Positions 1 to 51,532 of a DNA stretch of 51,532 nucleotides are shown one piece after another. Location: positions 1 to 51,532 of the forward strand of contig JAQWRY010000018.1 of the NCBI GenBank assembly GCA_029243485.1. Direction: 5' to 3'. Every line of letters starts with the position of its first letter. The first letter of the stretch is position 1. Origin of the DNA: Candidatus Binatia bacterium (GTDB lineage: Bacteria > Desulfobacterota > Binatia > UBA12015). The notes below the pieces were generated by a model. The model had not been told where the DNA came from, did not search any database, and was given only the letters and a program-made list of their open reading frames with translations. The position numbers and the translations under genes are program-made.

Positions 1-34
1 ACTCGTCGCGCCGCCAGGGGTCACCACCTGGGCA

Positions 35-74
35 CGACGACTAAACATTTGGGCCGAGACTAACCAACGTCCCT
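35..74. repeat. Dispersed palindromic repeat, single arm (copy 1)
   Basis: This 40-base stretch reads, on the minus strand, GGGACGTTGGTTAGTCTCGG followed by a short variable part and TTTAGTCGTCG. It matches one arm of the perfect inverted repeat at 29021-29133 and the single arms near 23612 and 50015. Its partner arm is not found in bases 1-34, so it is a solo arm or its mate was lost. It lies 12 bases beyond the stop codon of the secreted protein gene that follows, so it could also affect the 3' end of that transcript (inference). Confidence 0.75.
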
Positions 75-85
75 CTCTCCCAGTT

Positions 86-1615
86 CTAGCGCACGCCGGC
101 GACCGGTTGCATTGCGATGTCGCAAACGCCGCCGACCTTTGTGGTTTCGGGTTGGGCTTTGCTGCGGCATGCTTCGCCGCGGGATTGAACGTGGCAGGTG
201 AATTCGATCGGCTTGCCGGCGGTGAGCCAACTCGGGACCTTGCGGTGGCGCCCGATCGATTCGAATCGGCAGCCTTTTGGCGTGCCGTACGGGCGGCAGC
301 GGGAGGCTTTGCGGAGGGCTACTTTGCGCGCGTCGACGAGGAAGCCGGGGTAGTCGTCGATCGTTCGCACGACGTCGCGGTCGGGGAGTGTTTCGATCGC
401 GGCTGAGCGGAACTCGTACCCGCTCCCGCGCTTACGGCCGACGTCGATCCGGGTGTTCGCGAGCAACGCGAAATCGCTCCCCTTCCGGGCGACGGCGCCG
501 GACATGTACTCGAGCCGCTCGTGCCCGGGGAAACACTTTCCCATGGCCGGGGGGTGGTAGTAGTGGCGGAGCGACTTGCTGCGGCTCGGTGCGGTGCCGG
601 GGAAGGTCGCGGCGAGATCGGCGTCCCCGCCGAACAGGATCTTCTCGAAGTCGGCTTGGTTCTGCGCGTACATCCGCTGCAGTTTCGTATAGCGCTCGTG
701 CTGGGCGAGATCGGCGCGCAGGAAGCACGAGGTGAGGCCCGACACCTGCGTCAGGTACTCGTCCCAGATGTTGTACTGCGAGACTTTGGAGGCGACGCCC
801 TCGAAGTCCCCGTCGTACCGGCATCCCTGGCCCTTCGAACAGGCGCCGCGCGCCCGGTTCCGAATAGAGAGTGCGATGACGTTCCGCTCACAGCTCCCGT
901 ACGCGCTGCATCCCCGGTCGAGATGGCCTTCATAGATCGCCGTGCGGACGACGTAGTCCAGGTGCCGCGCACGCCCTAGGCTGGCCTTCGGCCATCGTCC
1001 GGCGCTGTCGCGGGCAAACGCCGTCCACGCGTTCGCGAGCGCGGTGCGCCGGCCGATCAGTGGGCTCTGCGCCGCATGGCATCGCGGCGAGTCGTGGAAG
1101 GCGCGGACGATCGCATCCAACTCGCTCGCGGGCCTCGGTGGCTTCGTGCTCTTCGGCGGTGGGTCGAACAACGGGGGCTTGCTCATTTCGTACAGGTTCC
1201 GGATGCCCACCACGTGTTGAACGTTCTCGCTGCAGTGGTGGTTCCGGACCTCTCGGTTCTTCCGGCCCGCGAACACGGCACGGAAGCGATCCGTCGAGGC
1301 CGGCGTGGCTTTCTTCGAGTCGACCACGACTTCGAAACCGACGTAGGGCGTACCCTTCGCATCAGTGACCGGCTTGCCGCCCCGGATGACGAGGCACGGC
1401 ACGACCGATGTTCCTTGGGCGAGGGCGCCGGCTCTCTTGGCCTTCGTCCCCCGCCGGGCGAAGTCGTCGATTCGATAGAACGGCACGTCGAGTGCGCCGT
1501 TGAATCGGTACACGGTCATCACCGGCGTTGCTGGAATGGCCGCGGCGATTTCCGGAAGTACCAGTGCGAGAAGTGTGACGACGACGGCCCGCGCTAGGGA
1601 GCGCCTCAGTTTCAT
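86..1615 (-). CDS. Secreted Cys-rich protein of unknown function
   Basis: A 509-residue protein. The chosen ATG at 1615 gives a clear signal peptide (MKLRRSLARAVV..., hydrophobic core to about residue 23, ending AAA before IPA); a longer frame upstream adds only a charged, unconvincing extension. It starts two bases after the TGA of the alcohol dehydrogenase gene, so the two are probably co-transcribed and translationally coupled. The mature part is rich in Cys, Arg and Tyr. A central segment (AIYEGHLDRG, then IALSIRNRARG, then GVASKVSQYNIW) faintly recalls the Glu and 'NR...QF' pattern of SleB/CwlJ-type cell-wall hydrolases, but this is too weak to name a function. It ends at TAG just before a palindromic repeat arm. 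Secretion is well supported; the role is unknown. Confidence 0.8.
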   Translation of the reverse strand: MKLRRSLARAVVVTLLALVLPEIAAAIPATPVMTVYRFNGALDVPFYRIDDFARRGTKAKRAGALAQGTSVVPCLVIRGGKPVTDAKGTPYVGFEVVVDSKKATPASTDRFRAVFAGRKNREVRNHHCSENVQHVVGIRNLYEMSKPPLFDPPPKSTKPPRPASELDAIVRAFHDSPRCHAAQSPLIGRRTALANAWTAFARDSAGRWPKASLGRARHLDYVVRTAIYEGHLDRGCSAYGSCERNVIALSIRNRARGACSKGQGCRYDGDFEGVASKVSQYNIWDEYLTQVSGLTSCFLRADLAQHERYTKLQRMYAQNQADFEKILFGGDADLAATFPGTAPSRSKSLRHYYHPPAMGKCFPGHERLEYMSGAVARKGSDFALLANTRIDVGRKRGSGYEFRSAAIETLPDRDVVRTIDDYPGFLVDARKVALRKASRCRPYGTPKGCRFESIGRHRKVPSWLTAGKPIEFTCHVQSRGEACRSKAQPETTKVGGVCDIAMQPVAGVR

Positions 1616-1617
1616 CC

Positions 1618-2703
1618 TCAATCGAACACGATGACGCTGCGGGCGACCGCGCCCTTCTTCATCTCGTCGAAGCACACGTTGATCTCCTCCAGGGGACGGC
1701 GAGCCGAGATCATCTCATCGAGCTTCAGCTGACCGTTCAGGTAGAAGTCGACGAAGCGAGGCATGTCGACGCGGAAGGAGTTCGAGCCCATCATCGAGCC
1801 GAGGACACGCTTTTCGGCGAGAACGAAGTCGAGCCCGGGCAGCTCGAGGTTCTCGCCGATCTTGACGACGCCCACGACGACGGTCGCGCCGCCCTTGCGG
1901 GTCATGTCGAATGCCTGTCGGATCGTCGCCTTCAGGCCAATTGCCTCGAACGCGTAGTGCGCGCCTCCCTCGGTGAGCTCCTGGACGGCGAGGACGGGAT
2001 TGTCGCTCGCGGCATTGATCGCGTGCGTGGCCCCCATCTGTTTGGCTAGTTCCAACTTCCACGGCTGCGTGTCGACGACGATGATCTGTCCGGCACCGGC
2101 GATTCGGCACCCCTGCAGGATGCTCAGCCCGACGCCGCCGGCTCCGATGATCACGCACCTCGAACCCGCTTCGACGCGCGCGGTGTTGAGGGCGGCGCCG
2201 AGTCCGGTGGTGACGCCGCAGCCGATGAGAGCCGCTCGGTCGAGAGGGATCTCATCGCGGACCTTCACGAGCGCGTTCTCGGGAACGAGCATCTGCTCGG
2301 CGAAGGACCCGAGCTGGGCCATCTGGTACAGCGGCGTGCCGTCGTGGGAGAGGCGGGGCGGTTGGTCCGCCGTGCGATCGAGCGTCGTGCCGCCGCAGAG
2401 ATTGGGGCGCCCGGTGACGCAGTACTCGCAAGTTCCGCAGAAGATCGATAGACACGCGATGACGCGGTCACCGGGCTTCACGTAGGTGACGTTCTCTCCG
2501 ACCTGTTCCACGACACCTGCGGGCTCGTGGCCGAGCACGCAGGGGCAGGGCACCGGTAACGATCCGTCGACGCAGTGAAGATCGCTGTGGCACACGCCGC
2601 TGGCAGCGGTGCGCAAGAGGACTTCACCCGGCCCCGGCTTGTCGATCTGGATGTCGACGATCTCGAGGGGCTCGTTGTAGGCAGGCAGGATGGCAGCTTT
2701 CAT
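1618..2703 (-). CDS. Zinc-dependent alcohol dehydrogenase (MDR family)
   Basis: A 361-residue medium-chain dehydrogenase oxidising an alcohol or reducing an aldehyde with NAD(H). Catalytic zinc ligands are Cys38 (GVCHSD), His59-Glu60 (GHE) and Cys164 (GCGVTTG). The structural zinc lobe has four cysteines at 89, 92, 95 and 103. The Rossmann motif GAGGVG is at 189-194, with Asp213 ending the second strand, which favours NAD over NADP. Length and layout resemble class III-like and NDMA-type alcohol dehydrogenases; the substrate cannot be read from sequence. The stop is followed after two bases by the start of the secreted protein gene. It is divergent from the peroxidase operon across 82 bases. 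Confidence 0.93.
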   Translation of the reverse strand: MKAAILPAYNEPLEIVDIQIDKPGPGEVLLRTAASGVCHSDLHCVDGSLPVPCPCVLGHEPAGVVEQVGENVTYVKPGDRVIACLSIFCGTCEYCVTGRPNLCGGTTLDRTADQPPRLSHDGTPLYQMAQLGSFAEQMLVPENALVKVRDEIPLDRAALIGCGVTTGLGAALNTARVEAGSRCVIIGAGGVGLSILQGCRIAGAGQIIVVDTQPWKLELAKQMGATHAINAASDNPVLAVQELTEGGAHYAFEAIGLKATIRQAFDMTRKGGATVVVGVVKIGENLELPGLDFVLAEKRVLGSMMGSNSFRVDMPRFVDFYLNGQLKLDEMISARRPLEEINVCFDEMKKGAVARSVIVFD

Positions 2704-2785
2704 CCAGGGATCTTCGCATGTTCGACCGCTTCGCTGCCACAGGACTGGGTGCTTCTAGACGCCCGTTGCTGATGGTAGAAGCGGA

Positions 2786-4441
2786 GTGGTGTCCGTGAAC
2801 GGCAAGATCGGTGTTTTTCTCCTCGGTGCGGCGACGGTTCTCTTCGTCGGTGCCGGGTTCGGGCACGCGCTGGACGACGGCAGCTTGTCCTTCAAGGATG
2901 CCGAGGTCCGGCTCGGCGATCGGCTTTTCTTCGAGACCCGCTTCTCACAGTTCTACTTCGACCATGCGGGCGGTGACTCGAACGCGACGCTGTCGGAGGG
3001 TGAGGCGCTGATGGAGACGGTCCCGGTCGCATTGGGCAAGGATCTCCCGGGTCCCTTCGCCGGGCAGGGGATCAACTGTCGGCAGTGCCATCTGGGCTCC
3101 GACTTCCTCCCCGGTGAACTCCGAGCCGGCCGGACGTACGGCGACTTCAGCCGTCGCAGCCCGATTCCCGAACGGGGGGACGGGCAAACCGTGACCACGC
3201 GCAACTCGCCGATCATGATCGACCTCGGAATGGCGCGAGAAGTTCCGGTGCTGTTGCACCTCGACGGCGAGTTCATCACGCACGAAGACCTGATCCTCGA
3301 CACGCTCACGGGTCGCAACTTCGGCTGGATTCCGGGCGAGGCGACCTTCGCGAAGAAACACATCGCGAAGGTCGTACGGGAGGACGCCGGGATGAACCCA
3401 CGCCATATCCGGTACCCCGATGGCAAGGGAATCTCGTACGCGAAGGTCCTCAAGGGCACGGATCCGCTTCTGCAGCATCAGCTGATTCCGGCGGAGTATC
3501 GGATCGACGTCGAGACGGCGTCGGACGACGAGATTCTGATGGCAGTGGCGAAGCTCATCCACGCGTATATGGACTCGCTTCGCTTCGGAACGAAGAACAC
3601 CTTCCGCGAGTCCGGGTCGCCCTATGACTCGTTCCTCACGAAGAACGCTCTTCCGACGGCGCCGGATGCGGGAGAGAACGCGGCGGCCTATTCGAAGAGG
3701 CTTCTTGGTCTGATCGACAAGCGGAACAGTTTCGACTGGGTGCGCCCGACCGACGACTACTTCATGCTTCACAAACAAGCGTTTGAGTTCGGTTCTGAAG
3801 AACTCGTCGGTCTGAAGGTTTTCTTCGGCCGCGGCAACTGCGTCGCATGTCACCCGGCGCCGCGCTTCACCGACTTCAGCCTCCACAACAACGGTGTGTC
3901 GCAGGCGGAGTATGATGGCATCTTCGGTGAGGGTGCATTCGCCACAATCGACATCCCGAACCTCGACGCTCGCAACGCCGAACACGATGCCTATCTCCCA
4001 GCCACGGAGGCACACCCCAAGGCGACCGGTCGATTCCGCGCGATCCCTGCGAAGAGTCGGCCCGGGTACACGGACCTCGGGGTTTGGAGCATCTACGGCA
4101 ATCCCGACTTCCCAAAACCGCAGGCTGCTTTGAACGAGATCCTATGCGTTCCGGGGGCTCCCGGCGCCAAGAACTGCTCCACCGTGGCTGTGCTCCCCCT
4201 CACGATCGCGTACTTCAAAACCCCGTCGGTTCGTGATCTGGGGCAGTCCGAGCCTTACTTCCACACGGGAGCGACCGACACGGTCGAGCAGGTCCTGCAG
4301 TTCTACGAAAAGACATCGGAGCTCGCACGTGCGGGGAAGCTTCGAAACGGTTCCCCCGAAATGGTCGAGATCCGCATCGATGAAGGGGACGTCGCTCCCC
4401 TGGCCGCTTTCCTAAGATCTCTTAACGAGGATTATCACTGA
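2786..4441 (+). CDS. Di-haem c-type cytochrome, MauG/cytochrome c peroxidase family
   Basis: About 551 residues with an N-terminal export segment and two c-type haem sites, CRQCH (98-102) and CVACH (352-356). The C-terminal block FKTPSVRDLGQSEPYFHTG (His493) is the hallmark of the peroxidase/MauG family. It should act in the periplasm as a peroxidase or protein-modifying oxidase. The insert between the haem domains is longer than in classical peroxidases. The start is a GTG; 2786, 2789 and 2795 are all possible, and GGAG at 2783-2786 fits 2795 best. Its TGA overlaps the ATG of the next gene by one base, indicating translational coupling with a periplasmic L,D-transpeptidase-like protein. Confidence 0.9.
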   Translation: MVSVNGKIGVFLLGAATVLFVGAGFGHALDDGSLSFKDAEVRLGDRLFFETRFSQFYFDHAGGDSNATLSEGEALMETVPVALGKDLPGPFAGQGINCRQCHLGSDFLPGELRAGRTYGDFSRRSPIPERGDGQTVTTRNSPIMIDLGMAREVPVLLHLDGEFITHEDLILDTLTGRNFGWIPGEATFAKKHIAKVVREDAGMNPRHIRYPDGKGISYAKVLKGTDPLLQHQLIPAEYRIDVETASDDEILMAVAKLIHAYMDSLRFGTKNTFRESGSPYDSFLTKNALPTAPDAGENAAAYSKRLLGLIDKRNSFDWVRPTDDYFMLHKQAFEFGSEELVGLKVFFGRGNCVACHPAPRFTDFSLHNNGVSQAEYDGIFGEGAFATIDIPNLDARNAEHDAYLPATEAHPKATGRFRAIPAKSRPGYTDLGVWSIYGNPDFPKPQAALNEILCVPGAPGAKNCSTVAVLPLTIAYFKTPSVRDLGQSEPYFHTGATDTVEQVLQFYEKTSELARAGKLRNGSPEMVEIRIDEGDVAPLAAFLRSLNEDYH

Positions 4442-6096
4442 TGAAGAAGCCGCTCTCGCTCCTTGCCTGCCTGTTGGTCGTCGCACTCACTGGTCTCGCC
4501 GAGGATGCCTCCGCTCTCAGCAAGGACCGATGGACAAACGCGAAGCCGTACGGCGTGTTTTTCAACGACTATGATCCCAACTTCTACACGGGCTTCGTGC
4601 CGCGCGTGCAGCAAGCGGATCGAATCAAGATCCATCTCGGTCGCGGCAATCAGCTGCGGGTTCGCATGATTCTCCCCGACGAGACCATCGACAACTTCGT
4701 CGTTGATCAGGTGACGAAGCACGATCTCTATCAAGAGGTCATCGATGAGGGCGTGATCGAACTCACGGCGAACAAGGCGTGGGAGGACTACGACAAGCGA
4801 TTCCGGGAGTCGGGTCTCCGCGAGATTGCGGCCAAGAAGGGATCGGTCTCGCCCCAGGAGTGGCGGCAGCTGAACGTGCAGGCGCTGCAGAAGCTCCAAC
4901 CGGAGCGCGTCTACCACATCCAGAAGGACTTTGGGCAGATGACGAAGGACTTCTACGCATCGCTCGCCGCTGCACCGGAACCGAAAAACCTCGGGGCCAA
5001 GCTCGACCTCGTGAACGGCTACTTCAAAAACCGCATCTTCGCCTACAACCTCACGAAGGAGCAGGACGCCGCCCTCGCGGAGTTGATCACTCTTGCGAAA
5101 GCGAGCGACGAGGCGGGCTTCACGCCGAAGGCCCAGGCGTTTTTCGCTAGCGTCACCGACGGGGTCTACCCCGTGACGGACGGCAAGATCGACTACTACG
5201 AGTACACCGCGATCTGGGCCGCCGGGACGTACGATAAGACCAAAAAGATCAACGGCCAGGAGATGCCGTGGATCACCACGCCGGGCGTCTGGACGTTCAT
5301 CCCTCGGATGCACGGCAAGGGCATCACCGGGATGGTCGATTACATCTCGTCGGCCGGGTACTACGGGCTCATTCCGATGTTTCCCTACGAGTACGGCGGT
5401 GGCATCGCTTACAACGCGATCCACAACACCGGGATCAGCAACTGGATCCAGGGTCATCCGCTCCTGCCGAAAGAGTGGAAGACGTACACGGACGGTAGCC
5501 GGACCGGGAAGCCCTACAATCGGGTCGCCGTGACGAGCCGTGGGCCCGTATCGCACGGTTGCACCCGTCTCGGGTCGGGGCACCTGGCGGAACTTCGCGA
5601 GATGCTCCCCTCCACGTCGGAGGCGATGAAGGGCATCGTGAACTACCGGAACGTCTCGCAGTGTTACGATGTCTTCGATCGCGCGGGGGACGGCAACGAG
5701 GAGGTGATGGGGGTGCAATATTACATCGCCTTCCGTCACACGAACGAGCGCGTCGCGAAGCACATCTGGGCGCAGAACAACCGCGAGGACTTCTACAATT
5801 GGCTGTACGGTAGCGACATGAAGTTTGGTCCCATCGGCGACGTCACGTTCGACGAAGTGTGCACCGGAAAGTTCGTGAAGAAGAAGGCAGCCGTGGGCGA
5901 GAAGTACGAGAACCTGAAGCTCTACGAGGCGCCGTACGAGCCCGAGACGATTCAGTTCTACAAGATCAAAGGTGTGGGCCAACTCTCGAAGGAGGGGATG
6001 GATTTCAACCGAGAGATGCGCCGCGTGGGTGCCGGCTATCAAGTCGATCGGAAGAAACTGCGGCTTGACTCGAAGAAGTCAGCCGCGGCGCAGTGA
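4441..6096 (+). CDS. Exported L,D-transpeptidase (YkuD)-like protein
   Basis: A 551-residue protein with a signal peptide ending near residue 25. Residues 362-377 contain VAVTSRGPVSHGCTRL, matching the catalytic SHGC-x-R signature of YkuD L,D-transpeptidases (Cys374, Arg376). His328 or His339 may play the upstream His. The spacing from this His is larger than the usual 14-17 residues and about 300 residues precede the core, so it is a divergent member. Such enzymes form 3-3 peptidoglycan cross-links or attach proteins to peptidoglycan. The ATG overlaps the stop of the di-haem peroxidase, so the pair is made together. Exact activity is unproven. Confidence 0.8.
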   Translation: MKKPLSLLACLLVVALTGLAEDASALSKDRWTNAKPYGVFFNDYDPNFYTGFVPRVQQADRIKIHLGRGNQLRVRMILPDETIDNFVVDQVTKHDLYQEVIDEGVIELTANKAWEDYDKRFRESGLREIAAKKGSVSPQEWRQLNVQALQKLQPERVYHIQKDFGQMTKDFYASLAAAPEPKNLGAKLDLVNGYFKNRIFAYNLTKEQDAALAELITLAKASDEAGFTPKAQAFFASVTDGVYPVTDGKIDYYEYTAIWAAGTYDKTKKINGQEMPWITTPGVWTFIPRMHGKGITGMVDYISSAGYYGLIPMFPYEYGGGIAYNAIHNTGISNWIQGHPLLPKEWKTYTDGSRTGKPYNRVAVTSRGPVSHGCTRLGSGHLAELREMLPSTSEAMKGIVNYRNVSQCYDVFDRAGDGNEEVMGVQYYIAFRHTNERVAKHIWAQNNREDFYNWLYGSDMKFGPIGDVTFDEVCTGKFVKKKAAVGEKYENLKLYEAPYEPETIQFYKIKGVGQLSKEGMDFNREMRRVGAGYQVDRKKLRLDSKKSAAAQ

Positions 6097-6168
6097 CCCT
6101 CCCTTGACACGCGGCTGCGCTGGAGGAGAAATGGGCGTTTCTCAAGGATCTTTTGCAGGAGGTGTGGA

Positions 6169-6873
6169 ATGAACACGGCTGCACGGAAATGGACCTCGTT
6201 CGTGGTGGGGTCGGGCATGGTGCTGCTCACGGTGACGGGCGCGGTTGCCAAGGATGAGATCGAACTCCAGACGGAAGTCGATCAGGCGAGAACGATTCTC
6301 AAAGGCTTCCAGTCGATTCCCGAGAAGGGGATCCCGGACGCGGTTCTGCGCAACTGCAAAGGGCTCGCTTTCCTCACGGTGCTACGCGCGGGGTTCATCA
6401 TCAGCGGGTCGGGCGGTAAGGGGGTCGTCGTGGCCAAGAACGACGACGGTACCTGGACGGGTCCGTCCTTCATCGGGACCGGCGGCGCGGGCTTCGGCTT
6501 CCAGATCGGCGCTCAGGTGAGCGAGTTCGTCATGGTCCTGAACACCCCCGAGGCGGTCCAGGCGTTCGCCAAGGGCGGCAACGTTTCTGTTGGTGCGCAG
6601 GTGAGTGCGGCGGCCGGCCCGGTCGGGCGCAGCCTGGGTGCCGAGGTGATGCCGCAGGCGGCGGTCTACACCTACAGCCGCGCACAGGGCCTCTTCGGTG
6701 GGGTCTCCTTGGACGGAACGGTAATCGCAACGCGTAAGGAGGCGAACACCGAGTACTACGGCAAGAAGGTCTCGGCGAAGGCGGTCCTCGTCGGTGAGGT
6801 GCCGGCTCCGGCCGGGGCCGACGCACTCCGTGCGGACCTCGCGAAGGTGACCGCCGCCGCAAAAGCGAAGTAG
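6169..6873 (+). CDS. SYLF/Ysc84-domain lipid-binding protein
   Basis: A 234-residue exported protein with a signal peptide ending near residue 27 and a strong ribosome-binding site (AGGAGG, seven bases upstream). The body matches the SYLF (Ysc84/BPSL1445) family: 'IPEKGIPDAVLRNCKGLAFLTVLRAGFIISGSGG', the Gly-rich WTGPSFIGTGGAGFGFQIGAQ segment, and the late 'LFGGVSLDGTVI' block. Bacterial members are secreted or periplasmic and are linked to lipid binding. The gene ends with TAG before a bidirectional terminator shared with the DUF922 gene. Confidence 0.9.
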   Translation: MNTAARKWTSFVVGSGMVLLTVTGAVAKDEIELQTEVDQARTILKGFQSIPEKGIPDAVLRNCKGLAFLTVLRAGFIISGSGGKGVVVAKNDDGTWTGPSFIGTGGAGFGFQIGAQVSEFVMVLNTPEAVQAFAKGGNVSVGAQVSAAAGPVGRSLGAEVMPQAAVYTYSRAQGLFGGVSLDGTVIATRKEANTEYYGKKVSAKAVLVGEVPAPAGADALRADLAKVTAAAKAK

Positions 6874-6878
6874 TTTCG

Positions 6879-6914
6879 AGCGGGGCGTTCGTCGAGGTAG
6901 GAGAACGCCCCGCT
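6879..6914. terminator. Bidirectional intrinsic terminator
   Basis: A perfect 12-bp stem (AGCGGGGCGTTC at 6879-6890 with GAACGCCCCGCT at 6903-6914) around a 12-base loop lies between the converging SYLF and DUF922 genes. Its 3' arm overlaps the first base of the DUF922 stop codon. T-runs are short, so strength is uncertain. Confidence 0.7.
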
Positions 6915-7825
6915 TAACGGGTCCAGGAGAGGCGGGTGGCGAGCGCCGCGCGAGCTCCGACCTTTTCGTTGTAACGAGTCACGAGCTCGTTCCGGGTATC
7001 GACGAGCTCATTGCTCTGGTCGGTTAGCACTTCCACCTCGGCCGCGAGTTCCTGTGCACGGGCGAACTCGAACGGCGGCAGCGTGTTGCCGTAGTGTGCG
7101 GCCAACTCGTCGAGCGCGGCTGCGTACCGCGCGCGGTCCTCCGCGTAGGCCGCGACCTGGTCTTCCAGCCGGTCGAGTTCTCGCTTCTGGCGGTTCAGTT
7201 CGGCGTCCGTGGTCTTGATCTCCCGCAGGAGTGCGGCCTGCGCATCTCGGACCGCACGAGATTCTTGCGCATGGAACGCGTCGTGCCGTTGTCGCGTGAG
7301 CTGCGCTTGTTCCTCGATGGCCCGCTCGACGAAGCGGTTGCATGTATCGGCAGAGGCGCCGGTGGCCTCGATCGTCTCATGTTCGAAGCGCTCTTGGAGC
7401 TCCTGCACTCCCTGGAACTCGATCTCGACGTGGCGGTACTCGTGGAACTCGATCAGGGCTTCGTAGGCTGCCCACTGGCGGCGTGTGTTTTCGTCGACGT
7501 GCCGAGGCTGGGCATGCTTGGGGAGCGTGACGACGACGTTTGCGCGTAGATTCAGCTCGACGAGGCGGCAGGATGAGGATGTGGTGGCCGTCGAGAGGCC
7601 GAACGAGAGCTCGCTTTCGGTGAGGCCGCTGGCCGCGAGCCCGGCCTTTCCTCCGAGGCCTTGTCGCTGGATCGACGCGAAGACCTCGTCGGCGTTGGTG
7701 CCGTAAACGTCGTAGTACTGCTCTCGTACGTCCGTATCGACGCGAACGAGCGGCGCGGTGGCCCCCGCGGGAACCGCAATCAGGCACGCGGCTGCGACGA
7801 GGATGGGGTAAGCGTGCCGAGTCAT
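6914..7825 (-). CDS. Secreted DUF922 protein, putative zinc protease
   Basis: A 303-residue protein with a signal peptide ending near residue 23. The N-terminal domain resembles DUF922 ('YYDVYGTNADEVFASI', 'LNLRANVVVTLPKH', 'RQWAAYEALIEFHEYRHVEI'). Residues 128-132 are HEYRH, an HExxH zinc-metallopeptidase motif. Residues about 175-300 are Arg/Glu/Ala-rich and predicted coiled coil, a tail that could mediate envelope association. Proteolysis has been proposed for this family, so the catalytic call is inference. It converges on the SYLF gene. Confidence 0.85.
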   Translation of the reverse strand: MTRHAYPILVAAACLIAVPAGATAPLVRVDTDVREQYYDVYGTNADEVFASIQRQGLGGKAGLAASGLTESELSFGLSTATTSSSCRLVELNLRANVVVTLPKHAQPRHVDENTRRQWAAYEALIEFHEYRHVEIEFQGVQELQERFEHETIEATGASADTCNRFVERAIEEQAQLTRQRHDAFHAQESRAVRDAQAALLREIKTTDAELNRQKRELDRLEDQVAAYAEDRARYAAALDELAAHYGNTLPPFEFARAQELAAEVEVLTDQSNELVDTRNELVTRYNEKVGARAALATRLSWTR

Positions 7826-7891
7826 GGCCCGAGCGTTGCCGTGGCTGGGGAAGGATGCAACCGACGGCGTTCGGTTTGCTCGGCGAATGAT

Positions 7892-8221
7892 CTAGTCTCC
7901 GCCGTCGGGCGCGCGCCAAAGAAGCTTCTCGTTGTCGACCCCGCCCGCTTTGCCGGATCCTCCGACGCGGACGTGCGCGAAACAGCTCTCGATGCGGTCG
8001 CGGTCGACGTCGTCATCGACGCCGAGCTACGCGACCCGAGTACTCGAGAAGTTTGGTTCCTCGTAGAGAGTGACACCGGCTTTCCCGACGTAGAACCGGG
8101 TCGTGTCCGCGGGCGCGATCTGGTGGACCACGTCGTGGTATACGCTGTTGACTGAGCTGCAGTTGGCGAGGGTGGCCACGCCGGCGAGGAAGGCTGGCTT
8201 TCGGAGTCGGTGCGACGTCAT
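7892..8221 (-). pseudogene. SH3-domain lipoprotein interrupted by an in-frame TAG
   Basis: The frame opens at ATG 8221 with a lipoprotein-like signal (FLAGVATLANC; Asn before Cys is unusual) and runs to 'LYEEPNFSSTRVA', where TAG occurs at 8027-8029. The same frame then continues for 44 codons with recognisable SH3-like sequence ('DRDRIESCFAHVRVGGSG', 'GVDNEKLLWR') to TAG at 7892-7894. A Trp usually expected in 'GWVDN' is Gly here. Continuity without a frameshift means either nonsense mutation with early decay or amber readthrough. The first ORF alone would be a 64-residue truncated lipoprotein. Confidence 0.65.
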
Positions 8222-8292
8222 ATCTCGGGCCGGTCGGGATTGAACCCGATTCGAACGCCGCGGCCCACGGGTTCGGCATCGGGTGAATGCTC

Positions 8293-9030
8293 TCAGAGGA
8301 CCAGCGACGTTCCCCCGTCCACGACGAGCACCTGGCCGGTCATGTACTGGTTATCGACGCAGGTCAGGATCGCCTTCGAGCAATCCTCCGGCGTTGCCGA
8401 GCGGCCGGCAGGGACGATCGCCGCAATGCCGGCGTGGAGGTCGGCCCAGTCCTCGGTCCAGGGGGTCGCGACCAGGCCAGGCGCGATCGCGTTCACGCGG
8501 ACCGGCTTACAGTTGCGTGCCAAGTCCATCGTGAGGTTGTTCATCGCAGCCTTGGCCATGCCGTAGGCAGTTGAGCTGCCGATGGCGCGCAAGCCGGCGA
8601 CAGAGGACACGTTCACTACGCATCCCTTCTCGGCCTTTTTCAGATGCGACATCGCGGCGCGGGTGAGCCACCAGGTGCCGTAGACGTTCACCTCGATCGT
8701 CTTGAAGAGGATCTCGTTCGTCAGGGCATCGAGATCATCGTGGGGAACGCGCTTCGTCCAGCCAGCGTTGTTGATCAGGATGTCCAGCCGCCCGAATTTC
8801 TCGACGGCTGCGGCAACGAGTGCCTTGTCGTCCTCTTCCTTGCTGATGTCGGCCCGGACGTAGATGGACTCCGTCGGGAGTGCTTTCGCGATCGCCTCGC
8901 CGGCCTCGACCGAATTCGAGGAGTTCACGACGATGTGGGCTCCGGCGGCGGCGAGATCTTGTGCGACGCGCTCGCCAATGCCGCTCGAAGAGCCGGAAAC
9001 GATTGCTACCTGTCCGTCTAGTCTGTCCAT
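8293..9030 (-). CDS. Short-chain dehydrogenase/reductase
   Basis: A 245-residue classical SDR. The cofactor motif GSSSGIG is at 13-19 and NNAG at 87-90. The catalytic set is Ser143, Tyr156 and Lys160 (YGMAK). The C-terminal 'YMTGQVLVVDGG' is typical. The substrate is unknown; members of this subgroup act in fatty-acyl, steroid or sugar oxidoreduction. It lies between the broken SH3 lipoprotein and the tandem DUF1330 gene, all on the minus strand. The preceding 186 bases (9031-9216) hold no convincing gene. Confidence 0.92.
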   Translation of the reverse strand: MDRLDGQVAIVSGSSSGIGERVAQDLAAAGAHIVVNSSNSVEAGEAIAKALPTESIYVRADISKEEDDKALVAAAVEKFGRLDILINNAGWTKRVPHDDLDALTNEILFKTIEVNVYGTWWLTRAAMSHLKKAEKGCVVNVSSVAGLRAIGSSTAYGMAKAAMNNLTMDLARNCKPVRVNAIAPGLVATPWTEDWADLHAGIAAIVPAGRSATPEDCSKAILTCVDNQYMTGQVLVVDGGTSLVL

Positions 9031-9216
9031 GGGTCCCCCGCCGTTGGTGGCTCACGCTCCTCTAGCAAGGGAACCCGAACAACGAGAGGCTCGGCTTTGG
9101 GCTCAGCCGAAGCTCGGGAACGCGACTTCTCCGAGGACCACGCGGAACCGGTAGTGGCTCCCGTGCCCCGATCGAGTTGTGGGGGGCCGTGCCCTCCGGT
9201 GGCGACGTAGGCCGCG

Positions 9217-10125
9217 CTATTCGTACCCGACTTCCGTCAGGATTGGCGATGTGAGCTGCGTGTAGGTCTCGCGCAGAGCAGCGAAGCGATGCTCGACACC
9301 GGCGTCATCGAGGGAGTCGGTCGTTGTGATCGAGGCGAAGGTGGCGCGGCTGGGGAAGAGGTTGACCCGAAACTTCTCCCACTCCCGGCTGTCGCCGACG
9401 AGTTCGCCCTCGATCTCGAGCCAGAGGCCCGGACGCACGCCGAGTCTGAAGACGTCCTGGCTGGCCCGGCCATCCTGGTAGAGCTGCATCGCTTCGCGAC
9501 CGGTGAGTGTGGTCTCGCGACCGTCCCGGTATTTAGCGATCTCGTTGTAGTCGAGGAGGTGGAGGACGGCGATCGGCGGATCGTCCTCGGTGGGAGGAAA
9601 CGGGACCGTCGTGAGGTCCAGCTGGCGAAGCACGTCAGGGACGGGGTCGCCCTCGATGTGGGCCCCGAGAACGAGCGACTTCTCTACCCCGGCGTCCTTG
9701 TGCGCGGCAGCGGCGCGGAAGTCCTCTCGTTCGAGCATCTCGAAGAACTTCGCGCGGCTGGGGTACACAACGACTCCGACCTGGGTTCATCCGGCGCCGT
9801 CGGCGTCGATGAGGTTGACCTCGACGTTCGCAACGAACACGGGTCGTGCGCCGACGGACGCGAGGATGGGGAGGATCAGCCCACCGTAGATGCCATCGGC
9901 CTCGGCGCCGGTCAGGTCGTTTTCGCGACCGTCTTCGTACTCGGCTCGTTCGCGGTGGCGGATGAGGTTCACCATGTAGAACGGCGCGTCGTCTTCCGGC
10001 GAGACTTCGAGCATTCGGCGGACCTGCTCCCGGTCGACCACGCCGAACGAGGGCTCGTCCGGGAAGATCCGCTGAATTCGCTGCTCGATCGGGCTAGTTC
10101 CATCTTTTGACACTAGACCTGCCAT
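9217..10125 (-). pseudogene. Tandem DUF1330 protein with in-frame TGA at a conserved Trp
   Basis: One continuous frame from ATG 10125 to TAG at 9217 encodes two DUF1330-like (dimeric alpha-beta barrel) domains, broken only by TGA at 9787-9789 (codon 113). The sequence after the TGA, TQVGVVVYPSRAKF, aligns without gaps with the second repeat, EKFRVNLFPSRATF. In the second repeat the residue at the TGA position is Trp (EWEKF). A single TGG-to-TGA change therefore explains the break. It is not a Cys site, so selenocysteine is unlikely. Either the gene is inactivated, yielding at most a one-domain protein (an ATG or GTG for the second half may exist near 9768-9774), or the TGA is partly read as Trp. 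It is divergent from the acyl-CoA dehydrogenase. Confidence 0.7.
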
Positions 10126-10183
10126 CAGAGCGAATGTGTCAAGCGTCTTCTGGCTGCGCGATGCTGTGCTAGGAGCGATTTCC

Positions 10184-11455
10184 ATGGATTTCGATCTCCC
10201 GCCTGAGCTCGCGACGTATCTGGAAACCCTGGACGATTTCATCGAGCGGGAGATCAAGCCGCTCGAGGCCCGGGACGACAACATCCGGTTCTTCGACCAT
10301 CGCCGCGAGGACGCACGCACCGATTGGGACCGGGGTGGTCTGCCCAACGAAGGGTGGGAGGCGCTGCTGGCCGAGGCGCGACGCATCGCGGATGCGGCGG
10401 GCCACTATCGGTATCCGTATCCCAAGAAATACGGAGGTCAGGACGGCACCAATCTCGGCATGGCCGTGATTCGCGAGCACCTGGCGACCAAGGGGCTCGG
10501 GCTCCACAACGATCTGCAAAACGAGCACTCGATCGTCGGGAACAACGTCGGGTTTCTTCTGATGCTCAACTACGGCTCTGAGAAGCAGAAGGCGGAGTGG
10601 ATCGAAGGACTTCTCGAAGGGCGGATGGGCTTCGCGTTCGGGATCACCGAACCGGAGCATGGTTCCGACGCCACGTACATGGAGACGCATGCAGTTCGGG
10701 ACGGCGATGAGTGGTGCATCAACGGCGAGAAGACATGGAATACCGGGATCCACAAAGCGAAGTACGATCTCATCTTCGCCCGAACGAGCGGTGAGGCCGG
10801 AGACGGACTGGGCATCACGGCGTTTCTCGTCCCGACGGATGCCGCCGGTTTCAAAGTCGAGGAGATGCTCTGGACCTTCAACATGCCGACGGATCACGGC
10901 CACATTTCGATGAAGGACGTACGAGTGCCGCACGACGCGATCTTCGGGCAAGAGGGGCGCGGCCTCGGGGTCGTGCAGCACTTCTTCAACGAGAACCGGA
11001 TCAGGCAAGCTGCCTCGAGCCTCGGCGCCGCGCAGTTCTGCATCAACGAGTCGGTCGAATACGCCAAGGTGCGGGCCCCCTTCGGCAAGCCGCTCGCGAC
11101 CAATCAGGCGATCCAGTTCCCGTTGGTGGAACTCCAGACTCAGTGCGAGATGCTCCGTGCCCTGGTCCACAAGACGGCGTGGGGCATGGACAAGGACGGC
11201 GCGTTCTCGGTCTCCGACAAGGTCTCGATGTGCAACTACTGGGCGAACCGGCTCTGCTGTGAGGCGGCCGATCGCGCGATGCAGGTGCACGGCGGCCTCG
11301 GGTACTCGCGTCACAAGCCCTTCGAGCACATCTATCGCCACCACCGCCGGTACCGCATCACCGAGGGGGCGGAGGAGATCCAGATGCGGCGCGTGGCCGG
11401 CTATCTGTTCGGCTTCATGAAGCAGCGAGCGCCCAAGGGAGTGGTGGAGGGCTAG
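10184..11455 (+). CDS. Acyl-CoA dehydrogenase
   Basis: A 423-residue FAD enzyme introducing an alpha-beta double bond into acyl-CoA. Family blocks are in order: '[23 protein letters not shown]', '[13 protein letters not shown]', '[22 protein letters not shown]', '[43 protein letters not shown]'. The last holds the usual catalytic Glu region. ATG 10184 was chosen because AGGAG at 10171-10175 is correctly spaced and the upstream extension (MSSVFWLRD...) has no family match. The substrate chain is unknown. It ends with TAG. Confidence 0.93.
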
Positions 11456-11571
11456 TACAGGCGTTCGACGATTCCGACTGCACATTCCGGGGCGAGCGGC
11501 CGCTGCTGTCGCATGTCCGAAGAGAACATCACGAAACCACGATCGAATATCGCCGGGCGTTTCGTCGACGC

Positions 11572-12290
11572 GTGCCTACACCCCTCGCCCCGTGCCGAAA
11601 AAGCGAGAAGAACTGGCTGGCGCGGCTCTCGGTCGTCGTCTGCTTGCTGATGCCGCCGGGTCTCTGGAGCGGAGTCGTCAACCGGTTCGCCCTCTTCTGG
11701 TCGGCGTTCGCGATCGCGCAGCTCTTCGGTGCGCTGTTGGTGGTGAGGAACGGCCTCACGTTCCCCGTGCCGATCGACCATGAGCTGATGGTTCAGATGC
11801 AGCCGTTGAACGCGAAGAGTGCGTTCCTCGCAAGCATGAGTCACGAGATCCGAGCGCCGATGAACGGGGCGCTCGGCATGACAGCGATCCTCCTCGCGAC
11901 AGACCTCGACAACGCGCAGCGTAACTCAACGTCACCGTCTGCGAGGTCATGCGCGAGCGGGCCAAGCAGTGGGGGATGAATGTCGCGGTCGCCTACCACG
12001 GTCGCGAGGCCCTGACCAAGCTTCGGCAGTGCGACGCGCAAGGGAGCCCGATCGAACTCGTGTCCCTCGACTGGGACATGCCCGGGACTTCCGGACTCGA
12101 TGGCGCGCGCATGATGCAGGCCGACGAGGCGCTCCGTGCAACGCCGCGCGCCTTGCTTACTGCGGTTCAAAGCCAGCCGCCCAAGGAGGAATGGATCGCC
12201 GTCGGTCTGCGACGAATCCTGGCGAAACCGGCCTCTGCGGCGGAACTCCGGCCCGAGTGCGCCTTCGGATGCCGGCCTACCGCGAGTTCC
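11572..12290 (+). pseudogene. Hybrid sensor histidine kinase remnant
   Basis: The first part (frame of GTG 11572) has two hydrophobic segments and then '[37 protein letters not shown]', a hybrid-kinase H-box with the phospho-acceptor His. At about 11920-11927 the sequence jumps to another frame that reads '[32 protein letters not shown]', then 'LVSLDWDMPG' (receiver Asp) and 'RILAKPASAAELRP', the end of a receiver domain. The whole ATPase domain and any first receiver are missing. This is a deletion plus frameshift, not assembly of adjacent genes. The second frame runs straight into the glutathione peroxidase frame without a stop. Confidence 0.8.
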
Positions 12291-12404
12291 GACTGTATAG
12301 TCCGTCTTCGGGCCGGCCGGGGTTGCAGCAAGGCTGCATTCGAGTGCAGGTTGGGGTTATCAGCCGAGCCCTCCTGCCCGGAAGGCTCGAGAAAGGAACG
12401 CAAC

Positions 12405-12884
12405 ATGGCATCCATGCATGACTTCGAAATGAACTCGATCACCGGCGAGAACGTGAGCCTGTCCGACTACAAGGGCAAGGTTTGCTTGATCGTCAACCTC
12501 GCTAGCGCTTGAGGCCTCACGCCCCAGTACGCAGGTCTGCGTACTCTAAGTGAAAAGTACGGCCCCAAGGGTTTCACGGTTCTGGGTTTTCCCTGCAACC
12601 AGTTCGGCGCTCAGGAGCCCGGCACCGACGCCGAGATTCTCGAGTTCGCGACGTCCAAGTACGACGTCAACTTCCCCATGTTCTCCAAGATTGAGGTGAA
12701 TGGCGACGGCGCCTGCGACCTCTACAACTTCTTGAAGGCCGGCAAGGCCGACGAAGAAGGCAAGGCGGACATCGCGTGGAACTTCACCAAGTTCCTCGTC
12801 GACGGGAATGGGCAGGTCGTGGATCGATTCGGTCCCGTGACGACACCCGAGGAGATCGAGGAGAAGCTCGGCGCGTACCTCTGA
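12405..12884 (+). CDS. Selenocysteine-containing glutathione peroxidase
   Basis: Thiol/seleno-peroxidase reducing H2O2 and organic hydroperoxides. The frame from ATG 12405 (AAAGGAA upstream) to TGA 12884 gives 159 residues with an in-frame TGA at 12510-12512, codon 36. The context is VNLASA-U-GLTPQYAGL, and the family normally has Cys or Sec exactly there. Downstream landmarks are intact: 'GFPCNQFGAQEPG' (Gln of the active site) and 'WNFTKFLVDGNGQVVDRFGP' (Trp-Asn of the catalytic tetrad). A hairpin with the classic GGTC apical loop follows 13 bases after the TGA. Truncation at the TGA would leave a 35-residue stub, so this is confidently a selenoprotein. Selenocysteine genes (selA, selB, selC, selD) must lie elsewhere. 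Confidence 0.95.
12526..12545 (+). promoter_or_regulatory. Bacterial SECIS element of the glutathione peroxidase
   Basis: AGTACGCAGGTCTGCGTACT forms a perfect 8-bp stem closed by a GGTC tetraloop, with the loop about 22 bases downstream of the TGA. The apical part GCAGGTCTGC is the same as I recall for the Escherichia coli fdhF element recognised by SelB. Position and loop fit bacterial SECIS rules. Confidence 0.9.
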
Positions 12885-12954
12885 GCTCTGCGTTTCCTAC
12901 GGAGCGAATCGGCGGCGCCCTTCGGGTCGTCGCCGTTTTCGTTTGTGAGAGCGA

Positions 12955-14001
12955 TCAGCCGCAGCTGGGTTCGTTCGCCGCGGCGAAGTCCATGACCCAG
13001 TAGTTGCTCAGCTGCCCGCCACACGCGTGTCCGATGCCGACGACGACGTGCGCCGCGTCGGCCATGATGGAGGCGTGGCCGGGGGAGCCGATCCATTGGC
13101 CGATGGCGCCGGCCGGAGTGGAGTCGTAGCCGGCGATGATCTCCCCCATCCACGTGATGGGACCGCAGCCGTGGGTGTAACCTGCGTCGCACGTGCGTTC
13201 CCAGAACTCCGATCCGTTCGCACCGAGGTGGGAGAAGTAGCGTCGGCCGCGCATGTCGTTGGCGTGGTCCTGAGAGGCGCGGCTCAGCGACGAGCACACC
13301 GTGACCGGCGGTTTGCCGTTCGATGCACGGTAGTCGTTCAGGAGTTGGAAGAGCACCAATTCGTTCGCGGAGAGGCCGTGCGTCGGATCGCCGGTTCCGG
13401 TGCAGGATGTGCCTCCACCACCGCCCCCGGCGGGAACGCAGCCGGCAATCTCCACGTTGTGGCAGCCGTCGGAGGGCTCACACCAGTCGGTCGTACAGAC
13501 GTCGCCGTCGTTGCACTCGCTGTCTTCCCAGCACAGTGGTCCCGCCGCGTCGTCGCAGGCGTCCAGGCAGGTTTCCGTCGAGCCGGCCTCGGCGAACTTC
13601 GTGAATGTCGTGGCGCACTGCTCCGCCGCCTTCTTGAGCTTGCAGGACGTCTTGTTCTTCGTGTTCGTGAAGCAGCATGTCATCCACTCGGCCGGACGGG
13701 CGCAGGTCGACTTCTTGGCACCCGCGATCAACCTGCTGCGGCACTTCGAGCGGATCGACTCGTTGAGCACAGCCTGGAGTGCGTAGGAACGGGTGCAGCT
13801 GACGAAGGTCTTGAAACCGGGCTTCCACGCCTCGGCAGGGCCGGGGGCGCATCCGCAATTTGCTTCGAGGCCGAGCCACGCCGCTGCCAACTCGTCGGCA
13901 TCGCCCGGAACGCCGCCGCAGCGCGGAGCGGCCGAAGAAGGAGCCACCGGCGCCAGCAGCGTCCACAGCAACAACATCCCCACCCCCAAGAATCGCCGCA
14001 T
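12955..14001 (-). CDS. Secreted CAP/SCP-domain protein with Cys-rich N-terminal region
   Basis: A 348-residue protein with a signal peptide (cleavage near residue 24). Residues about 26-190 are Cys-rich and include 'CWEDSECNDGDVCTTDWCEPSDGC', a low-complexity adhesive or disulfide-knot type segment. A Gly run leads to a CAP domain from about residue 208 ('ELVLFQLLNDYRASNGKPPVTV', 'ASQDHANDMRGRRYFSH', 'GEIIAGYDSTPAGAIGQWIGSPGHASIM', 'HVVVGIGHACGG'). CAP proteins are extracellular and bind sterols, lipids or the cell wall in various systems; the bacterial role is unclear. It is divergent from the FAD oxidoreductase over 178 bases with no further gene. Confidence 0.9.
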   Translation of the reverse strand: MRRFLGVGMLLLWTLLAPVAPSSAAPRCGGVPGDADELAAAWLGLEANCGCAPGPAEAWKPGFKTFVSCTRSYALQAVLNESIRSKCRSRLIAGAKKSTCARPAEWMTCCFTNTKNKTSCKLKKAAEQCATTFTKFAEAGSTETCLDACDDAAGPLCWEDSECNDGDVCTTDWCEPSDGCHNVEIAGCVPAGGGGGGTSCTGTGDPTHGLSANELVLFQLLNDYRASNGKPPVTVCSSLSRASQDHANDMRGRRYFSHLGANGSEFWERTCDAGYTHGCGPITWMGEIIAGYDSTPAGAIGQWIGSPGHASIMADAAHVVVGIGHACGGQLSNYWVMDFAAANEPSCG

Positions 14002-14179
14002 CCCTCTTCATCCCCCAGGCCAACCCGTGTCTGAACCGCTTGGAGCAATGAGCATAGGTAATGCGCGGCCCTCGTCAACGATCTTTCCCGGATTGGCCGG
14101 GAAATCATCGGCGTGCCCCCGCTGGGGTTCCTGCGTCCGTTTGGATAAACCGATCCGTAGCGATGCCTGGTACCTTCCC

Positions 14180-15634
14180 ATGACTGCGACCGACGGCCCG
14201 TTCGATGCGGTGGTTGTCGGTGCGGGGCCCAACGGACTCGCGGCGGCGGTAGAACTCGCGCGCGCCGGCGCCTCGGTGGTCGTTCTGGAGGGCACTGCTG
14301 CGATTGGTGGTGGCACCCGAACGGAGGAGTCGACGCTGCCGGGCTTCCTGCATGACGTTTGTTCCGGTGCCCACCCGATGGGGATCCTCTCGCCGTTCTT
14401 CCGTCAGTTGCCTCTGCACGAGCACGGCCTCGAGTGGGTTCAACCTACCGCCTCGGTTGCACACCCGCTCGATGATCGCCCCGCGGTGATGTTGTGGCGC
14501 TCGATGGAGCGCACCTGCGAAGGCCTCGGGCGCGACGGCGCCGCGTATCGTCGCCTCCTTGAGCCGTTTCTGCGCGATCCGCACTCGCTGCTCAGTGACG
14601 GCATGGGTCCGCTCCGGTTTCCGAAGCGCCCGGTTCAGTTCGCTCGCTTCGGGCTGACGGGTGTCTGGCCCGCGACGTGGCTCGCGAGGACTGTCTTTCG
14701 TGAGGAGGCGGCGCGCGCGCTGTTCGCGGGATGCGCGGCCCACTCGATCCTCTCGCTGGATCATTTTCTGACGTCGGCGATGGGCCTGATGTTCGCGATC
14801 GCGGGGCACGTCGAGGAGTGGCCCGTGGCGCGGGGCGGTTCGATCGGGGTTGGGAAGGCTCTCGTGAGCTATCTCGAATCGCTCGGCGGGATCGTTCGCA
14901 CGAGCGCGATGGTCCGCTCGCCTGCGGACCTGCCGACGGCGCGCGTCTATCTCTTCGATACCGACCCGCGCCAGATGGCCCACATCGTTGGTGCTGCCCT
15001 GCCCGAACGCTACACGCGCCGTCTCAGCCGATTCTACTACGGCCCGGGTGTGTTCAAGGTCGACTGGGCTCTCGGTGGACCCATCCCGTGGCGAGATCCG
15101 AACTGCCTGGAGGCGTCGACCGTGCACGTTACGGGCACGCTCGCGGAGACCGCGCAGAGCGAAGCCGCCATGTGGCGCGGACGCGAGCCCGAGCGGCCAT
15201 TCCTGATCGTCATTCAGCAGAGCCAGTTCGACCGGACGCGGGCGCCCGAGGGCAAGCACACGGGCTACGCTTACTGCCACGTTCCAGCGGGCTCGACCTT
15301 CGACATGACCGAGCGCATCGAAGCGCAGATCGAACGGTTCGCCCCGGGGTTCCGGGACCAGATCCTCGCGCGTCATAAGACGAATACTGAAGACCTTGAG
15401 CGGAGCAACCCGAACTACGTGGGCGGCGCGATCACCGGCGGAGCCGCGGACATCACGCAGTTCTTCACACGGCCGATTGTCCGGCTGGATCCGTATGCGA
15501 CGCCCCACCCACGGGTGTATCTGTGCTCGGCGTCGACGCCGCCGGGAGGCGGTGTGCACGGCATGTGCGGGTATCATGCGGCGCGGAGCGCCCTCCGGCG
15601 CCTGCCGACCCTCGAGCCCGCTCGACTTTGTTGA
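14180..15634 (+). CDS. FAD-dependent NAD(P)-binding oxidoreductase, phytoene-desaturase-like
   Basis: A 484-residue flavoprotein. The N-terminal dinucleotide motif is VVVGAGPNGLAAAVELARAG (GxGxxG at residues 14-19), followed by 'GGGTRTEESTLPGFLHDVCSGAHP'. The C-terminal FAD-contact block 'YLCSASTPPGGGVHGMCGYHAA' is typical of carotenoid desaturase/all-trans-retinol saturase-like oxidoreductases. ATG 14180 gives the canonical family start; the open frame upstream lacks homology. The substrate is unknown. CaiB-type CoA transferase follows 54 bases later on the same strand. Confidence 0.9.
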   Translation: MTATDGPFDAVVVGAGPNGLAAAVELARAGASVVVLEGTAAIGGGTRTEESTLPGFLHDVCSGAHPMGILSPFFRQLPLHEHGLEWVQPTASVAHPLDDRPAVMLWRSMERTCEGLGRDGAAYRRLLEPFLRDPHSLLSDGMGPLRFPKRPVQFARFGLTGVWPATWLARTVFREEAARALFAGCAAHSILSLDHFLTSAMGLMFAIAGHVEEWPVARGGSIGVGKALVSYLESLGGIVRTSAMVRSPADLPTARVYLFDTDPRQMAHIVGAALPERYTRRLSRFYYGPGVFKVDWALGGPIPWRDPNCLEASTVHVTGTLAETAQSEAAMWRGREPERPFLIVIQQSQFDRTRAPEGKHTGYAYCHVPAGSTFDMTERIEAQIERFAPGFRDQILARHKTNTEDLERSNPNYVGGAITGGAADITQFFTRPIVRLDPYATPHPRVYLCSASTPPGGGVHGMCGYHAARSALRRLPTLEPARLC

Positions 15635-15688
15635 GTCTCGGTCGAACCGGCTTGCCAATCCGGTGCAGACCGGCGAGACAATCGAGTC

Positions 15689-16894
15689 ATGAAGATCTCC
15701 CTCGACGAAGGTGATGCTGCGACCGGTCCGCTTGCCGGCGTGCGCGTTCTCGATCTGTCCGGTGTGGTCTCCGGTCCTCTTTGTGGACAGGTACTCGGCG
15801 ATCTCGGCGCGGACGTCATCAAGGTCGAGGCGCCGACCGGAGACGCCACGCGGCGGCTCGGGATGCCCGACGAGTCCGGCTTCACGGGCTGGTACCTGAA
15901 CTTCAATCGCAACAAGCGAGGCATTGGGGTCAATCTTAAAACCGAAGGCGGTGTCGAAGTCGTCCGCCGGATGGCGAAGGAGGTCGACGTCGTCCTGGAG
16001 AACTTCCGGCCCGGTGTCGCCGATCGGTTGGGTGTGGGGTACGACGCGCTGGTCGCGGACCATCCGGGCCTCATCTACGTCGCTATCAGCGGCTTCGGCC
16101 CCGACGGCCCCTACCGGGATCGCCCAGCCTACGACTCGGTAATCCAGGGGTACGCGGGCTTCATGCCGACCCAGGGTGGGGACGGGGAGCCGACGCTGGT
16201 TCGTTCCATCGCGGCCGACAAGGTGAGCGGCATGACGGCGACCTACGCGATCCTCGCGGCCCTGTACGCGCGCGAGAAGAACGGCGGGCGGGGGCAGCGC
16301 ATCGACATCCCCATGCTGGACAGTTGGATCGCCTACATCCTCCCCGACATCTTCCTCGATCGCGCCTACGCGGATCGGCCCGAGCCGGGGCCGGCTCCGA
16401 ACATCCACCGCACCTGGGCGACGAAGGACGGCCACGTCGTGATGATGCTCATTGAGGATCACCAGTTTCACGCGATGTGCCGGGTGCTCGATCGGGAGGA
16501 CCTCATCACCGACCCACGCTGCGTCACGATCATCGACCGCTTCATGAACGCGGAGACCCTCTTCCCGGAGATCGAGGGCGAGATCGCGAAGTGGACTACG
16601 CACGAACTGGTCGATCGAGCGAATGAGTTCGGTGCACCGCTCGCACCGGCGAACGGGATTCCCGAGATGATGGCGGATCCGCAGGCGATCCATTCGAAGA
16701 TCGTCGTGGAGGTCGATCACGAGAGTGCCGGTCGATTTCGGTACCTGCGGAGCCCGGCGCGCTTCTCGGACACGCCGACCGCGTTTCGCGCGCATCCGCC
16801 GAAGCTCGGTGAGCACAACGAGCAGGTTCTACGCGAGATCGGCTACTCGGCGGAGGAGATCGCGGCGCTTCGCGAGGCGGGTGCCATTACCTGA
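15689..16894 (+). CDS. CaiB/BaiF family CoA transferase
   Basis: A 401-residue class III CoA transferase moving CoA between carboxylic acids. Signature regions are 'GVRVLDLSGVVSGPLCGQVLGDLGADVIKVEAP', 'NRNKRGIGVNLKTEGG', 'VVLENFRPGVADRLGVGYDAL', 'YVAISGFGPDGPYRDRPAYD' and 'ADKVSGMTATYAIL'. Asp177 is the likely catalytic carboxylate. It is placed with an FAD oxidoreductase upstream and a convergent broken enoyl-CoA hydratase downstream, suggesting catabolism of an aliphatic or steroid-like acid. Confidence 0.95.
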   Translation: MKISLDEGDAATGPLAGVRVLDLSGVVSGPLCGQVLGDLGADVIKVEAPTGDATRRLGMPDESGFTGWYLNFNRNKRGIGVNLKTEGGVEVVRRMAKEVDVVLENFRPGVADRLGVGYDALVADHPGLIYVAISGFGPDGPYRDRPAYDSVIQGYAGFMPTQGGDGEPTLVRSIAADKVSGMTATYAILAALYAREKNGGRGQRIDIPMLDSWIAYILPDIFLDRAYADRPEPGPAPNIHRTWATKDGHVVMMLIEDHQFHAMCRVLDREDLITDPRCVTIIDRFMNAETLFPEIEGEIAKWTTHELVDRANEFGAPLAPANGIPEMMADPQAIHSKIVVEVDHESAGRFRYLRSPARFSDTPTAFRAHPPKLGEHNEQVLREIGYSAEEIAALREAGAIT

Positions 16895-16900
16895 ACGCCG

Positions 16901-17791
16901 CTACTTCTTCTTGGGCCGCTCCCCGTAGTCGCCCCACGGCGCGTCGCGTTTGTAGATAACTTCTCGAAAGCCCTTTTTCTTGAACGACTCCGCCCATCGG
17001 TAGGCTTCTTCCGTGTGGCGGGTGGCGCAGTCGAAGAGTGTGCCGAAGAGCTGGGGCGGGCGCAGTCCCATGTTCTCGAAGGCCTGGTTGATCAGCAGCT
17101 TTTTCAAGGCGAGCTGGTTCGCCGGGATGTGTTGGAAGCGTTGCGCGTACTCCTCGACGCGCTGGGCGAACTCGGCTGCGGGATACGCGCGCGAGACGAG
17201 TCCGATTCGGAGGGCGGTTTCCGCGCCGATTGCTTCTCCGGTGAGAAGGAACTGCTTCGCGTGCTCGAGACCCAGGCGGTAGACCCAGATCATCGTAGTC
17301 GGCGTGCCGAAGACGCGCGAGGGGGCGTATCCGATGTAGGCATCGTCGGCCGTGAAGAGCTGGTCGCAACACAGGACCATGTCCGTGGCTCCGCAGACCG
17401 CGAACCCGTGCACCTGTCCGATCACGGGCAGCGGGCAGTTCCAGACCTTCATGAATCGCTCGACGTTCTTGTTCATGAACTGGTAGTCGCGCACCTGATT
17501 CCAGGCCCCCTCGCGTGGCTGCGGGCCTGGGGCGTCGTAGGGGCTTTCCCATCCGCCCCTGCCCGCCGCGACGAGGCCGTAGCCGGCGGTGAAGACGCGG
17601 CCCTCGCCACGCAGAATGATCGCGCGGACAGCCTACGAAGCCGTTGCCCCATCGATTCCTTCGGCCACGCCCTGCACGACCGGCCCGGTCTGCGTGTTGA
17701 GTTTGTCGGGGCGGTTCAGGGTGAGGATGGCGATGGAGTCGCGCTCTTCGTACCCGACGGTGGTCGTTTTTTCGTTCGACCTGGGGAATTT
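16901..17791 (-). pseudogene. Enoyl-CoA hydratase/isomerase with internal TAG and no start
   Basis: The frame reads 'TTTVGYEERDSIAILTLNRPDKLNTQTGP', then GATAS-TAG-AVRAIILRGEGRVFTAGYGL, then an uninterrupted crotonase fold to TAA/TGA near 16901 ('PVIGQVHGFAVCGATDMVLCCDQ', 'APSRVFGTPTTMIWVYRLGL'). The TAG is at 17633-17635. No ATG, GTG or TTG precedes the conserved N-terminus before the upstream stop at 17792; ACG is present where a start would fit. Two family-conserved positions also look altered: Gly instead of Asp in AGYDL, and Cys instead of Gly in the oxyanion-hole GG. Together this indicates inactivation. A residual 197-residue ORF from 17494 might still be translated. Confidence 0.75.
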
Positions 17792-17863
17792 TTAGCAGGC
17801 TCGGGGCGCCGGCCGGACTTCGCGCCTTGACAGCCACGGTCGGCTCGGCGATTGATTCGCGCC

Positions 17864-18313
17864 GTGACGGAGATTCAGAATCGAAACCGAACGTACGGGG
17901 GCCTCGCGGCCGCTGTGTGCCTCCTTGCTGCCGCCTGCAGCTCGCCCGCAGACGAGGCGGCCAAGCCGGCCGATTCCGCCCCGGGCGCTCAAGCGCCCGC
18001 CGCCGAATCGGATGCGACGCCGCCGAAAGCCACGGTAGAGGTGATCACGAGTGAGCTGTTCGTCGACATCGAGGCCGAGCCGGATGAGGGTCCGCCGCCT
18101 CTCACGGTCCAGCTGACCGCGACGGTTGAAGACAACACGGGTGCGGTCGAGTGCGAATGGGATTTCGGCGACGGCTCGCCTAAGGGAAGCGGCCTGAACC
18201 CCACGCACGTCTTCTCGACGGTTGAAGACTACGAAGTGATCGCGCGCTGTAAGGACTCGACCGGTGTCGCAGGCGAGGGCGAAGTCGACGTCTTCGTGGA
18301 AGAGGCCGACTGA
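17864..18313 (+). CDS. PKD-domain lipoprotein
   Basis: About 149 residues. Lipoprotein signal with lipobox LLAAAC, then an Ala/Pro/Asp-rich linker and one PKD/immunoglobulin-like domain ('PPPLTVQLTATVEDNTGAVECEWDFGDGSPKG...PTHVFSTVEDYEVIARC') with the hallmark WDFGDG. PKD domains mediate protein or polysaccharide contact at the surface. The start is GTG 17864 or TTG 17852. A TTGACA hexamer at 17827-17832 may be a -35 element, but no good -10 is seen. It ends at a convergent terminator. Confidence 0.85.
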   Translation: MTEIQNRNRTYGGLAAAVCLLAAACSSPADEAAKPADSAPGAQAPAAESDATPPKATVEVITSELFVDIEAEPDEGPPPLTVQLTATVEDNTGAVECEWDFGDGSPKGSGLNPTHVFSTVEDYEVIARCKDSTGVAGEGEVDVFVEEAD

Positions 18314-18321
18314 ATTTCGAG

Positions 18322-18346
18322 GGCCCGACCTATTCGGGGTCGGGCC
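18322..18346. terminator. Bidirectional terminator hairpin
   Basis: A perfect 9-bp stem GGCCCGACC (18322-18330) / GGTCGGGCC (18338-18346) with a 7-base loop sits between converging genes. The 5' arm and loop overlap the stop codon of the DoxX-like gene (TAG at 18330-18332). No strong T-tract. Confidence 0.6.
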
Positions 18347-18713
18347 GCGTGTACCACCAGGCCCACACGCCGAACAGGAACTGGAACGGGAGTCGCACCC
18401 AGTTCGTGACCGGGCTCCCGGTGCCGGGACCTTCCGGCCCGACGTTCTCGAGCATCATGTAGACGTTGGCCGGGTACACGGCGATGAGCAGGGCGATCAC
18501 ACCCCAAGCGGCGAGCACCCGAGTCTTCGGCTCGAGAAGATAGACGCCGAGTACGATCTCGATGAGTCCGGAGATCACGTTCAACCATTCGGGGTTGGGG
18601 AGCTCCGGGGGGATGATCGCGACGAAGAAGCTCGGGTTGATCAGGTGCAGGAAGCCCGTGAAGCACAGTTGGAACGACAGGAGGTAGAGGAGGGGCTTCT
18701 TGAATCTCGCCAT
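18330..18713 (-). CDS. DoxX-like small membrane protein
   Basis: 127 residues with about four transmembrane segments (near 7-33, 44-60, 68-86 and 102-122). The layout 'FTGFLHLINPSFFVAIIPPELPNPEWLNVISGLIEIVLGVYLL' is that of DoxX/DoxD-like membrane proteins. Function unknown; relatives accompany thiol-redox and thiosulfate systems. A second DoxX-like module occurs at the N-terminus of the selenoprotein at 19232. Confidence 0.8.
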   Translation of the reverse strand: MARFKKPLLYLLSFQLCFTGFLHLINPSFFVAIIPPELPNPEWLNVISGLIEIVLGVYLLEPKTRVLAAWGVIALLIAVYPANVYMMLENVGPEGPGTGSPVTNWVRLPFQFLFGVWAWWYTRPDPE

Positions 18714-18824
18714 CCGGGGAGTGTGCTCCTCTGAGGCTCGAAATCCAAGCGGTCGCCGGCGGCGGCAGCGGGAGGCGTCGTTCGTGCAGCGCGACGCGGT
18801 TGTCGTGCCCCGAAGAGCGGTCGG

Positions 18825-19007
18825 CTACCCAGCGGGTCGTAGATCTCGCTGAGCGGCATCATCGGCCTCTTCCTCTCCCTCTTCGAGGCCGATCTTCTCT
18901 CCTTCGCGCACGACATGCGACGGGACGGTGGTGGGCCCAACGCCGGCGTCGCCGCAGATGGCGAGGAGGGTGGCCAGAACGAGTGTCGTGAGCCGCTTCG
19001 ATTTCAT
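18825..19007 (-). CDS. Small exported acidic protein (hypothetical)
   Basis: A 60-residue ORF with a signal-peptide-like N-terminus (MKSKRLTTLVLATLLAICG) and a Glu/Asp-rich tail (KIGLEEGEEEADDAAQRD). GAGGA lies seven bases before the ATG, which supports translation. No homology is recognised; it may be a truncated remnant. The flanks 18714-18824 and 19008-19231 show nothing clear. Confidence 0.45.
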   Translation of the reverse strand: MKSKRLTTLVLATLLAICGDAGVGPTTVPSHVVREGEKIGLEEGEEEADDAAQRDLRPAG

Positions 19008-19231
19008 CGGTGTTTCCTCGTGTTCGTGCGGCCGTCGGGGATGGGGACGAAGAGGAATCGCGGGGGCCGCCGCATTGAAGATACCGGCATGGCACCGTCG
19101 GGTCATGAGTCCGGTCTGGACTCCGTCCCGAGGCGTGCTGTAATGAGGCCGACCCGCTCGAAGGAACCCGGCTGCAGACCGAATACACGACCGTCGTCGA
19201 CCCGGCGGAACTCGTCCCGCTGGCCATCGCG

Positions 19232-20254
19232 ATGGGAATCCACGTGATAGCGGCAATTCTGCAGACCGGGCTCGCGCTCTTCCTGATCGCTTCGGGTGTC
19301 TACGCGCTCGCTCGCCCTGGCGGCGATTCGGTTTGGGCGGGACGACTCGGGCTGGCTGTCAGCGGTGTCGCGGTTTCGAAGGTGTTTGCCGGTCTTCGAA
19401 TCGGACTCGGTGTGCTTTTGGTGCTGCCGTTTCTCACGGGCGCGCCCACGCTCGTATCTCTCGTCGCCGGCGTCCTTGCGTTCGGGGTTCTCCTCCTCGC
19501 GGAGCGCGCTCTTCCCAAAGGCGGGGTCCCGCGGGGGCGAATGGCCCGGCGGGTCGCGATCTTCGCCACGGCCGCGGTCGCCCTGTTCATCGTCTGGGAA
19601 GGCGAAGACGGATTGGCTCTCGCCGTCGCCCTCACCACGAACATGTCCGAGTCGCGTGTGCACGAACTCGACTGGCAGCACGAGAAGGACGTGGGCGCGC
19701 CCAAGGTCGGCGACGTCGCACCCGATTTCGAACTGCAGGACCCGGAGGGAGAGACCGCTGTGCGTCTCTCCGACTTCCGCGACAAGAGGCCGGTGGTCCT
19801 CGTCTTCGGGAGCTATACTTGACCTCCCTTCAGTAGTGGGGCCGGGCGTCTCACCGAACTTTACGAGAAGTACAACGACGAGGTCGAGTTCATCGTCGTG
19901 TACGTGAAGGAAGCGCATCCGACCGACAAGTGGTGGCTCGGACGGTCGCGCACGCAGCGCGTCCTTCATGGGTTGTCCGGCAACCCGGCTCGGTTGGATG
20001 TGAAGGACCCGGTCAACCTCGAGCAGCGCCGCAAGGTCGCCGCGAGCTGTCAGGCAAATCTCTTCGACGGTGTCGTGCCGCTGTACGTCGACACGATCGC
20101 CGATGAGGTGAGTGCGACCTATGCGGGGAAGCCGACGCGGATCTACCTGATCGGGAAGGATGGCCGCGTAGTCTACAACCCGGGAATCGGTCCGTTCGGC
20201 TTCAACCCGGACCACCTGGGCAACGAGATCGAGCAGTACCTCTCCGCCGGCTGA
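19232..20254 (+). CDS. Membrane-anchored iodothyronine-deiodinase-like selenoprotein
   Basis: A 340-residue frame with an in-frame TGA at 19820-19822 (codon 197). Residues 1-125 form about four membrane helices resembling DoxX-like proteins. From about 155 a thioredoxin-like/peroxiredoxin domain starts ('GDVAPDFELQDPEGETAVRLSDF'). The catalytic segment is VLVFGSYT-U-PPF, then 'YEKYNDEVEFIVVYVKEAHPTDKW'. This matches the deiodinase signature FGS-x-T-U-PPF with a downstream YxxEAHxxDxW. Bacterial deiodinase-like proteins are known as redox selenoproteins; true deiodination is not implied. No strong ribosome-binding site precedes ATG 19232. The frame is open further up, and a CTG at about 19172 behind AAGGA could be the real start. 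Confidence 0.9.
19836..19854 (+). promoter_or_regulatory. Candidate SECIS of the deiodinase-like gene
   Basis: GTGGGG pairs with TCTCAC (5-6 bp including G-U pairs) around the 7-base loop CCGGGCG, with the loop about 20-26 bases after the TGA. The position is right for a bacterial SECIS, but the stem is weaker than in the peroxidase gene. An alternative hairpin nearer the TGA (loop TTCAGTA) is also possible. Confidence 0.45.
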
Positions 20255-20264
20255 CGGCGCCGCG

Positions 20265-20864
20265 CTAGTTCACGTCGATTGCGCTGCGGAAGGCTTCGGG
20301 ATCGAGACCGTATCGCCGCAGAAGGGCCGTGAAGACTTGCTGCTGTAGGGCGGGATCGAGGCCCTCCCACTGGCTCCGCATCGATTGGCGCTCTCCGTCG
20401 TCGAGCGGACCATGGAGGATCCGCCCGCCGAACGCCCCGGCCCAGTCCTGCGCGTTCGGTTGTCGCTTCGGCCCCTGGCCTTGGCCGCCGGTCGGCGCGG
20501 CCGGGCCACGGCTCTGCTTCGGCGCGACGGCGTGTGCGTCCCCGGTGCTTTCCTTGGCCATCGACACGAAGGCGGTGAGGAGTTCGCCGATGTCTCGATC
20601 CAGCTCGGAGACACGCTCTTCGAGTCGAGCGCTCTCCTCCTGGTATCGGGTGGCGCGCTGCTCGGACACCCAGATGCCGATCGCGGGACCCAAGATCCCC
20701 GCTCCGATCAGAGCCACGTAGAGGCTCGTGGTGAACCATCGACGGTCGGTCTCGATTCGGATGACCCGTTCCTGCAGCTCCCACAAACGACCGTCATCGA
20801 CGGGCGGCTGGTTTTTCGGGGCGGCAGGGGCGGGTTCGCGTCCGATGGGGCGCGGTGGGAGCAT
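20265..20864 (-). CDS. Hypothetical membrane protein with coiled coil
   Basis: 199 residues. A short Pro-rich N-terminus precedes one transmembrane helix (about 47-66, 'LYVALIGAGILGPAIGIWV') and a charged coiled-coil stretch (about 68-100). A Pro/Gly/Gln linker leads to a C-terminal domain ('PLDDGERQSMRSQWEGLDPALQQQVFTALLRRYGLDPEAF'). No named family is recognised. It converges on the deiodinase-like gene with a 10-base gap and is divergent from the TonB receptor over about 244 bases, which hold no gene. Confidence 0.7.
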   Translation of the reverse strand: MLPPRPIGREPAPAAPKNQPPVDDGRLWELQERVIRIETDRRWFTTSLYVALIGAGILGPAIGIWVSEQRATRYQEESARLEERVSELDRDIGELLTAFVSMAKESTGDAHAVAPKQSRGPAAPTGGQGQGPKRQPNAQDWAGAFGGRILHGPLDDGERQSMRSQWEGLDPALQQQVFTALLRRYGLDPEAFRSAIDVN

Positions 20865-21108
20865 GGACTCCGGACGATATCAGCGGGGGGCCGCCGCGCA
20901 CTACGCGAAAAATGGGCGAAGAGAGGCCTATAGGTTCTAGCGGATCTTCGGGGTTCCGACGACGCCAGCGGGCCCATGCGAGCCCATTCGGGGCCGTTGT
21001 CCGGAGCGTTTTGTTTTCGGATGGGATGGGATGTAGTGCTTCGTCGATTGACGAGCGTTGGGGCGCTGTTTCCCGAACGTACCGACTTTTGAAAGCGAGC
21101 CCCCAATA

Positions 21109-23553
21109 GTGGAACGATTACCCTGGGCCGCGGCCCTCCTCTTGCTCATCCCGACGCTGGTGTTGGCGCAGGGGGAGACTGTTGCCCCATCGACCTACGT
21201 GGAGGATTCCGAGGAACCCGTCGCGCTCGGCGGCGAGGAGTACGAAGCTGATGCTGCGGGCGCCCAGGCCGAGGCCGTCGAAGACACGGGGTCGGCGACC
21301 GGGCTTTCCCGCCGCAGTGCCGACCGCGTCGAAGAAATCGTCGTGAGCGCTCGGAAGCGAGCTGAGCGGCTGGAAGACACGCCGGTGTCAGTAACGGCGC
21401 TCAGCGAGAGCACGCTGCGTGAGGCCGGCATTACGCGCGTGGATCAGATTCAGGAGCTGGTCCCGAACATGACGTTCCTGCAGAGCTTCGCGGGCGCAGC
21501 CGGGGTGCAGATCCGATTGCGCGGTGTAGGCACGTCGGCGCCCGGGCCGGCGTTCGATCCGGGCGTCGGGTTCTATGTGGACGGCGTGTTCCTCTCGCGC
21601 GCGCAGGGCGCTCTGATCGACGTCGTGGACGTGCAGCAGATCGAAGTTCTCCGCGGCCCGCAGGGGACGCTGTTCGGAAAAAATACCGTCGGCGGTTCGG
21701 TCAACCTCACGACCGTGAAGCCCGGGCCCGACCAGGAGGGCTTCATCATGGTCCGCCCCGGGAACCTCGGCGCCATCGACACGCGCGCGATGGTCAACCT
21801 TCCGATCGGGAGCGGGTGGCTCGAGGACCGATTGTTCACGCGTCTCGCCTTCGCGAGTGCGCAGAACCGTGGATACAATTACAACGCGTTTCGCGACGAG
21901 TACGTCTCCGATCGCAACTCGCTCAGCTTTCTCGGAAGCCTGCGCTTTCTGCCGATCGACGACGTGACGATCGACGTGAGCGGTACCTGGTCGAAGGACA
22001 TCACTCAGGGGCGTGGTGGTCAGTGCGTGAACATCACGGAGGGCGGTCTCACGGCGCTCGTTCCAGGTGACTACCCGGCCGTGTGTGCCGAGACGCGCCC
22101 GTTCGAGTCCGGCGCGAATCTGGACCAGCTGAGCAACATCTCGAACTACGGCACGTGGGGCACCATCCGATGGGCTGCCGGCGACCTGGGTCCGATCGAG
22201 GACATCGCTCTCAAGTCGCTCACCTCCTGGCGCCAGCAGTCGATCCGCACACGGACGGACCTCGAGGGGAGCCGTATTGCGGTCGTTGATGTGAACCAGG
22301 CGGGAGGGAGCCCGACGGACGGTACGCCCGGGAGCGCGCAGCAGATTCAACAAGAGCTCCAACTGAACGCGAGCACCTGGGACGGACGGATCAACTTAGT
22401 CAGCGGCCTATTCACTTATTGGGAGAAGGCCGAGGCCGGCAATACGGTGTTCGTGCACGTCACGCCGACGGGTACGCCGACCGCGACGAACAGTGCGATC
22501 TCCACCGACAACTTCACCTGGGCGTTGTACGGACAGGGCACCGCGGACGTGACTGACTGGCTGAGTCTGACGGCGGGCATTCGCTACACGTCCGATCGCA
22601 AGGGCGTAGCGCAGTTCAACCAGGATACGTTCGACCCGAGTCTTCCGGGCTCCGGCGGAAGCGGAGAGAAAACCTTTCAGTCCTGGACGCCGATGGGGAC
22701 CATCGCGTTGCTCGCACCGGAGAGCTGGATCGACGAGACGCCGATCGATCACTTGATGACGTACTTCAGGTACTCGCGGGGCTTCAAAGGCGGCGGATTC
22801 AACGCGGCGGTCCAGGCTGCGTCGACCGTGACACCCTCGCCGTACGATCCGGAGACGCTCGACAACTTCGAGGTCGGGTTCAAGACAATCACGTTCGACC
22901 GGCGTGTGACGATGAACGTCGCGCTCTTCTACGGAAAGTACGAGGACATCCAGATCACCGCGCAGCGAAGCCTGGAGGACGAAGAGGGGAATCTCACGGT
23001 ACAGCGCCTGACCCTGAACGCCGCGAAGGCCACGACCCAGGGGGCCGAGGTCGAGATTCAGGCCCGGCCTCTGCCCGGCCTGAATCTCTCGGGGACGCTC
23101 GGATATCTCGACGCGACGTACGACAATTTCCCGGGCGCGCTCTCCGATCTGAACGGCCAGGCGATCGACCGTGGCGGTCAGGGCTTCAACAACGCGCCGA
23201 GCCTGCAGACCTTCCTGTCGGTCCAGTACTCTCTCCCCGTTTCCGCGGGCCTGGACAGCTCCCCATGGCTCGAAGGCTGGATCACGCCGCGGCTCGAGTG
23301 GGCCTACCGCGACCGCTACCACGTGCTCGGCCCCGAAGTCTCCGAGACGGTGCAGCCGGGCTACAACCTCATCAACGCACGCCTCTCCTACGACTTCCTG
23401 GACGACCGCGCGCAGGTTGCCCTCTGGGGCAAGAACCTGATCGACGAGGGCTTCATCGACGACGCCTTCGCCGTCGGCGCCGCCTTCGGCTCCGCCCTGC
23501 GCTTCTATGGCCTCCCCCGAACCTACGGGGCCGAATTGAGCTATCGCTTCTAA
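21109..23553 (+). CDS. TonB-dependent outer-membrane receptor
   Basis: About 814 residues from GTG 21109, which gives a signal peptide (LPWAAALLLLIPTLVLAQG); the upstream in-frame TTG adds a poor N-terminus. A TonB-box-like segment 'VEEIVVSAR' precedes the plug ('LEDTPVSVTALSESTLREAGITRVDQIQELVPNM', 'GVGFYVDGVFLSRAQGALIDVVDVQQIEVLRGPQGTLFGKNTVGGSVNL'). A 22-strand barrel ends 'GLPRTYGAELSYRF' with the C-terminal Phe needed for outer-membrane insertion. This sub-type, common in sphingomonads, usually imports unknown organic substrates rather than siderophores. A palindrome follows the stop. Confidence 0.95.
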   Translation: MERLPWAAALLLLIPTLVLAQGETVAPSTYVEDSEEPVALGGEEYEADAAGAQAEAVEDTGSATGLSRRSADRVEEIVVSARKRAERLEDTPVSVTALSESTLREAGITRVDQIQELVPNMTFLQSFAGAAGVQIRLRGVGTSAPGPAFDPGVGFYVDGVFLSRAQGALIDVVDVQQIEVLRGPQGTLFGKNTVGGSVNLTTVKPGPDQEGFIMVRPGNLGAIDTRAMVNLPIGSGWLEDRLFTRLAFASAQNRGYNYNAFRDEYVSDRNSLSFLGSLRFLPIDDVTIDVSGTWSKDITQGRGGQCVNITEGGLTALVPGDYPAVCAETRPFESGANLDQLSNISNYGTWGTIRWAAGDLGPIEDIALKSLTSWRQQSIRTRTDLEGSRIAVVDVNQAGGSPTDGTPGSAQQIQQELQLNASTWDGRINLVSGLFTYWEKAEAGNTVFVHVTPTGTPTATNSAISTDNFTWALYGQGTADVTDWLSLTAGIRYTSDRKGVAQFNQDTFDPSLPGSGGSGEKTFQSWTPMGTIALLAPESWIDETPIDHLMTYFRYSRGFKGGGFNAAVQAASTVTPSPYDPETLDNFEVGFKTITFDRRVTMNVALFYGKYEDIQITAQRSLEDEEGNLTVQRLTLNAAKATTQGAEVEIQARPLPGLNLSGTLGYLDATYDNFPGALSDLNGQAIDRGGQGFNNAPSLQTFLSVQYSLPVSAGLDSSPWLEGWITPRLEWAYRDRYHVLGPEVSETVQPGYNLINARLSYDFLDDRAQVALWGKNLIDEGFIDDAFAVGAAFGSALRFYGLPRTYGAELSYRF

Positions 23554-23565
23554 AGAAGACAGCAG

Positions 23566-23591
23566 TGGGGACACACTTCAGTGTGTCCCCA
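23566..23591. repeat. REP-like palindrome TGGGGACACACT
   Basis: A perfect 12-bp palindrome, TGGGGACACACT (23566-23577) and AGTGTGTCCCCA (23580-23591), with a TC centre. It begins 13 bases after the TonB receptor stop and ends on the ATG of the next gene. It could act as a terminator or mRNA-stabilising hairpin. In my recollection this motif recurs between genes of many bacteria as a REP-type element; a genome count would decide. Confidence 0.8.
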
Positions 23592-24710
23592 ATGCAAACT
23601 ATCACCCAGATGACGACCAGAGATTCCGCCGAGATTAAAGAACGTCCCCTCACTCCGGGGGCCTTGACGACTGCGCTTACCGGGGCGTTTCCGGGGGTGG
23701 AGGTCGCGGAGGTGCGGGTTCTCGAGCGGTCGACGGGGACGAACAGCAATGCGCGCATTGGTCTGACCTATCGCCATCGGGAAGGTGCTCCGGAGACTCT
23801 CTTCGTGAAGCTTCCCTCGACGGGGGCCACGCAGCGGGAGCTCGTGCGGAAGAGTGGGATGTCCGAACGGGAACTCGGTTTCTATCGGGACGTCGCGCGG
23901 GACGTGTCGCTTCGCGTCCCGGGGGTTTACGGGACGGAGTTCGACCGCGAGACCGGCGACTTCGCGATGCTGCTCGAGGACGTGGTCACCACCGGTTGTC
24001 GGTTCTTGTCCCCAGCGGAGAAGATCTCGTTTGAGACCGCGCGCGGCGCCGTGGAAGATCTCGCGGATCTACATCTCACGCATCGGACGAACGATGCGCT
24101 TCGCGAGCGGACCCGGTGGGTCGGTCCCCAGATCCGGCTGCGCGAGTATGGCGCGGGGATGCTCGGCCTGGCCCTCGAGCATTGCCGGGCGGGTCTCACC
24201 GATGAGTTCGCGCGGATTGCGCAGTTCTACATCGATCATCACGACGCGGTGCAGGACGAGTGGGACAAGGGCGCCTGGTCGATCGTTCACGGGGACTGTC
24301 ATTGGGGGAACTTGTTCCTCGACGGCGAGCGGATCGGGTTCTTCGACTGGGGCTGCATGGCCTACATGCCGGGCATGCGCGACGTTGGCTATTTCTTGTG
24401 CATGGGTCTCTCCGTCGACGACCGGCGGCGGTATGAGCGCGACCTGATCCAGGTCTATCTCGACCGGATTGCCGCCGGCGGCGGACCGCCGATGGGGATG
24501 GACGAAGCCTGGGAGATGCATCGCCTACACGCGGCCTACGCGGTGCCCGCGTCCGCACCCGCCTCGATCTACGGGCTCCTGAAGGACAAGGTCGAATTCG
24601 ATCCGGAGTTCGTCGCCGAATTCCTGGTCCGCTCGAGCGCCGCGATCGCTGATCTGGACGCGTACGATGCCCTTTCGACCCGGGTGCTCTCCGCGCCTGA
24701 GGGGCCGTAA
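23592..24710 (+). CDS. Phosphotransferase (APH/ecdysteroid-kinase-like) family protein
   Basis: About 372 residues. The kinase-like core has 'IVHGDCHWGNLFLDGERIGFFDWG', the Brenner-type catalytic HGDxHxxN with the metal-binding Asp of FDWG, and N-terminal 'TGTNSNARIGLTY' as the nucleotide loop. It phosphorylates a small hydroxylated or amino substrate, or may assist acyl-CoA metabolism as in related Actinobacteria and Proteobacteria; substrate unknown. ATG 23592 and ATG 23610 are both possible, and neither has a ribosome-binding site. Residues about 7-20 of the product are encoded by a palindromic repeat fragment, so the start region was rebuilt by repeat insertion. Confidence 0.85.
   Translation: MQTITQMTTRDSAEIKERPLTPGALTTALTGAFPGVEVAEVRVLERSTGTNSNARIGLTYRHREGAPETLFVKLPSTGATQRELVRKSGMSERELGFYRDVARDVSLRVPGVYGTEFDRETGDFAMLLEDVVTTGCRFLSPAEKISFETARGAVEDLADLHLTHRTNDALRERTRWVGPQIRLREYGAGMLGLALEHCRAGLTDEFARIAQFYIDHHDAVQDEWDKGAWSIVHGDCHWGNLFLDGERIGFFDWGCMAYMPGMRDVGYFLCMGLSVDDRRRYERDLIQVYLDRIAAGGGPPMGMDEAWEMHRLHAAYAVPASAPASIYGLLKDKVEFDPEFVAEFLVRSSAAIADLDAYDALSTRVLSAPEGP
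23612..23649. repeat. Dispersed palindromic repeat, degenerate arm (copy 2) inside a CDS start
   Basis: On the minus strand it reads GGGGACGTTCTTTAATCTCG followed by GCGG and, after a short gap, TGGTCGTC. It aligns with the arm at 35-74, with one gap and several changes. It lies within the first 20 codons of the kinase-like gene, encoding 'SAEIKERPL'. Similarity is strongest over the terminal 20 bases. Confidence 0.6.
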
Positions 24711-24826
24711 CCGAAATGCAGGCGTGTCAATTGGGCCCTTGTCTGGGGCCGGTCCGCTCACCTAAAATCTGGTGTCGCGCACCTCGCGTCTGCCCTTCGC
24801 GCAGTTGCGCCCAACTCCCGGGGCCC

Positions 24827-27109
24827 TTGTTGAATCTACTACGTCGATCCTTCGCGCTTGCCGCGGCCGTTCTCATTGCAATTCCTGCTGCAGCGAGTGC
24901 GCAATCGATCGCCCGCCAGTGGAACGAGCTGAACCTGGAGGCCACTCGTCGCGATCTGGCGCGTCCCACGGTGCACGCCCGCAACCTCTTCCACACGTCG
25001 GTCGCGATGTGGGACGCTTGGGCGGCGTACGACGAATACGCGCTGACTTATCTGAACCACGAGCGCGCGTCCGCCGGTGACGTGGCCGCGGCGCGCGCCG
25101 AGGCGATCAGCTTTGCGGCGTACCGGGTCCTCTCGTCACGGTTTGCGACGTCGGTGGGTAGCGCCGTCACGCTCCCGGCGCTCGACGCGAAGATGGATGC
25201 GCTTGGCCACGACCGGAACTTCACGAGCGAGGTGGGCGACACGCCGGCCGCTCTCGGAAACCGCATCGCCGCCGCGGTCTTGGCCTTCGGCGCCGCCGAC
25301 GGCTCGAACGAGGCGAACGGCTACATCAATCAGTTCTACCTCCCATCGAACCCCCCAATTCTTCCGGCGCTGTCCGGAAACCCCGATCTCGTCGATCCCA
25401 ATCGGTGGCAGCCGATCGCACTCGACTTCTTCATCGATCAAGCGGGGAATACTATTCCGGGTGGGTATCCCGAGTTTCTGAGCTCGGAGTGGGGGATCGT
25501 TACGCCGTTCGCGCTGAGCCCGGCGGATCTCACGATCTACAACCGAGGTGGGTTCGACTATTGGGTCTACCACGATCCGGGCGTGCCGCCGGAGTTCGGT
25601 GGCGCGACGAACGACGAGTACCACACGACGTTCGAGCAGGTGCTGGAGTGGAGCGCTCGCCTCGATCCCGCCGACGGCGTAATGATCGACATCAGCCCGA
25701 ACGCGCGCGGGAACAACACGCTCGGCACCAACGACGGAATGGGCTATGCGGCCAATCCCAAGACGGGGCTCCCCTATGAGCCAGAGGTCGTTTTGGCGGG
25801 AGACTACTACCGGACCCTGGCAGAGTTCTGGGCCGATGGCCCCGACTCCGAGACGCCGCCGGGACATTGGTTCGTGCTCGCGAACGACGTGGCCGACCAC
25901 GCGGAACATCAGTCCCGCATCGGCGGCGTCGGCCCCGTCGTCGATCCGCTCGAGTGGGATGTGAAGGTCTACCTCACCCTCGGAGGCGCGATGCACGACG
26001 TCGCGATCTCCGCGTGGGGGACGAAGGGTTGGTACGACTCCGTGCGCCCGGTCTCGGTCCTGCGTTTCCTCGCGGATCTGGGCCAGCGCAGCGATCCGCT
26101 CGAACTGTCGTATCACGCGGACGGCATTGCACTGGAGCCGGGTCGCGTCGAGGTAGTCGCTCTCGCGACCGTCGCTCCCGGCGAGCGCCACGAGCACCTC
26201 GCTGGCCCGGGCAATGTCAACGTAGGCAAGATCGCCGCGCGAGCGTGGCGTGGACCGGACTACATCGCGGATCCGTTGACGGACACCGCTGGCGTGGACT
26301 GGATCCTCGTCGAGAATTGGTGGCCGTACCAGCGCCCGAGTTTCGTCACGCCGCCGTTTGCCGGCTACGTCTCCGGGCACAGCACGTTCAGCCGGGCGGC
26401 GGCCGAGGTGATGACGCAGCTGACGGGTGACGCGTACTTTCCCGGTGGTCTGGGTGAGTTCGAGGCACCGCAGGATGCGTTTCTCGTGTTCGAAAATGGT
26501 CCGAGCATCGACGTGACCCTTCAGTGGGCCACGTACTTCGACGCTGCCGACGAGTGCAGCTTGTCGCGGATCTACGGTGGCATCCATCCTTCCGGGGACG
26601 ATATCCCCGGCCGCTTCATGGGTGCTGCCATGGGCCCCGACGCGGTGGCTCTAGCGACGTCCTACTTCGGTCCTCATCCGACGCTCGAACTCTCCCGCGC
26701 GACCGCGTGGCCGCGTAGTCAGGGCCGCGGAAAGATCTCTCTGAAGGGAACGCTTCGGACTGGCGTCTACGGGGCGACTGACGTTCTCGACGTGTCTAGC
26801 GGGTTTGAGGTCACCGTGACGGACGACCTCACCTTGAATGAGGTCGGCGTCCTAGACGCGGACGACTGCGTCACGAAGAAGAACGGCAAGATCAGGTGCC
26901 GCTCGGACGACAAGACCTTGAAGGTCACGTTCAAGCCTTCGAAGCAGACCCCGGGTGAGTATGGGATCACCGTGAAGATCAAGGGTCGGGACTTCGGGGA
27001 GCCCGTCGCGGGGCCCATTCGCGTCGACCTTGCGGCCGCCGGAGTCGAGTGGGCAGGGCGCATCACATTGTGCGCCGGCCTGAACGCGAAGGTCGTCTGT
27101 AAGAACTGA
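24827..27109 (+). CDS. Vanadium-dependent haloperoxidase-like (PAP2 superfamily) secreted enzyme
   Basis: About 760 residues. TTG 24827 or 24830 is preferred because it gives a compact signal peptide (LLRRSFALAAAVLIAIPAAASAQS); an ATG at 24716 would add 37 unlike residues and has no ribosome-binding site. Haloperoxidase landmarks are 'GTKGWYDSVRPVSVLR', 'PFAGYVSGHSTFSRAAAEVM' (the SGH vanadate/phosphate motif) and 'SRIYGGIHPSGDDIPGR' (Arg and His ligands). Expected activity is halide oxidation with H2O2, or phosphatase-like chemistry. A C-terminal domain of about 120 residues after 690 is Lys/Asp-rich and beta-predicted, with 'DDCVTKKNGKIRC', and may be a secretion or binding module. It is convergent with the nitronate monooxygenase gene. 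Confidence 0.88.
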   Translation: MLNLLRRSFALAAAVLIAIPAAASAQSIARQWNELNLEATRRDLARPTVHARNLFHTSVAMWDAWAAYDEYALTYLNHERASAGDVAAARAEAISFAAYRVLSSRFATSVGSAVTLPALDAKMDALGHDRNFTSEVGDTPAALGNRIAAAVLAFGAADGSNEANGYINQFYLPSNPPILPALSGNPDLVDPNRWQPIALDFFIDQAGNTIPGGYPEFLSSEWGIVTPFALSPADLTIYNRGGFDYWVYHDPGVPPEFGGATNDEYHTTFEQVLEWSARLDPADGVMIDISPNARGNNTLGTNDGMGYAANPKTGLPYEPEVVLAGDYYRTLAEFWADGPDSETPPGHWFVLANDVADHAEHQSRIGGVGPVVDPLEWDVKVYLTLGGAMHDVAISAWGTKGWYDSVRPVSVLRFLADLGQRSDPLELSYHADGIALEPGRVEVVALATVAPGERHEHLAGPGNVNVGKIAARAWRGPDYIADPLTDTAGVDWILVENWWPYQRPSFVTPPFAGYVSGHSTFSRAAAEVMTQLTGDAYFPGGLGEFEAPQDAFLVFENGPSIDVTLQWATYFDAADECSLSRIYGGIHPSGDDIPGRFMGAAMGPDAVALATSYFGPHPTLELSRATAWPRSQGRGKISLKGTLRTGVYGATDVLDVSSGFEVTVTDDLTLNEVGVLDADDCVTKKNGKIRCRSDDKTLKVTFKPSKQTPGEYGITVKIKGRDFGEPVAGPIRVDLAAAGVEWAGRITLCAGLNAKVVCKN

Positions 27110-27130
27110 TCCGTCGACGTCAGGACGGAT
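27109..27130. terminator. Possible bidirectional terminator
   Basis: ATCCGTC (27109-27115) pairs with GACGGAT (27124-27130) over an 8-base loop, between two converging genes and overlapping both stop regions. The stem is short and no T-tract follows. Confidence 0.4.
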
Positions 27131-28058
27131 AGTTCGACGCCAGCCCCTCGAGCGTCTCGAAGAAGCCGTGCTTCATGTCGTCGATGATTTCGGCGACGGG
27201 TCGTACGGCGTCGATGCGGCCGGCAACCTGGCCGGTGAGCGCGATGCCCTTTTCGATCTCGCCCTTGAAGTACACGTCATCGACGTGACCCATCATCTCC
27301 GTCATGGCCGAGTCCGGATCGCGCTCGAGCGCGGCTGTCTTCTCGGTTCGGATGCAGCGTAGGGCGGGTGCTCCGGCCGGCTTGAGGAGGACGGTGTCGG
27401 TTTCTGCCGCCCCTGTGATCGCGCTCTTCCAATTCTCGTGGACGGGTGACTCGGCGGCCGAGACCATTCGCGTCCCCATCTGTACGCCCTCGGCGCCGAG
27501 CGCGAACGCCGCCGCCATCGTTGCGCCGTCGCAGATCCCGCCCGCGGCGATGATCGGCACATCGACCTTCGAGCGCACGAGCGGCAGTAGGACCATCGTC
27601 GAGACTTCCTTGTGATTCTTGAAGCCGCCGCCTTCACCGCCCTCGACGACCAAGCCGTCCACGCCGGCATCGACGGCCTTCAGTGCCGCGCGCAATGTGG
27701 GCACGACGTGGAAGACTGTCAGGCCGGCCGCCTTGAGCGTCGACGTATACTTCCGGGGATCGCCGGCCGAGGTCGTAACGAATCGAACGCGCTGCTCGAT
27801 CACGAAGTCGATGATGCTCGGGTCGCGGACGAAGGCCTGTGCGACGTTCACCCCGAATGGCTTGTCTGTGAGCTCGCGCATCTTGCGGATCTCGTCGCGA
27901 ATGGCGTCGAGCTGCCCCGACGACGTTTCGATGATTCCGAGGGCGCCGGCGTTGGAGACGGCCGATGCGAGCTGGGCGCGCGCGATGAACCCCATCGGGG
28001 CTTGAACAATCGGGGTTTCGATGCTGAGCAGGCGGGTGATTCGGTTGTCGAACTTCAT
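27120..28058 (-). CDS. Nitronate monooxygenase family flavoprotein
   Basis: 312 residues from ATG 28058 (MKFDNRITRLLSIETPIVQAPMG, the standard family start; a GTG five codons earlier is possible). TIM-barrel FMN enzyme with 'VVEGGEGGGFKNHKEVSTMVLLPLVR', 'VPIIAAGGICDGATMAAAFALGAEGVQMGTRMV' (phosphate-binding GG..G and MGTR). In class I nitronate monooxygenases the EGGGH motif carries a catalytic His; here the position after GGG is Phe with His three residues on. It may therefore be an enoyl-reductase-like (FabK-like) or another relative. It lies downstream of the Gre factor, separated by an AT-rich inverted repeat. Confidence 0.88.
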   Translation of the reverse strand: MKFDNRITRLLSIETPIVQAPMGFIARAQLASAVSNAGALGIIETSSGQLDAIRDEIRKMRELTDKPFGVNVAQAFVRDPSIIDFVIEQRVRFVTTSAGDPRKYTSTLKAAGLTVFHVVPTLRAALKAVDAGVDGLVVEGGEGGGFKNHKEVSTMVLLPLVRSKVDVPIIAAGGICDGATMAAAFALGAEGVQMGTRMVSAAESPVHENWKSAITGAAETDTVLLKPAGAPALRCIRTEKTAALERDPDSAMTEMMGHVDDVYFKGEIEKGIALTGQVAGRIDAVRPVAEIIDDMKHGFFETLEGLASNYPS

Positions 28059-28065
28059 GGTCGCT

Positions 28066-28094
28066 ATTGACACTAATTATGCCAATATGTCAAT
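28066..28094. promoter_or_regulatory. Inverted repeat, possible operator/promoter upstream of the nitronate monooxygenase
   Basis: ATTGACA (28066-28072) and TGTCAAT (28088-28094) form 7-bp arms separated by 15 AT-rich bases in an otherwise GC-rich region. The minus strand also has TTGACA, a good -35 hexamer, although no strong -10 follows at 17 bases. The site lies directly before the nitronate monooxygenase start and overlaps the Gre stop, as an operator of a dimeric regulator would. Confidence 0.45.
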
Positions 28095-28608
28095 CGGATT
28101 TGGCGGAGACGCGGATCTCGACGAGCGTCGCATTCAGGTCTCCCTTGGGTCGGGCCACGACGACCTCGTCGTCGAGTTCCTTTCCGAGGAGGGCGAGCGC
28201 CATCGGAGACTCGGCGCTGATGTATCCGAGTTCGAGGTTGGTCTCGTCCGGGCCGACGATTCGGTAGATGAACTCGTCGCCAGTCTCGTCGTCCTCGAGG
28301 GTCACCCAGCATCCGAAATGCACGCGGCCGTCGTCCGGTGGTGGTTGCCGGACGATGGTGAGGACTTTCAGGCGGTTGCCGAGGAAGCTGAGCTTGCCGT
28401 GGATCCGACCGAGCTTCATTTTGCTGTAGGTGTACTCGGCGTTCTCGGAGCGATCACCTTCCGCCGCCGCAACCGCGACGGCGTCCGCCACGACACGGCT
28501 CTGTTTCCACAGCTCCTCGGATTGCCGCTGAAGCGCCGCGTAGCCGTCGGGCGTGATCTGACCAGGCTTACGCGATTCGTCCGGTCTCTTGCGTGTTCGA
28601 GTGCCCAG
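28090..28608 (-). CDS. GreA/GreB-type transcription elongation factor, non-standard start
   Basis: Gre factors rescue backtracked RNA polymerase. The N-terminal coiled-coil part is recognisable from 'ITPDGYAALQRQSEELWKQSRVVADAVAVAAAEGDRSENAEYTYSKMKLGRIHGKLSFLGNRL', with the acidic tip DRSENAEY. The C-terminal FKBP-like part ('YRIVGPDETNLELGYISAESPMALALLGKELDDEVVV') is complete. No ATG, GTG or TTG precedes ITPDGY in frame; the first in-frame GTG (28491) would remove half the coiled coil. A CTG at 28608 is the best start, with AGGG about nine bases upstream. The frame is continuous with that of the ArsC-like gene, the two being separated only by its TGA. Confidence 0.8.
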   Translation of the reverse strand: MGTRTRKRPDESRKPGQITPDGYAALQRQSEELWKQSRVVADAVAVAAAEGDRSENAEYTYSKMKLGRIHGKLSFLGNRLKVLTIVRQPPPDDGRVHFGCWVTLEDDETGDEFIYRIVGPDETNLELGYISAESPMALALLGKELDDEVVVARPKGDLNATLVEIRVSAKSD

Positions 28609-28620
28609 CGGCTGGTGCCC

Positions 28621-28974
28621 TCAGTCGAGAAGCTCGAGGACGTTCTCCGACGGCCTCGCGATGACCGCTCGCTCGCCGCGTAGGATCACGGGTCGCTGCA
28701 TGAGCTTTGGATGCTCGAGAAGTAGGGCGATCACCTGCTCGCGTGTCTGATAGTCGTCTTCGTTTAAGCCGAGTGCCTTGAAGTTCTTGTCCTTCCGCAC
28801 CAGGTCGGCGGGAGGGTTCGGCAACAGATCGAGGAATCGCTCGAGGGTGGTTTGGTCGAGAGGGTCGTTCATGTACTCGATGACGTCGCACGCGACGTCG
28901 CGTTCGCGCAGGATGTCCAGCGCGCCGCGAGATTTGCCTCAACCAGGGTTGTGATAAACGAGCAGCTTGTCCAT
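28621..28974 (-). CDS. arsC: ArsC-family arsenate reductase-like selenoprotein
   Basis: 117 residues. From ATG 28974 the frame reads MDKLLVYHNPG-U-GKSRGALDIL, with TGA at 28939-28941 (codon 12) exactly where ArsC has its catalytic Cys (HNPxCGKSR). The remaining family features are intact: 'PPADLVRKDKNFKALGL' (the R loop) and 'LLLEHPKLMQRPVILRGERAVIARP' with the conserved LMxRP. In glutaredoxin-dependent ArsC this Cys attacks arsenate; Sec there would make a seleno-reductase, though Spx/ArsC-like proteins can have other substrates. A stable hairpin follows the TGA at a SECIS-like distance. No obvious ribosome-binding site is seen. It heads the minus-strand group with Gre and the nitronate monooxygenase. 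Confidence 0.88.
28905..28924 (-). promoter_or_regulatory. Candidate SECIS of the ArsC-like gene
   Basis: CGCGC and GCGCG form five GC pairs, then a T-T mismatch and two more pairs (GG/CC) close an ACAT loop. The loop is about 23-26 bases after the TGA, within the bacterial SECIS window. The loop lacks the canonical GGTC, so SelB recognition is plausible but unproven. Confidence 0.5.
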
Positions 28975-29020
28975 GAGTTTTCGGTAGCGGGAGTTCTCGT
29001 CCGGAGCAAGAGGTCAGGAG

Positions 29021-29133
29021 GGGGACGTTGGTTAGTCTCGCGATTTTTGTTTAGTCGCGGACGCCAAGCGCCTCGGGCCGAGCTGAAGTTCCACCGCGAC
29101 TAAACAAAAATCGCGAGACTAACCAACGTCCCC
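29021..29133. repeat. Dispersed palindromic repeat with perfect 40-bp arms (copy 3)
   Basis: Arms at 29021-29060 and 29094-29133 are exact inverted copies over 40 bases, starting GGGGACGTTGGTTAGTCTCG, with a 33-base spacer. It lies between the ArsC-like gene and the two membrane protein genes downstream on the minus strand. Perfect arm identity implies recent formation or active homogenisation. No ORF fits inside. RNA from this element would form a very stable hairpin. Confidence 0.95.
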
Positions 29134-29142
29134 TCAGCGGCC

Positions 29143-29562
29143 TCAGCGGGCGGCCGGGAAGTCGAATGTCATCTGCAGGTGGGTGCCGTCGTCGAGCTGG
29201 ACAGTCGTTTCGATCTCTCGCGCGGACGCAACGTCGTTTCCGACTAGTCGGTCGCCTTCGGGATTTAGGGGCACGGGTTCGCTTCCGTCGAGTACGACCC
29301 AGCCGGCAGCCGGGCGTACGGGTCGCCTTCGGGCGTCGCTGACGAACGTTTCGATCTTCCCGTCTCGCCGTCGCACTTCGATGTGATGATCCCCGCTCAT
29401 TCCGAGTTGGCCGCCGTGGTGAGGGGTGTGGTCGGAGTGCGTCGCCCCGTGCTCGGCGACGAAGACGAACCGGGCGAGAGGCATTGCGGCGAGAAGTAGC
29501 CCGCCGGCGATTGCGCCCAGGAGGCGCAGGGGCGTTAGCCCGGGCTTTTCGAGATCCGCCAC
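29143..29562 (-). CDS. Membrane-anchored His-rich periplasmic protein (hypothetical)
   Basis: 139 residues from GTG 29562, overlapping the end of the preceding gene by 28 bases, so the pair is translationally coupled. One N-terminal transmembrane helix ('RLLGAIAGGLLLAAMPLARFVFV') is followed by 'EHGATHSDHTPHHGGQLGMSGDHHIEVRRRDGKIETFVSDARRRPVRPAAG' and a beta-rich tail. The 'HHGG...G-HHIE...SDA-RRP' pattern resembles periplasmic proteins found with metal-efflux genes; metal binding is inferred from the His cluster only. The frame remains open upstream, but that part is the shadow of the neighbouring gene. Confidence 0.75.
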   Translation of the reverse strand: MADLEKPGLTPLRLLGAIAGGLLLAAMPLARFVFVAEHGATHSDHTPHHGGQLGMSGDHHIEVRRRDGKIETFVSDARRRPVRPAAGWVVLDGSEPVPLNPEGDRLVGNDVASAREIETTVQLDDGTHLQMTFDFPAAR

Positions 29563-29975
29563 GTGACGAAGATCATGATCAGTGCGGGGAGGTAGATCCC
29601 AGGGAAGTCGATGGACCAGTGCTCGGGGCCGACGAGACCGCGCGTCGTGTCGATGACGTGCACGATCGCGTGCATGACGTAGAACCCCGTCACCATGAGG
29701 CACGCGGGTACGCGCCATGAGGGGCGCACTGCGGCGCCGCCGAGCCCGATCGCCGTCAGCGTGAACACCGCGCCGATGTCGCGGATGAAGTGCTCGTTCA
29801 TCGGTCCGAAGTCCGGCACGCCGGCAGGGAGATTCTCGTACCAATGCGGGGGGTCGGTCAGCATCCACAGCCCAGTGGCGAGGTTCCCGAAGGCGAACAG
29901 GCCGAGGACGATCGCCCATGCGTCGAAACGGATCTTGCTGGAGTCGGGCGTGGTGGTGGGCGATGAAGTCTGCAT
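29535..29975 (-). CDS. Four-helix integral membrane protein (hypothetical)
   Basis: 146 residues from ATG 29975, preceded by GGGAGG seven bases upstream. About four transmembrane segments (near 19-37, 68-82, 90-108, 122-140) with 'ENLPAGVPDFGPMNEHFIRDIGAVFTLTAIGLGGAAVRP' between the first two and 'HAIVHVIDTTRG' after the third. The compact four-helix form resembles DUF-type membrane partners; no specific function is recognised. The downstream His-rich protein gene overlaps its 3' end. Confidence 0.8.
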   Translation of the reverse strand: MQTSSPTTTPDSSKIRFDAWAIVLGLFAFGNLATGLWMLTDPPHWYENLPAGVPDFGPMNEHFIRDIGAVFTLTAIGLGGAAVRPSWRVPACLMVTGFYVMHAIVHVIDTTRGLVGPEHWSIDFPGIYLPALIMIFVTWRISKSPG

Positions 29976-30097
29976 GCGGGCCTCCCTTCGGGTCAAACGT
30001 CTCCGGAGCCTCGGAAGCTACACCATCCTCCCGCGCTGGCTACTCCGGGCGGGCGGGCCATCTGTCTCGGTTTTGCGCGAGGTGGTAGGGAGCCTGC

Positions 30098-30370
30098 GTG
30101 CCCGCCTTCCGATTTCCCACGCTTTTTCTGGTCCTGCTGGCCGCCGCGGCCTGCGGTGACGGGGCCCGCACGGCGACGGATTCCGGGATCGCACCCATTG
30201 ATCCTGTTCCGCGGGTAGAGCCCGTCGACCCGATCGACGTTTCGGCGATCGAAGGATGCGGGCTCTTGCAGCAAAGGCACTGCCTGCTGCCGTTCCCGAG
30301 CGACGACTACACCGACGCCGACGCTGCTACGGAAAGTGGCCGCCGCGTCGCGTTGCCCGCGGGTCGCGGA
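30098..30370 (+). pseudogene. Truncated secreted lipoprotein, fused in frame to a PPOX domain
   Basis: The 5' end encodes a lipoprotein signal (FLVLLAAAACGDG) and 'CLLPFPSDDYTDADAATESGRRVALP', which resembles the opening of large secreted proteins of this kind ('PFPSD..T..D..T.TGRRV'). After about codon 90 the sequence loses this character and becomes Arg-rich, and the frame then continues into a flavin-binding domain. The 3' part of the lipoprotein gene has been deleted. Confidence 0.55.
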
Positions 30371-30483
30371 CCCCGGCAGCCCGACGTCCGTCTGAGCTGC
30401 TGGACCGGGCGGCAGTTCCTTCGTGCCTTCGGTCATTCCCCTCGGCGGCAAAGTGTAGGAAGAAGGGGAACGACGCCTGTCAC

Positions 30484-30961
30484 GAACTACGAGAAAGTCG
30501 ACGTCTATCCGATCGACCCCGAGGTTCAGGAGCAGATGCTCCTCGAGCAAAACGAGTGCACGTTCATGTGGCACACCCGCGACTCGTGGCCGATCGGAAT
30601 GATCATGAGCTACGTCTGGCGAGACGGATGCTTCTGGCTCACGGCGACGAGTCAGCGTAAGCGCGTCCCGGCGTTGCGTCGCGACGATCGGGTGTCGGTC
30701 GCGATTTCAAGCGTGGGCACGAAACTCGGCCCAGCCAAGGGCCTGACGGTCAAAGGGAGATGCGCGATCCGGGAGGACCGGGAGACCAAGGATTGGTTCT
30801 ATCCCGCGCTCGCGGCGGCCATCCTTCCGGGAATGGAAGACGCGCAGAGGGCCTTCGTGAAGATGCTGGATTCGCCCAACCGGGTGGTTTTCGAGGTGAA
30901 GCCCGAGAAGGAGTTCAGTTTTGACGCTACGAAAATGATGGAGGACTCGTTGTTCTCATGA
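30484..30961 (+). pseudogene. Pyridoxamine 5'-phosphate oxidase-fold protein lacking its own start codon
   Basis: About 158 residues of a PPOX-type split-barrel flavoprotein ('EVQEQMLLEQNECTFMWHTRDSWPIGMIMSYVWRDGCFWLTATSQRKRVPALRRDDRVSVAIS', 'LTVKGRCAIRE', 'NRVVFEVKPEKEFSFD'). The domain seems complete but opens at GTC-ACG-AAC-TAC (VTNYEK) where relatives have Met. A good ribosome-binding site (AGAAGGGGAA) is retained just upstream. It may be made only as the C-terminal half of the 287-residue chimera from 30098, or from a non-canonical start. Confidence 0.6.
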
Positions 30962-31099
30962 GGTGAGACACCGAACGAGCCCGCGTTTCTTCTGTTCAGG
31001 TCTCTTGGGGGAGGCTCGCGAATCCTAGGCTTTTCGCGGCGCACGGTTTCCGGATACCCCGAGGCAGCTTCCACTTCCTTGGCTGATCCGGAGGATCTC

Positions 31100-31655
31100 A
31101 TGCTCTCTCGCTCCCATCCTGGCTCTCCTCACGCCGATGTTCTCTCTGCCGGTTCTGGTGCCAAGTGCACTTGCGGCAACCGCGGAAGAGAAGTGCATCA
31201 ACGCGCTAAACAAGGACTTCTGGAAGGCGCCTTCCGCGCGGGCCAAGGGGAACGCCACGTGCATGAAGGACGCTCAAACCGGGCAGCTCGGCCTGACGAC
31301 GGCCCAAGACTGCCTCGAGCTCGACCGGAAGGGCAAGGTCGACAAGTCCATCGTGAAGGCGTCCGTCGACGTTCTGGCGGGCGAGGAGTGTGAAGACGAC
31401 AACGACTGCTCCGCGGGCGACGTTTGCGGGAATTGTGAATGCGGCCCCCCGCTCGGGAGCTGGTTCTTCAACGTCGCGGCTGGCTCGAGCGCGAACTGTC
31501 CGGCGGATAGCCCGGCGGTTTCGTTCCTTAAGGGCCGAGGTCTGCCGACTGGTGGGCTGCTCGGTACGATCCGCAGCATTACGCGCGGCAACTTCCGCGC
31601 GAGCGCCAACTTCGAGCTCGTGTCCGTCGTCACCGTTCGTTGCTTCCCTGACGGG
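31100..31655 (+). pseudogene. Secreted Cys-rich protein, frameshifted 5' end and truncated 3' end
   Basis: GGAGG and ATG 31100 form an ideal start, but this frame gives no signal peptide. The +1-shifted frame carries 'LAPILALLTPMFSLPVLVPSALAATAEEKCINALNKDFWK', a proper signal peptide followed by Cys-rich repeats, 'EECEDDNDCSAGDVCGNCECG', and 'FLKGRGLPTGG'. A one-base indel near the start would restore the gene; ATG 31137 could still give a shorter version. Homology ends near 31655, where a relic on the opposite strand begins. Confidence 0.5.
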
Positions 31656-32515
31656 CACGAGAGCGCGGCAAGCAGGAGTCTTGCGACGATGAAGCCCAAC
31701 CCTGTCTGCACGAACGTTCCGAACACGTCGAGGAAGCGCGTGACGAGCACCACGAGGAGAACAAGAATGCCGAAGTTGATCTCACCCAGGCTTCGGGCGG
31801 TGGATCCGTGCCATAGGAGGGCTCCGGCGATCACGAGCACGCCGAAGATCCACGCGGCCACGATACCGAAGCAGTGGTATTTCTGGCCGCTCGGCAGCAG
31901 CCGCACCGACTGAAGTACGACCAGGGCGAGGGCCGCGGTCTACAGCGCCCAGGCCATGACCCCCGGATCTCCTCGCAGATAAAGCGGTCCCCAGGAGAAG
32001 AAACTGCCGGTGAGAAGAACCGCGACGGGCGACCCGGTATGGCGCGTCGGCACGATTGGATGGGCGCTTCGCCACGCGAGAGGCGCCGTTAGCACCAGCC
32101 ACACCAGGAACGACGCGATCGAGTTGCCCGAGAGCTGGAACGTCTGTGCGTAGAGTCCGATCCCGAGGAGCGGCAGAATCAGCCAGATGATCTCGAGCGA
32201 GACGGCAAGAGCTACAGCACGCGACTGCGCCCGGACCGCCCCCTCCCCAATCGCGCCGAGGAGCACGCGGAACGCCGCGATGCGCACCTCGGGACCGATC
32301 TGTTCCCAGTTGGTCGCGATGAGGAGCGAGATTCCGGCGAGGGCGAGCAGGCCGGCGAGAATCGCCAGCCAGGTGGTGCCCGAAATTTGTGCTTCGGGTT
32401 CGGATTCGTCTGTGCGGACCAGAATCGCGCGGCGTTGCTCACCGCTGATGATTCCGCCGTGTTCCGCGTCGGCGCGAACCTCGGCGAGTCGGTCTCCCTG
32501 TCCGGTCCGTTGTTG
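31656..32515 (-). pseudogene. DUF2157 membrane protein relic with internal TAG
   Basis: The open frame reads 'LAEVRADAEHGGIISGEQRRAILVRT', 'GISLLIATNWEQIGPEVRIA', many hydrophobic helices, 'SWGPLYLRGDPGVMAWAL', TAG (31940-31942), then 'TAALALVVLQSVRLLPSGQKYHCFGI...EINFGILVLLVVLVTRFLDVFGTFVQTGLGFIVARLLLAALS'. This is DUF2157 with about eight helices. TAG sits where an aromatic or small residue such as Tyr (TAC) would fit. No start codon is found between the upstream stop (32516-32518) and the conserved N-terminus. The 3' end is cut at about 31656, where the opposite-strand Cys-rich gene is also cut, so a deletion or rearrangement joined them. Confidence 0.65.
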
Positions 32516-32578
32516 CTAGTAGAACCCGGCGACGAGTCCGAGGAGGATACCCAATCCACCCACCGTCTCCTTGTAGCC
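32516..32578 (-). pseudogene. C-terminal stub of a small membrane protein
   Basis: Twenty codons, 'GYKETVGGLGILLGLVAGFY', end at TAG 32516-32518 directly before the DUF2157 relic. The hydrophobic Gly-rich helix ending in an aromatic looks like the natural C-terminus of a membrane protein, possibly a usual neighbour of DUF2157 genes. Too short to assign. Confidence 0.25.
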
Positions 32579-32622
32579 GGTTCGTGGAGATCAGCCGAAT
32601 GTCGACGGCGGCGGGACCGCGA

Positions 32623-33077
32623 TCAAGGTTCGTTCAGGAAGCGGATCTTGAGCCGACACTTCATGCTCGTACCGACCGGGTCCAAGCCGTCGTGATCGCT
32701 GTACTGCCTATTCTTCGGCGCGGCGGCGATGACGGAGACCTTGGTCGGTGGCAGTCTGGCGAGATCGATGATCGCGATCGCCTGGTCGTTGGTGTCGGCG
32801 CTGCCGAAGAAGTCCCGGACCTCGTCGTCCATGAACGCCGTGATCGTAGCGGGCAAAGTCGCCCCCCCCCCCCCGTGAGCCAGTCGAGCACACGGTTGCT
32901 GCTCGGACAGTCGACGTCGAACATGCAGTGCGCGCCTTTGCTCGGGCCGCCCTTGCAGATTTTGTAGTCGGAAAGAACGCATCCGGATCCGCTCGGTCCC
33001 GAGCCCCAGGCGGGGGTTGTGCCGATGACCAGAAGGCAGCTCAGTAGGGCGGTCTGGATACGGCGTCGCTCAGACAT
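32623..33077 (-). pseudogene. Secreted protein split by a 13-G tract
   Basis: From ATG 33077 a signal peptide (IQTALLSCLLVIGTTPAWG) leads to 'CVLSDYKICKGGPSKGAHCMFDVDCPSSNRVLDWLTGGGG'. In the 13-base G run (32862-32874 on the plus strand as C) the frame changes. The continuing protein, 'LPATITAFMDDEVRDFFGSADTNDQAIAIIDLARLPPTKVSVIAAAPKN...CRLKIRFLNEP', is in another frame. Fourteen or eleven Gs would join the halves. This is phase variation by slippage, a true frameshift, or a homopolymer sequencing error. The function is unknown; the C-terminal part is complete and ends at TGA 32623. Confidence 0.6.
32862..32874. repeat. 13-bp C/G homopolymer
   Basis: Thirteen consecutive C on the plus strand, the only such long homopolymer in the window, located inside a coding region where it breaks the frame. 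Long G/C tracts in coding sequence are classic slippage sites. Confidence 0.9.
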
Positions 33078-33300
33078 GGCGCGATCTCCTTCGGGAGCTT
33101 CGTGCCGCCCGAACTCCGAGTCTCCGATCCATGCCCCCGCCGAATCCGGTTTGGGGGGTCGAAAATTCATGGCCCTGTGGGAGCCGTCCCGGGCCCGGTG
33201 CCAGGTATGTTGCTGCACTAGAGCGCACCCGGTACCAATGAAACGTGGCGGACGTACCGCAACTGGTGCGCCAGTACTTCGCAAATCGAGGCGGTGAGGA

Positions 33301-34470
33301 GTGAATAAGAAGCTCGTTTTACCGCTGGCGGTTCTCGGTGCGTCGGCGGCGATCGCTGGTGTGCTGTTGAGCACCAGCAGCCCGGTTGAAAGCCGGCCGG
33401 CCGAGCGTCTCATCCGGGCCGTGCGGACGGTTCCCGTGGAGATGGAGACGGTGAGTCTCGACGTGAGGTCGCAGGGGACGGTCGCGCCGCACGCCGAGAG
33501 CGAACTCATCCCTGAGGTTTCCGGGCCGGTCGTCTGGACGTCCCCCGCGCTCGTCTCTGGCGGGTACTTCAAGGAGGGCGAGCCCCTTCTGCGCATCGAT
33601 CGCGCCGACTACGAGGCGGCGGTGAGCCGTGCTCGAGCCATGTTGGCGCGTGCTGAGGGAGAGCACGAACACGGGCAGAAGGCCCTCCAGCGCCAGCAGG
33701 ACCTCGCCAAGCGAAGCATCGCGAGCGACTCCGAATTGAACGATGCAGAGCGCGTGGCCCGGGTCGCCGCGGCCGGGCTCGACGAGGCACGGGTGGCTCT
33801 CGATCAGGCCGAGCGCGATCTCTCGCGCACGGAGATTCGCGCGCCCTACACGGGTCGGGTGCGCACTGAGCAGGTCGATGTCGGGCAGTTCCTGAGCCGC
33901 GGCCAACCGTTCGCGAAGGCCTACGCGACGGACTTCGTCGAGGTTCGATTGCCGATCGCAGATTCTCAACTCGCCTTTCTCGATTTGCCGTACTGGGGAG
34001 ATCCGACCGCGGCGGCAGGCGAGCTGCCCAGCGTGACGTTGCGCGCGAAGTTCGCCGGCCGTGAGCACTCGTGGCAAGGCCGTATCGTTCGGACGGAAGG
34101 CGAGATCGACGCGAAGAGCCGGTTGGTGAACGTCGTCGCCCGGATCGATAACCACAGGGGCGGGGCGCAGTCGCCTCTCCCCGTAGGCCTCTTCGTTCAG
34201 GCGCAGATCGAGGGTCGACGCGCCGACGACATCGTAATCATTCCGAGGCAGGCGCTGGACGGTCCCGGCCGGGTTCTCGTCGTCGATCAGGACGATCGGC
34301 TTCGGTTCCGCGACGTCGAGGTGCTCCGGATCGCAGGTGAAGACGCGCTCATCGCAAAGGGCCTCGCTCCCGGCGAACGGGTTTGCGTTTCGTTGGTGCA
34401 GGCTCCCGTCGAGGGGATGCAAGTCCGCGCCGTGGAGGATGCGGAGGCCGCCGCGGGCGCTCGTTCGTGA
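33301..34470 (+). CDS. RND efflux periplasmic adaptor (HlyD/MFP family)
   Basis: 389 residues from GTG 33301. An N-terminal membrane anchor or signal (LVLPLAVLGASAAIAGVLL) is followed by the barrel-lipoyl half ('VRSQGTVAPHAESELIPEVSGPVVWTSPALVSGGYFKEGEPLLRID'). A helical hairpin (about 95-165, 'ARAMLARAEGEHEHGQKALQRQQDLAKRSIASDSELNDAERV') precedes the second lipoyl half ('DLSRTEIRAPYTGRVRTEQVDVGQFLSRGQPFAKAYATD'). It bridges the inner-membrane pump to an outer-membrane channel. Its TGA overlaps the GTG start of the pump gene by four bases. Confidence 0.95.
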   Translation: MNKKLVLPLAVLGASAAIAGVLLSTSSPVESRPAERLIRAVRTVPVEMETVSLDVRSQGTVAPHAESELIPEVSGPVVWTSPALVSGGYFKEGEPLLRIDRADYEAAVSRARAMLARAEGEHEHGQKALQRQQDLAKRSIASDSELNDAERVARVAAAGLDEARVALDQAERDLSRTEIRAPYTGRVRTEQVDVGQFLSRGQPFAKAYATDFVEVRLPIADSQLAFLDLPYWGDPTAAAGELPSVTLRAKFAGREHSWQGRIVRTEGEIDAKSRLVNVVARIDNHRGGAQSPLPVGLFVQAQIEGRRADDIVIIPRQALDGPGRVLVVDQDDRLRFRDVEVLRIAGEDALIAKGLAPGERVCVSLVQAPVEGMQVRAVEDAEAAAGARS

Positions 34471-37400
34471 AGTCCATCGTCGCCTGGTTCGTCGACAATC
34501 CGATTGCGGCGAACCTGCTGACGGTTCTGCTGATTCTGGGTGGGTTGCTGACGATGCGCACCATCCGGCAGGAGGAGTTCCCGAACATCGATTCGGAGGT
34601 CGTGCGCGTCACCGTGCCCTACCTGGGTGCCGCGCCGGAGGAGGTTTCGGACGCGGTCTGCGTGCGCATCGAGGAAGCGATCGCCGGCACGCCCGGGATC
34701 GATCGCTACTCGTCCAACGCCAGCGAAGGCAGCTGCACGGTCATGATCGAGCTCATCGAGGGGAGCGATCGCAGCACGATCGTCGGAGAGATCGAGAGCA
34801 AGGTCGACGGTATTTCGACCTTCCCCGTCGAGACGGAGAAGCCCGTCGTTGCGTACCTCGTGCTCACGCAGGACGTGATCAAGATCGCGATCTCCGGTGC
34901 CGCCGACGAAAAGACCCTCAAAGTTCTGGCGCAGCAGATGCACGACGAATTGGTGGTGCTCCCGGAAGTCTCGCAGGTCGACGTCGCGTACACACGGCCC
35001 TATGAGATCTCTATCGAGGTTCCGGAGCAGACGCTTCGGCAGTACGGTCTTACGTTCGACCACGTCGTGGAAGCGGTGCGAGCCTCGTCGATGGACCTCC
35101 CCGGGGGGTCTCTCAAGACCGAGGGCGGAGAGATTCTTCTGCGGTCCGAGGGTCAGGCGTATCGGCGGGAAGAATTTTCGTCGATCGCGGTTCTCACCCG
35201 ACCGGACGGGAGCACGGTCGACCTCGGTGACGTCGCGGAGATCGTGGACGGGTTCCGCGACGACGACATTCGCGCGTACTTCGACGGCGAGCCGGCCGCG
35301 GTGGTGCAGGTGAACCGGGTAGGTGAGGAAAGCATCCTCAACATCGCGCGCGCTGTTCACGCTTATGTGGGACAGGCACGACTGCGCCTCCCCGAAGGCA
35401 TCGTGCTGACGACCTGGAACGATGAAGCGGCGAGTCTTCGCGGACGAGTCAACGCGCTCGTGGGTAACGCGGGGGGCGGACTGGTGTTCGTCCTGCTCGT
35501 ACTCGCTTTGGTGCTGCGCTTTCGGCTTGCGATGTGGGTGGCGGCCGGAATTCCGATCGCTCTGCTGGGTGCGCTCATGCTCTTCCCGGTGTTCGATTTT
35601 TCCATCAGCACCATCGCCGTCATGGGCTTCATTCTCGTCCTGGGAATCGTGGTGGACGATGCAATCGTCGTCGGTGAGCGCGTTTTCGCGTTCGAGCAGG
35701 AGGGTCATTCGCCACGGGACGCGGCGGTCCTGGGTACGACCGACGTACTGATCCCCGTCGTTTTCGGCGTGCTGACGACCATCGTCGCGTTTGCGCCTCT
35801 CGTCGTCGTGCCCGGTCGGATGGGGCAGTTCTTCGGGGTTCTCGGCGGGACGGTCATCCTCTGCCTGATTCTCTCTCTGGTGGAAGCTCTTCTGGTGTTG
35901 CCCTCGCACCTCGCGCATCGGAGCCGCGAGGCGGCCGACGACGTGCCGAGAGAGGGGTGGTCGCGTCTGCAGGACAAGGTCTCGGGTGGACTCGACCGGT
36001 TCGTCGTAAACAAGTACCAGCCCGCGCTGGACAGAGTGCTCGAGTGGCGCTACCTCGCGATGTCGATTGCGGTCGGCGTGCTGATCGTCACCCTGGGGCT
36101 CTTCCTGAGCGGACGAATCGGATTCCAGTTCTTCCCGGGAATCGAGGGCGACCGAATCTACGCGACGCTCACGATGCCGCCGGGAACCCCGCTCGCGCGT
36201 ACGGAGGCCGCCGTTCGTCAACTCGAAGACGCCGCGTTGGCCATCGAGGCCGACTACCGCGCGGAGCACGGCGACTCCGAAACCCTGGTCGTTCACACGC
36301 TGTCGTCGATCGGTCGTCAGTCCCCGCGTGGGGGGCCGTCCTCGGTCTCTACGGGTGGAGGGACGCACCTGGCGCAGCTGCGGCTCGAACTTCCGTCGTG
36401 GAATGACCGTGAACTCACCGCCGGAGAAATCGGCGCGCGGTGGAGGGAGAAGGTCGGCGTGGTTCCCGACGCCGTTGAACTCAAGTTTGAGGCCTACTCG
36501 ATGCACGCGGGGAGCCCGATCGGGCTGGTCCTGTCGTCGAGCCGGCCGGAGGATCTCGTCGCGGCTTCCGCCGAGCTCCGCGAGGCGCTGGCGGGATACG
36601 CCGGTGTGCTCGACGTCTCGGATTCGTTCCGGGCCGGCAAGGAGGAACTTCGTCTCAAGCTGTTGCCCGAAGCCGAGCCGCTGGGCATCACCCTGAATGA
36701 CGTCGCTCGCCAGGTGCGCACCGCGTTCTACGGTGCCGAGGTTCAACGGATTCAGCGGGGCCGAGACGATGTCCGCGTGATGGTCCGCTATCCCGCCGAC
36801 GAACGGCGCTCGCTCGGGAATTTGGAAAGTATGTGGATTCGGGCGCCCGATGGGACCGAGATTCCGTTCGCGGCGGTGGCGCGGGCGGAGCCGGGTCGTG
36901 GGTTCGCAAACATCGAGCGCATCGATGGTCGTCCAGTCGTGACGGTCAGCGCGGACATCGACCGGAGCGTGGCTTCTCCGGAAGATGTGATGGCGGCTCT
37001 CCGCGCGGACGTCTTGCCGGGTCTCCAGAGCCGCTACCACGGACTCCAGTACGGGCTCGAGGGCGAGCAGCGTGAGCGGGCCAAGGCTCTGGGCGGGTTG
37101 GCAAAAGCGTTCGGTTTCGCGATGCTGATCATCTACGCGTTGCTCGCGATTCCCCTGCGGTCGTACGCGCAGCCCTTCGTCATCATGTTGGCGATTCCGT
37201 TCGGGGCGGTGGGCGCCGTTCTCGGGCATGCGGTGATGGGCTGGAATCTCGTTTTTTTCTCTGTCTTGGGGATCGTGGCCCTGGCTGGAGTCGTCGTGAA
37301 TGACAGCCTCGTTCTCGTGGACTTCGTGAATCGTGAAGTCGCGCGTGGTGCTTCGGTTGCAGAGGCCGCGCGGACAGCCGGAGCGAAGCGCTTTCGCGCG

Positions 37401-37637
37401 ATCTTCCTGACGTCGGTCACGACGTTCGCCGGCTTGGCACCGCTTATGGTCAACGCATCCGAAGCCACATTCTTCGTCGTTCCGATTGCGATCTCTCTTG
37501 CCTTCGGAGTGCTCGTCGCGACGGCGGTTACGCTGTTTCTCGTCCCGAGCGGCCTCTTGATCGTGGATGACTTTCACAATTGGGTTGGCTCGGTCCGCGA
37601 GAACGAGGAGCCGGGTGCACCGGTGGAGACCGTCTGA
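34467..37637 (+). CDS. RND-family efflux transporter permease (AcrB-like)
   Basis: 1056 residues from GTG 34467 (GTGA overlap with the adaptor), giving 'VKSIVAWFVDNPIAANLLTVLLILGGL', the usual first helix. Twelve transmembrane helices are expected in two halves, each with a large periplasmic loop. Helix 4 contains 'FILVLGIVVDDAIVVGERVF' with the Asp-Asp proton-relay pair. The second half has 'GVVVNDSLVLVDFVNREVARGASVAEAARTAGAKRFRAIFLTSVTTFAGLAPLM'. It exports lipophilic compounds by proton antiport. No outer-membrane channel gene is adjacent. A DapB-like dehydrogenase starts one base after its stop, an unusual operon partner. Confidence 0.95.
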   Translation: MKSIVAWFVDNPIAANLLTVLLILGGLLTMRTIRQEEFPNIDSEVVRVTVPYLGAAPEEVSDAVCVRIEEAIAGTPGIDRYSSNASEGSCTVMIELIEGSDRSTIVGEIESKVDGISTFPVETEKPVVAYLVLTQDVIKIAISGAADEKTLKVLAQQMHDELVVLPEVSQVDVAYTRPYEISIEVPEQTLRQYGLTFDHVVEAVRASSMDLPGGSLKTEGGEILLRSEGQAYRREEFSSIAVLTRPDGSTVDLGDVAEIVDGFRDDDIRAYFDGEPAAVVQVNRVGEESILNIARAVHAYVGQARLRLPEGIVLTTWNDEAASLRGRVNALVGNAGGGLVFVLLVLALVLRFRLAMWVAAGIPIALLGALMLFPVFDFSISTIAVMGFILVLGIVVDDAIVVGERVFAFEQEGHSPRDAAVLGTTDVLIPVVFGVLTTIVAFAPLVVVPGRMGQFFGVLGGTVILCLILSLVEALLVLPSHLAHRSREAADDVPREGWSRLQDKVSGGLDRFVVNKYQPALDRVLEWRYLAMSIAVGVLIVTLGLFLSGRIGFQFFPGIEGDRIYATLTMPPGTPLARTEAAVRQLEDAALAIEADYRAEHGDSETLVVHTLSSIGRQSPRGGPSSVSTGGGTHLAQLRLELPSWNDRELTAGEIGARWREKVGVVPDAVELKFEAYSMHAGSPIGLVLSSSRPEDLVAASAELREALAGYAGVLDVSDSFRAGKEELRLKLLPEAEPLGITLNDVARQVRTAFYGAEVQRIQRGRDDVRVMVRYPADERRSLGNLESMWIRAPDGTEIPFAAVARAEPGRGFANIERIDGRPVVTVSADIDRSVASPEDVMAALRADVLPGLQSRYHGLQYGLEGEQRERAKALGGLAKAFGFAMLIIYALLAIPLRSYAQPFVIMLAIPFGAVGAVLGHAVMGWNLVFFSVLGIVALAGVVVNDSLVLVDFVNREVARGASVAEAARTAGAKRFRAIFLTSVTTFAGLAPLMVNASEATFFVVPIAISLAFGVLVATAVTLFLVPSGLLIVDDFHNWVGSVRENEEPGAPVETV

Positions 37638-37638
37638 A

Positions 37639-38721
37639 ATGAAGTCGTATCGTGTCGTGCAATGGGGAACCGGGAACGTGGGCGGGGAAGCCCTCCGGTC
37701 GATCCTCGACGCTCCCCACCTCGAGCTTGCCGGTGTCCGCGTGTACACGAAAGAGAAGCACGGGGTGGATGCGGGAACGCTGCTCGGCCGCGACCCGGTC
37801 GGCGTAGCGGCGACCACGCGGATCGAGGACATCCTGGCGACGGATGCCGACTGCGTCTCCTACATGCCCCGCATCGCGGACCTGGACGATGTCTGCCGCC
37901 TCCTCGAATCGGGGAAGAGCGTCGTCGCGACGCCCTTTCTGTTCTACGCGCATGCGCTCCCCGCGGCCGACCGCGATCGCGTCGAGCGGGCATGCGCTGC
38001 CGGGGGAAGCTCGGTGTGTGGCATGGGGATCCATCCGGGATTCGTGGGGATGGTTCTGCCTCTGGCGCTCTCGGGTGCGGTGCGCCGCGTCGATCGCATC
38101 ACCGTGCAGGAGCGCGCGAACTGGGACTTCTATGACAGCCCCCGGATCACGTTTGACAACATGCGCTTCGGTCGCGACCCGGAGGACGCGACTCTCGCCG
38201 CGAATCCGTTTGCGCGGTTTAACAGCGATCTCTTTCAGCAGCAGATCCACATGCTCGGCGCGGGTCTCGACGCGGGACTCGACGAAGTGACCGAAGAGCA
38301 GATCCTCGTGACCGCGGAGGAGGGCTTCGACGTCGCCGCGGGACACATCGCGGCGGGGACGGTGCGCGGGCAGCGCTACCGCTGGTGCGGGCTCGCCGGT
38401 GGCGTGAGGCGCATCGAGATCGAGGCGCTGTGGACGCTCGGGCCGGACTACCCCGAGGGCTGGCCGCGGCCGAAGGACGGCTGGACGATCACGATCGAAG
38501 GCGAGCCGTCGCTGCGAAGCCACTTCATCAGCCTCGCGAGCTTCGAGCGGAAGGACGCGACGATCGAGGAGCACGTGCACTCCGCCGACATCGTGACGGC
38601 CGTACAGGCGATCCACGCGATCCCGAGCCTCTGCGATGCGCCGCCCGGCATTCGTAGCCCGCTCGATTTGCCGGCGCCTCGCAGCACCCTGGGCTTCGGT
38701 GCGAGTACGCGCTCGGCCTGA
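37639..38721 (+). CDS. Dihydrodipicolinate-reductase-like NAD(P)H-dependent dehydrogenase
   Basis: 360 residues from ATG 37639, one base after the RND permease stop. The Rossmann start is YRVVQWGTGNVGGEALRSIL (GxGxxG). 'ADCVSYMPRIADLDDVCRLLESGKSVVATPFLFY' and 'GMGIHPGFVGMVLPLAL' follow. This is the DapB-N-like group that includes 2,4-diaminopentanoate dehydrogenase-type amine dehydrogenases. Members are frequent in actinobacterial and proteobacterial steroid or lipid clusters; the substrate is unknown. Position in the efflux operon suggests linked expression. Confidence 0.88.
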   Translation: MKSYRVVQWGTGNVGGEALRSILDAPHLELAGVRVYTKEKHGVDAGTLLGRDPVGVAATTRIEDILATDADCVSYMPRIADLDDVCRLLESGKSVVATPFLFYAHALPAADRDRVERACAAGGSSVCGMGIHPGFVGMVLPLALSGAVRRVDRITVQERANWDFYDSPRITFDNMRFGRDPEDATLAANPFARFNSDLFQQQIHMLGAGLDAGLDEVTEEQILVTAEEGFDVAAGHIAAGTVRGQRYRWCGLAGGVRRIEIEALWTLGPDYPEGWPRPKDGWTITIEGEPSLRSHFISLASFERKDATIEEHVHSADIVTAVQAIHAIPSLCDAPPGIRSPLDLPAPRSTLGFGASTRSA

Positions 38722-38733
38722 GCGATGGGGGTC

Positions 38734-39858
38734 CTACATCGCCTTCAGGAGGCGGGTGAGCTCGCCCATCGATTCGAAGTCCTTCGCGCCGCGGCCCGTG
38801 AAGTTGCCACCCATGTTGGCCAGGATGAAATGCGTGCAGCCGGCGTCGGCCAGAGGCGCGGCCTGCTCGGCGATCTGCTGCGGGGTGCCGAAGTAATACT
38901 GCGCGGCGAGTAGCTCGGGTGTCATGCGCGCCTGAGCGGCCTCCACGGATTCTCTGGTCGTCTTCGCGGGGATGAGCTCGATCTGGCCGGCGAAGTCGTC
39001 GCCGAACGGATGATCGAGGCCGTGCTGCCGCCAAACGGCGCCTGGAAGGCCGAGGCTGTTGTACGCGATGTACGGACTGGCCATCGCCTGCTCGATCAGA
39101 TGAGCGCGGTCTTCGCCGATCACGAGGAGCATCGTTTGCGCGGCGACGAATCCGTCCATGGCTCGCCCGGCGGCCGCGGCGGCGCTCGAGATCACGCCAA
39201 GTCGCCGACCGTACTCCTCGCCGCTCACCGGCTGTCCCGGGAGCCACCCGTCGGCGAAGCGACCCGTCAGCCCGAGCATTCGAGGCGCGTGGGCGCCGAT
39301 GAACAGAGGCGGCGGCCGATCTTGCCACAGCGGAAGGTCGAAGACGGCGCCGTCGAGTCGGTAGAAGCGGCCCTCGTAGTCGACCGGCGTTCCGCCACTC
39401 GCGAAGAGAAGCTGGAGCACCTCGAGCGCCTCTTCGAAGCGGGCGACTCGTTGCTTGGACGGGAGTCCGTACGGCTCGGTATTCTCTCGTAAGCCGTTCC
39501 CGATGCCGAGTACCACGCGACCCTCGGAGAGATAATCGAGCGTGACGAACGTCTGCGCCAGCGACACGGGGTGCCGGCGGATGGCCTCGGTGACCGAGGT
39601 GCCGATGCGCAGGTTCGGGAACTTCGCCGCGAAGTGCGCCATCACGGGGGCGGGGTCGAAAAGGGCGTCTCCCGAGTGAATCACGTTCGCGGCGGCGCAG
39701 ATGTCCGGTGTCCAGAGCCACTTGGGCGCGAAGCCCATGAAATGATCCGGGAACCAGATCGTGTCGGCCCCCATCTTCTCGGCTTGCTGGATGGAGTAGG
39801 TCGAGACGAAGAGCGGCGCGAGACAGCCGTCCTGATAGCCCACCGAGATCTGAGACAT
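38734..39858 (-). CDS. LLM class flavin-dependent oxidoreductase
   Basis: 374 residues from ATG 39858. Luciferase-like TIM barrel with 'FVSTYSIQQAEKMGADTIWFPDHFMGFAPKWLWTP', 'RIGTSVTEAIRRHPVSLAQTFVTLDYLSEGRVVLGIGNGLRENTEPYG', 'PLFIGAHAPRMLGLTGRFADGWLPG' and 'GTPQQIAEQAAPLADAGCTHFILAN'. The pattern suggests an F420- or FMN-dependent reductase such as methylene-tetrahydromethanopterin reductase-like enzymes. It is divergent from a second, truncated LLM gene. It ends 12 bases from the convergent DapB-like gene. Confidence 0.92.
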   Translation of the reverse strand: MSQISVGYQDGCLAPLFVSTYSIQQAEKMGADTIWFPDHFMGFAPKWLWTPDICAAANVIHSGDALFDPAPVMAHFAAKFPNLRIGTSVTEAIRRHPVSLAQTFVTLDYLSEGRVVLGIGNGLRENTEPYGLPSKQRVARFEEALEVLQLLFASGGTPVDYEGRFYRLDGAVFDLPLWQDRPPPLFIGAHAPRMLGLTGRFADGWLPGQPVSGEEYGRRLGVISSAAAAAGRAMDGFVAAQTMLLVIGEDRAHLIEQAMASPYIAYNSLGLPGAVWRQHGLDHPFGDDFAGQIELIPAKTTRESVEAAQARMTPELLAAQYYFGTPQQIAEQAAPLADAGCTHFILANMGGNFTGRGAKDFESMGELTRLLKAM

Positions 39859-39928
39859 GACGCCGTCATAGCGCGGAACCGGCCCAAGCTCGACCTGCGA
39901 ACACGCGACCTGATAGGAAGCGCAAACC

Positions 39929-40094
39929 ATGGAATTCGGAGTCCTGATTCACGGCTACATGCCGAAGAACCCGCATGACGCCGGCGCCGAGCACGACTGG
40001 GTCGAGCGCGAGATCGTTCCGGCGGCCGACCGGTGTGGGTTCAAGTACGTCTGGTCGACTGAGCACCACTTTCTCGAAGAGTACTCGCACCTTT
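39929..40094 (+). pseudogene. N-terminal stub of an LLM oxidoreductase
   Basis: ATG 39929 with AGGAAG upstream encodes 'MEFGVLIHGYMPKN...EREIVPAADRCGFKYVWSTEHHFLEEYSHL', a typical LLM N-terminus. It then loses homology after residue 55; about 300 residues are missing. The ribosome-binding site and start are intact, so the break is a 3' deletion. Confidence 0.75.
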
Positions 40095-40161
40095 GGGCCA
40101 GGACCCCGCGCACCGCAGCACGCGGTGTCGTGAGGGGACGCTTCGCTGATCAGGAGGAAAG

Positions 40162-40357
40162 ATGTCTCTCCCGGAGCCCAACATCCCACCCGCGAACGAT
40201 CTCGAGGCAAACGTGCGATGGCTCCGAGACACGGAGCTGATCAAGGCGCTCGCGCAGTGCTACGCCTGCGGTGTCGACGCGAAGGACTTCGAGGTCGCCC
40301 GATCGGTCTTCCCTCCGGATTGTCGCGTCTCGGGTACGCTCCAGGAAGACGAGACAG
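40162..40357 (+). pseudogene. N-terminal stub of a SnoaL-like protein
   Basis: ATG 40162 behind a strong AGGAGGAAAG site encodes 'ANVRWLRDTELIKALAQCYACGVDAKDFEVARSVFPPDCRVSGTL', the first helices and strand of a SnoaL-like/NTF2-fold protein. After about residue 65 it joins the next fragment in a different frame. A full-length relative is at 49547. Confidence 0.65.
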
Positions 40358-40367
40358 GCCCCTGTCT

Positions 40368-40583
40368 CTTCCCAAGACCTCGACGGAGTACTTCCAGCGG
40401 CAGTGCTTCATCTCTTGCGACCCCGCAGAGAAGGGAATTCCGGCGTTTGCCTCGAACTATCCGCACCCGGGCGGGCCCGCGGACGACGTCGTCGGCGCCA
40501 TCGCGAATCGCCCCGAGCTTTCCGAAGAATCGAAGCGGAGAATCCTCGCGGTGAACGCGCAGCGGTGTTTAGGGTTCACATGA
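40368..40583 (+). pseudogene. C-terminal stub of an amidohydrolase (amidohydro_2)
   Basis: About 71 residues, 'STEYFQRQCFISCDPAEKGIPAFASNYPHPGGPADDVVGAIANRPELSEESKRRILAVNAQRCLGF'. This matches the end of the intact amidohydrolase at 47446 ('SEYFRRQCFISGDPDE...ATDYPHPD...FLGENVKRIYGL') with a segment of about 15-20 residues missing before the FASNYPHP part. The 5' part is deleted. Its TGA still overlaps the ATG of the ligase gene (ATGA), a fossil of translational coupling. Confidence 0.75.
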
Positions 40584-42169
40584 ACCATCGCGACCTAGCC
40601 GATCCGACGAGCCGAGTTCTCCCGCGCATTCTGCAGCGACAGGCACGCGAAGTGGGCGAGGTCGACTTCCTGATCCGCGGCGATCACCACGTCACCTTCG
40701 CCGCCGCTAACCGAATCACGGATTCGATGGCGGCGGGGCTCGCCGCTCTCGGTGTCGGCAAGGGCGATCGAGTGGCGCTCTACCTGTCGGGTCGACCGGA
40801 AGCGGTCCTCCTCCCGCTTGCCGTGAACAAGTTGGGCGCGGTGTGGGTGCCGATCAGCACGGACTACCGCGGAGATTGGCTCGCGCAGGCGGTGATTCGC
40901 AGTCGGTGCCTCGTCTTGGTGACTGAGTCCAAGCTCGCAGGCCATGTCGATTCGATTCGGCCCCGCCTCGGCGCCGAGCAGATCGTCGTGTTGGAAGACG
41001 AGAGCGGGAAGGCTCTCCTCGAAGCGGCGCCGCGCCTCTTCGATTGCTCGGATCAGCATTACGGCGACACCTGCGCGATCCTTTGGACGTCGGGGACGAC
41101 CGGGCGATCGAAAGCGGTGCTGCAGAGCTACAACAGCTGGCTTCGCGGTATCCACCGTGCCGTCGGGCCGCAGTACGAGACCCGGCCGGGCGACGTCATC
41201 TACAACGTGCTGCCGTTGTTCAACACCGGGGCCTGGGTGACGAGCGTGTTTCGCGCGTTGGTCGAGGGCGTCACGTGTGTTCTCGATGAGCCGTTTTCGG
41301 TCCGGGAGTTCTGGGATCGGATTCGCAAGTATGGTGCGACCCAGACGTTCACCCTGGGAGCGATGCACATGTTCCTCTGGAACGCGCCCCAGAAGCCTGA
41401 CGACGCGGACAATCCTCTGCGGATTGCGAAGATGATCCCGATGCCGGCGGAACTCGAGGCGCCCTTCGCGAAGAGATTCGGGATTCGTCTGCTCGGCCCC
41501 GGCTACGGCCAAAGCGAGTGTCCACTGGTCACGACCGCCACGGATCAGGAGGCCCCTGCCGGATCGATCGGATTTCCGATGGACGATACCGACGTCCGGC
41601 TGTTCGACGAGAACGATCGAGAGGTACCGACGGGCGAAGTCGGTGAGCTGCGGATCCGCCCGCTCGAGCCACACATTCTGTTCAATGGCTACTTTGGCGA
41701 CGACGAGGCGACGCGGGCCGCGTACCGTGGCCCGAACGGCGAATGGTACTGCACGGGTGATCTGGCGCGACGAGACGAGGACGGGGCGTTTCGCTTCGTC
41801 GACCGCAAGAAGGACGCGGTACGCTTCGCCGGGCGGAACATCTCCTCGATGGAGGTGGAGAGCGTCGTACGTCGCCATCCGGCGGTGGCGGACGCGGCTG
41901 CGTTCGGGATCCCCTCGGCCGAGATCGAGTCGGAAGACGAGCTGAAGGTGAATGTAGTGCTCGCACAAGGGGCTTCGCTCGCGTTCGAAGAGCTCGCGTC
42001 CTACGTAAACGACAATGCCCCCTACTATTTCGTGCCGAGGTACCTCGAGTTCGTCGACGCCCTGCCGTTCACGCCGACGGGGAAAGTCGAGAAGTACAAG
42101 CTACGAGAACTGGGTGTGTCGGAACATGCGTGGGACCGGTCGACGTCGGGCTACGTCGTGCGGCGCTGA
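40580..42169 (+). CDS. AMP-dependent synthetase/ligase (acyl-CoA synthetase family)
   Basis: 529 residues from ATG 40580; a much longer upstream frame runs through the amidohydrolase relic and is not coding. Adenylate-forming motifs are 'CAILWTSGTTGRSKAVLQSY' (P-loop), 'GPGYGQSECPLVTTATDQEAPAGSIGFP', 'GEWYCTGDLARRDEDGAFRFVDRKKDAVRFAGRNISSMEVESVV' and C-terminal 'TPTGKVEKYKLRE' with the catalytic Lys. It activates a carboxylic acid to its CoA thioester. Sub-type resembles crotonobetaine/carnitine-CoA ligases; substrate unknown. An esterase follows 18 bases later. Confidence 0.94.
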   Translation: MNHRDLADPTSRVLPRILQRQAREVGEVDFLIRGDHHVTFAAANRITDSMAAGLAALGVGKGDRVALYLSGRPEAVLLPLAVNKLGAVWVPISTDYRGDWLAQAVIRSRCLVLVTESKLAGHVDSIRPRLGAEQIVVLEDESGKALLEAAPRLFDCSDQHYGDTCAILWTSGTTGRSKAVLQSYNSWLRGIHRAVGPQYETRPGDVIYNVLPLFNTGAWVTSVFRALVEGVTCVLDEPFSVREFWDRIRKYGATQTFTLGAMHMFLWNAPQKPDDADNPLRIAKMIPMPAELEAPFAKRFGIRLLGPGYGQSECPLVTTATDQEAPAGSIGFPMDDTDVRLFDENDREVPTGEVGELRIRPLEPHILFNGYFGDDEATRAAYRGPNGEWYCTGDLARRDEDGAFRFVDRKKDAVRFAGRNISSMEVESVVRRHPAVADAAAFGIPSAEIESEDELKVNVVLAQGASLAFEELASYVNDNAPYYFVPRYLEFVDALPFTPTGKVEKYKLRELGVSEHAWDRSTSGYVVRR

Positions 42170-42187
42170 CGGAGGACTTCGCTCGCC

Positions 42188-43210
42188 ATGAAACGAGTTC
42201 TCAAACGGGTCGGGCTAGCGCTCGGAGCAATCGTCGGACTCGTCGCAGCCGTGACGTACAGTTGGACCATCACGCCCCAAGGCCGGCTCGACTACGGAGC
42301 GGCTGTGGTGTCCAAGCTGGCCTCCTGGCAGACCGGACCGCAGGAGTACACGCCCGAGGCCCGCGCCGGCGCGAACGAGATGGTCCGGGGGTTCCTGCCG
42401 GGAGAACCGGCCGAGCTCGCCCGGGGCGAAGATCGCGACGCGGTCTTCCGCGGCCATCACGTTCCGGTCCGGGTTTACTGGCCCGAGCTAGAAGGGCCGT
42501 TGCCGCTGTATCTCGACATCCACGGCGGCGGCTGGTGGATGGGGGACGGGTACCCGTTCGAGAAGATGACGACGCGGTTCGCTGCTGCGAGCGGGGCGAT
42601 CGTCGTCTCCGTCGACTATCGGCTTGCGCCGGAGCATCCGTACCCGGCAGCGATCGACGACGTCTGGGCGGCTCTCAACTGGATGCACGCAAATGCAGCT
42701 GGTTTGGGCGGCGATCCAGAGAGGATTGCCATCGGGGGAAGCAGTGCCGGCGGAAACCTGGCGGCCGCGCTTGCGCTTCGGGCCCGCGACGAGGACGGTC
42801 CGGAGGTCTCGTTCCAGTATCTGCTCGTACCGGCGACCGATCTCTCTGGTACCACGGATTGGGCCTCGTTCGACGAAGCCGGGGAAGAGTACGTCCTGAA
42901 AGTGTCGGGCATCGCGACGATGATCGATGCTTACGTTCCCGATGCGGGGCAGCGCAGCTCCGCCTACATCAGCCCGCTATTGGCTCAAGACCATCGCGGT
43001 TTGCCCCCGGCTCTGATCGTGACCGCCCAGTACGACCCCTTGCGCGATCAGGGTGCGGCGTACGCCGAGAAGCTTCGTGCCGCAGGAGTCCCCGTGCAGT
43101 ACCACGAGGAGCCGAACTCAATTCATGGATTCCTCGGTTCCCCCGAGCGCGCCGAGAGAATCCAGGCGCTTGGGGCAGAGGCGTTGCGGAACGCCTTCGC
43201 GGCGAACTAG
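42188..43210 (+). CDS. Alpha/beta hydrolase, hormone-sensitive-lipase family
   Basis: 340 residues with an N-terminal membrane anchor (about 8-26). HGGG oxyanion motif at 112-115, 'VSVDYRLAPEHPYPAAIDD', nucleophile GSSAG (Ser186), Asp283 in 'TAQYDPLRDQG' and His313 in 'NSIHGFLG'. All catalytic residues are present. It hydrolyses short- to medium-chain esters at the membrane face. It is in line with the upstream ligase (18-base gap), so an ester released here may be activated by the ligase (inference). Confidence 0.93.
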   Translation: MKRVLKRVGLALGAIVGLVAAVTYSWTITPQGRLDYGAAVVSKLASWQTGPQEYTPEARAGANEMVRGFLPGEPAELARGEDRDAVFRGHHVPVRVYWPELEGPLPLYLDIHGGGWWMGDGYPFEKMTTRFAAASGAIVVSVDYRLAPEHPYPAAIDDVWAALNWMHANAAGLGGDPERIAIGGSSAGGNLAAALALRARDEDGPEVSFQYLLVPATDLSGTTDWASFDEAGEEYVLKVSGIATMIDAYVPDAGQRSSAYISPLLAQDHRGLPPALIVTAQYDPLRDQGAAYAEKLRAAGVPVQYHEEPNSIHGFLGSPERAERIQALGAEALRNAFAAN

Positions 43211-43288
43211 TCCGGGTTGCGAGCGAGCTCTCGGGCCCGACATCCGGTTGACCGCACACCTCTGGATCGAAATAGTCTGGGTCACCGG

Positions 43289-44299
43289 ATGGATCCGCTC
43301 ACGCAGGGAGTTCTCGGCGCCGCTGCCGCGCAAGCCGTGGCCCCCCGCGAGCGCACGGTCTGGGCCGGCGTGCTTGGCGGCCTCTCGGGGATGGCGCCGG
43401 ACCTCGACGTTCTCATTCGCTCGGCCGAGGACCCGCTACTCTTCCTGGAGTATCACCGCCAGTTCACGCACTCGCTGGTGTTCATCCCCATCGGCGGTCT
43501 GATCTGTGCGATCGTACTGTTCGCCCTGGTTCGCCGACGGATGTCGTTCGGTTCCGCCTACCTCTACTGCGTCGGGGGCTACGCGACCCACGGGCTTTTG
43601 GATGCGTGCACCTCGTACGGCACGCAGCTCTTCTGGCCGTTCTCGAACCTACGGATCGCGTGGAACAACGTCTCGGTGATCGATCCGTTGGTGACATTGC
43701 CGCTCCTGGCCTTCGTGTCGCTTTCCACGGTTCGCGCCGCGCCGGTGTGGGCGCGCCTCGGGTGCGTGTGGGTGGTGCTCTACCTTTCATTGGGCGTGCT
43801 GCAGCGAGAACGGGTGGAATCGTTCGGTGAAAGCGTGGCCGCCAGCCGTGGACACGAGGTGGTCGAGGTTGTCGCGAAGCCGGCGTTCGCGAATCTTCTC
43901 CTCTGGAAGACGATCTATGCGTACGAGGATCGATACTACGTCGACGCGGCGAGAATGGGCTGGCGCCCGCGATCGTTTGAGGGGGAGAGCGTTCCGGCGC
44001 TCGTTCCGAGCCGCGATCTGGCCTGGCTCGACCCTGCGAGTACACAGGGCGAGGACCTGGAACGCTTCCGTTGGTTCTCCGGCGGGTACATCGCGCTCGA
44101 CCCGGTCCGAGGCGACCGCGTCATCGACGTTCGCTACTCGATGATCCCGAACCGGATTGAAGCCCTTTGGGGAATCGAGATCGATCCCTCGGTTCCGCCC
44201 TCGGCACACGCCCGGTTCTTCACTTCGCGCGAGGTGGGCCCGGAGCGTCGCGCCGAGATTCTGCAAATGCTGTTCGATGAGCCGCCCCTTCGGGACTAG
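43289..44299 (+). CDS. YdjM-like membrane-bound metal-dependent hydrolase
   Basis: 336 residues from ATG 43289 (MDPLTQGVLGAA, the family start). 'GMAPDLDVLI', 'FLEYHRQFTHSLVFIP' and 'GYATHGLLDACTSYGTQLFWPFS' supply the conserved Asp and His positions of the DUF457/LexA-regulated inner-membrane hydrolase family. About four to five transmembrane helices are followed by a long C-terminal soluble part from residue 185. Activity in this family is not established. The 136 bases after the stop show no gene. Confidence 0.9.
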   Translation: MDPLTQGVLGAAAAQAVAPRERTVWAGVLGGLSGMAPDLDVLIRSAEDPLLFLEYHRQFTHSLVFIPIGGLICAIVLFALVRRRMSFGSAYLYCVGGYATHGLLDACTSYGTQLFWPFSNLRIAWNNVSVIDPLVTLPLLAFVSLSTVRAAPVWARLGCVWVVLYLSLGVLQRERVESFGESVAASRGHEVVEVVAKPAFANLLLWKTIYAYEDRYYVDAARMGWRPRSFEGESVPALVPSRDLAWLDPASTQGEDLERFRWFSGGYIALDPVRGDRVIDVRYSMIPNRIEALWGIEIDPSVPPSAHARFFTSREVGPERRAEILQMLFDEPPLRD

Positions 44300-44435
44300 C
44301 TGCCTCCGGTGACGTTAAGTACGGAAGTAGACATTCTTCGATCACCGACCTGGCGGGGTCGAACACGGCCGAGACCGGCGTACCGACGAGTGCGCTGATC
44401 TTGTCGCAGCTGAACTAAAGAGGAAGGGATCCGTC

Positions 44436-44876
44436 ATGAGAGAAGACCTGGAGCTATTCATCGACACCGAGAAGGGCGAGTGGATCGATCTCGGTCTTCC
44501 GAATTCGGAGCCCGGAGAGAATGCCATGCAGCTCCTCCGGATCAGCGAAGAGAACGGCTCCTACACGGCCCTGATCAAGTCGAAGGCGGGCACGGTCATC
44601 CCGCCGCACGTACACCTGGGAGAGACCGTCGTGTACGTGCTGGAGGGCACCCTCGAGTACCGCAATGGTGTGGCGAAGAAGGGCGGGTTTATCTACGAGC
44701 CTGCCGGTGCCGTACACGATGCGACGCAGCACGCCGTCGACACGATCTATCTCGCACACGTCCAGAGCGGCGCCATCTTCCTGAACGAAGATGGGAGCGA
44801 GGGCCCGGTCTACGATTGGCGTTCGGTGAAGGCCATCGTCGACGCGCACGAGGCGTCCAAGGCCGCGCGCGGCTGA
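44436..44876 (+). CDS. Cupin-domain protein (ChrR-like)
   Basis: 146 residues behind AGAGGAAGGG. Cupin motif 1 is 'PPHVHLGETVVYVLEG' with His-x-His and Glu metal ligands, and motif 2 is 'GGFIYEPAGAVHDA'. It resembles ChrR/acetylacetone-dioxygenase-like cupins that bind Zn or Fe. It may be an oxygenase or a sensor; no regulatory partner is adjacent. It is convergent with the helicase. Confidence 0.9.
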   Translation: MREDLELFIDTEKGEWIDLGLPNSEPGENAMQLLRISEENGSYTALIKSKAGTVIPPHVHLGETVVYVLEGTLEYRNGVAKKGGFIYEPAGAVHDATQHAVDTIYLAHVQSGAIFLNEDGSEGPVYDWRSVKAIVDAHEASKAARG

Positions 44877-44895
44877 GCTGCTCCCGAGGTTTGGG

Positions 44896-46635
44896 CTAGG
44901 CCCGGGCTTCGGCGCGGTGGTTCTTGGAACCCTGACGGTCGGGTCGCTGGTGGTTCTGCCAGCGCAGGGGCTTCTTGGAGCGGGACGAGCCGGGCATCGA
45001 ACGCACCCGCCGAATCAGGAGGCCGGGATCGCGCTCGTCGGGCGTGGCCGATCGCTTCTCGAAAGTGAGCGCCTGGTCGGCTGAGATCTCGAAGGTCGTC
45101 CGCGACTGGTCGATCTTGATCGCACCGACGTCCTTGCTCGTGAGGTCGCCTCGGCGGCAGATGTGCGAGAGTACCCGGTTCGTCGAGGCGCCTTGGCGCT
45201 TCCCCCAGTTGATCTCGAACCGTTGGTACGGACCGCGCGGACCGCGGTCGCCGTTCTGGGAGGTCCGGGTCGGGCGCGTCGCTTCGCTGACCTCGGCGAC
45301 GTTCGCGGGCGGGCGGGGAAGCTTGGGCTCGACCATCTGGAGCAACGTTGCGATGACTTCGACCGGGTCGCGATTCTCGAGCATGAGCTTCGCGTAGGTC
45401 GCCTGCTTCTCGGACGGTGCTTCGTCGCTGTCGAGGACGGTGTGGAGCCGCCTACGCGTCTGCTTCGTGAGCGCGCGCTGGATCTGCTCGGGTGTCGGGA
45501 CCGACTGCCAGTCGGCCGTGATCTTCGCGGTCTCGAAGACGCGCTTCACGTGTCGCTCGGAATGAGCGGGCGCGAGAAGAATGCTGCGTCCCTTCTTGCC
45601 GGCTCTACCGGTTCGGCCACTGCGGTGCGTGTACGTTTCCGCGTCGGTCGGCACGTCAGCATGGATCACCATGCCGATGTTCGGGATGTCGATGCCGCGC
45701 GCGGCGACGTCGGTCGAGATCAGGATCTCGACGGATCCGCTCTTGAACGCGTTCAGCGTCTGCGTGCGTTGGGCCTGGGTGAGCTCTCCACTAAACGGGA
45801 GGGCCGAGAAGCCGTCCTTCGCCAAGCGTTCCGCCAGCTGGGTCGCATCGACGCGACGGCGGACGAAGACGAGCGCGCGCTCTCCGCGGGCGAGGAGCAA
45901 CACGTTCACGAGTGCGTCTTCCAGGTCGCGCGGACGGATCCGGTGGGCGATGTGCTTGATGTCGGCGTTGGCTTCGCCGAGTCGCGTGCCCTGGACGTGG
46001 AGCGGGTCGTTCTGGAAGCGGTCTGCGAGACGGCGGACCGCGTGCGGGAATGTTGCGGAAACTAGGTGGCTGTGGCGCTTGGCTGGGAGCTGCTCGAGGA
46101 TCGCTTCGAGCTCTTCGCGGAATCCCATGTCGAGCATCTGGTCGGCTTCGTCGAGGACGACGTGTTCGACGTTCGCGCAGGTGAGCGCGCGGCTTCGCAT
46201 GTGATCGAGAAGACGGCCCGGCGTACCCACGACGAGGCCGGGGCGACGGGCGAGGGCGCGGCGCTCGCGCACCTGATCGGTTCCACCAGTGACAACCTCG
46301 ACGTCGGCGTCGGGGATGCCTTCGAACAACCAGCGCAGTTCGCCGGCGACCTGGGCCGCAAGCTCTCGGGTCGGTGCGATCAGCAGGGCCAGAGGGCCGG
46401 TGCGCTTGGCACCACGATCTGCCTTTTGAGCCGCGGCCATGAAGTCGGCGGCCAGGCGCAGGCCCAGTGCTACGGTCTTGCCGGAGCCCGTCTGGGAGGA
46501 GATCCGCAGGTTCCGCCCGTTTCCTTCGGCGGAGAGGACGGCCTGCTGTACGGCGGAGAGCTGGGTGAAGCCACGCTTCTCCATCGCTGCTCGCAGCGGG
46601 GCAGGCACGCCATCAAATGGGGTGATCTCGTTCAT
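44896..46635 (-). CDS. DEAD-box RNA helicase with DbpA-type RNA-binding domain
   Basis: 579 residues. Q-motif region GFTQLSAVQQ (22-31), Walker A SQTGSGKT (47-54), PTRELA, DEAD (162-165), SAT (193-195), 'DVAARGIDIPN' and 'HRSGRTGRAG'. Residues about 475-535 ('RFEINWGKRQGASTNRVLSHICRRGDLTSKDVGAIKIDQSRTTFEIS') match the DbpA RNA-binding domain, and a basic tail follows. It is likely a ribosome-assembly or RNA-remodelling helicase. The region 46636-46834 upstream holds no gene. Confidence 0.95.
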   Translation of the reverse strand: MNEITPFDGVPAPLRAAMEKRGFTQLSAVQQAVLSAEGNGRNLRISSQTGSGKTVALGLRLAADFMAAAQKADRGAKRTGPLALLIAPTRELAAQVAGELRWLFEGIPDADVEVVTGGTDQVRERRALARRPGLVVGTPGRLLDHMRSRALTCANVEHVVLDEADQMLDMGFREELEAILEQLPAKRHSHLVSATFPHAVRRLADRFQNDPLHVQGTRLGEANADIKHIAHRIRPRDLEDALVNVLLLARGERALVFVRRRVDATQLAERLAKDGFSALPFSGELTQAQRTQTLNAFKSGSVEILISTDVAARGIDIPNIGMVIHADVPTDAETYTHRSGRTGRAGKKGRSILLAPAHSERHVKRVFETAKITADWQSVPTPEQIQRALTKQTRRRLHTVLDSDEAPSEKQATYAKLMLENRDPVEVIATLLQMVEPKLPRPPANVAEVSEATRPTRTSQNGDRGPRGPYQRFEINWGKRQGASTNRVLSHICRRGDLTSKDVGAIKIDQSRTTFEISADQALTFEKRSATPDERDPGLLIRRVRSMPGSSRSKKPLRWQNHQRPDRQGSKNHRAEARA

Positions 46636-46834
46636 TGGGTCTCGCAGAGGGGGTTCGGGGTGGACGACTCCGGCAAGGAACGCGGAGGTCGGTCGGGCCG
46701 TATGGCCGAACCAAAGACCTTAGCCTCTAGAGGGGGATTTGTCCCGTGGCGACGATTCGCCCGGGTCAGGGAGATCCGACCGGCTCGGTGAGCCGTTCGG
46801 CGCCTGCTTCATAGGGTCTGTTGGGCGAAGAGGG

Positions 46835-47278
46835 TCAGCTGCCGTGGGGCCGGCGGTTGCCCATGATGAGCTTCTTCATGCCCTCTTCGAAAGCGACCTC
46901 GCAGACGGTCGCGGAGGACAAGCCCACGACGACGCCGGTGCCGAACTTCTTGTGCTTCAGGTGAACGCCGACGGCGTACTCGCCTGTGGTGTCGTAGGGC
47001 CGTGGGTCGCCCGTGACGTTCTTCATGAGGGCCTTCCAGTGCTCCTCAGGCGGCAGGTCCGGGGCGGCCTTCGTGGCGGCCTTGCGGGTCGCCGTGCCGG
47101 GCGCACGGAACTGGTGCTGAGCCTTGCAGGTGTGGCACTCGACACGCGTCGGCTTCCAGCCGATCTTCGCGATGACGATGTGGGTCGTGACGCCCTTGCA
47201 CTTCGTACACTTGGCCTCGACGTCGTCTCCGACCTCGATCGTCTTGGGCGGGGCGGCTGGGGTCTTCTTCGCAGGCAT
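46835..47278 (-). CDS. Zinc-ribbon protein with a CarD/tudor-like C-terminal segment
   Basis: 147 residues. N-terminal CTKC and CHTC pairs (about 24-27 and 48-51) form a four-Cys zinc ribbon. After a basic linker the C-terminal part 'YAVGVHLKHKKFGTGVVVGLSSATVCEVAFEEGMKKLIMGNR' resembles the small barrel that ends UvrD helicases and starts CarD proteins, typically contacting RNA polymerase. A role in transcription or repair is inference. The 167 bases upstream hold nothing clear. Confidence 0.8.
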   Translation of the reverse strand: MPAKKTPAAPPKTIEVGDDVEAKCTKCKGVTTHIVIAKIGWKPTRVECHTCKAQHQFRAPGTATRKAATKAAPDLPPEEHWKALMKNVTGDPRPYDTTGEYAVGVHLKHKKFGTGVVVGLSSATVCEVAFEEGMKKLIMGNRRPHGS

Positions 47279-47445
47279 TAGACGGCGGTCCTATGGGTCG
47301 AGAGGTTTGTCGGGGTCGCAAGTAGCGTCGCCGGCAGGAGAAATTCCTTCCAGCGGGACCAACCTCGTACCAAAATGAGGTACGGAAGGGCCGCCTCGGA
47401 AGCAAGTTCCGCGAAATCGGCCATAGGACGCGCCGTGGGCCCATC

Positions 47446-48594
47446 CTAGGAAAGCCCGTAGATCCGCTTCACGTTCTCCCCCAGGAAGGCCGCCCGGGTT
47501 TTGGCCGAGAGGAGGGCCACGAACCGCTCCAGGGCGGGTACCCAGGTCGATGGATGGTCCGGGTGGGGGTAGTCGGTGGCCCACATGAAGCACTCGGCGC
47601 CGACGTGGTCCATGATCAGGGGAGCCGCCGTCTCGTCGGGATCGCCCGAGATGAAGCACTGTCGGCGGAAGTACTCCGAGGGGGGTCTCTTGAGGGGCGT
47701 GGTCCGACCCAGATTGGTCTCGTAGATCGCGTCGATCCGGTCCAGGAAGGCCCCGGCCCACCCGCAGCCGGACTCGAGCACGCCGAGCTTGAGGGTAGGA
47801 AACCGCTCCAGCGTGCCGTAGGCGAAGAACGACAGGAGGGATTGCTGGGCGCCCTGGCGGAGCATCGTGTTGTAGAAGAACTCGCTCGCCATTCCGAGCC
47901 CCTTGAACCGGATGGGAACGGCCCAGGTCGGCTCGATCGTCGGGTGGATGGCGATTGGGACGTCGAGTTCACACGCCTTGGCGAACAGGGGGTCGTGATC
48001 CGGATGGCCGTGCGCTTTGCGGTTGTGGTTGAACGGCGCGACGAAGGCGCCCCGGCACCCGTCCTTCACCGCCCGCTCGAGCTCGGTGGCGGCGCCCTCT
48101 ACGTCCAAGAGAGAGACGTGAGCGATCGGGACGAGCCGCCCTTTCGTGTCGCGGCAAAAGTCCGCAATCCAGCGATTGTAGGCGCGCGCGTATGCGAGTG
48201 AGAGTTCGGGGTCCTCGAGTTCGGCTTCCCAAAGAAGGCCCAGGGTCGGGTAGAGAAGGACCTTCTCGAGGTTCTCGCGATCGGCGAGTTCGACCCGCTC
48301 GCTGGCATCGCCGCCGCCGTAGGGAATGTGATCGTTGTATTTCCGATCGGGGCTGAGTCGCGCCATCTCCTCGCCCATGGCGCCGAGCATGCCGAGCGAT
48401 CCCGGACGGGTGCGGACGGCGGGCTTCCCGTCGATCTCGAGGAACTCGAAGCCGTCGTCGTTCGTGCCGATTCGGATTGCACGCGCGCGATAGCGCTCTT
48501 CGAGGTGGGTCTCCCAGAGATCTGCCGGCTCGAGAACGTGGCCGTCGGCGTCGATCGTGCCGGGGAAGGGAAAGGGCAGTGCTTCGTAAGGCAT
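47446..48594 (-). CDS. Amidohydrolase family protein (amidohydro_2)
   Basis: 382 residues. The metal-binding start is 'TIDADGHVLEPADLWE' (DxH form). Then 'LVPIAHVSLLDVEGAATELERAV', 'DVPIAIHPTIEPTW' and the end 'SEYFRRQCFISGDPDE...FMWATDYPHPDHPSTWVP' with the metal Asp. Relatives include decarboxylases of the ACMSD/gamma-resorcylate type and uncharacterised hydrolases. Common in lineages that degrade aromatic or steroid compounds. Twenty bases downstream of the thioesterase, so one operon. A decayed homologue's end is at 40368. Confidence 0.93.
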   Translation of the reverse strand: MPYEALPFPFPGTIDADGHVLEPADLWETHLEERYRARAIRIGTNDDGFEFLEIDGKPAVRTRPGSLGMLGAMGEEMARLSPDRKYNDHIPYGGGDASERVELADRENLEKVLLYPTLGLLWEAELEDPELSLAYARAYNRWIADFCRDTKGRLVPIAHVSLLDVEGAATELERAVKDGCRGAFVAPFNHNRKAHGHPDHDPLFAKACELDVPIAIHPTIEPTWAVPIRFKGLGMASEFFYNTMLRQGAQQSLLSFFAYGTLERFPTLKLGVLESGCGWAGAFLDRIDAIYETNLGRTTPLKRPPSEYFRRQCFISGDPDETAAPLIMDHVGAECFMWATDYPHPDHPSTWVPALERFVALLSAKTRAAFLGENVKRIYGLS

Positions 48595-48614
48595 CAGAGG
48601 CTCCCGTCTCGGTC

Positions 48615-49049
48615 TCAGTCCATCTTGGCGGCGAAGAGGCGAGCGCGCGCACGCGTCACCACTTCCGGCTTCCCGACGATGAAGATCTCTCCCTCGGCAA
48701 AGAAGCTGGTCCCGCGTCGTTCCGTGATTCGGCCGCGAATGAGCAGAGGGGACTCCGTCGGTAGCGGGCCGATGTAGCGGACCGTGAGCTCACCGGTGAC
48801 GACCGGCGTGCTCTCCTTCGCATAGGCCGTCATGCATAGTGCCTCGTCGAGGAGGGTCGCCTGGATCCCGCCGTGTACGACGCCGGGGGCTCCGCCGTGG
48901 TGCTCGTGAACGGCGTACTCCACCTCGACGCCTTCGTTCGTTTCGAAGAAGCGCAGTCCGAGCCCGTTTGGGTTGTCGGCACCGCATCCAAAGCAGGTGT
49001 TCGGGCGGTCGGTCTGGAAGGCGATTTCGCGACGGTCGGTTTCACTCAC
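48615..49049 (-). CDS. PaaI-family hot-dog thioesterase
   Basis: 144 residues. 'CFGCGADNPNGLGLRF' at the N-terminus, then 'GVVHGGIQATLLDEALCMTAY', the HGG and Asp/Glu active-site helix of PaaI-type acyl-CoA thioesterases, and 'VTGELTVRYIGPLP'. It should release CoA from small or aromatic acyl-CoAs. Co-directional with the amidohydrolase. Confidence 0.93.
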   Translation of the reverse strand: MSETDRREIAFQTDRPNTCFGCGADNPNGLGLRFFETNEGVEVEYAVHEHHGGAPGVVHGGIQATLLDEALCMTAYAKESTPVVTGELTVRYIGPLPTESPLLIRGRITERRGTSFFAEGEIFIVGKPEVVTRARARLFAAKMD

Positions 49050-49170
49050 GATGGATCTGGATAGTGAAGCTCCCGATTCCGGACAACATTTTTAGGAGCT
49101 GCACAGCAGTGCGCTGGGAGTGGATGCCTAGGGGGTGGGACGAGGCCGTCCCTCGCCCGGAGGCAATGAA

Positions 49171-49498
49171 ATGAGTCTATCTACGCGAATTGTCAGGAAT
49201 ATTTTCCATCTCGCCGTCGCGCTCGCCCTGCTGCTGGTCGCCGACCTGTCCGCGCCAAGAGCCCAGATGGTCATCGGGAACCGGGCCCTGATGGGGGACC
49301 AACTCTTCTTTTTCCTTCGATGCCCGCATGGACCGGGGCCCGTTCTTCTGCGCGACGAATCGCGCCTTCTGAGGCCGCCGGGACGTCTTGGCAGCCTTCG
49401 GCAGCATCATCATGGACCCCTCTCAGGATCCCAAGGTGAACGGGCAGGGCGGGCTGGCGGTCGTCACGCCGGTCGCTTCATACTGCTTTGAGCAATAG
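49171..49498 (+). pseudogene. Secreted protein, broken by a frameshift and TGA
   Basis: GGAGG and ATG 49171 open 'MSLSTRIVRNIFHLAVALALLLVADLSAPRAQ', a signal peptide, then 'NRALMGDQLFFFLR'. Near 49310-49325 the reading moves to another frame: 'DARMDRGPFFCATNRAF', TGA (49370-49372), 'GRRDVLAAFGSIIMDPSQDPKVNGQGGLAVVTPVASYCFEQ', TAG at 49496-49498. The second frame looks coding (protein-like composition, natural end). A hairpin follows the TGA, but no Cys-containing family is recognised, so Sec cannot be claimed. Confidence 0.45.
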
Positions 49499-49546
49499 CC
49501 GCCCGGAACTTTGACGGGGAGAACCGGCTCGGTCTAGACCGATGGC

Positions 49547-50002
49547 ATGACCCCCGAAGACCTCGTCGAGATCGAGCGCATCCGTCAATTGAAAGCCCGC
49601 TATTTCCGGCTCCTGGACCAGAAGAAGTGGGACGAGTGGGCGCAGGTGTTCTGCGAAGACGTGACCATCGACACGACGCAGGACGGCGCACCGGTTCTCA
49701 ACGGCCGCGCCGCGTTTCGCGAGTTCCTACCCCCGATCCTGCAGAACGTTAAGACGGTTCACCACGGGCACACGTCCGAGATCGAGCGCATCGGTCCCGA
49801 CACGGCGAGGGGCGTCTGGGCCATGGAGGACATGCTCTGGTGGCCGGAAGCGGACGGCGGACGGCACCGCTGGGGGACGGGCTGGTACGAGGAGGAGTAC
49901 CGCAGGGATCCCGACGGCGAGTGGCGTATTCTGAAGCTCGTTCTGCGCCGGGTTCGAGTCGAGATGGACGGCCAGCAGATCTTCCCACCGCCGGGCGGCT
50001 GA
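49547..50002 (+). CDS. SnoaL-like (NTF2-fold) protein
   Basis: 151 residues. 'LVEIERIRQLKARYFRLLDQKKWDEWAQVFCEDVTIDTTQ', 'FREFLPPILQNVKTVHHGHTSEIERIGPDTARGVWAMEDML' and 'GTGWYEEEYRRDPDGEWRILKLVLRRVR' match the small SnoaL-like domain used by hydratases, dehydratases and ketosteroid-isomerase-type enzymes. Asp, His and Arg candidates are present. Function unassigned. A repeat arm follows 12 bases after the stop. Confidence 0.9.
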   Translation: MTPEDLVEIERIRQLKARYFRLLDQKKWDEWAQVFCEDVTIDTTQDGAPVLNGRAAFREFLPPILQNVKTVHHGHTSEIERIGPDTARGVWAMEDMLWWPEADGGRHRWGTGWYEEEYRRDPDGEWRILKLVLRRVRVEMDGQQIFPPPGG

Positions 50003-50014
50003 GCGGGATCGGTA

Positions 50015-50053
50015 GGGACGTTCGTTAGTCTCGGCGTTTTCTTTAATCGTCAC
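50015..50053. repeat. Dispersed palindromic repeat, single arm (copy 4)
   Basis: GGGACGTTCGTTAGTCTCGG, then CGTTTTC and TTTAATCGTC, matches the left arm at 29021-29060 apart from a few changes. No inverted partner is seen up to 50208. Bases after it include TCGTCGTGCC, also present inverted next to copy 1, so the flank may belong to the element. Confidence 0.75.
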
Positions 50054-50208
50054 TCTCGCGGCGGTTTCGTCGTCGTGCCTCGGCGGGGGCGCCTTCGGTG
50101 GTTCGTCTTGATCGCCGGGGGCATGGGAGCATTTCGTGATTTCGGCCGTGCTCCGGTCGTGCGCATCAGCCCGCGTCTCGGAGGCGGGCCAGCCGAGTTA
50201 GGGGCGGC

Positions 50209-51324
<1,116 letters not shown>

Positions 51325-51395
51325 ACGGGGGCGAACCTAGACGATGAGAGGCCCGGTCGCACGCCCGGGACGGCAGGGGGGCGAGGCCCCAAAGA

Positions 51396-51431
51396 AAAAG
51401 GGGAGGCCCGCGTGAGCGAGCCTCCCCTTTT
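51396..51431. terminator. Strong intrinsic terminator
   Basis: AAAAGGGGAGGC (51396-51407) and GCCTCCCCTTTT (51420-51431) form a perfect 12-bp stem with flanking A and T runs. It lies 22 bases beyond the stop of the partial minus-strand gene at the window edge and before ychF, so it most likely ends that upstream gene. Confidence 0.88.
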
Positions 51432-51453
51432 ACCGGTTCCTAGCTGAAGTGAA

Positions 51454-51532
51454 TCAGCTCTCGCCGGGACGGAGCAGAGTCTGCTCGTACAGAGGCGGTA
51501 CGGTGTTGCCGTAAACGCCGCCGACGCTCCCG
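51454..51532 (-). CDS. C-terminal end of an unidentified protein (partial)
   Basis: The minus strand from the window edge reads 'GSVGGVYGNTVPPLYEQTLLRPGES' and stops at TGA 51454-51456. The terminator placed directly downstream supports a real gene end. Too little is visible to name the family; it does not look like Pth, the common ychF neighbour. Confidence 0.5.
   Translation of the reverse strand, partial: GSVGGVYGNTVPPLYEQTLLRPGES

Follow-up and report, generated by a model that had tools for sequence, protein, structure and literature searches.

Deiodinases are usually presented as hormone enzymes of animals, and the animal enzymes carry one N-terminal helix. Proteins of the MauE/DoxX type are membrane proteins with several helices that work with a thioredoxin-fold partner. 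The deiodinases (Dios) are described as membrane selenocysteine (Sec) enzymes in the accessible part of one of two accounts (PMC7506546, PMC11592359). Bacterial deiodinase-like proteins were reported in 2005 from the Sargasso Sea, where four Sec and six Cys sequences are given (PMC1088965, available sections), and the GOS survey of 2008 recorded bacterial deiodinase-like selenoproteins again, with a table row reading 22, 12 and 21 (PMC2398784, available sections). Two reviews list the deiodinase-like family, giving no membrane form or function in their accessible text, and both state its motif as UxxC (PMC9312934, PMC13188914). Among the 83 rows aligned in the present analysis, a Cys three residues past the Sec or Cys occurs in none. 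A membrane-fused deiodinase-like subfamily was not found in the open-licence literature, as far as its accessible text extends. Bacterial deiodinase-like selenoproteins have been known since 2005, and the membrane-fused subfamily predicted here from sequence comparison appears to be the new part.

The locus lies in a stretch of 51,532 nucleotides from Candidatus Binatia bacterium, referred to below as the window. It comprises one gene (19172–20254, plus strand, 360 aa, stop TGA at 20252–20254), in which a predicted four-helix membrane module (residues 1–175, 19172–19696, plus) precedes a deiodinase-type thioredoxin-fold domain with Sec (residues 176–360, 19697–20251, plus). The sequence-only reading had placed the gene at 19232–20254, with Sec at residue 197; its frame and end hold, and its start, an ATG, comes 20 codons late. 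That ATG at 19232 is the first ATG, GTG or TTG in the window's frame. The orthologue from the same genus (L034) has its ATG opposite CTG 19172 in the alignment, 20 codons further upstream, and a putative Shine-Dalgarno-like GAAGGA (19160–19165, plus) stands 6 nt before this CTG. On these two grounds the gene probably starts at CTG 19172, a rare start codon, from which the window's first 20 codons line up with the beginnings of the orthologous frames; counted from there, Sec is residue 217 and not 197. Other elements of that reading were found as described: the signatures FGSYTUPPF and YVKEAHPTDKW stand in one frame at the positions expected, with TGA read as Sec, and four hydrophobic segments lie upstream, where the predicted model shows four long helices. 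The claim that the membrane part and the Sec deiodinase-type domain form one gene is supported by the same fused frame at 13 other loci. This recurrence, in 13 of 80 loci, together with the third-base and base-pair constraint after the TGA, sets the fused frame beyond chance.

The decoding of the TGA at 19820–19822 (plus) as Sec217, the counterpart of Sec170 of Dio3, is well supported by the comparison of orthologous sequences and by a hairpin. An alternative is that the TGA either truly terminates translation or is an artefact of sequencing or assembly, and that the frame is a pseudogene. The stop codon itself speaks for it, as does the finding that the window's 51 nt after the TGA, folded alone, do no better than shuffles. 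Set against this are the same TGA codon in 12 of the 13 other fusion loci, which come under different contig and isolate names (the remaining one, L043, has TGT), the excess of synonymous (42) over non-synonymous (19) codon changes that separates the window from L034 downstream of the TGA, the retained hairpin and the presence of Sec machinery; the probability left to a pseudogene is negligible. The absence of a Sec decoding system had been named beforehand as an objection to the selenoprotein. The window's genome (6.55 Mb, 97.5% complete) has adjacent matches for selA (545 bits) and selB (349 bits), about 60 bases apart. It also has selD (285 bits) and a tRNA-Sec scoring 76 bits, which ARAGORN likewise calls as tRNA-SeC(tca). 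A selA match above the cut-off is present in 11 of the 12 TGA-fusion genomes; it was not found in the genome of L039, although the L039 copy has TGA. The Cys member L043 is without the hairpin, and the selA match in its genome reaches 20 bits only.

The SECIS-like hairpin (19836–19854, plus; stem GTGGGGC/GTCTCAC, loop CGGGC) corresponds to the structure obtained with RNAalifold for the 12 TGA fusion members, namely a 7-bp stem with the loop CG[GT]GC beginning 20 nt after the TGA. A hairpin with an apical-loop G occurs in all 13 TGA fusion rows. Across 12 rows, 95.2% of the 84 hairpin cells are paired, against 87.6% in shuffles, none of 500 of which reaches 95.2%, and slid versions of the hairpin have at most 56% of cells paired. 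Three of the seven pairs show changes on both sides; 57 of 500 shuffles have at least as many such pairs. The six double-changed cells belong without exception to L044 and L045, which are related, so that they may go back to one event. A scan by a rule of our own, applied to 88 loci reduced to 85 rows (two duplicates and one locus without the site were dropped), detected a hairpin in 64 of 70 TGA rows and in 5 of 15 Cys rows; the hairpin energies of TGA and Cys rows differ with a Mann-Whitney p of 2.8e-7, which is not a strict probability, the rows being related. Among 62 codon columns with an invariant residue in the 12 Sec members, counted over residues other than Met, Trp and Sec, only K178 and R226 keep one third base, and the R226 codon (CGT) falls inside the hairpin. 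The Rfam scan of the window returned no family at its gathering score.

The C-terminal part had been called deiodinase-like, and both profile and predicted fold bear this out. It matches Pfam T4_deiodinase (PF00837) with 91 bits (curated cut-off 27), a match made by all 13 fusion members, and a phmmer search against PDB sequences places Dio3 first (E 9.9e-21), followed by Dio2 (E 2.9e-12). The AlphaFold2 model of the window protein was built on 13 aligned relatives (pLDDT 83). In VIA-align, the predicted domain is closest to Dio2 (9h48; Z 19.2, rmsd 2.8, 174 residues) and then to Dio3 (4tr3; Z 19.0, rmsd 3.0, 170 residues), after which come AhpE (Z 17.2, rmsd 2.2, 146 residues), other peroxiredoxins and ResA. 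The domain also resembles the NCBIfam 'deiodinase family protein' NF038285, although its 179 bits stay below the cut-off of 250 (best stretch, profile positions 175–337 of 347). With the bacterial deiodinase-like selenoproteins, as far as their available descriptions go (PMC1088965, PMC2398784), the fusion shares the Pfam family, the occurrence of Sec and Cys forms and a bacterial SECIS; unlike them, for which no membrane module is described in those parts, it has one, along with its own loop length and its own clade.

The accessible text of two accounts of Dio3 and Dio2 assigns roles to Ser167, Cys168, Thr169, Sec170, Tyr197, Glu200, His202, Trp207, His219, Arg225 and Cys239 (PMC7506546, PMC11592359). 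The window protein keeps the thioredoxin fold of Dio1–3 and the full Ser/Thr/Sec/Tyr/Glu/His/Trp/Arg set of the active site, and in 68 Sec rows the equivalents are near-invariant (S in 68, T in 66, Y in 67, E in 68, H in 68, W in 67 and R in 67), whereas the Ser167 equivalent is Asn in 14 of 15 Cys rows. The differences from Dio1–3 include four helices and a Tyr in place of Dio3 Cys168, this equivalent being Tyr or Phe in most Sec rows. No conserved His corresponds to Dio3 His219 in the long loop, but the loop aligns poorly with Dio3. A Cys at position 293 (20048–20050, plus; model helix 283–297), a candidate resolving residue, occurs in most rows of either kind (Sec, 65 of 68; Cys, 14 of 15), and it stands elsewhere than Dio3 Cys239, 7 residues past the Arg as against 14, counted on the alignments. 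The stretch from the active His to the Arg counts exactly 38 residues in all 14 fusion rows, compared with 24 in Dio3 and 22–27 in the other rows, except L046 with 41. This lengthened omega-loop (residues 249–286, 38 aa, 19916–20029, plus) contains HPTDKWWLGRSRTQR in the window protein and is particular to the fusion clade.

Peroxides and halogenated aromatics are the candidate substrate classes of the fusion enzyme. The preferred reading, to which a little less than an even chance is given, is a one-chain deiodinase-family enzyme that acts as a membrane-anchored periplasmic selenol reductase, with Sec217 and possibly Cys293 as the resolving residue, and with a hydroperoxide as the likely substrate; the peroxide is suggested by the resemblance of the fold only. 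The Sec217 selenolate would be activated by a Glu247/His249 network and would attack an oxidised or electrophilic substrate, of which a hydrophobic hydroperoxide is the likeliest, once it arrives at the membrane surface. Cys293 may then resolve the oxidised Sec217, giving a selenenylsulfide whose reduction would fall to a thiol donor in the periplasm; the membrane module and the long omega-loop perhaps serve to dock this donor. In the Cys member L043 position 293 is a Tyr, which indicates that the resolving role of Cys293 would be dispensable in some members. The dedicated membrane redox device proposed in the sequence-only reading fits the fusion protein as predicted here. A periplasmic reductive dehalogenase is a serious though rather unlikely alternative, in which the Sec would attack the iodine or bromine of a halogenated aromatic while the module and the omega-loop bind the hydrophobic substrate. 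The near-invariant Dio3 active-site equivalents agree with dehalogenation, and the part that is specifically lengthened is the omega-loop, which in the available descriptions of Dios shares in thyronine recognition; however, no conserved equivalent of His219 is apparent in the poorly aligned loop, and the 2005 description, in its accessible part, expected a different function for the bacterial proteins, possibly redox (PMC1088965).

The predicted module (model m0ec67f797138, pLDDT 85) consists of helices at residues 11–47, 70–89, 93–112 and 123–143 and an outer helix at 147–172. The mean numbers of K/R and D/E over the 13 aligned members are 0.15 and 2.4 for the N-terminus, 2.5 and 1.2 for loop 1, 2.7 and 0.9 for loop 3, and 2.8 and 6.2 after helix 4. 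Judged from these loop charges, the four-helix module would sit in the inner membrane with its N- and C-terminal ends on the outer side, which would place the Sec domain in the periplasm. No Cys is conserved in the module, and the window's own module contains none; a role in anchoring, docking or delivering substrate is therefore more probable for it than that of a DsbD-type thiol electron relay. A module that is merely an anchor gained once, with the chemistry of the soluble bacterial deiodinase-like selenoproteins, has only a slim probability. The faster divergence of the module is what a mere anchor would lead one to expect, and it counts against the preferred selenol reductase: between the window and L034 identity is 59% in the module and 87% after the Sec. 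On the other side, eight residues of the module and linker (P86, F139, E143, D146, R162, E165, W168 and Q169) are invariant in the 13 aligned members, which belong to several phyla.

The membrane part had also been called 'DoxX-like', and this label finds weak support: MauE and NACHO/TMEM35A hint at it, and no DoxX-named Pfam family does. MauE (PF07291) is a weak match in 3 of the 13 modules (best E 0.0028), none of them the window's, which has no Pfam match of its own. DoxX-named families (PF07681 and kin) were not listed for the 13 members up to E 10, a listing limited by the HMMER filters, which discard most weak matches. A sequence comparison made on the question of DoxX kinship did not discriminate, 7 of 13 rotated controls giving E 0.002–0.011 against 0.0037 (reversed control about 0.9), and a search of PDB sequences with the module returned one match at E 2.4. 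In VIA-align the top row for the module is NACHO/TMEM35A (PDB 9h9e; Z 11.8, rmsd 2.1, 103 residues, 18% identity), ahead of 2rld (Z 10.9), and for helical bundles a Z below about 13 may reflect just a common arrangement. NACHO/TMEM35A, a DoxX-family protein according to UniProt, is absent among the 50 Foldseek rows listed for the module, where the best PDB match has E 0.25; the best viral match of the module has E 0.089. Kinship with VKOR, with rows only at Z 7–8, was not accepted. A DoxX kinship of the module is weakly supported. A reading that builds on it has the four-helix NACHO/DoxX-like module draw a hydrophobic halogenated compound or a quinol-derived electron pair out of the membrane and hand it to the periplasmic Sec via the lengthened omega-loop, which would make the protein a bacterial membrane dehalogenase that works by deiodinase chemistry and stands near the type of protein that could have given rise to the animal deiodinases; its probability is small.

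The likeness to MauE bears on a further alternative, a one-chain thiol-disulfide unit of the MauE/MauD kind, in which the module would act like MauE/DoxX and the Sec domain would handle the disulfides of exported proteins. MauE is the most repeated of the weak module matches, weak matches of the thioredoxin part to MauD (best E 0.0035) occur in 11 of 13 members and matches to ResA in 12 of 13, and ResA, DsbE and FetE come after the Dios in the Foldseek list for the domain. The same genome (L124, contig C86) carries separate MauE (105 bits) and MauD (214 bits) genes in a row with a third gene that is methylamine-dehydrogenase-small-subunit-like (179 bits, cut-off 197). Nevertheless, the MauE cut-off is not reached, and the fusion differs from MauE/DoxX proteins and MauE–MauD pairs in being one chain, in lacking the CGC found without variation in 17 MauE rows, and in having [UC]PP[FH] (13 aligned members) instead of CxxC. 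Alignment of the module with the MauE alignment by hhalign gave a probability of 8%. Membership of MauE was rejected, and a MauE/MauD-like unit is considered distinctly improbable.

In the GTDB species collection (84,980 genomes), 274 relatives of the domain were detected, and the analysis proceeded with the best 80. The membrane module is fused in 13 of these (L034–L045 and the damaged L055), which together with the window confirms that the two-part architecture recurs in several phyla. The taxa are Deltaproteobacteria (L034, L035, L036, L038, L042), Myxococcota (L039, L040), Proteobacteria (L037), a Flavobacteriaceae MAG (L043), Desulforhopalus (L044) and Desulfoluna (L045, L055). The fusion frame is intact in Desulfoluna butyratoxydans (L045), and the Desulfoluna spongiiphila copy (L055) is unlike its relatives towards either end. 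Homologues split into two genes at the junction, which the sequence-only reading had named as counter-evidence, did not appear in 395 sampled genomes of the phylum or in the best 80 of the 274 loci. A separate module gene was likewise not found in the six frames of those 80 loci and the window, where two further rows came at E 0.33 and 0.61. The module HMM gave two strong matches in the 395 genomes of the phylum, both fused; three matches below 22 bits were rejected as module genes, their frames looking unrelated. In 395 sampled genomes of the order of L043, 93 had some match; the match was full-length in the genome of L043 only, and in the others it fell mostly on the thioredoxin core.

A midpoint-rooted tree of 83 rows groups the 14 fusion rows in one clade with branch support 100/98. 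The single clade and the shared 38-residue loop indicate that the module and the longer omega-loop were probably gained together, once. The constant company of loop and module in 14 of 14 rows weighs against a mere anchor. In favour of a mere anchor are the nine-row sister clade (Chloroflexota and Gammaproteobacteria-type MAGs) and the second, soluble Sec deiodinase-like gene of the same genome (contig C88, L013, about 4800–5480, minus strand, FGSHTUPPF), both without a predicted membrane segment and with the same active site. The spread is patchy: PF00837 is present in 2 of the order's 14 genomes, and both of these carry a single fusion copy next to a single soluble Sec copy elsewhere in the genome. 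A search of plasmids gave one distant match covering 21% of the query. At L041, a soluble Sec deiodinase-like gene (about 6440–7170, minus strand) lies tail to tail with the fusion gene.

The open reading frames around the fusion were compared between the window and 12 loci, L055 being left out. A DoxX-type neighbour, proposed as a check in the sequence-only reading, does adjoin the fusion gene: a small DoxX/MauE-type gene (18330–18713, minus strand, 127 aa), divergent to it, scores 22 bits for MauE (cut-off 27) and 18 bits for DoxX (cut-off 23.6). Among the 12 loci compared it occurs again only beside L034 of the same genus, where it is 94% identical and the other shared genes are 51–88% identical. 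Downstream of the fusion lie a 199-aa minus-strand gene, a TonB-dependent receptor, an APH-like kinase and a haloperoxidase-like protein. The last of these, DUF6851/vanadium-haloperoxidase-like (24716–27109, plus strand), is downstream of the fusion in both genus members and lends the dehalogenase some support, but 12 of the order's 14 genomes have DUF6851 as against 2 with PF00837, so the adjacency carries little weight and the haloperoxidase link gains no support from co-occurrence. Gene order is conserved only between the window and L034 among the 13 stretches, and in these no neighbour is conserved in place beyond the genus that would point to a pathway, partner or stress. Beyond the genus, what matches is either weak or from a large family: short-chain dehydrogenases near four loci (three Pfam-confirmed), a hydratase-like frame of L037 (34–35%), L042 against L035 (29%), and, at 27%, acyl-CoA-dehydrogenase-type genes of L035, the one on which Pfam was run, and of L041.

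The fusion subfamily offers a handle on the role of the bacterial relatives of deiodinases. Useful in this respect are the integral membrane form, the natural Cys counterpart (L043, with no convincing selA) and the relative in a named species, Desulfoluna butyratoxydans. Moreover, since the module and the longer substrate loop are inherited jointly, these are the parts predicted to act together. Several other forms were observed among the related loci. At L033 (1501–1833) a second deiodinase-like copy stands beside the Sec copy and has its Sec site replaced (FGSSASVLRAD). A Cys-only subfamily with FGN[FI]TCGPF and about 240–390 aa before the Cys occurs at L060, L069, L077, L079 and in other Planctomycetota. 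Flavobacteriales proteins of 422–456 aa (L155–L158) combine a Cys deiodinase-like domain with a signal-like N-terminus, and two of them also have a C-terminal tail that resembles a secretion signal. Another group of Sec proteins (L022–L024), with the motif F[SG]SI[TS]UPA and a distant match to PF00837, carries the hairpin CGGCUC-GGUC-GAGCCG.
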